22,342 nucleotides of DNA. Origin: a virus. The stretch is from the IMG/VR virus record IMGVR_UViG_3300038701_001827, positions 1 to 22,342 of that record; one strand, written 5' to 3'. The notes below the pieces were generated by a model that did no database searches, had not been told where the DNA came from, and saw only the letters and a program-made list of their open reading frames with translations. Below, in pieces: positions 1 to 22,342 of the stretch; positions within the stretch are counted from its first letter, which is position 1; each line of letters begins with the position of its first letter. Position numbers and translations under genes: made by a program.

Positions 1-93
1 GAGCAGCTTTTCCACGCCCCACCGGCCATCATACTCGACGCCCATAGCGTCCAGTTCGGCGCGCAAGGCGTCCTCTTGTTCGTCTCGTGTCAT
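1..93 (-). CDS. Small phage protein, 3' end beyond window
   Basis: Thirty-one codons are visible from an ATG at 93 with a GAGG ribosome site just upstream; the rest is cut by the window edge. The visible protein starts MTRDEQEDALRAELDAMG and continues with VEYDGRWGVEKLL. The pattern of an acidic helix followed by a G-x-x-Y-D-x-R-W segment and a KLL helix resembles the HeH/SAP-like small domains common in phage head-neck regions. It follows the decoration gene in the late operon, separated by a strong hairpin. No function is assigned. Confidence 0.6.
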   Translation of the reverse strand, partial: MTRDEQEDALRAELDAMGVEYDGRWGVEKLL

Positions 94-114
94 GTCTGCC
101 TCGTGGGAATGTGC

Positions 115-156
115 CACAGGGGGAAAGTCGGTTGGCTTGGTGACTTTCCCCCTGTG
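115..156 (-). terminator. 15-bp perfect hairpin after capsid genes
   Basis: The arms 115-129 (CACAGGGGGAAAGTC) and 142-156 (GACTTTCCCCCTGTG) are exact reverse complements around a 12-base loop. It sits between the stop of the decoration gene and the next late gene. There is no clear U-run after it on the minus strand, so it may be a partial terminator, an RNA processing site, or a 3'-end stabiliser that sets the ratio of capsid to downstream mRNA. Confidence 0.6.
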
Positions 157-166
157 ATTAGTTTGC

Positions 167-748
167 TCAGTCGTCGCCAAGCCAGACGGCGTTGACCGTG
201 ATGGTGCCGGTCACGTCAATGGTGCCGTCACCGTCGATGGTCGCCCCGGTGCCTGACCAGTTCAGGTTCAGGTCCAGATCGGTGCCGGTGCCGTCGACGA
301 CCGCGTTGGCCGCGTCCAGCGCCGTGCCCGTGACCGTGCCGCCGGAAAGCGTCTGGTCGACCTTGGCCGCCACGTTGTCATAGGTGGCGTCCCCGGTCAG
401 AACGCCATCCGCCGCCGCCGAAATCGCGCCGGTGCCAACGCCGATGTCAAACACCGCGTCGTTCGGAACGCCGGTGCCGTCAGGCGAATAGGCCGTGAAG
501 TCCACGCGGGACGACAGGAAGTGCCAGGAGCCGGGGGCCATGTCCATCAGCTTGAGCGAGCCGTAAGAGCCGGATCCCGCCGCGTCCGTGACCGCGATCC
601 GCGCGGCGTCCAGAGTGAACGTGATTTGGGCATAGCCCGCCACGTACTTCATGACCGCCGTGACCGTGCCGGACGCGGGCGATGCCAGCGTGCCGACCGC
701 CGCCGCGTTGATGTCAAGGCTCTGGTCGGTTGTGAAAATCGTTCCCAT
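167..748 (-). CDS. Probable head decoration / capsid-associated protein
   Basis: A 193-aa protein starting MGTIFTTDQSLDINAAA. The ATG at 748 is preferred over an upstream in-frame ATG because AGGAG lies just before it and the upstream extension overlaps the capsid gene. The sequence is rich in Gly, Thr, Ala and Asp with alternating beta-type segments (for example AQITFTLDAARIAV, TGTITVNAVWLGDD), as in beta-sandwich head decoration or head-fibre proteins. It has no signal peptide or membrane segment. It is transcribed directly after the major capsid gene, the usual place for a decoration protein, and is followed by a strong hairpin. The role is inferred from position and composition; a minor tail component is possible. 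Confidence 0.6.
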   Translation of the reverse strand: MGTIFTTDQSLDINAAAVGTLASPASGTVTAVMKYVAGYAQITFTLDAARIAVTDAAGSGSYGSLKLMDMAPGSWHFLSSRVDFTAYSPDGTGVPNDAVFDIGVGTGAISAAADGVLTGDATYDNVAAKVDQTLSGGTVTGTALDAANAVVDGTGTDLDLNLNWSGTGATIDGDGTIDVTGTITVNAVWLGDD

Positions 749-759
749 GTCAGATCTCC

Positions 760-1752
760 TTACGTCGAAGCCGTCAGACCGTAGAGGTCTGCAGCCACGC
801 CAAGGCCCTTCTCGTTTTTCGGGCAAAGCGTGCCTTCACCGATCAGGACGAACTTCTTTGCATCGCCGGTCTTGGCAACGCCCTTGTCTTCCTTGATCTT
901 CCGGAACCACTTGAAGCCAAGATATTCCGTGTCGACAAAGAAGGCGTTGCGCGCGAGGCCCGCAGAACCGGCCATGACGCGGTTGGGGTGGATCATCACC
1001 TTGCCGAACGGGCCTTCGTAGACGTCGGCGGTTGCCACGATGCTGTTGCCCTTGCCCGACTGCGTGGCATAGCGGAACGACGCAACGTTGCTGTCCGACA
1101 TGAAGGTGACGAAGACCGACTTGACGTAGGGCGACACGAAGACGTGCTTGAAGTTCGCGCCCGCCTCGTAGCCCTGTTTCATCACGTCGTCCAAGATGGT
1201 CTTGGTGAACGCGCGCTGGTCGCCGTTGGTCGGCGCGACCGTAAGGCCGGTGCCGCTGCTGAACCCGCCGTTTGCGCCGTTTGTGCCGCGCGAAACGTTG
1301 GTTTCGATCCATGTCGACAGGGATCCGAGTTCGCGGGTGGTGCCCGCAACAGAAGCGTTGGCATCGCAAATCGCGTATTCAACGTCCTTGCGAAGTTCGA
1401 CGCCCTTTTTCAGCTTCTGGTACTTGACCTGTTCGGCCTTGCCCGCGTTGTCCTCGGCATCCTGCGTGTTCGAGATGACGCCGGTTTTCCGCATGATCTG
1501 CGTGTAGTTGCCAACGCGCACGACCGGGCTGGTCGGGTCGAAGGTGTAGTCATCACCTTCAAGCTGGATGTTCGACGTCGGAGCCGCCAGATCGTCGGTT
1601 TCCCATTCCGGGTGCGTGGTCTTGCACGTCGACTTGGAAATCATGGAATAGATGGGGGTATCTTCCGGGGTGATGCGCGACACCACGTCCGAAAGCTCCT
1701 CCCGGTTGCCGACCGCGCTGGTCGACTGGAAGGTGTTTGACACAACTGCCAT
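760..1752 (-). CDS. Major capsid protein, SU10/DUF5309-like
   Basis: A 330-aa protein that should form the icosahedral head shell (HK97-type fold). The N-terminal part reads ELSDVVSRITPEDTPIYSMI, followed by THPEWETDDLAAP and a Q-x-E-G-D-D-Y-T-F segment. This ELxDVV...PEDTP...EWxTDxLA pattern is the signature of the DUF5309 family that includes the SU10 major capsid protein. The C-terminal half contains VFVSPYVKSVF and the GPFGKVMIHPNR stretch typical of the family's A-domain. The length fits the family. AAGGAAA precedes the ATG. It follows the scaffold gene and precedes the decoration gene, the standard head-module order. No protease gene is present, which agrees with a separate, non-cleaved scaffold. 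Confidence 0.88.
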   Translation of the reverse strand: MAVVSNTFQSTSAVGNREELSDVVSRITPEDTPIYSMISKSTCKTTHPEWETDDLAAPTSNIQLEGDDYTFDPTSPVVRVGNYTQIMRKTGVISNTQDAEDNAGKAEQVKYQKLKKGVELRKDVEYAICDANASVAGTTRELGSLSTWIETNVSRGTNGANGGFSSGTGLTVAPTNGDQRAFTKTILDDVMKQGYEAGANFKHVFVSPYVKSVFVTFMSDSNVASFRYATQSGKGNSIVATADVYEGPFGKVMIHPNRVMAGSAGLARNAFFVDTEYLGFKWFRKIKEDKGVAKTGDAKKFVLIGEGTLCPKNEKGLGVAADLYGLTAST

Positions 1753-1774
1753 TTTTCAGTTTCCTTGGATGAGG

Positions 1775-2740
1775 TTACTCGAAGTCCACGTTCACCGCGT
1801 CGTAGATCGACCCGGATCTCTGCAGACGTTTCATTGCCTCACGGTTCGAGTTGGTCGGTCGCGCGCCCTTGCCCGGCTTCTTGGCTGGCGTTGGGGCTGT
1901 CTTTGCCACCTTCGCCTTGGCCGAGGCCTTGGCCTTCTCCGCGTCCATCCCCTTTTTCGCCCAATGGGCCAGCGCATAGATGCGATGGTCCGTGGCGTTC
2001 AGAACCTCGTCCCGCGAAAAGCCGATGGCCTTCGCAGCCTCGCCAACCCCGTCGAAGAACGCGGCGCGCGTCTTTTCGTTCGCCGCCTCGGGGATGAGAG
2101 CAAAGAGCTTCTGCCCTTCCTCCTGCACAAGCCGCTGACGCTCTTCGGCGTCAATGCCGGTCTTGGCTTGGCTGGCCTCGTCCTTGGTCGCCAGAAGCGC
2201 CTGGAACTGCTGAACCGCCGCGTCATGTTGCGCCTTTTGGGTCGCGTACTGCTGGGGGTTCGAATAGGCCAATGAGGGGTCGGGTTCGTCGGGGATGAAC
2301 CGCGAGATATGGTCCACAAGCGTTTGCGTGACCTTCTCGACCTGTTCGGCTTGCGCTTTCGCCGCCTTCCGGCTTTCGGCCAGTTCTGCGGTTTTGCGCG
2401 AGTAGTCCGATTGCCGAAGGTAGCCTTGGCTCAACTCGCCAACGGTCGTTTCCGTCCCGTCAGGTAGTTTGACCACCGCTGTTTCAGCGGCTTCTTGGGG
2501 GGCTTCCGGTTCGTCGTCGTCGGACTGTTCGGCGCTTTCTTCGGGGTCCACATCTTCGGGTTGTCCCTCGGGTTCGCCTTCCTCATCGTCGGTCCCTTCC
2601 TCTGCAACAGGCTCTACGGTGTCCGGCTCATCGTCGTCCGGGTCGTAGTAATCCCATTCCAAATCGGGGGTGTCGTCGGTGTAGGTGTCAACGATTTCGG
2701 TCCCGGCCTCGGGGGCTGGGTTGTCGCTCTCGTCTGTCAT
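1775..2740 (-). CDS. Capsid scaffolding protein
   Basis: A 321-aa protein with the typical build of a phage scaffold. Residues 1 to about 85 are extremely acidic, with long runs of D, E and P. Next comes a KLPDGTETTVGELSQGYLRQSDYS motif region common to scaffold/capsid-assembly proteins, then a long charged helical region (about 110-230, rich in A, K, Q, E). The C-terminus is basic (KAKASAKAKVAKTAPTPAKK) and ends in EAMKRLQRSGSIYDAVNVDF. The basic C-terminal end probably contacts the coat protein, as in P22-like scaffolds. It lies between the portal region and the major capsid gene. Confidence is high from composition plus position. Confidence 0.85.
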   Translation of the reverse strand: MTDESDNPAPEAGTEIVDTYTDDTPDLEWDYYDPDDDEPDTVEPVAEEGTDDEEGEPEGQPEDVDPEESAEQSDDDEPEAPQEAAETAVVKLPDGTETTVGELSQGYLRQSDYSRKTAELAESRKAAKAQAEQVEKVTQTLVDHISRFIPDEPDPSLAYSNPQQYATQKAQHDAAVQQFQALLATKDEASQAKTGIDAEERQRLVQEEGQKLFALIPEAANEKTRAAFFDGVGEAAKAIGFSRDEVLNATDHRIYALAHWAKKGMDAEKAKASAKAKVAKTAPTPAKKPGKGARPTNSNREAMKRLQRSGSIYDAVNVDFE

Positions 2741-2774
2741 GAAATTTGCCTCTAGGCTGCTCTAGCGGGTCCGC

Positions 2775-3002
2775 TTATGCGAAGCCGCCCTTCGCGGGCG
2801 CGGTGTCTTGCAGCAAAACCGCAAGGTCGTCCCGGAAAGCTCGTGCCGCGTGAACGTGGGCCTGTGCCGCGATCCGCGATTGTTCGTCGGGGGCGTAAAC
2901 GAGGCGTTCGATGTACGACGCCTCAAGTTCCGCCATCAGGTCATGGTAAAGCGGGTTGCCGGTGATTTGCTCGGCCAGGGATTTGCGCTCTTGCGGGGTC
3001 AT
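2775..3002 (-). CDS. Small head-module protein, 75 aa
   Basis: Seventy-five residues, starting MTPQERKSLAEQITGNPLYH and predicted almost fully helical, ending QDTAPAKGGFA. Its ATG overlaps the stop of the preceding 17-codon ORF as ATGA, so translation is probably coupled. Small helical proteins of this kind (GNPLYHxLMxELExxYIE pattern) are frequent between portal and scaffold in podovirus-like prophages. Function is unknown; a connector or assembly-helper role is only suggested by position. Confidence 0.75.
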   Translation of the reverse strand: MTPQERKSLAEQITGNPLYHDLMAELEASYIERLVYAPDEQSRIAAQAHVHAARAFRDDLAVLLQDTAPAKGGFA

Positions 3003-3052
3003 AGGCCGCCCCCGGTGCGTTCCTCGATCTGCGCCGCCGTCAGGCCGGTCAT
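2999..3052 (-). CDS. Tiny coupled ORF, 17 aa
   Basis: ATG at 3052, product MTGLTAAQIEERTGGGL. It overlaps the 47-aa gene before it and the 75-aa gene after it by ATGA at both ends. It may be a real micropeptide or simply a ribosome shuttle that couples translation of its neighbours. There is no independent evidence that the peptide has a role. Confidence 0.35.
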   Translation of the reverse strand: MTGLTAAQIEERTGGGL

Positions 3053-3192
3053 GGCCGCCGCGCCTGCGGCTGAACCTCGTACGTCACGCCGGTTGGCGTG
3101 GTGTACATGGGCCGCCCGCTTTCGGACTTGTACCGCCAATCCTGTTTCGCCCCCGCACCGCCGATGGGGAGCGAAAAGAAATTCAGGTCCAT
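3049..3192 (-). CDS. Small phage protein, 47 aa
   Basis: ATG at 3192 overlaps the portal stop codon (TAATG), giving a 47-aa product that begins MDLNFFSLPIGGAGAKQDWR and ends VTYEVQPQARRP. The core DWRYKSESGRPMYTTPTGVTYEV resembles short beta-hairpin proteins, but I do not recognise a named family. The tight overlap with the portal gene and the following ATGA overlap support it as a translated gene in the head operon. It is below the usual length cutoff of gene callers. Confidence 0.55.
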   Translation of the reverse strand: MDLNFFSLPIGGAGAKQDWRYKSESGRPMYTTPTGVTYEVQPQARRP

Positions 3193-5330
3193 TACTGCAC
3201 AGCCCCGTCAGACTGGTTTTCCGTGCGCATCTGGTCGGCCTGATAGCGCATGATTTCGTCCTGTCGGCGCTGGTCCATTTCCTCGCGCCTCAACTGCAAT
3301 TCCATCTGGAACTTCTCGCGCTCCCACTGCAGGTTTTGCGCCTGCAGCGCCGCTGCCGACTGCAATTCCTCACGCTGGCGGATGCTTTCAGCCTCGATTT
3401 CCTTCTGACGAACAACAAGGTCCGCCTCCATCTGCGCCTTTTCCTTGGCCTGCGATGCCTGCATTTTGGCCTGCTCAAGCTGCATCTTGCCCTGCATGTC
3501 GGCCTGCTTCAGCGCCATTTCGGCCTTGGCCTTTTCCATCTCTGGATTGGGCTGGGTCTTGGCCTCTGCCATCCGCTGCTGGATTTCCTGCGGGTCAGGC
3601 TCGGAGAAGAACAGCGACGGCGTTTTCAGGCCCGCGCTTTCGACCAGCTTGGCCAGCGAATTGTATAGCTGGTCGGGTTTGACAAACGGGTTGTCCGAGC
3701 CAAAGGCGGCGATCAGCTTTTCTTGCAGCGCCAAGACCTGATGCATCACCATCATGTCGCGCTCGCGGGTTCCCGCGCCAAGGCCCACGTTTACGGTCGC
3801 GTCCATGTCGGCGTTCCAGTGGCGCGGGTCGAACTCTACCCACTCATCCCGCAGCCGCACGGTGCGCGGCTTGTCCTGGTGGCGGATCGTCATACGCAGA
3901 AGGCCCCGGAACATCCGCCGCATTCCCTCGGCAAGGTTTCGGACCATCATTTCGGTCTGCCCGATGCCCGCCTGTTCGATCATGGCCGAGGCCTTGGCCG
4001 TCATGTTCTGCAGCGCGTCCGGAGCAAGCCCGCTGCTGGCGTCGGTGATGCCGGTCCGATCCTCTGCCTCCCGGTCGAGACTTTCCATCAGCGCGAGGCT
4101 GTGGTTGGCAACGAAGGGGACCGGGTTGAACTGGACCACCGTGCGCGCGTCCATGCCGTCTTTAAGCAGAACAGCCTGCCCGAACTGCGGGTTCATGATT
4201 GCGTCGGGGTTCTGAACCGCCTTGATGTTGACGAACATCGGCGTGTTGTTCTGCCAGTAGATGTTATCCAGCGTCTGCCGCAGGAGCGCTGTCTTGGCCC
4301 GCTGCAGGTCTGCCAGGTCGTCGGCAAGGCTCACACCCTCCCACTGGTGCGGCTGGAACATCGCCGTCAGGTCCGCGAATTGAACCTCGTCAACCTCTTC
4401 GTCGACCAGCTTGTTGTGTTCGTTCAGCGCGCCCGCAAAGCACATGCGCCGCAACTCCGCGATGCCGTCGCCGTCCATGTCGACGCGCACGAACACCTCG
4501 TAATAGTCGATAGGATCGTTGGCCGGGTCCGCTTCGTCGGTGTCGTCCTGCGCGCTGTCTCCGCGCCGGGTGTCGCGTTCTTCGTCGTCCTCATCCGCCA
4601 GCGCCAGACCCATGACCAACTCACGGTCATAGCCCATTGCGATCAGGTCCGACCGGCGCAATTCCATGCGCTCACCCGTCAACAGGCTGTCGTCCAGCGT
4701 CACCGCGTCGGGATGGATCAGGAAGCGTTCACGCGGAACGGCTGCAATCCGATATTTCTTGTCCGTGTAGGCGCGCTTGATCTTGGCGTCATAGGTCGGC
4801 AGATCAATCACGCCCTCCGGCGTCTCGACCTGCTCAACGGCCTCGGTCACGTCGACGACCTCAACGCCGTCCTCGGACGTCAGCGCGCTCAACTCCTGCT
4901 CTGTCAGGCCGCTGTGGCGCGAGAACTTGACCGCCTGCCGCTCGTCATACCACCAGCGCAGAATGCCGTTCTTGAGCAACAGCGCGTCGTGTATGGCGTC
5001 GATGCAGGCCTTGCGCCCGTTGGCCTCGGGGAACACGACGAAGTTGATGAAGTCTGACGCCTGCTGCGCGCCTTCCTCGTCCCCCTCGGAAACGGGCTGA
5101 TATTCCACAACCTCATCCGACCCCAGGATGGTTCGGACGATTGACGGCAGCGCCTTCTTGATGTGCGACCGCACGTCCTTCGTGGTCATCGAAGAACGCC
5201 CCTTGTCGGGCGGCAGATCGCGCATCACGCCGTTGTAATAATCGGTCGCGTCGATGCGGTCCTGCGCCGTGTCGTCGGCGTGCTTTTCGGCCTCGCGGAT
5301 CATGTCCGCGACCGTGGCGATTGAGGTCAA
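3192..5330 (-). CDS. Portal protein (P22/podovirus type)
   Basis: A 712-aa protein expected to form the dodecameric ring at one head vertex through which DNA enters and leaves. The N-terminus has ATDYYNGVMRDLP and RSHIKKALPSIVRTILGSDEVVEY, typical of the large podovirus portal family. Around residue 360 to 380 comes DLQRAKTALLRQTLDNIYWQNNTP, and near 430-445 DRTGITDASSGLAPDALQN, both conserved portal blocks. Residues from about 590 to the end form a long coiled coil rich in K, A, M, Q and E, like the barrel helices of P22 gp1. The ATG overlaps the terminase stop by ATGA, and the stop overlaps the next ATG, so the genes are translationally coupled. Confidence 0.92.
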   Translation of the reverse strand: MTSIATVADMIREAEKHADDTAQDRIDATDYYNGVMRDLPPDKGRSSMTTKDVRSHIKKALPSIVRTILGSDEVVEYQPVSEGDEEGAQQASDFINFVVFPEANGRKACIDAIHDALLLKNGILRWWYDERQAVKFSRHSGLTEQELSALTSEDGVEVVDVTEAVEQVETPEGVIDLPTYDAKIKRAYTDKKYRIAAVPRERFLIHPDAVTLDDSLLTGERMELRRSDLIAMGYDRELVMGLALADEDDEERDTRRGDSAQDDTDEADPANDPIDYYEVFVRVDMDGDGIAELRRMCFAGALNEHNKLVDEEVDEVQFADLTAMFQPHQWEGVSLADDLADLQRAKTALLRQTLDNIYWQNNTPMFVNIKAVQNPDAIMNPQFGQAVLLKDGMDARTVVQFNPVPFVANHSLALMESLDREAEDRTGITDASSGLAPDALQNMTAKASAMIEQAGIGQTEMMVRNLAEGMRRMFRGLLRMTIRHQDKPRTVRLRDEWVEFDPRHWNADMDATVNVGLGAGTRERDMMVMHQVLALQEKLIAAFGSDNPFVKPDQLYNSLAKLVESAGLKTPSLFFSEPDPQEIQQRMAEAKTQPNPEMEKAKAEMALKQADMQGKMQLEQAKMQASQAKEKAQMEADLVVRQKEIEAESIRQREELQSAAALQAQNLQWEREKFQMELQLRREEMDQRRQDEIMRYQADQMRTENQSDGAVQ

Positions 5331-6613
5331 GCGACACTCCTTGGCGTGAACTCCGGTAGCGGCGTTTCATCGGGGGCCTTGTAGACCACCGCGCCCAATC
5401 CGAAGGCATCCGCCCCGTGCGACGACCAGTCATGCTCAGGTCCAAGCCCGATGCCCCGGTCTTCGTCGCGTTTCTCGTGATACCAGCCGATAGCATCCAT
5501 GCCAGCGGCGGTCTTTTCGTCAAACCACATCAGCGGGAACAACCGCCGGGCCGCCTCGACCCGCTTCATGGCAGCGCCCTTGCCCTGGTTCGGAACAACC
5601 TGCACCTCGAACCCCGCGCTTCGCAGGTATGAGACATATGAGACGTCATGCACCCTGTCGTTCGTGTCGCCGTCATGCGGCAGCACTTGCAGCGCCTTGC
5701 CGTAGCCGTTGGACCGCAACCACTCAACATGCGTAGAGAGCGGCTGGCCAACGGCCTCGTAGTAGTCCAGCCAGCGAATTTCACGGCCAACGAATTGAGC
5801 AATCCAGATTGCACAGGCGTCGGCCTTTGCCCCGGTGCCGCCAATGTCCCAGATTGCCCGCGTGGTCATGAGCGGATCTGGCGCGACCTTGCCGACCCGG
5901 CCTTGCTTGCGGGCCTCTGACAGGTGCTGCGCGTAGTATGCGCCCTCGACCACCGTGACGAACTCACCTTCCCAGATATGGGCGTAGTGGTCCGGGCGGT
6001 TCTTCATGTCGTTCTGACGCTCTTGCTCCAGCACAGCCGGAAACCAAGGGTTGTCGCGCCAGTTCAGTTCGGTGATTTTCGCGCCCTCTGGCGGGTTTTC
6101 GCGAAACCGCTTGTGCGTTGCGCTTTGCTTGCGCTCCGGGTTCCACGTCACCCAGATTTCAGAGCCTTCCTCGCGGATGGTGGGTATCAGCTTGCGCCAC
6201 GCCTCATCGCTGACAGGCTCGGCCTCGTCGACCCAGCAAAGAAGGATGCGGGCCTTGGACTTGATGCTGTCTAGATTGTGCCGCAGGCCGCTGAACGTGT
6301 ATTTGATCCGCCCGTCCTTGCTGCGAACGAACTTCTCGCCAATCTCGTAATATTCAGCCAGGAACGCCTCTGACCGGATGGCGGCCTTGATTTCCTCAAG
6401 TGAACTTTCGTCGAGACTGTTGAGGTGTTCACGGGCGCAGAGGATTTGCCCCTCCTTGCCTGACATGCCCCACTGGTAGCCCATGATGGCCGTCATCTTG
6501 GCAAAGGTGCGCGTCTTGCCCGAACCGCGCCCGCCGTAACTTCCCCTGTACCTTGCCGCCCCGTCGAAGATCGGGACCAGCTTTGGCGGCAGGTCAATCG
6601 TCGCTGTTGTCAC
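5327..6613 (-). CDS. terL: Terminase large subunit (PBSX/P22 type)
   Basis: A 428-aa packaging motor: ATP-driven DNA translocation into the prohead and endonucleolytic cutting. Walker A is GGRGSGKT at residues 27-34. Walker B is ILLCWVDE at 123-130 with E130 as the catalytic carboxylate. The coupling motif TWNP is at 156-159. The RNase H-like nuclease domain begins with RAIWDIGGTG (D256), has LPHDGD further on, and a C-terminal acidic site in SSHGADAFGLG. Length and motif order fit PBSX-family terminases. It overlaps the small-subunit gene by 20 bases and the portal gene by 4 bases, the normal packaging cassette. Confidence 0.93.
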   Translation of the reverse strand: MTTATIDLPPKLVPIFDGAARYRGSYGGRGSGKTRTFAKMTAIMGYQWGMSGKEGQILCAREHLNSLDESSLEEIKAAIRSEAFLAEYYEIGEKFVRSKDGRIKYTFSGLRHNLDSIKSKARILLCWVDEAEPVSDEAWRKLIPTIREEGSEIWVTWNPERKQSATHKRFRENPPEGAKITELNWRDNPWFPAVLEQERQNDMKNRPDHYAHIWEGEFVTVVEGAYYAQHLSEARKQGRVGKVAPDPLMTTRAIWDIGGTGAKADACAIWIAQFVGREIRWLDYYEAVGQPLSTHVEWLRSNGYGKALQVLPHDGDTNDRVHDVSYVSYLRSAGFEVQVVPNQGKGAAMKRVEAARRLFPLMWFDEKTAAGMDAIGWYHEKRDEDRGIGLGPEHDWSSHGADAFGLGAVVYKAPDETPLPEFTPRSVA

Positions 6614-6935
6614 GCGCCGCCCTTAGAACGACTTCTGTCGGCATGGCGATCTTGTCGCCGCCGCTCGTGTGATCGATGGATTGCGCCGGGGTGCCGTGCG
6701 CGCGGTCTTCGCTGTCCTTGAACAGTTTCAGCGTGGCCGCGTCGATGAATTGCAGCGGATCTTCCCCGGCTTCAAGCTTTTCCTTGATATTGGAAAGCAT
6801 CCTGTCACGGATGAAAGCCGCGTTTTCCGCTGCCCTGTATTCTGCCTCGCGTTGCGCTGACGTTTTCCCGCCGTTCGGCTTGTTGCCGTTTTCCGCGCCA
6901 AATCGCGTCTCTGGTGATGGGTTTGGGTTTGCCAT
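6594..6935 (-). CDS. terS: Probable terminase small subunit
   Basis: A 113-aa protein whose N-terminus MANPNPSPETRFGAENGNKP is followed by NGGKTSAQREAEYRAAENAA, a basic-helical opening seen in many small packaging proteins encoded just before terL. The middle (about 40-80) is helical and could oligomerise. The C-terminus is acidic. It overlaps terL by 20 bases and is the first gene behind a candidate late promoter. The role, recognising the packaging site and handing DNA to TerL, is inferred from position and overall type. No classical HTH is obvious. No good ribosome site lies directly before the ATG; an AGGAGG lies about 31 bases further upstream. Confidence 0.7.
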   Translation of the reverse strand: MANPNPSPETRFGAENGNKPNGGKTSAQREAEYRAAENAAFIRDRMLSNIKEKLEAGEDPLQFIDAATLKLFKDSEDRAHGTPAQSIDHTSGGDKIAMPTEVVLRAARDNSDD

Positions 6936-7161
6936 GCGCTTGGTCGGGTCCGTTGCCGGGTGTCCGCCTCCTGCTGATGTTGCTGCCCGACATGCGAAAG
7001 CACCGGCCCTGCAATCGGATTTCTCCGGGGTCGGCGCTCAGGCGACGTGCCCGCAACTCGGTTTGGGCTGGTCGGTGCCCTAGATGTAGCACAGGGCGGG
7101 GCGTGTGGCAACTAGGCGGGTATGTTGCGTACCATCGCAGCGCGGCATCCGGTTGCGCCCA
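6936..7161. other. Gap upstream of terS, leader and promoter region
   Basis: No credible gene is seen on either strand; the overlapping reading frames have poor composition. It contains the candidate late promoter (7083-7111) and about 140 bases of leader before terS. The packaging (pac/cos) site could lie here, as it often does near terS, but no sequence mark identifies it. Confidence 0.5.
7083..7111 (-). promoter_or_regulatory. Candidate late promoter
   Basis: Reading on the minus strand, TTGCCA (7111-7106), a 17-base spacer and TACATC (7088-7083) match a sigma-70-type promoter with ideal spacing. Transcription would start near 7076 and run into terS. It is the only good promoter seen between the NusG-like gene and the packaging genes. 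Confidence 0.45.
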
Positions 7162-7329
7162 TTATCTCCAGACCCCCGACACGTGATCACTGTAAGATCC
7201 GAACGTGCGCCAAAGTAATGCGGAGAAGACAAGAAACACCTCATACCAGGTCACACCTTCGCCTGTCGCCCCAATTCCTGCGCCGACTACCAGCGCCAAG
7301 CATAGAGATAGAATTCTGCTGACTGTCAT
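7162..7329 (-). CDS. Small membrane protein, 55 aa
   Basis: ATG at 7329 behind a strong GGAGG site. The 55-aa product begins MTVSRILSLCLALVVGAGIG, a hydrophobic segment (about 5-22), then GEGVTWYEVFLVFSALLWRT, a second hydrophobic segment (about 29-41), and ends SYSDHVSGVWR. It looks like a two-span inner-membrane protein or one span plus an amphipathic helix. It lies between the early operon and the late promoter. A holin-like role is possible for such a size and build, but no endolysin is adjacent, so this is speculative. Confidence 0.65.
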   Translation of the reverse strand: MTVSRILSLCLALVVGAGIGATGEGVTWYEVFLVFSALLWRTFGSYSDHVSGVWR

Positions 7330-7364
7330 CCCCAATCCTCCGGCATTCCGTGCAGGTCGATCAT
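7326..7364 (-). CDS. 12-codon leader ORF coupled to membrane gene
   Basis: ATG at 7364 encodes MIDLHGMPEDWG and stops as ATGA on the start of the 55-aa membrane protein. The ribosome site of the membrane gene (GGAGG) is inside it. It is probably a coupling device rather than a functional peptide. Confidence 0.25.
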   Translation of the reverse strand: MIDLHGMPEDWG

Positions 7365-7374
7365 AATCACATCA

Positions 7375-7938
7375 TCACTCCGCCGCCATCTTTTCCGTGT
7401 TCCCCGATCCGCTCTTGCCCTTGAACCCCTCGGGCGTCTCCCAATGGATTACGTCGGCAATGACCTCGACCACGTTCACGGCTAGGGAAACATCGTCGCC
7501 CAGCAGCACTAGCGCGCGGTCGCCGGGATGCACGCGCAGGGCCTCGCGGCGTTCGGCCTCCAATTCCTCGGCAACGGTCGGCATCCCGAGAAACGTCCGC
7601 ACGTCGTCCTCTGACGCGATATAGGGGACCGGCCCCCAATCGGACGGCTTGGTAACGACGCCGGTAATGACCCGCTGTCGCCGCAGTTCGGCCCATGCCG
7701 GGGCGTGGCGGAATTTGGCGAAGAGATACCCGGCAACCTGCGGCACGTCTGCGCGCTGTGTGCGGCCATGTGCGTCCCGCCAGATGCGTTCGCGGGTTGG
7801 GTAGGCCACATGCACGCCAGCGGTGTTCAGGCGGTCGCGTTTGGCGCTCTCCTGCCCGCTCATGACGCGCAGGATGTGCCATAGGGGTTCGTCCAGGCGC
7901 GCGCCGGTCAGGCGGGTGAGGATTGGCGTCTGTCTCAA
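7375..7938 (-). CDS. NusG/RfaH-like transcription elongation (antitermination) factor
   Basis: A 187-aa protein if started at TTG 7938, which overlaps the upstream stop as TTGA and follows a strong AAGGAGGGAGAG site; no ATG lies nearby. Residues 19-95 match the NusG N-terminal domain: LWHILRVMSGQESAKRDRL, then AGVHVAYPTRERIWRD, then PQVAGYLFAKF (66-76), then VITGVV (90-95). Around residues 135-147, RVHPGDRALVLLG resembles the start of a KOW domain. NusG proteins bind the RNA polymerase clamp and suppress pausing. The ribosomal-protein-like signature and length fit specialised NusG paralogues. As the last gene of the early operon, just before the late genes, it is a candidate late-gene antiterminator. 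Its substrate is inferred. Confidence 0.78.
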   Translation of the reverse strand: MRQTPILTRLTGARLDEPLWHILRVMSGQESAKRDRLNTAGVHVAYPTRERIWRDAHGRTQRADVPQVAGYLFAKFRHAPAWAELRRQRVITGVVTKPSDWGPVPYIASEDDVRTFLGMPTVAEELEAERREALRVHPGDRALVLLGDDVSLAVNVVEVIADVIHWETPEGFKGKSGSGNTEKMAAE

Positions 7939-8231
7939 CTCTCTCCCTCCTTGAGCGCGGCGCGGGCGCGCTTGCCATAGTCTTCGCTGTATACGTTCCA
8001 CGGGCTGACCCCTGGGTCGGCTGCAATCGAACCGTAGAAGGTCAACGCCCCCTCCAGCATCTTCACCCGCTCGCGCAGGCGGGCGATTTCGGCCTTGTGC
8101 AGGTCTTCGCGGATGTAGGGGATGACGGGTTCCGACGCATACTTAGGGTCTTCAAACGGCCCCCTTACATGCGGGCAGTCACCCGCTTCTGTATCCCCAT
8201 CAAGCCAAATCCGCTCCGGTGCTTCGCTCAT
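7935..8231 (-). CDS. Phage protein with ERIW...YIREDL pattern
   Basis: A 98-aa protein beginning MSEAPERIWLDGDTEAGDCP, with EPVIPYIREDLHKAEIARL in the middle and a C-terminal KRARAALKEGES tail. The segment from about 42 to 65 is a heptad-like helix. Proteins with this opening and the YIRxDL segment are common, uncharacterised early-region proteins in rhizobial and rhodobacterial phages. It is coupled at both ends: ATGA with the gene before it and TTGA with the NusG-like gene after it. Function is unknown. Confidence 0.75.
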   Translation of the reverse strand: MSEAPERIWLDGDTEAGDCPHVRGPFEDPKYASEPVIPYIREDLHKAEIARLRERVKMLEGALTFYGSIAADPGVSPWNVYSEDYGKRARAALKEGES

Positions 8232-8467
8232 TGCCCTGCCCCTATCATCGCTTTCAGAATGCTGTCCTTGGCGTATTCAAGCGCGCCCAAGATGTGCCAG
8301 CCGTTGGCGAAGTCGCTCACCCGGAAATACGTCCCGTCGTCCGCCATGTTGGCCGCGAATACGAGGCCCGTGACTTCGCCGCGCTCCGCTTGGTCGAGAA
8401 CCCCCCGGATTTCGTCGATGGTGGCTTGGTCGATGACCTGCGGGCGTTTGATGGCTGCGATGGTCAT
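8228..8467 (-). CDS. Hypothetical early protein, 79 aa
   Basis: Seventy-nine residues, beginning MTIAAIKRPQVIDQATIDEI and containing GVLDQAERGEVTGLVFAANM and FRVSDFANGWHILGALEYAK. The beta-alpha layout (GEVTGLVFAANMADDGTYFRVSDF then a C-terminal helix) recalls small phage proteins with a GxxxGLxxxxxxxDGxxxxxxSG core. No catalytic residues are visible. ATGA overlaps at both ends place it inside the early operon. Function is not recognised. Confidence 0.7.
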   Translation of the reverse strand: MTIAAIKRPQVIDQATIDEIRGVLDQAERGEVTGLVFAANMADDGTYFRVSDFANGWHILGALEYAKDSILKAMIGAGQ

Positions 8468-8745
8468 TGCCCCGCCTCCCTTTTTGCGGCTTCACCGGCC
8501 AGCGCGGCATAGGCTGCGCCGTCAATGAAGCTGTCTGCGCTGTATGCGCCCTGGTTGCTGCGTGTCATTTTCAGCACCTCCATGAATTGCCAGCCCTGTT
8601 GCTCGGTCATGCTGTGGCCGGTGATGGCGTTGAAGGCGGCGACGGTCGCCGCCATGCTGCGTTCCCCTTGCGGCTTGTCGTAGGTCACGGCGCGGGCGTG
8701 CATGGCCTCTGCGGCGTCTGTGAGGATGTCTTGGGCTGTGGTCAT
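8464..8745 (-). CDS. DUF6378-type phage protein
   Basis: A 93-aa protein started at ATG 8745, which overlaps the methyltransferase stop by ATGA; a longer upstream reading would run into that gene. It begins MTTAQDILTDAAEAMHARAV and holds the motifs TYDKPQGERSM, FNAITGHSMTEQQGWQFMEVLKMTRS and SFIDGAAYAALAGE. These are the hallmarks of the DUF6378 family of small helical phage proteins: the YDxPxGERSM and the KxxR...D...DGxAYxAL blocks. The family's biochemical role is not established; a nucleotide-related role has been suspected because of the layout. Confidence 0.8.
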   Translation of the reverse strand: MTTAQDILTDAAEAMHARAVTYDKPQGERSMAATVAAFNAITGHSMTEQQGWQFMEVLKMTRSNQGAYSADSFIDGAAYAALAGEAAKREAGQ

Positions 8746-9383
8746 TGGACGGTCTCCGGATAGTCGCCGGGGCGCTCTAGCGCCTTCCTGCACGGAGGAA
8801 TCCAGTCAAACGCTGGCCTTCCTCCTCGCGCGTTATTGCGCCAGACCAGCCAGCAATAGGCCGTTGCAGTGCTGCCCTTGGCGCTCAACTTGCCCTTGTG
8901 CATGACAACGCGCTCCGTGAATTGCAGAATGTCGGACGGCGGGGCATCCCGGAAAAGCGCGTTGAATCGACCCGCGCTTTGAAGGAAAGCCGTTCGAACA
9001 ATGACGGCGACACCGTGGCGGCTTGTGTTGCGCGCCTGTTGGATAAATTGCTGCGCCAACCGAAAGGGCGGATTTGTGATCGTCCAGCCGACTACGCCCA
9101 TCCCTGTCGGGTCTTCGAGATAATCCGCGACGGGGAACCCCGCGCCGTAATCGTGGATATCAGACGCCTGCACCTCGGCGAAGTATTCCCGCAGCGGCTT
9201 GACCATGTGTCCCCGGTTTGCCGCTGGCTCGCGACAAGTCATGCTGCCCAGATCATACCCCATGTCCTTGACCCACTCGCAGAGCGCGCGTGTTGCCCAC
9301 GGCGGCGTGGGGAAGTCATCCAAGCTGTCGGCGGCTTCGACTCTTGTCGCCATAACGGCGTTTGATCGGTTTTGCGGTTTCAT
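8742..9383 (-). CDS. DNA N6-adenine methyltransferase
   Basis: A 213-aa class I methyltransferase. The SAM-binding motif I region is CREPAANRGHM (residues 50-60), followed by VQASDIHDYGAG with the acidic residue that contacts SAM. The catalytic motif IV is TITNPPF at 101-107, the NPPF type of N6-adenine enzymes. YCWLVW near residue 180 is the usual late motif. GGAGG precedes ATG 9383. It lacks a separate target-recognition domain and a partner nuclease, so it is an orphan enzyme that probably protects phage DNA from host restriction or modulates early gene expression. It is coupled by ATGA to both neighbours. Confidence 0.85.
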   Translation of the reverse strand: MKPQNRSNAVMATRVEAADSLDDFPTPPWATRALCEWVKDMGYDLGSMTCREPAANRGHMVKPLREYFAEVQASDIHDYGAGFPVADYLEDPTGMGVVGWTITNPPFRLAQQFIQQARNTSRHGVAVIVRTAFLQSAGRFNALFRDAPPSDILQFTERVVMHKGKLSAKGSTATAYCWLVWRNNARGGRPAFDWIPPCRKALERPGDYPETVQ

Positions 9384-9610
9384 GCCTCCAGCCTCTCACG
9401 CGCGTCCACACGCCCCCACTCCGGCGCAGTCACGAGACCCAGATACGCCAGATAGCCCAGATGCGCGCGGACGGTCGCGGGCGGGCTGCCAGTGATTTGC
9501 GCCACCCTCCACAGGTCTAGCGCACAGCCGCATTCGGGCAGGGCGCGGAATGTGGTCTGCACCTCGGGGGAGAGGGCCGCCAGTTTTGCGCGTCGTTCCT
9601 CGGGGGTCAT
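9380..9610 (-). CDS. Small winged-helix protein, 76 aa
   Basis: Started at ATG 9610, which overlaps the stop of the upstream gene by ATGA; a longer frame from 9715 lies inside that gene. The 76-aa product begins MTPEERRAKLAALSPEVQTT. Residues about 33-62 (LWRVAQITGSPPATVRAHLGYLAYLGLV) fit a winged helix with recognition helix PPATVRAHLGYL, followed by a wing-like TAPEWGRV. It is probably DNA-binding, as a replication accessory or regulator. It resembles in build the 121-aa wHTH protein two genes upstream. Confidence 0.7.
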   Translation of the reverse strand: MTPEERRAKLAALSPEVQTTFRALPECGCALDLWRVAQITGSPPATVRAHLGYLAYLGLVTAPEWGRVDARERLEA

Positions 9611-9804
9611 GTCGCTTGTTCCTTGGCCCGGCTCAATACCTCGGCAATCATTGCCTCTGCTTCTTCCAGGTCCTTCGTGTGAAAAAGCTGGCCATCCCGC
9701 GCTAGCCGCGCCCACCTCCCTTTTTCAAAGCTGACCCCAACGCCATAAACCGGCTCTAGGGTCGTCGTATCAATCATGCTGTCAATTCTGGTTCTGATGC
9801 TCAT
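9607..9804 (-). CDS. Hypothetical early protein, 65 aa
   Basis: ATG 9804 overlaps the stop of the preceding gene by ATGA. The 65-aa product begins MSIRTRIDSMIDTTTLEPVY and has a beta-rich centre (GVGVSFEKGRWARLARDGQLFHT) followed by the helix KDLEEAEAMIAEVLSRA. The last residues AKEQAT are the same as those of the preceding protein, because the stop/start junction is duplicated. No family is recognised. Confidence 0.65.
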   Translation of the reverse strand: MSIRTRIDSMIDTTTLEPVYGVGVSFEKGRWARLARDGQLFHTKDLEEAEAMIAEVLSRAKEQAT

Positions 9805-9992
9805 GTCGCTTGCTCCTTGGCCCACCACGGGCCTTCGCTGAGGTTTGCGGGGTTGCCCGCCCAATGGCCCACGGACCAGAGCGCAACGAATGTCACGAAC
9901 GTTGTCAGATCGCGGGCAGCGGACTGCCGCCACGTTTCGGTGATCAGTGCGACGTGCGTCTTTTTTCCTTTTTCAGCGTATTCCTCGATCAT
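9801..9992 (-). CDS. Small protein with one hydrophobic segment, 63 aa
   Basis: ATG 9992 overlaps the stop of the preceding wHTH gene by ATGA. The product begins MIEEYAEKGKKTHVALITET and contains DLTTFVTFVALWSVGHWAGN, a likely single membrane span at about 28-46, then ends GPWWAKEQAT. It is probably a small inner-membrane protein with its charged N-terminus in the cytoplasm. Function is unknown; small membrane proteins in early phage operons often act on host functions or superinfection, but nothing here shows that. Confidence 0.6.
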   Translation of the reverse strand: MIEEYAEKGKKTHVALITETWRQSAARDLTTFVTFVALWSVGHWAGNPANLSEGPWWAKEQAT

Positions 9993-10354
9993 GTCTTTTT
10001 CTCCTTTACGTCGTAGATAAACGGCTTGTGCTTGTGCGTGCGCACCCGATCCACGCGGCCCTGCATCCAGAGGCGGTGCAGGTGCGTGGCAACCGTGCTG
10101 TGATGCATGTCCAGCGTGCGCGCGATCTGAGCCGCCGTGCTGTCCGGGTGGACGTCCAGCTTTGCCAGGATCAGCTTGGCGGTTTCCTCCCGGCTTCCGG
10201 TGACATGCACGCCGGTCTGCTGGGGCTTGCGATTGCTCCACCCTTCGGAGCGGCGAAAGTCGCGCCATGCCCTGCCGTACTCCTCCTCGTTCTCGGGAAC
10301 CGGCTTTGCGGGTGCGACCGGCAGGCCGGTCAGGCGTGGTGGTGCTGCGTTCAT
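9989..10354 (-). CDS. Winged-helix DNA-binding protein, 121 aa
   Basis: Started at ATG 10354 with AGGGAA upstream; a GTG six codons earlier is possible. The C-terminal half holds a clear winged helix: AKLILAKLDVHPDSTAAQIARTLDMHHSTVATHLHRLWMQGRVDRVRTHKHKPF. It has helix 2 STAAQIARTL, recognition helix HHSTVATHLHRL and a basic wing. The N-terminal half is Pro-rich with EYGRAWRDFRRSEGWS. It is probably a transcription or replication regulator of the phage; the DNA target is unknown. The gene starts after a gap of about 35 bases, one of the few breaks in the early operon, so it may have its own weak promoter. Confidence 0.7.
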   Translation of the reverse strand: MNAAPPRLTGLPVAPAKPVPENEEEYGRAWRDFRRSEGWSNRKPQQTGVHVTGSREETAKLILAKLDVHPDSTAAQIARTLDMHHSTVATHLHRLWMQGRVDRVRTHKHKPFIYDVKEKKT

Positions 10355-10389
10355 TCTTGGGTTCCCTATCACTACGTATAAACGTTGCT

Positions 10390-10701
10390 CTACTTGGTCT
10401 TGCTGGATGGTGAGCGCTTGAGAGAAGGCATAGGACGACTAGCCCCAGCGATTGCCGAGGTTAGTCCCCATGCCTCCACGATCTTGCTGGCCGGAGCCGC
10501 GCCGTCGCTTTGGCCCTGCCGTGGCTGCACATGCCCGGTCAGGTTGGCCGCTACTTTCGACGCGTCTTGTGCTGCGCCGGGAACCGGGCTTCGGCCTTTC
10601 GGACTGCCCTTGGCATCTGGTTCCGCCCCACGGTATGCCTGTCGCCTGCACCGCCGCCGTCCAGTCAAAACCGACCGGCGCAGGCCATGAACACGCGTCA
10701 T
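10390..10701 (-). CDS. Basic hypothetical protein, 103 aa
   Basis: ATG 10701 overlaps the stop of the upstream gene by ATGA. The 103-aa product begins MTRVHGLRRSVLTGRRRCRR and is rich in Arg, Ala, Gly and Ser, ending with KIVEAWGLTSAIAGASRPMP and a Ser/Lys tail. The composition is close to what an out-of-frame reading of GC-rich DNA gives, so support rests mainly on the overlap and on the absence of a better frame in the interval. If real, its strongly basic N-terminus suggests nucleic-acid binding. Confidence 0.45.
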   Translation of the reverse strand: MTRVHGLRRSVLTGRRRCRRQAYRGAEPDAKGSPKGRSPVPGAAQDASKVAANLTGHVQPRQGQSDGAAPASKIVEAWGLTSAIAGASRPMPSLKRSPSSKTK

Positions 10702-11084
10702 GGCGGCGGTTCCTCCTTCTGTGCGTGCGCCAGGAAGGCCTTGCGGTCCTTGTCGCTCATGACCTGCCACAGGTTCCAGAAGATGCGCTTGCGGGCGCGG
10801 GGCGCGAACGTGGCGCGTTCGATCCTGCGAAGCGCCGCAGATGCGTAGATCTCCAATTCCATCGGCGTGGCGGTATCGGCCCACCACCGGGCATCCTCCC
10901 GCATGTCGCCAAAGGCATCGAAACGCGGCGCACCAGCGCCCACAGTGTCCAGCGCCCCGCACAGGGCCTCGCCAATAGCCCGACGTCCGTTAGGCAGGCG
11001 CTCTGCGGCATCTAGCGCGGCATTCAGGGCACGAATGCATCCGCCCCATGCTGCCGCCTCTTTGATCGGTGCTTGGTCCGTCAT
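10698..11084 (-). CDS. Hypothetical early protein, 128 aa
   Basis: A 128-aa helical protein beginning MTDQAPIKEAAAWGGCIRAL and containing DMREDARWWADTATPMELEI and RKRIFWNLWQVMSDKDRKAF. The segment EDARWWADTATPMELEIYASAALRRI is a block seen in small early proteins of rhodobacterial prophages next to helicase genes. It starts by ATGA overlap with the helicase stop. A replication-accessory role is suggested only by the neighbourhood. Confidence 0.72.
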   Translation of the reverse strand: MTDQAPIKEAAAWGGCIRALNAALDAAERLPNGRRAIGEALCGALDTVGAGAPRFDAFGDMREDARWWADTATPMELEIYASAALRRIERATFAPRARKRIFWNLWQVMSDKDRKAFLAHAQKEEPPP

Positions 11085-12637
11085 GCCGCCCCCCGCTTCC
11101 GAAAGCGCTTGACCTCGCGGTCAATCAGGCTGTCAGCAGATGGATCGGTGAGCGCAGGCACCGGGGAGTCAAACCACCCGACCGGCAACTTACTGGTTGG
11201 GTAGACGCCCCGGAAAATGCCATAGGCCCATTTGCGCGCGTGCTGTTCGCCCTTGCGCGTCCGCTGCGAGGTATAGGCAAGCGCTGCGTCCCAGATCTTG
11301 CGAGGCTCGCCCAGAACGTCGGCGCGAAGGCCAGCGCGGGGCTGCAGGGCCGAGGATAGCTTGAACTCCTGCAAGCTGCCCTCGACCTCCTGGATGTTCG
11401 ACCGTGGCGGGCGCTCCCATCCGCAGACCGTGCAGGTATGCGCCCGCATTGCGCCGCTGCACTCATCGCAGACAACCGCCTCTTTCGCCGCCTCGCTGCG
11501 TTCGCGGGGCTTGGCGTCGTGAGCCTCTGCCTTGTCCAAGGCCCCCACGCCGTTTTCCCAGACGTCGAAGGTGTCCAGTGCAAAGCGCTCGATGTTGCCC
11601 GAGTGGCAGAGCCACAGCGCCTTGTCCTTGCCGGGATGGATGCGCATCACACGCCCGATCTCCTGCATGTGGCTGCTGAGGCTCTTGCGGTAGGGCTTGC
11701 AGGAGATGCCAACGCGCACGTCTGGCACATCGAACCCCTTGGTCAGGACACCGCAGGACACCAGACCATGAATGGCACTGTCTGGCTTCCTGAACTCTTC
11801 GATCTTTGCGGCGCGCTCTTCGTCGCTCTTGTCCAGATAGCTGACCTGCTGGAAATTGTATCCCGCCGCACCGAATGCCGCGCACAACTCCCGGCCATGC
11901 TCGACCGTGGGGGAAAACACGATGGTTTTCACCGGCCCGCCGAAATGCTCAGTCGTTTTGCCGACCCATTCGGACACGACGTCGCCAATGATCTGGATGC
12001 CCGCCGATGTTGCCGAGGCGTCGGAAAATTCGCCGTAGCTGTTCAGGCCAAGGTCCGCGTCCTCTGGTGATTTGGCAACGTAGATTGTCGGCTCGATCAG
12101 GAACCCGTCGTCAATCAGCTTCCGGGTTGGAATGACGTTGACCAGCCCGTCCCAGAAATTCCCCATGCCCTTTGAAAAGGGGGTGGCTGTCAAGCCGACG
12201 ACAACCGCCTGAGGGTTGTTCTGGATGTATTCCAGCGTTGCCTTGTATTGCGCATGGCACTCGTCGTAGACGATCAGGTCCGGGTCGCGCGGAAGGACGC
12301 GGCGGGCCAGCGTCTGGATGCTGCACACCTGGACGTTTTCCCGAGGTGCGTAACGCTCGTGCATCCCCTGCAAGACACCGTGTCGGATGCCGTATTCGTC
12401 CAAGGTTGTCGATGTTTGGTTGACCAGCGCCACGCGGTCGACAAGGAACAGGGCGTAGCTTCCTTTGGCGCTGGCTTGGCGCAGAAGGTGCGCGGCGCAG
12501 ACGGTCTTTCCCGCCCCGGTTCCGGCGACAAGGATTTGCCGTTTCCTCCGTTCCCGGACCCCGTCCCGCAGTCCGTCGATGGCGTCTGACTGGTACGGGC
12601 GCAGTTGTATTTCCTTCGGGGCTTCAAAATTCAGCAC
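11081..12637 (-). CDS. SF2 DECH-box helicase with zinc motif
   Basis: A 518-aa ATP-dependent helicase. The Q-like motif LRPYQ is at 12-16, Walker A GTGAGKT at 39-45, motif II DECH at 125-128, motif III TATP at 150-153, motif V LTKGFDVPDV at 298-307 and motif VI QEIGRVMR at 325-332. A four-cysteine zinc motif follows (C390, C393, C402, C405 in CDEC...CTVC). This is the architecture of phage helicases of the T5/T7-unrelated SSL2-like group that unwind origins or recombination intermediates. The start is GTG 12637 behind GGGAGG, overlapping the preceding stop. No primase or polymerase is visible nearby, so replication probably uses host enzymes. Confidence 0.88.
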   Translation of the reverse strand: MLNFEAPKEIQLRPYQSDAIDGLRDGVRERRKRQILVAGTGAGKTVCAAHLLRQASAKGSYALFLVDRVALVNQTSTTLDEYGIRHGVLQGMHERYAPRENVQVCSIQTLARRVLPRDPDLIVYDECHAQYKATLEYIQNNPQAVVVGLTATPFSKGMGNFWDGLVNVIPTRKLIDDGFLIEPTIYVAKSPEDADLGLNSYGEFSDASATSAGIQIIGDVVSEWVGKTTEHFGGPVKTIVFSPTVEHGRELCAAFGAAGYNFQQVSYLDKSDEERAAKIEEFRKPDSAIHGLVSCGVLTKGFDVPDVRVGISCKPYRKSLSSHMQEIGRVMRIHPGKDKALWLCHSGNIERFALDTFDVWENGVGALDKAEAHDAKPRERSEAAKEAVVCDECSGAMRAHTCTVCGWERPPRSNIQEVEGSLQEFKLSSALQPRAGLRADVLGEPRKIWDAALAYTSQRTRKGEQHARKWAYGIFRGVYPTSKLPVGWFDSPVPALTDPSADSLIDREVKRFRKRGAA

Positions 12638-12882
12638 GTCATGACCTCCCGATATGCTTCGGCTTCAGCTTCGGAACGGGGTTGCCCGCCGTCAAATTCG
12701 CGGATTGCCGCCCGCTCTTCCCATTCGTCGTATTGCAGCCACATTTCCCGCATCAGGTCCGCGCGATGCTCTCGGACCCATTCCAGAGCCTCGGCAGAAA
12801 GCCGCCCGCGACGGAGCGTGATGCTCCACTTGTCGCGGATGACCTCGCCACCGTGGGCGCGTATGCGGTCAACGATGCTCAC
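12631..12882 (-). CDS. TubC-docking-like small protein, 83 aa
   Basis: An 83-aa protein beginning MSIVDRIRAHGGEVIRDKWS, continuing ITLRRGRLSAEALEWVREHRADLMREMW, then EERAAIREFDGGQPRSEAEAEA. The first 45 residues have the pattern of the TubC N-terminal docking fold (helix, beta hairpin, helix, with LSxEALEWxRxHxADLM), used in phage early proteins as a small protein-interaction module. The EFDGGxPRxEAE tail is common in rhodobacterial phage and mobile-element proteins. ATGA overlap upstream; overlaps the helicase start downstream. A partner could be the helicase, which is inference. Confidence 0.72.
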   Translation of the reverse strand: MSIVDRIRAHGGEVIRDKWSITLRRGRLSAEALEWVREHRADLMREMWLQYDEWEERAAIREFDGGQPRSEAEAEAYREVMTC

Positions 12883-13700
12883 AGGGCGATTTCCTGCGCC
12901 TCGAATTGACGGCGCATTTCATCGCGTTCCTTTTCGGCCTGCTTCATGCGGTATTCGAAGCGCTTGGCCGTGGTCATGGCTTCGTCGCGCTTGAAGTTCG
13001 CCGCCAGCAATTGCTTGTGCTTGGCCGCCAGCTTTCGGGCGGGGTCGTCAGCGTCCGACAGTTCCTTGACCTGCTGTTTCAGGTCCGCGATTTCAGACCG
13101 CTGTGCCGCGATGCGCTTTTTTTGCTCCGCATCCGACAGGCGCAGGTTGACCCATTCATCTTCTCGCGCCTCGTCTGACAGACGGCGGTATTCGGCACGC
13201 AGTTTCGGGTTGTCCTCTTGCGTGTCCTGCGTCTGTGACGGCGCGGCTTTTTCGGCCTTATCGCCTGCAGCCAGGAGGTTGACGGTCACGCGCTTGTTTT
13301 CTTCCTCGACCTTTTCGCGCCACTCTCCGACGATGCCGTCAAATTCCCCTTCCGGTATCGCGGCGTATTTCCGCGCCCGATCCGCCAGCTTCTTGTCAAT
13401 GCCGACTTCTGACAACGTGGGGGCTTTGGAAATTGGGTTCGTTTTGGACCCGATTTCCTGAGACGGCCTCCCGGCGGTTGCCATGTTGCCATCAGCACGC
13501 TGCGCGGCCATCAATTCACCGATGCGGCGTTCGGCGCGGATCCGGATTTCTGCGGCTTGGACTTCCAACTGCTTGTTCTTTGCCTGCTTGGCATAGGCGC
13601 GCATGGCTTCGCTTTGGTCGCGGACTTCCTTGACCTCATCGATGCTGATTGCGTCTGCCATTGCGCGGCACGCCGCTTCATATCTCACAAGTTCAGTCAT
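12879..13700 (-). CDS. Coiled-coil phage protein, ParB-like N-terminal type
   Basis: A 273-aa protein started at ATG 13700, which overlaps the preceding stop (TGATG); a longer frame runs back over DUF1064 and is rejected. It begins MTELVRYEAACRAMADAISI and continues with DEVKEVRDQSEAMRAYAKQA and EIRIRAERRIGELMAAQ, then LSEVGIDKKLADRARKYAAIPEGEFDGIV. This block is shared by many phage and plasmid proteins and includes an HTH-like segment (about 95-125). From about 170 to the end it is a long charged coiled coil. It is probably DNA-binding and oligomeric; the role in replication or partition is not established. Confidence 0.7.
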   Translation of the reverse strand: MTELVRYEAACRAMADAISIDEVKEVRDQSEAMRAYAKQAKNKQLEVQAAEIRIRAERRIGELMAAQRADGNMATAGRPSQEIGSKTNPISKAPTLSEVGIDKKLADRARKYAAIPEGEFDGIVGEWREKVEEENKRVTVNLLAAGDKAEKAAPSQTQDTQEDNPKLRAEYRRLSDEAREDEWVNLRLSDAEQKKRIAAQRSEIADLKQQVKELSDADDPARKLAAKHKQLLAANFKRDEAMTTAKRFEYRMKQAEKERDEMRRQFEAQEIAL

Positions 13701-14032
13701 CAGCTTTCCTTGACCTCGATACCCATCGCCTGAGCCACAGCCCGGCGGACCTCGTAATCCCGTGTCGGTGTTCCCTTGGCGTCCTCGTAGACCTCTGCCC
13801 AATTCAGGCGGCGGTCCTCGTAGGTGAAATCCACGGTCATTTTCATCTGACGCCCGGTGCGGGTTTTGAGCGGCCCGTCGCGGCCTTGCAGGGGAATTTT
13901 CACCTGACGTTTCAGGTTGCGGATTTCCCCGCCCTTCTGCATCAGGACCAGTTCCGCCCACCGCCGGGCCTCGCGCAGGCTGTCGAAGCGGATGCCGTCA
14001 ACAACGGTCGAAACAGCGCCAAACTTGTTCAT
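13700..14032 (-). CDS. DUF1064 protein, putative nuclease
   Basis: A 110-aa protein beginning MNKFGAVSTVVDGIRFDSLR. The pattern KFGAxxxxxDGxxFDSxxEAxRxxEL (residues 3-29) followed by a beta strand LKRQVKIPL, then TVDFTYEDR and EVYEDAKG (about 66-87), is the DUF1064 signature. The conserved D...E/DxK arrangement (VDF...VYEDAKG) is like that of PD-(D/E)XK nucleases, so an endonuclease role, perhaps resolving recombination junctions, is likely but unproven for the family. It is coupled by ATGA to the HTH gene before it. Confidence 0.85.
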   Translation of the reverse strand: MNKFGAVSTVVDGIRFDSLREARRWAELVLMQKGGEIRNLKRQVKIPLQGRDGPLKTRTGRQMKMTVDFTYEDRRLNWAEVYEDAKGTPTRDYEVRRAVAQAMGIEVKES

Positions 14033-14316
14033 GCCAGCCCCTGTTCCTTGCGCCAGTTGTAGAGCGTGAATGACCGGACCCCGAGAGCATCGGAGACGGC
14101 CTCAAGCGTTTGGCGCTCCGAAAGAAGCTGCTGGAACGTTTCAGCCTTGAGCCAGTAGAGCGCGCGGGACTTGTTGCGCGGCAGGCCGTTCTGAGAGCGC
14201 CAGTATTGGACGCCAGACGGCCCAACATTGCCGAGAAGGTCAGCAATCTGCGCATCATTCGCACCCATGCGGTAATGGTGCAGGGCCAAGTCGTGATCGA
14301 TCTTGCGGGTGCTCAT
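14029..14316 (-). CDS. HTH DNA-binding protein, 95 aa
   Basis: A 95-aa protein beginning MSTRKIDHDLALHHYRMGAN with two HTH-like units: NDAQIADLLGNVGPSGVQYWRSQNGLP (about 20-46) and QTLEAVSDALGVRSFTLYNWRKEQGL (about 69-94). This looks like two resolvase/transposase-type HTH motifs in tandem, as in phage regulators or small terminase-type proteins. ATGA overlaps on both sides place it second in the leftward early operon. It is probably a transcription regulator or origin-binding protein. Confidence 0.72.
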   Translation of the reverse strand: MSTRKIDHDLALHHYRMGANDAQIADLLGNVGPSGVQYWRSQNGLPRNKSRALYWLKAETFQQLLSERQTLEAVSDALGVRSFTLYNWRKEQGLA

Positions 14317-14651
14317 AGATCGTCGCCCTTCGGCGGCAGGGCATCGGCCAGCGTTTCAAACGCCTGCCCGCTGGCCACCACGCAGGTGATGCCGTTAGGA
14401 TTGGTGTAAGTAACCGTCCAGGACACGCAGGTGATGCCGTTAGGATTGGTGTAAGTAACCGTCCAGGAGCCGGTGTCGGCGTTGCTGAACAGTTCCATGA
14501 CCATTCCGCCGGAGCTCATGCCGAACGCCACCCGCGTCTCTGAGAAGTGCTCTGCGAGGTTGCGTAGAACCACGTCATGCGGCGCGCACTTCGGCGCGGC
14601 GTTGGCGGCTGTGGATAGGGCAAGCGCCCCGATGATGGTCAGGATGCGCAT
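14313..14651 (-). CDS. Secreted small protein with a 15-residue tandem duplication
   Basis: A 112-aa protein started at ATG 14651. The first 19 residues, MRILTIIGALALSTAANAA, form a classical signal peptide with cleavage after the ANA. The mature part has APHDVVLRNLAEHFSETRV, a beta region, and VVASGQAFETLADALPP near the end. Residues 62-76 and 77-91 are the same 15-mer, SWTVTYTNPNGITCV, each with one Cys, because the DNA carries an exact 45-bp tandem repeat. Related small periplasmic proteins in rhodobacterial prophages seem to have one copy of this W-T-x-x-x-x-x-P-x-G-x-x-C segment (from memory). Location is periplasmic; function is unknown. Confidence 0.75.
   Translation of the reverse strand: MRILTIIGALALSTAANAAPKCAPHDVVLRNLAEHFSETRVAFGMSSGGMVMELFSNADTGSWTVTYTNPNGITCVSWTVTYTNPNGITCVVASGQAFETLADALPPKGDDL
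14379..14468 (-). repeat. Exact 45-bp tandem duplication
   Basis: Bases 14379-14423 and 14424-14468 are identical over 45 positions, so the duplication is in frame and adds 15 residues to the secreted protein. Identity at every wobble position indicates a recent event. Confidence 0.95.
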
Positions 14652-14944
14652 GGGTCTAACTCCGGTGCTGTGCCCCCGAAAAGCCCCGGCGACCGAAGCC
14701 GCCGGGGAGTTGCGCGCAGGGGAACAGTGACGAGGAAAACCCCGCGCGGGGAGCAAAAGGTGCGGGCCAGAGGCAGGGGGGAGGATGCCCCCGGCCCGCT
14801 TACCGGCGCTGTCCCGACCGCCGGTATTCTGTGAGTGGTGGCGGGGAAAACGGCGCGCGCTTTCCCCGGTGCTGGCACAAATTCGGTCATTGAAATGTGA
14901 CGCGGGTGTGCCAAGCTTTGGGATAGGCAAGAAACCTCCGGGCA
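14652..14944 (-). other. Structured leader between cro-like gene and secreted protein gene
   Basis: About 290 bases with no clearly coding frame but three GC-rich inverted repeats on the minus-strand transcript: 14762-14799 (outer arms GCGGGCC/GGCCCGC with inner G/C runs), the palindrome CCCCGCGCGGGG at 14740-14751 followed by TTTT, and a terminator-like UUCG hairpin at 14684-14707. One frame (14639-14890, minus) reads GKARAVFPATTHR and RRLRSPGLFGG, a pattern I have seen in phage leader regions of other bacteria, so this may be a conserved RNA element or small overlapping gene. Confidence 0.5.
14678..14707 (-). terminator. UUCG-capped intrinsic terminator in early leader
   Basis: On the minus strand the arms CCCCGGCG and CGCCGGGG, with G-U and C-G pairs inside, close a UUCG tetraloop, and CTTTTC follows. 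This 10-bp stem plus short U-run lies about 30 bases before ATG 14651, so leftward early transcription must pass it. It may act as an attenuator overcome by antitermination or by translation. Confidence 0.65.
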
Positions 14945-15166
14945 TCATGACGCCTCCTGAGAAGGGGCGCTTTCAACCGATGGAGGATTGCTAACCATGT
15001 ACGAACGCAACCGCTCAACATCTGCGGATAGCTGTTCAGCCCTGCGGATCATCCGGTCACGCAGGCGCGGGTTCCCGGTTGCCAAACGGCAGACCGTCGC
15101 AGGCTGGATGCCGTGCGCAGCCGCATATTCGTCAACCTCGGACAAGAGTTTATCGATTTGATCCAT
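14945..15166 (-). CDS. Cro-like regulator, 73 aa
   Basis: A 73-aa protein beginning MDQIDKLLSEVDEYAAAHGI and continuing QPATVCRLATGNPRLRDRMI. Helix-turn-helix residues are about 11-32, with AAAHGIQPATVCRLA as the turn and recognition helix. The remainder is a helical R/E-rich segment and a short Ser/Pro tail. It is divergent from the cI-like repressor across an 87-base operator region and is the first gene of the leftward early operon, exactly the place of cro. No ribosome site precedes the ATG, and the mapped promoter would start transcription about one base upstream, so the mRNA is probably leaderless. Confidence 0.75.
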   Translation of the reverse strand: MDQIDKLLSEVDEYAAAHGIQPATVCRLATGNPRLRDRMIRRAEQLSADVERLRSYMVSNPPSVESAPSQEAS

Positions 15167-15173
15167 GCATCAG

Positions 15174-15202
15174 ACAGTGCCAAACGGCACCACAATAGTC
15201 AA
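15174..15202 (-). promoter_or_regulatory. Leftward early promoter overlapping operator
   Basis: On the minus strand TTGACT (15202-15197), a 17-base spacer, and a weak CACTGT (15179-15174) form a promoter whose spacer contains most of the operator palindrome. Predicted start of transcription is near 15167, next to the ATG of the cro-like gene. The rightward promoter has the same TTGAC plus operator layout. Confidence 0.55.
15177..15190. promoter_or_regulatory. Operator O1, GTGCCAAACGGCAC
   Basis: A 14-bp palindrome with arms GTGCC/GGCAC. Its reverse complement is identical in all 14 bases to operator O3 in the rightward promoter. A degenerate half-site, GTGCCGAATGAC, lies at 15203-15214 next to the -35 element. 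Confidence 0.75.
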
Positions 15203-15253
15203 GTGCCGAATGACCTGTTGCGACCAACGTCGCCGCCGTGCCTTACAAGCGGC

Positions 15254-15568
15254 ATGGCTGACCGGTTTAGAAGAGCACTTCTTTGGCACATGGAGCGGCA
15301 CGCTACGGGCGTTGCCGAGTTGGCGCGTGCTACTGGCGTGTCTGCGGATGTAATCAAGAAGCTGCGCACCCGCGAGGGGGCCTCGACCACTGCCGAAAAT
15401 GCGCTGCTTATTGCTTCATTTTACGGCAAAAGCGTAAACGACTTCATCGCCATGCGTGAGACGTCCGAAGCGACGGCTACTCTTGCAATGCTTGATTTGC
15501 TGTCAGAAGAAGAGCGGCGGATTTTGCGGTCACAAATTCAGGGCCTGATTGACGCACGCGGGAGATAA
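15254..15568 (+). CDS. CI-like prophage repressor, XRE-type HTH
   Basis: A 104-aa protein starting at ATG 15254 (MADRFRRALLWHMERHATGV); an earlier in-frame start is rejected because it would overlap the cro-like gene and the operator. Residues about 18-42 form an XRE-type HTH, VAELARATGVSADVIKKLRTREG, followed by ASTTAENALLIASFYGKSVNDFI. The C-terminal 35 residues (LAMLDLLSEEERRILRSQIQGLI) form a dimerisation-type helix pair. It lacks a LexA/S24 self-cleavage domain, so induction would need an antirepressor or another route rather than RecA-driven cleavage. It is divergent from the cro-like gene and probably binds the GTGCC-N4-GGCAC operators. Confidence 0.82.
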   Translation: MADRFRRALLWHMERHATGVAELARATGVSADVIKKLRTREGASTTAENALLIASFYGKSVNDFIAMRETSEATATLAMLDLLSEEERRILRSQIQGLIDARGR

Positions 15569-15709
15569 GAAGCCTTAGCGCCATTTCCTGGACTGCTTTC
15601 AAATCGTCGTGCGCAACGTTCAGCCCTAAAATATTCACGTACATCTTGCCCCGCCCTCAATAGAACGACCCTAAACAATACGTTCGCGCATACGCAAGGC
15701 AAAGTTTCG

Positions 15710-15723
15710 GTGCCGTTCGGCAC
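15710..15723. promoter_or_regulatory. Operator O2, GTGCCGTTCGGCAC
   Basis: A 14-bp palindrome differing from O3 at one central base. It lies 8 bases upstream of the -35 element of the rightward promoter and 30 bp (about three helical turns) from O3, a spacing suited to cooperative repressor binding. Confidence 0.75.
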
Positions 15724-15731
15724 TTTTGCAC

Positions 15732-15760
15732 TTGACGCGGTGCCGTTTGGCACTTATCGT
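15732..15760 (+). promoter_or_regulatory. Rightward early promoter overlapping operator
   Basis: TTGACG (15732-15737), a 17-base spacer and TATCGT (15755-15760) form a sigma-70-type promoter. Operator O3 fills the spacer, so bound repressor would block RNA polymerase. It drives the plus-strand operon beginning at 15788. Confidence 0.6.
15740..15753. promoter_or_regulatory. Operator O3, GTGCCGTTTGGCAC
   Basis: A perfect 14-bp palindrome between the -35 and -10 elements of the rightward promoter, identical to O1 read on the opposite strand. Confidence 0.8.
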
Positions 15761-15787
15761 CCTCCATACCAGCCAATGGAGGACCAC

Positions 15788-16147
15788 ATGGCAACTTGGA
15801 AGAAAATCACCCGCAAGCGCTTCGCCGGAAAAGCCAGCCGAACGGAATTTGCTGTGAGCCGCAGCCGCACAGGCACGCAGAATGCAACCCTTATCATCCC
15901 CGGCTGCGCGGGCATCGAAGATGAGCGCGCCAACGTCTACTCGGATGGCAACGGAAAGCTGGCCTTCCACTTCGCTGGCGACGGCGTTTTCAAGGTTACG
16001 AAGGGGTCCAGCGCCGCGACTTCTTGCCGGGTCAGTATCCCCAAAGATTACGCGGAGCGCATCCCCTTCGGCGTCAACGACGTCAGCCTGACCCGCGACG
16101 GTGACATGTACGTGCTCGACCTCACCCAGATCGGCGGCGGGGCGTAA
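15788..16147 (+). CDS. First gene of rightward operon, 119 aa
   Basis: Starts at ATG 15788 behind GGAGG (GGAGGACCACATG); a GTG further upstream lies inside operator O2 and is rejected. The 119-aa product begins MATWKKITRKRFAGKASRTE, then holds beta-type segments (FAVSRSRTGTQNATLIIP, GKLAFHFAGDGVFKVTKG) and a C-terminal VSIPKDYAERIPFGVNDVSL and DGDMYVLDL. The pattern resembles small beta-barrel, DNA-mimic or AbrB-like folds, but I do not recognise the family. As the first gene under repressor control it could be a takeover or antirepressor function, which is speculation. Confidence 0.7.
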   Translation: MATWKKITRKRFAGKASRTEFAVSRSRTGTQNATLIIPGCAGIEDERANVYSDGNGKLAFHFAGDGVFKVTKGSSAATSCRVSIPKDYAERIPFGVNDVSLTRDGDMYVLDLTQIGGGA

Positions 16148-16176
16148 AGCCCCCTCCCATACCCACGGAGGACCAC

Positions 16177-16572
16177 ATGCCAGCCATACTCATCCGCCAC
16201 ACGCCGCGTTTCAACTTCGCGAACATGACCCGCAGTCCCCGGCGCTGGTATTGCGTCATGACCTGCCACGGCATGGATGCCGCAGACCACGCCCGCGCCT
16301 GCTACACCTACACAGACGCGCTCATCGTGGACGACCAGAGCATCCGCAATGAAGACTTCGTTGCGGACACGGGCCCCCGCCTTCATGGCGCCGAGGTTGT
16401 GCCCGCGTCCCGCCCCGATCCCGTCATGGTTTCCGAACTGTCCATCCTTCGGATGCAGATCAACGGGGGCCGTCTGAGCCGCGCCAAGCTGGCACGGGCA
16501 AGGGCCGAGGCCGAGCGCATCCAGCGCCATATCGACGACTTTCGCACCCTGTATCTGGAGGCCGCAGAATGA
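16177..16572 (+). CDS. Hypothetical protein, 131 aa
   Basis: ATG 16177 is preceded by the same GGAGGACCACATG sequence as the first gene (16167-16179), a 13-base duplicated start context. The product begins MPAILIRHTPRFNFANMTRS; the N-terminal 75 residues contain several His, Cys and Tyr (RRWYCVMTCHGMDAADHARA), and the C-terminal part (about 90-131) is a long basic/acidic helix, LSRAKLARARAEAERIQRHI. No family is recognised. Confidence 0.65.
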   Translation: MPAILIRHTPRFNFANMTRSPRRWYCVMTCHGMDAADHARACYTYTDALIVDDQSIRNEDFVADTGPRLHGAEVVPASRPDPVMVSELSILRMQINGGRLSRAKLARARAEAERIQRHIDDFRTLYLEAAE

Positions 16573-16784
16573 GCCGCTCAGACGCAGAAATCCGGGTCAT
16601 GTGCGACACCTGCCAGACCGAGGAAGTCTGGGAACCTGAATTTGTGTACCGCGATTTTTCGGGTGCCAACGGGTATTACGACACGTCCAACGGGGCCTTT
16701 CGGCGCTGGTGCGAAAGCGCGGGATGGAAGACCGACGACGACACAGACACCTGCGCCGATTGCCTTGAGGGATCCGCAGAATGA
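16569..16784 (+). CDS. Zinc-ribbon-like small protein, 71 aa
   Basis: A 71-aa protein beginning MSRSDAEIRVMCDTCQTEEV. It has a C-x-x-C pair at residues 12-15 (CDTC) and a second near the end (CADC, about 62-65), enough for one zinc site. Between them is an aromatic, acidic region (VYRDFSGANGYYDTSN, RRWCESAGWKTDDD). It overlaps the preceding and following genes by ATGA. Small zinc-ribbon proteins in phage early operons often bind nucleic acid or host enzymes; the role here is unknown. Confidence 0.65.
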   Translation: MSRSDAEIRVMCDTCQTEEVWEPEFVYRDFSGANGYYDTSNGAFRRWCESAGWKTDDDTDTCADCLEGSAE

Positions 16785-16957
16785 CCGCCTCATACCTCAA
16801 CCTCCTGACCGACACCCTAGCCATGGTTGACCACGAAATCACCGTGGCCCTCGAGGACCGCGACATGCGCCGCGCCGACGCGCTCATGGGGGACGCGGAC
16901 AAGCTGGCAACGCGGATCGACAATCAGCGAAAGGCTATGGGGGAGAAGCCGCAATGA
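16781..16957 (+). CDS. Small helical protein, 58 aa
   Basis: ATG 16781 overlaps the zinc-ribbon stop as ATGA. The product begins MTASYLNLLTDTLAMVDHEI and is predicted fully helical, ending KAMGEKPQ. The pattern of acidic and hydrophobic residues suggests a small helical hairpin. No function is recognised. Its own stop overlaps the next ATG (ATGA), so it belongs to the same translational chain. Confidence 0.6.
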   Translation: MTASYLNLLTDTLAMVDHEITVALEDRDMRRADALMGDADKLATRIDNQRKAMGEKPQ

Positions 16958-17052
16958 CCCCGCAACGCAATCACGGGGCTGCCATCGCCCTGTTCATCGC
17001 AGCCGCAATCTACGCCGCGCTTGCCGCGTGGCTGTTCTGGGGAGGCCAGTGA
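16954..17052 (+). CDS. Single-span membrane micropeptide, 32 aa
   Basis: ATG 16954 overlaps the preceding stop by ATGA. The product begins MTPQRNHGAAIALFIAAAIY and ends with AALAAWLFWGGQ: a short basic N-terminus and one membrane span covering about residues 9-29. Such tiny membrane proteins are common in phage early operons, but no role can be assigned. A GGAGG inside its end serves the next gene. Confidence 0.55.
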   Translation: MTPQRNHGAAIALFIAAAIYAALAAWLFWGGQ

Positions 17053-17053
17053 T

Positions 17054-17251
17054 ATGAAACGAAACCGCACCACCGCCCACTACGCCGCCGCAGACCTGTT
17101 CCGAAACATCGTCGCCCAGGATGAATGCGGCAATCCGCATCTTGCAGAATTGCGCGCCGAAAACGTGGAGGAAGCCCTTCGCGACGTAGCGCAGGCCCTC
17201 GGGTTCACCGTCGCCCGCGCTGAAATCGCCAAACTGGAGGCCGCAGAATGA
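17054..17251 (+). CDS. Hypothetical early protein, 65 aa
   Basis: ATG 17054 has GGAGG at 17041-17045; the longer frame from 17021 is rejected. The 65-aa product begins MKRNRTTAHYAAADLFRNIV and contains DECGNPHLAELRAENVEEAL and a C-terminal helix FTVARAEIAKLEAAE. It is helical and mixed-charge. No family is recognised. It ends ATGA-coupled to the next gene. Confidence 0.65.
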   Translation: MKRNRTTAHYAAADLFRNIVAQDECGNPHLAELRAENVEEALRDVAQALGFTVARAEIAKLEAAE

Positions 17252-17394
17252 CCACCCGCGAACGCTTCCACGCATGGATGGCAGAACGCCGCCGCTTCAA
17301 GAAAGGCTCTGCTGAACACGAATACATGACGCGCGCAGCCCGCAAGCTGGTCTGGATCATGCGTCGCGTCCCAACAACGGAGTGGCCCGTATGA
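17248..17394 (+). CDS. Small basic protein, 48 aa
   Basis: ATG 17248, coupled by ATGA at both ends. The 48-aa product begins MTTRERFHAWMAERRRFKKG and continues SAEHEYMTRAARKLVWIMRR, a strongly basic amphipathic helical protein ending VPTTEWPV. Nucleic-acid binding is plausible from charge only. No family is recognised. Confidence 0.6.
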   Translation: MTTRERFHAWMAERRRFKKGSAEHEYMTRAARKLVWIMRRVPTTEWPV

Positions 17395-17885
17395 CCCGCA
17401 TAGACACCAATTTCATTGCCGCCGTTTCCGCCGAACTTGCCGACATGCTTGGCGACGACTTCGACCCGGAAACATTCTGGGACTCTCTGGACGGCGAAAC
17501 CGACGCGCTCGACATTGCCGACCGGCTTCTGAGCCAGCGGGCAGAGGCCAAGGCGCTGGCAGACGCAGCCAAGGCGCAGGCGTCCGAACTGTCCAAGCGG
17601 GCAAGCCGGATCGCCGCCCGCGCCAGTGCTATCGACAAGGCGCTGTTCACGCTCCTGGACGCGACCGGGCAGAAGAAACTGGAACGCCCCGCCGCGACCG
17701 TGAGCCGCCGTCAGGGCAGCCTGTCCGTCCAGATCACCAACGAAGTGGACGTGCCGACGCAGCTTTGCAAGACCACCGTCACGCCCGACAAGGCCGCGAT
17801 CAAGAAGCAGATCGAAGCTGGCGAAATCGTGCCGGGTGCTGAACTGGTGCGGGGCGCTGACGGCATCACAGTGAGGGTGGCGTGA
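17391..17885 (+). CDS. Gp157-family phage protein
   Basis: A 164-aa protein started at ATG 17391 (MTRIDTNFIAAVSAELADML), overlapping the preceding stop by ATGA. The middle is a long helix (about 45-95: DRLLSQRAEAKALADAAKAQ, then ASELSKRASRIAARASAIDK), followed by LFTLLDATGQKKLERPAATV and SRRQGSLSVQITNEVDVP. This helix-then-beta arrangement with the KLERPxxTxSxRxG segment is the signature of the siphovirus Gp157 family, linked in other phages with resistance or recombination modules. Here it is directly followed by the ERF annealase, its usual neighbour. It may assist single-strand annealing; the mechanism is not established. Confidence 0.85.
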   Translation: MTRIDTNFIAAVSAELADMLGDDFDPETFWDSLDGETDALDIADRLLSQRAEAKALADAAKAQASELSKRASRIAARASAIDKALFTLLDATGQKKLERPAATVSRRQGSLSVQITNEVDVPTQLCKTTVTPDKAAIKKQIEAGEIVPGAELVRGADGITVRVA

Positions 17886-18454
17886 TGAGCCTGAGCCGAC
17901 TTCAAAAAGCCGTCCACGTCGCCAAAGACAAGGAAAACACATTCGGGGGATACAACTACCGCACCGCAGAGGGCATCCTTGCCGCCGCAAAGGCGCAGAT
18001 GCAAGATGGCGAAAGCATCGTTGTATCCGACCAATTGCAAGAGGTGGCGGGGCAGATTTTCGTTTCCGCCACGGCGACGGTCACATTCGCTGACGGCACA
18101 AGCGCCAATGCCACAGGCCACGCGCTGCATTCCCTGCAAAAGAAGGGCATGGATGCCGCGCAGATCACCGGGTCAGCTTCAAGCTACGCCCGCAAATACG
18201 CGCTTTCGGGCCTACTTGCGCTCGATGATGGCTCTGCTGATCCGGACGGAAAAGACAACAGGGAACCTGCGCCGCGCCAGATCGCCGACGACCTCAAGGC
18301 CGGTGTTGACCGCCAGGACACGCTCGAAAATCTCGGCGGATACTGGAAGGCCCTGCAAGAGGATCTGTTGCGGCTGCCGGAACCCATGCGCAACGAAGTC
18401 ACCGCCGCCAAGGACAAGCGCAAGGGTGAACTGTCGCAACGGGATGCCGCGTGA
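17885..18454 (+). CDS. erf: ERF-family single-strand annealing protein
   Basis: A 189-aa recombinase that anneals complementary single strands, used for genome circularisation and recombination-dependent replication. It begins MSLSRLQKAVHVAKDKENTF, followed by GGYNYRTAEGILAAAKAQM, the standard ERF opening. The core motif ITGSASSYARKYALSGLLAL (about 95-114) followed by DDGSADPDG is the conserved ERF block. The C-terminal tail is variable and charged. ATG 17885 is chosen over the GTG one codon earlier; TGATG overlaps the Gp157 stop. Next come NinB and a YbcO-type nuclease, forming a recombination cassette. Confidence 0.9.
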   Translation: MSLSRLQKAVHVAKDKENTFGGYNYRTAEGILAAAKAQMQDGESIVVSDQLQEVAGQIFVSATATVTFADGTSANATGHALHSLQKKGMDAAQITGSASSYARKYALSGLLALDDGSADPDGKDNREPAPRQIADDLKAGVDRQDTLENLGGYWKALQEDLLRLPEPMRNEVTAAKDKRKGELSQRDAA

Positions 18455-18849
18455 TGCCCGTGATCTACCTCATAGGCCCACCACAACGCGCCTACGCCGC
18501 CTCTGCGCTGGCGCAGGCCCCGGACAATGCCGTGGTGTCCATCACCGCCCCCAAGCGCACGCCGCCGCAGAACAAGAAGATGTGGGCCATGACGCACGAC
18601 GTTGCGCGGGCCAAGCCAGAGGGGCGCATGTGGATACCGGACACGTGGAAGGCCGCGTTCATGCACAGCCTCGGGCATCAATGCCAGTTTGCCGAGGGTC
18701 TGGACGGTTCCGGCCCGTTCCCTGTCGGCTATCGGTCGTCAAACCTCAAGGTAGCGCAGATGCGAGACCTGATTGAGGTGATCTATGAGTATGGCGGGCG
18801 GCACGGTGTCGAGTGGCGGGAAGCCAAGCGCAGCGGGTGGATGGAATGA
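18454..18849 (+). CDS. ninB: NinB-family recombination protein
   Basis: A 131-aa protein beginning MPVIYLIGPPQRAYAASALA. Family motifs are KRTPPQNKKMWAMTHDVARA (about 34-53), WIPDTWKAAFMHSLG and FPVGYRSSNLKVAQMRDLIE, followed by YEYGGRHGVEW. These are the NinB (PF05772) blocks; lambda NinB (Orf) acts with Red and SSB as a recombination mediator that loads on single strands. ATG 18454 overlaps the ERF stop (TGATG); a GTG one codon upstream is less likely. The following nuclease overlaps by ATGA. Confidence 0.88.
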   Translation: MPVIYLIGPPQRAYAASALAQAPDNAVVSITAPKRTPPQNKKMWAMTHDVARAKPEGRMWIPDTWKAAFMHSLGHQCQFAEGLDGSGPFPVGYRSSNLKVAQMRDLIEVIYEYGGRHGVEWREAKRSGWME

Positions 18850-19202
18850 GCCGTATCGACACCGGACGCCGCCCCTACGTGAAGGGCATCGAAAAGGTTC
18901 CAGCAGCACGCGAGGACGCGCGAGGGCGCGATTGTTCCCTGATGATCCCCGGCATCTGTTGCCACGATCCAGACCGCACCGTCGGGCTGCATATGCGCCT
19001 ATTCGGTTTCGGGGGAATGGGCATCAAGCCCGACGACATTTTCATCTTGGACGGCTGCGATTGCTGCCACGCGGTTTTCGATAGCCGGGACAAGTGGGCC
19101 GAGGCTGCGCTTGGTTGGGACGATGTTTTGCGCGCCTTCATGGTGACGCTGAAAAACCGGCGCGAGGCCGGGCTGATCCATATTGGAAAGGAACCGAAAT
19201 GA
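18846..19202 (+). CDS. YbcO/DUF1364-type HNH-like nuclease
   Basis: A 118-aa protein started at ATG 18846 inside ATGA; a longer frame is rejected. It begins MSRIDTGRRPYVKGIEKVPA. The family pattern is seen in RDCSLMIPGICCHDPDRTVG (C30, C38, C39) and LHMRLFGFGGMGIKPDDIFI, then CDCCHAVFDSRD (C71, C74, H75). In YbcO-like nucleases the cysteines hold a zinc and the histidines form an HNH-like active site; here H49 and H75 are candidates. It follows ERF and NinB, as in lambdoid nin regions, and is probably the cassette's endonuclease for branched or single-stranded DNA. Confidence 0.85.
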   Translation: MSRIDTGRRPYVKGIEKVPAAREDARGRDCSLMIPGICCHDPDRTVGLHMRLFGFGGMGIKPDDIFILDGCDCCHAVFDSRDKWAEAALGWDDVLRAFMVTLKNRREAGLIHIGKEPK

Positions 19203-19372
19203 GCCACCACCTGACCGACATTCACGGCCATATCTCCGGCCCTGACGCGGTGCCTGAAACCGTAGACCCCGTGCGGGCGGCTGCGGATGAACTGGCCGAC
19301 GCCATTGAGATGAATAAGACGTGGGAAGAGATCGACGCCGCCCTCGCCGCCTACCGCAAGGCGACGGGATAA
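19199..19372 (+). CDS. Small acidic protein, 57 aa
   Basis: ATG 19199 overlaps the nuclease stop by ATGA. The product begins MSHHLTDIHGHISGPDAVPE and is acidic and helical afterwards (DPVRAAADELADAIEMNKTW, EEIDAALAAYRKATG). No family is recognised. It is the last gene before a break of about 93 bases that carries a GC-rich hairpin. Confidence 0.6.
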   Translation: MSHHLTDIHGHISGPDAVPETVDPVRAAADELADAIEMNKTWEEIDAALAAYRKATG

Positions 19373-19396
19373 CCCCTTACCCCCTGTTGCCGGGGG

Positions 19397-19445
19397 GACC
19401 CCTGCCGCCGCCCTATCCCCCGTGGGGGCCAAGCGGCAGGGGGTC
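19397..19445 (+). terminator. Strong GC hairpin in plus-strand operon
   Basis: Arms GACCCCTGCCGC (19397-19408) and GCGGCAGGGGGTC (19433-19445) pair with one bulged G, and the inner CCCCC-GT-GGGGG can pair too. There is no U-run, so it is more likely an mRNA processing or pausing element, or a Rho-related barrier, than a simple terminator. It separates the recombination cassette from the integrase group. Confidence 0.45.
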
Positions 19446-19465
19446 AACACCAGGAGAATGAAACG

Positions 19466-19636
19466 ATGGTTTACAGCCTGAAAGCAAATATCGACGACAT
19501 GGGTTATCAGGAAGCCCGCGCGGTTATGGCCGCGATATTCGAGCGTTACGGGTCGCACATGGTCGAAGAGGAATTGAAGGCTTGGGAAGACTCATGCCGG
19601 GCCGACGTGCCTGTCCAGAATGAGGATCGGAAATGA
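19466..19636 (+). CDS. Small protein, 56 aa
   Basis: ATG 19466 follows AGGAGA with suitable spacing. The product begins MVYSLKANIDDMGYQEARAV and continues MAAIFERYGSHMVEEELKAW, ending NEDRK. It is helical and acidic. It opens a new translated group after the hairpin and overlaps the next gene by ATGA. No family is recognised. Confidence 0.6.
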   Translation: MVYSLKANIDDMGYQEARAVMAAIFERYGSHMVEEELKAWEDSCRADVPVQNEDRK

Positions 19637-19881
19637 CCAAATGGACAATACCGGACCGCATCGAAGAACTCCGCACCGCCCGCGCTGAGGCCTATGCGCA
19701 GGCGCTGGAGGATGCGGCGGAAGCGCGAGGCATGTGGTTCGGCTTCAACACGAATGGCGAGCCAGACGGGTCATATTGCACGGTTCAGGCGCATGACCCC
19801 GGCGGCATGAAATATTACGTCAGCAGCGAGGCCATCCGCTCCCTGCCCAACCCCCACGCGCCGGAAGGGGGTGAGAGGTGA
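19633..19881 (+). CDS. Hypothetical protein, 82 aa
   Basis: An 82-aa protein beginning MTKWTIPDRIEELRTARAEA. The first 32 residues are helical, followed by a beta-type region (MWFGFNTNGEPDGSYCTVQA, KYYVSSEAIRSLP). No family is recognised. Start ATGA-coupled; the stop overlaps the GTG of the next ORF (GTGA). Confidence 0.6.
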   Translation: MTKWTIPDRIEELRTARAEAYAQALEDAAEARGMWFGFNTNGEPDGSYCTVQAHDPGGMKYYVSSEAIRSLPNPHAPEGGER

Positions 19882-19955
19882 CGGACAACCAAGCATGGAT
19901 CATCGGCGGTCTGATATTCTGGGGGCTGTTGCTGAACGGCTGTATGCAGTCATGA
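19878..19955 (+). CDS. Single-span membrane micropeptide, 25 aa
   Basis: GTG 19878 (in GTGAGAGGTGA) encodes a 25-residue peptide containing QAWIIGGLIFWGLLLNGCMQ, one membrane span. The start has GTGA overlap and GAGAGG before it. The stop overlaps the next ATG by ATGA. Low confidence because of length, although the hydrophobic composition is unlike an out-of-frame reading. Confidence 0.4.
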   Translation: MTDNQAWIIGGLIFWGLLLNGCMQS

Positions 19956-20020
19956 CCCGCCCGCTCCTTGTCCGCGAAAAGGACGCGGCGGCGCTCCTGG
20001 CGACGTGGTGCGCGACATGA
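19952..20020 (+). pseudogene. Possible truncated excisionase/HTH remnant, 22 aa
   Basis: ATG 19952 gives MTRPLLVREKDAAALLATWC then AT and a stop. The first 16 residues match the usual N-terminus of HTH_17-type (excisionase/AlpA-like) proteins that precede integrases in rhodobacterial prophages, but the recognition helix and wing are missing; the following bases do not continue the domain in either other frame. It may be a deletion remnant or a decoy coupling ORF. Both ends are ATGA-coupled. Confidence 0.4.
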
Positions 20021-20181
20021 GCGCCCCGCGCCCCCTGACGGAGAAAGCCTTGCGGGAAGCCGCGCAAGTCGCCGCCGAAACGGGTAGCACCGTCGTAATC
20101 GAACGCGGCGGCACCGTTTACAAGATCATCCCGCCGACGCAACCTGAAACGATAAACCCGGCAGACCTGATTACCCCATGA
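20017..20181 (+). CDS. Small protein before integrase, 54 aa
   Basis: ATG 20017 in ATGA. The product begins MSAPRPLTEKALREAAQVAA, then ETGSTVVIERGGTVYKIIPP: one helix and a beta hairpin. The pattern ALRxAAxxAxExGxxVxIE is frequent in tiny proteins directly upstream of integrases in alphaproteobacterial phages. Its stop overlaps the integrase ATG. An excisionase-like accessory role is possible but unsupported. Confidence 0.6.
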   Translation: MSAPRPLTEKALREAAQVAAETGSTVVIERGGTVYKIIPPTQPETINPADLITP

Positions 20182-21224
20182 CCAAAGGCCGCGACCTGCC
20201 AAGCTACATCCACCGCCGAAAGCGGGACGGCGTGCTATTGTTCCGCAAACGGATCGGCGGGAAGATCCACGAGGTACGCCTAGAGACGCAATTCCCCGAA
20301 GGCCAGCCGGTGCCATTTGCCCTTCATCAGGAGCGTGAGCGGCTGCTGAACGCTCCGAGGCCCGTAGCGCCGGGGAAAGACCTTTCAGCCGTTATCCGGG
20401 CCTACCGTGCCGCTCCGAAGTATGCCGACCTAAAGCCAAGAACCCGAGACGATTACGAAAAACACTTGCCCTATTTCGCCGAGAAGATGGGCCACCTTGC
20501 GCCGCGACAGATCGAACGTCACCACATAATCCGCTGGCGGGACGCATGGTCCGCAGACCACAGCCCGCACTTTTCGAATTACCGGCTGCGCGTGTTTTCG
20601 ATCCTGATGGAACAGGCGAAGGATATGGGCCTACTGACCAAGGCGGAGGAAAACCCGGCAAAGGGTATCCCCGCCCTGAAATACGAGAAGCGCGAGCGCA
20701 AACCGTGGCCTGAAACAAAGGTCGCCGCATTCCGCAAGGCGTACCAATACGGCACCCGTGAGCGCACGCTGTTTGAACTTTGCTTGGGGACCGGCCAGCG
20801 GATTGGCGACGTGTTGAAAATGCAGTGGGGCCACATAGACTGCGATGAAATCCGGGTGCTGCAAGGCAAGACCGGCAAGCCGCTGTGGTTGCCGATCACG
20901 CCGCACCTTGCCGCCGCGCTCGAAGCGACAGAGCGTCGCGGGCTGTTCATCCTGTCCAAGGACATGAGGAAGGCCAAGCGCCCCGGCATGTGGGCCTATC
21001 GCGGGGCTGCTGACGCCATGCGCGCGGCGCGGGACGCCATCGGCGCGACGGAGTACGACCTTCACGCCCTACGCTATACAGCCGCCGTTGAGTTGCTCCT
21101 GGCTGGCTGTGATGATGACCAGATAGCCGCCGTCACTGGCCAAAGCCCGGCGATGGTGCGGCATTACACGCGGCACGTTCGCCAGCGTGTCAGAGCGCGG
21201 GAAGCGCAGGAAAGGAGAAGTTAG
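20178..21224 (+). CDS. int: Tyrosine integrase
   Basis: A 348-aa site-specific recombinase. Residues 1-60 form the arm-binding region (SYIHRRKRDGVLLFRKRIGG), residues about 66-175 the core-binding SAM-like domain, and the rest the catalytic domain. Catalytic residues are R208 in CLGTGQRIGDVLKMQW, K231 in GKTGK, H296 and R299 in DLHALRY, and the nucleophile Y330 in VRHYTRH. The position normally held by the second histidine is Q322 in VTGQSP, a known variation in related phage integrases. It starts by ATGA overlap with the small gene before it and lies about 600 bp from a tRNA-Cys-like att core flanked by repeats it could bind. Confidence 0.92.
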   Translation: MTKGRDLPSYIHRRKRDGVLLFRKRIGGKIHEVRLETQFPEGQPVPFALHQERERLLNAPRPVAPGKDLSAVIRAYRAAPKYADLKPRTRDDYEKHLPYFAEKMGHLAPRQIERHHIIRWRDAWSADHSPHFSNYRLRVFSILMEQAKDMGLLTKAEENPAKGIPALKYEKRERKPWPETKVAAFRKAYQYGTRERTLFELCLGTGQRIGDVLKMQWGHIDCDEIRVLQGKTGKPLWLPITPHLAAALEATERRGLFILSKDMRKAKRPGMWAYRGAADAMRAARDAIGATEYDLHALRYTAAVELLLAGCDDDQIAAVTGQSPAMVRHYTRHVRQRVRAREAQERRS

Positions 21225-21842
21225 ATGGGAGCAAATGACGACATGAGACAAGCTGTCATCAGTGCCGTGTTCCCCGTGATCGCTGACCGTATGGGCTGGC
21301 ACAAGCGGATTGACGAGCACCCCGTAAAGAACACGAACTTTGCGGCTGACGTAGCCGACGCTGCGCTGACCCAAGTTGAGGGTCACGAGCGGGCCGCCGT
21401 CGCAAGCGCGCTAGAAGAAGCCTGGAAAGCCGCCTTTCGCGCCTGCCGCCATCCTGGCGCGGGCTACAAAGACGAAAACAGCCGCCTCTTGCAGCGCGCT
21501 GAAAACGAGATGCGCCTTGAGGTGGCAAGGGCTATCCGCGCTCTACGGTTCAAATATGACCAAGGTATTGTTCGGCCTCTTGAGTGGTCCGGAGTTGGCC
21601 GATGGTGCGATCAGGAAGCGCGGTATGCCGAGAGCAGCTTTGGCGTGTTCCAGATCGTCGACCACAGACCGCACGGCAACGGGTTCCAATACTATACGCC
21701 GTGGGACGCTGACGGTGGCGGCGTATCCTATGATAGCTGGGAGGAGGCGCAGGTTGCCGCTCAAAACGAATATGAGCGCTGCGTTTTAAAGGCCCTCGCG
21801 TCAGCCGTTGCGTCGGAAGAACAGAACGAAGCCAAAACGTGA
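21225..21842 (+). CDS. Hypothetical protein downstream of integrase, 205 aa
   Basis: A 205-aa protein starting at ATG 21225, directly after the integrase stop and behind AAGGAGAAG. It begins MGANDDMRQAVISAVFPVIA and has a helical N-terminal half (ERAAVASALEEAWKAAFRAC, ENEMRLEVARAIRALRF). The C-terminal half is aromatic and beta-rich (WCDQEARYAESSFGVFQIVD, GNGFQYYTPWDADGGGVSYD), then SWEEAQVAAQNEYERCVLKA. The last block, W-x-x-aromatic...GVSYxSxEEAQxAAQxxYE, is common in small rhodobacterial phage proteins. Function is unknown. It is the last gene of the plus-strand operon. Confidence 0.75.
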   Translation: MGANDDMRQAVISAVFPVIADRMGWHKRIDEHPVKNTNFAADVADAALTQVEGHERAAVASALEEAWKAAFRACRHPGAGYKDENSRLLQRAENEMRLEVARAIRALRFKYDQGIVRPLEWSGVGRWCDQEARYAESSFGVFQIVDHRPHGNGFQYYTPWDADGGGVSYDSWEEAQVAAQNEYERCVLKALASAVASEEQNEAKT

Positions 21843-21851
21843 ATGTGTGGC
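21836..21851 (+). repeat. 16-bp direct repeat copy 1 (AACGTGAATGTGTGGC)
   Basis: Identical to 22057-22072 over 16 bases. It contains the 8-mer TGTGTGGC, repeated again at 21856-21863 with a 12-bp period. It covers the end of the preceding gene. Confidence 0.85.
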
Positions 21852-21917
21852 GGCGTGTGTGGCAGGGGCTTGCGCGCCGTCCGATCATCCGCTAAACGGC
21901 AACAACCACAACGGCTT

Positions 21918-21964
21918 GGCGAGTTGGCGGAGTGGTGACGCAGCGGATTGCAAATCCGCAACGC
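21918..21964 (+). other. 5' half of a tRNA-Cys (likely att core)
   Basis: GGCGAGT acceptor strand, D-arm GCGGAGTGGTGACGCA, and anticodon arm GCGGA-TTGCAAA-TCCGC with anticodon GCA at 21950-21952 are recognisable. After the AACGC at 21960-21964 the sequence leaves the tRNA consensus; no T-arm or 3' acceptor strand follows, so it is not a functional tRNA gene. It is probably the region of identity with the host tRNA-Cys gene used for integration. Confidence 0.7.
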
Positions 21965-22056
21965 AGAAATCGCATAAGCCTCTGATTTTATTGAGCTTAG
22001 CCAGCTTCCCCAATCACCTCCGCCACACAAAAACAGGTCAGACATACCGTAAACGC

Positions 22057-22072
22057 AACGTGAATGTGTGGC
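22057..22072 (+). repeat. 16-bp direct repeat copy 2 (AACGTGAATGTGTGGC)
   Basis: Exact second copy of 21836-21851, 221 bp to the right, on the far side of the tRNA-like core. Probably an integrase arm-binding site together with the inverted 8-mer at 22022-22029. Confidence 0.85.
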
Positions 22073-22149
22073 ATCCCCCGCCGCCCTGTGATGGCGTCAT
22101 GGGCGCAGCATGTCACCGGGTCGGGCGGGGAGGTGGTGAGGATCAGGGG

Positions 22150-22239
22150 TCAGTCGTAATTCGTCGGGTCCGACGCCGTGAGCCATGCGCCCCGGTGATA
22201 GGACGCCATGACCTTGAGGTATCGCCATATCGTCAGCAT
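22150..22239 (-). CDS. Small protein, 29 aa
   Basis: ATG 22239 behind a perfect AGGAGG (22252-22247) with a 7-base spacer. The product begins MLTIWRYLKVMASYHRGAWL and ends TASDPTNYD. The strong ribosome site supports translation. It is the last gene of a minus-strand operon that enters from the right edge. No family is recognised. Confidence 0.55.
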   Translation of the reverse strand: MLTIWRYLKVMASYHRGAWLTASDPTNYD

Positions 22240-22254
22240 GGCCCGGCCTCCTGA

Positions 22255-22342
22255 TTAGACTCGCCAGAACCGGTCATTGCGCTGGTCTGTTATGCACAGG
22301 TTTTGCAGCTTCATGCGGAGCGGTTTCGCGCTGCCAACCAGG
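22255..22342 (-). CDS. Partial protein at right edge, C-terminus only
   Basis: An open frame enters from the right edge and stops at TAA 22255. The visible end reads KPLRMKLQNLCITDQRNDRF followed by WRV. It could also be a 19-aa ORF starting at the internal ATG, but the frame stays open to the edge. It is presumably a late phage gene; function cannot be judged from 28 residues. Confidence 0.45.
   Translation of the reverse strand, partial: LVGSAKPLRMKLQNLCITDQRNDRFWRV

Follow-up and report, generated by a model that had tools for sequence, protein, structure and literature searches.

A phage-borne NusG paralogue as a probable RfaH-like late switch in the lambda Q position of a temperate podophage

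Introduction

What switches on the late genes of a temperate phage that carries a NusG-like gene where lambda carries Q? To our knowledge, a good understanding of how phages control their late genes exists only for those of the Q type and for those that encode a sigma factor or polymerase of their own. The window analyzed here, a 22,342-nt stretch of viral DNA (positions 1 to 22,342 of IMG/VR record IMGVR_UViG_3300038701_001827), is part of a temperate podophage with an SU10-type portal and capsid and with integrase, Erf, NinB and Gam-like proteins. An initial annotation of its sequence had proposed that the gene preceding the packaging genes encodes a NusG/RfaH-like factor that licenses late transcription. 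From the computational follow-up reported here, we consider it likely that a phage-borne, specialized NusG paralogue acts as an RfaH-like late switch in the lambda Q position.

Results

An NGN-domain gene ends the early operon

The leftward early operon extends from ~15.2 kb to 7.4 kb, its genes overlap, and the NGN-domain gene stands at its end. Next come a 57-aa ORF, a gap, and the genes for TerS, TerL, portal, scaffold and capsid (Table 1), and the initial annotation was therefore correct in describing the final gene of a leftward early operon with packaging genes beyond it. The window TerL is 66–69% identical to those of phages of Sulfitobacter, Paracoccus and a Microcystis culture. The 57-aa ORF has no Pfam match, the putative TerS has no family match, and none of the early-operon proteins that were scanned with PHROGs or Pfam matched a lambda-type Q family. 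The NGN-domain gene has an uninterrupted reading frame that begins with a TTG at 7938, overlapping the stop codon of the upstream gene (TTGA), and the ORF at 7938-7375 (minus strand) is a real gene.

Table 1 Coordinates of features in the window.
Feature	Position	Strand	Basis and remarks
Hairpin, 16-bp stem, 12-nt loop, no U tract	114..157	minus	folding z -3.2 (121-nt stretch); inside late operon
Major capsid protein (SU10 type)	760..1752	minus	Pfam 4.4e-84
Portal protein (SU10 type)	3192..5330	minus	Pfam 2.1e-199
Large terminase subunit (TerL)	5327..6613	minus	Pfam Terminase_3 9.6e-24; 69% identical to Sulfitobacter phage pCB2047-A
Probable small terminase subunit (TerS)	6594..6935	minus	position before TerL; similarity to pre-TerL ORF of contig L003
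Candidate late promoter, TTGCCA-N17-TACATC, TG before -10	7083..7111	minus	loose sigma-70 pattern
Putative small ORF, 57 aa, hydrophobic N-terminal stretch	7162..7335	minus	between NGN gene and terminase genes
NGN-domain (NusG/RfaH-like) gene	7375..7938	minus	187 aa, TTG start; ends leftward early operon
Shine-Dalgarno AAGGAGG	7946..7952	minus	from sequence; 7 nt 5' of NGN-gene TTG start
GC-rich hairpin, 10-bp stem then CUUUU	14684..14707	minus	folding z -3.6 (121-nt stretch); near early-operon start

The product carries an NGN domain

The encoded protein had been assigned a NusG-type NGN domain plus a KOW-like segment, with HMM searches for both and a structure prediction put forward as checks. 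Residues 20-105 match Pfam NusG (PF02357) significantly (E 1.1e-8; 35.9 bits against a curated cut-off of 22.2), and residues 19-160 match positions 14-150 of the 179 in phrog_6386, "transcription antiterminator" (E 4e-10); this part of the assignment is borne out. Core residues W20, P47, Y71 and F73 are common to the relatives. The KOW-like segment was not confirmed: Pfam KOW gave no match up to E 10, and residues 121-187 could not be modelled confidently from 18 phage sequences. The NGN domain alone is demonstrated, and a KOW domain is not supported in this protein. Weak KOW matches were seen in relatives from contigs L114 (0.001) and L029 (0.068). In an NCBIfam scan to E 10, the only entry returned was UpxY (1.6e-7; 31.5 bits, with the cut-off at 100), and the RfaH model did not match.

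A profile of nine phage sequences, the window's included, finds solved NusG (1.7e-9) and RfaH (2.4e-9) structures. The structure model built from the 18 phage sequences has a mean pLDDT of 61.5, with the core mostly at 65-95; a single-sequence prediction reached a pLDDT of 35. The strand and helix order in the model is that of an NGN domain, and the model superimposes on polymerase-bound (recruited) RfaH (8pen_P) with Z 11.0 and 2.2 A over 99 residues, and on NusG with Z 9.8. The structural check thus agrees with the domain match and, on this model, the window protein carries the NGN fold of the NusG/Spt5 superfamily.

In a phylogenetic tree, the phage NGN proteins are placed apart from housekeeping NusG and among specialized RfaH-like paralogues, and host genomes containing these prophages also have a housekeeping nusG of their own. 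The window protein forms a very long branch with a weak link (86/80) to the GGTGATTTG lineage described below, a grouping on which we advise no reliance. Direct relatives were not found in phages by tblastn, in viral contigs or in genome contigs, and a search of 385 alphaproteobacterial genomes returned a single weak match with two stops. For genome searches we used phrog_6386 and a home-made profile, because a PF02357 search had missed the window gene itself; the negatives of that search were set aside for the same reason.

Separately, about one fifth of the sampled alphaproteobacterial genomes (L142-L171) have a relative 35-46% identical to the L029 phage protein, often with a second, weaker NusG match besides. 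By sequence, these relatives appear to form a widespread RfaH-like paralogue group.

The same gene position recurs in other phages

TerL is encoded downstream of the NGN gene, in the same orientation, in all 29 records that show both genes. Similarity to NGN proteins or to the element described below, rather than to TerL, led to 25 of these records, and the count includes the near-identical pairs L096/L097, L100/L101 and L102/L131. These records span several phage lineages and at least four kinds of TerL. A pre-terminase NGN gene is found in contigs L029 and L075 and further viral contigs, in Bradyrhizobium phage ppBjS10J-1, Labrenzia phage LagS-V1, Rhizobium phages RHph_N28_2 and RHph_TM3_3_3, and Sinorhizobium phage phiLM21, and is seen in Microcystis phage yong2 once the two ends of the record are joined. 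At the equivalent position, Sulfitobacter phage pCB2047-A encodes a protein that matches phrog_6386 (1.2e-7) and is unannotated. The arrangement is recurrent and not universal, since no NGN gene was detected in many of the window's close TerL relatives. A late switch of this type had initially been called unusual, which is half right: the layout recurs across phages, and phiLM21-like phages are already annotated with an antiterminator.

The pCB2047-A gene (SUAG_00017; L081:18235-18762) is annotated as hypothetical; its product matches the family of NusG-like antiterminators and includes the KOW-like sequence GQALRVISGPF. NusG matches in Microcystis phage MaAM05 and in Salmonella records were excluded, as these look like bacterial contigs. 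The MaAM05 record (MW495066.1, L116), deposited as a phage, contains in the stretch inspected secE, nusG, rplK and rplA together with metabolic genes.

Recurrence also bears on whether the window gene has any function in late expression. A degenerate or passenger gene could be expected to look as divergent as this one, with its long branch and undetectable KOW domain, and phage NGN genes can indeed lie elsewhere, the counter-example being the NusG-like gene of the T4-like cyanophage S-N03. However, the intact frame, the good ribosome site, the retained core residues (W20, P47, Y71 and F73) and the recurrent position all point the other way, and we regard a passenger gene as very unlikely.

A conserved element follows the NGN gene in related lineages

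In a sister lineage, the L075 type (Mesorhizobium and Rhizobium phages), a promoter (CTTG..., ~17 bp, TATATT) lies 3' of the NGN gene. An invariant GGTGATTTG occurs ~7 nt past this promoter, at about +1, and is followed by a conserved leader of ~100 nt; promoter, GGTGATTTG and leader together occupy L075:3200-3330, L102:6547-6670 and L107:1872-2000, with counterparts in relatives. Nucleotide identities of leader and NGN gene are 0.84 and 0.66 for L075-L107 and 0.89 and 0.66 for L102-L107, so that conservation is higher in the leader than in the gene, despite different terminases downstream. RNAalifold finds almost no RNA structure in the leader, so the signal looks like one of sequence or DNA.

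A search with TATATTTTCNNNAGGTGATTTG, using DNA alone, returned 14 viral and 4 genome stretches, two of which (L128 and L133) are not leaders. Upstream sequence is readable for 14 of the 16 leaders, and every one of these 14 is preceded by an NGN gene in the same orientation; the other two have no upstream sequence in view. Five of the loci (L119, L127, L130, L131 and L132), two of them in Mesorhizobium genomes, were found by the DNA element after having been missed at the protein level. Outside the lineage, the leader model finds exactly one further site in 344 kb, at the NGN-gene end of RHph_N28_2 (E 0.0073), whose NGN protein is ~28% identical. RHph_TM3_3_3 has GTGATTTG at the corresponding NGN-gene end, and in phiLM21 it lies at the gp34 stop codon; each of the two stretches has a single copy.

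Phages of the ppBjS10J-1 type, a second NGN lineage, conserve another element instead, which is centred on TTTCACCCGCCGGG and located 185-260 bp after the NGN gene. This noncoding element reads CGGCCGGT...TTTCACCCGCCGGGTGGCTTGTGTCC and lies at about 9760-9805 in L091, with equivalents in L092-L095. A AATCCATA motif common to two lineages was rejected, as it occurs at chance level in the window. The pairings of NGN genes with such elements are the best evidence that phage NGN proteins act where the late transcript begins, evidence that comes from relatives and not from the window.

These elements also speak to the idea that the NGN protein takes over the host more broadly, competing with host NusG for RNA polymerase or lifting silencing by Rho on a global scale, rather than serving a specific late target. 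The fold match implies a polymerase-binding NGN surface common to NusG, and without a KOW domain Rho recruitment could be blocked. The fixed position before the late genes and the cis element of the sister lineage point instead to a specific target, and make a general host takeover unlikely.

Candidate signals in the window

The window itself was searched for comparable signals, and no copy of the GGTGATTTG element was found in it. GTGATTTG is absent from the gap, and the leader model (R1) does not rise above background in 6500-8000. Four copies of GTGATTTG occur in the window (621, 2962, 9492 and 12067), a number reached in 1 of 100 shuffles. All are on the plus strand, antisense within minus-strand genes and without promoters; they were judged coincidental, probably reflecting codons. 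For the ops element, only two one-mismatch matches are present in the window, at chance level and with none in the late region.

The putative promoter at 7111-7083 is the sole minus-strand match of the loose sigma-70 pattern in the whole window. About 1.0 match is expected by chance on the whole strand and 67 of 2000 gap shuffles (3%) contain one, and for this reason the site is a candidate only, and a weak one, for the late promoter. The hairpins of the gap do not stand out from shuffled sequence (z -0.5 and -1.4).

Hairpins near 14684 and 115 had been suggested initially as possible targets past which late transcription is licensed. Both exist, and neither fits that role well. The hairpin at 14707-14684, a probable intrinsic terminator, precedes the NGN gene in the early operon and therefore cannot be a late-operon target. 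The one at 157-114 has no U tract and does not look like an intrinsic terminator. It sits between two late genes and is significant against shuffles.

A strong hairpin with a U run inside the early operon, and the ability of NusG paralogues to act on operons containing them, would suit an NGN protein that acts on the early operon or on itself, allowing passage through the terminator at 14707-14684 in the manner of lambda N, with its place before terS incidental. However, the gene is last in that operon, so that its own expression would require its product; the pre-TerL position recurs over phages with different early regions; and the cis element of the sister lineage comes after the NGN gene, not before it. 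We consider an early-operon function improbable.

Discussion

A layout repeated in unrelated phages, one lineage of which has a conserved signal at the start of the transcript, suggests that the NGN protein is probably a late-gene switch. The licensing of late transcription by a NusG/RfaH paralogue in the Q position is supported indirectly. In the proposed mechanism, the NGN protein would be made last in the early operon. Host RNA polymerase would start from a promoter located between the NGN gene and terS and pick up the NGN protein shortly after leaving it, at a loading site within the initially transcribed bases. The NGN protein would then stay bound and keep the polymerase from pausing or terminating over the long late operon. 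By analogy with the NusG/RfaH family, we infer polymerase binding, recruitment at a GGTGATTTG-type site and antitermination by the NGN protein; use of the 7111-7083 promoter by the window phage is likewise our inference.

A broader reading is that temperate phages of alphaproteobacteria have repeatedly swapped Q for captured NGN proteins of RfaH-like kind, and that every such protein is paired with a loading element of its own in the initial transcript (GGTGATTTG in one case, the TTTCACCCGCCGGG-centred element in another). Together they would form a general late-switch class of multiple origins; we give this about an even chance. If NusG paralogues do act as Q in many such phages, host elongation factors would have been captured several times for one switch. 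The pairs of NGN protein and GGTGATTTG would offer compact new systems for the loading of a NusG paralogue onto polymerase at a defined site. Neither NusG paralogues as a general replacement for Q nor the GGTGATTTG element is described in the literature searched, a search with most subscription papers outside it, and a recurrent replacement at the Q position together with a cis element appears to be undescribed.

Individual members of these families have been noted. The NGN proteins of phiLM21 and the Rhizobium phages are already annotated as NusG-like transcription antiterminators, every phiLM21-like prophage is reported to carry the antiterminator (PMC12429752), and rfaH-like genes have been noted on prophages (PMC7593976). 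Like the window gene, phiLM21 gp34 and the EVB88_001 and EVB37_001 genes of RHph_N28_2 and RHph_TM3_3_3 encode an NGN protein as the last early gene before the terminase genes; they differ in that sequence similarity to the window protein is weak and in having, at their NGN stop codon, the GTGATTTG that is absent at that place in the window.

Among bacterial systems, E. coli RfaH and its ops element resemble the window protein in fold (Z 11.0), in being a specialized NusG paralogue, and in the proposed recruitment in the early transcribed region. In contrast to RfaH, the window protein has no NCBIfam RfaH match and the window no ops element above chance, and its gene adjoins the presumed target within a phage. 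Encoding next to the target is shared with the UpxY/LoaP/TaA type of NusG paralogues, which are encoded beside the long operon they serve (PMC7819879). UpxY is also the best NCBIfam match of the window protein, although far below cut-off, and the proposed target in the window is a phage late operon.

The antiterminator GafZ of the Caulobacter gene transfer agent acts at the promoter of a packaging and structural gene cluster, is not NusG-like, and works with host NusG (PMC11150451). Both it and the window protein belong to alphaproteobacterial systems of late type, but only the window protein is itself NusG-like. Lambda Q and the Q families of other lambdoid phages have the same gene position and the same proposed job, and are unrelated to the window protein, which has an NGN domain.
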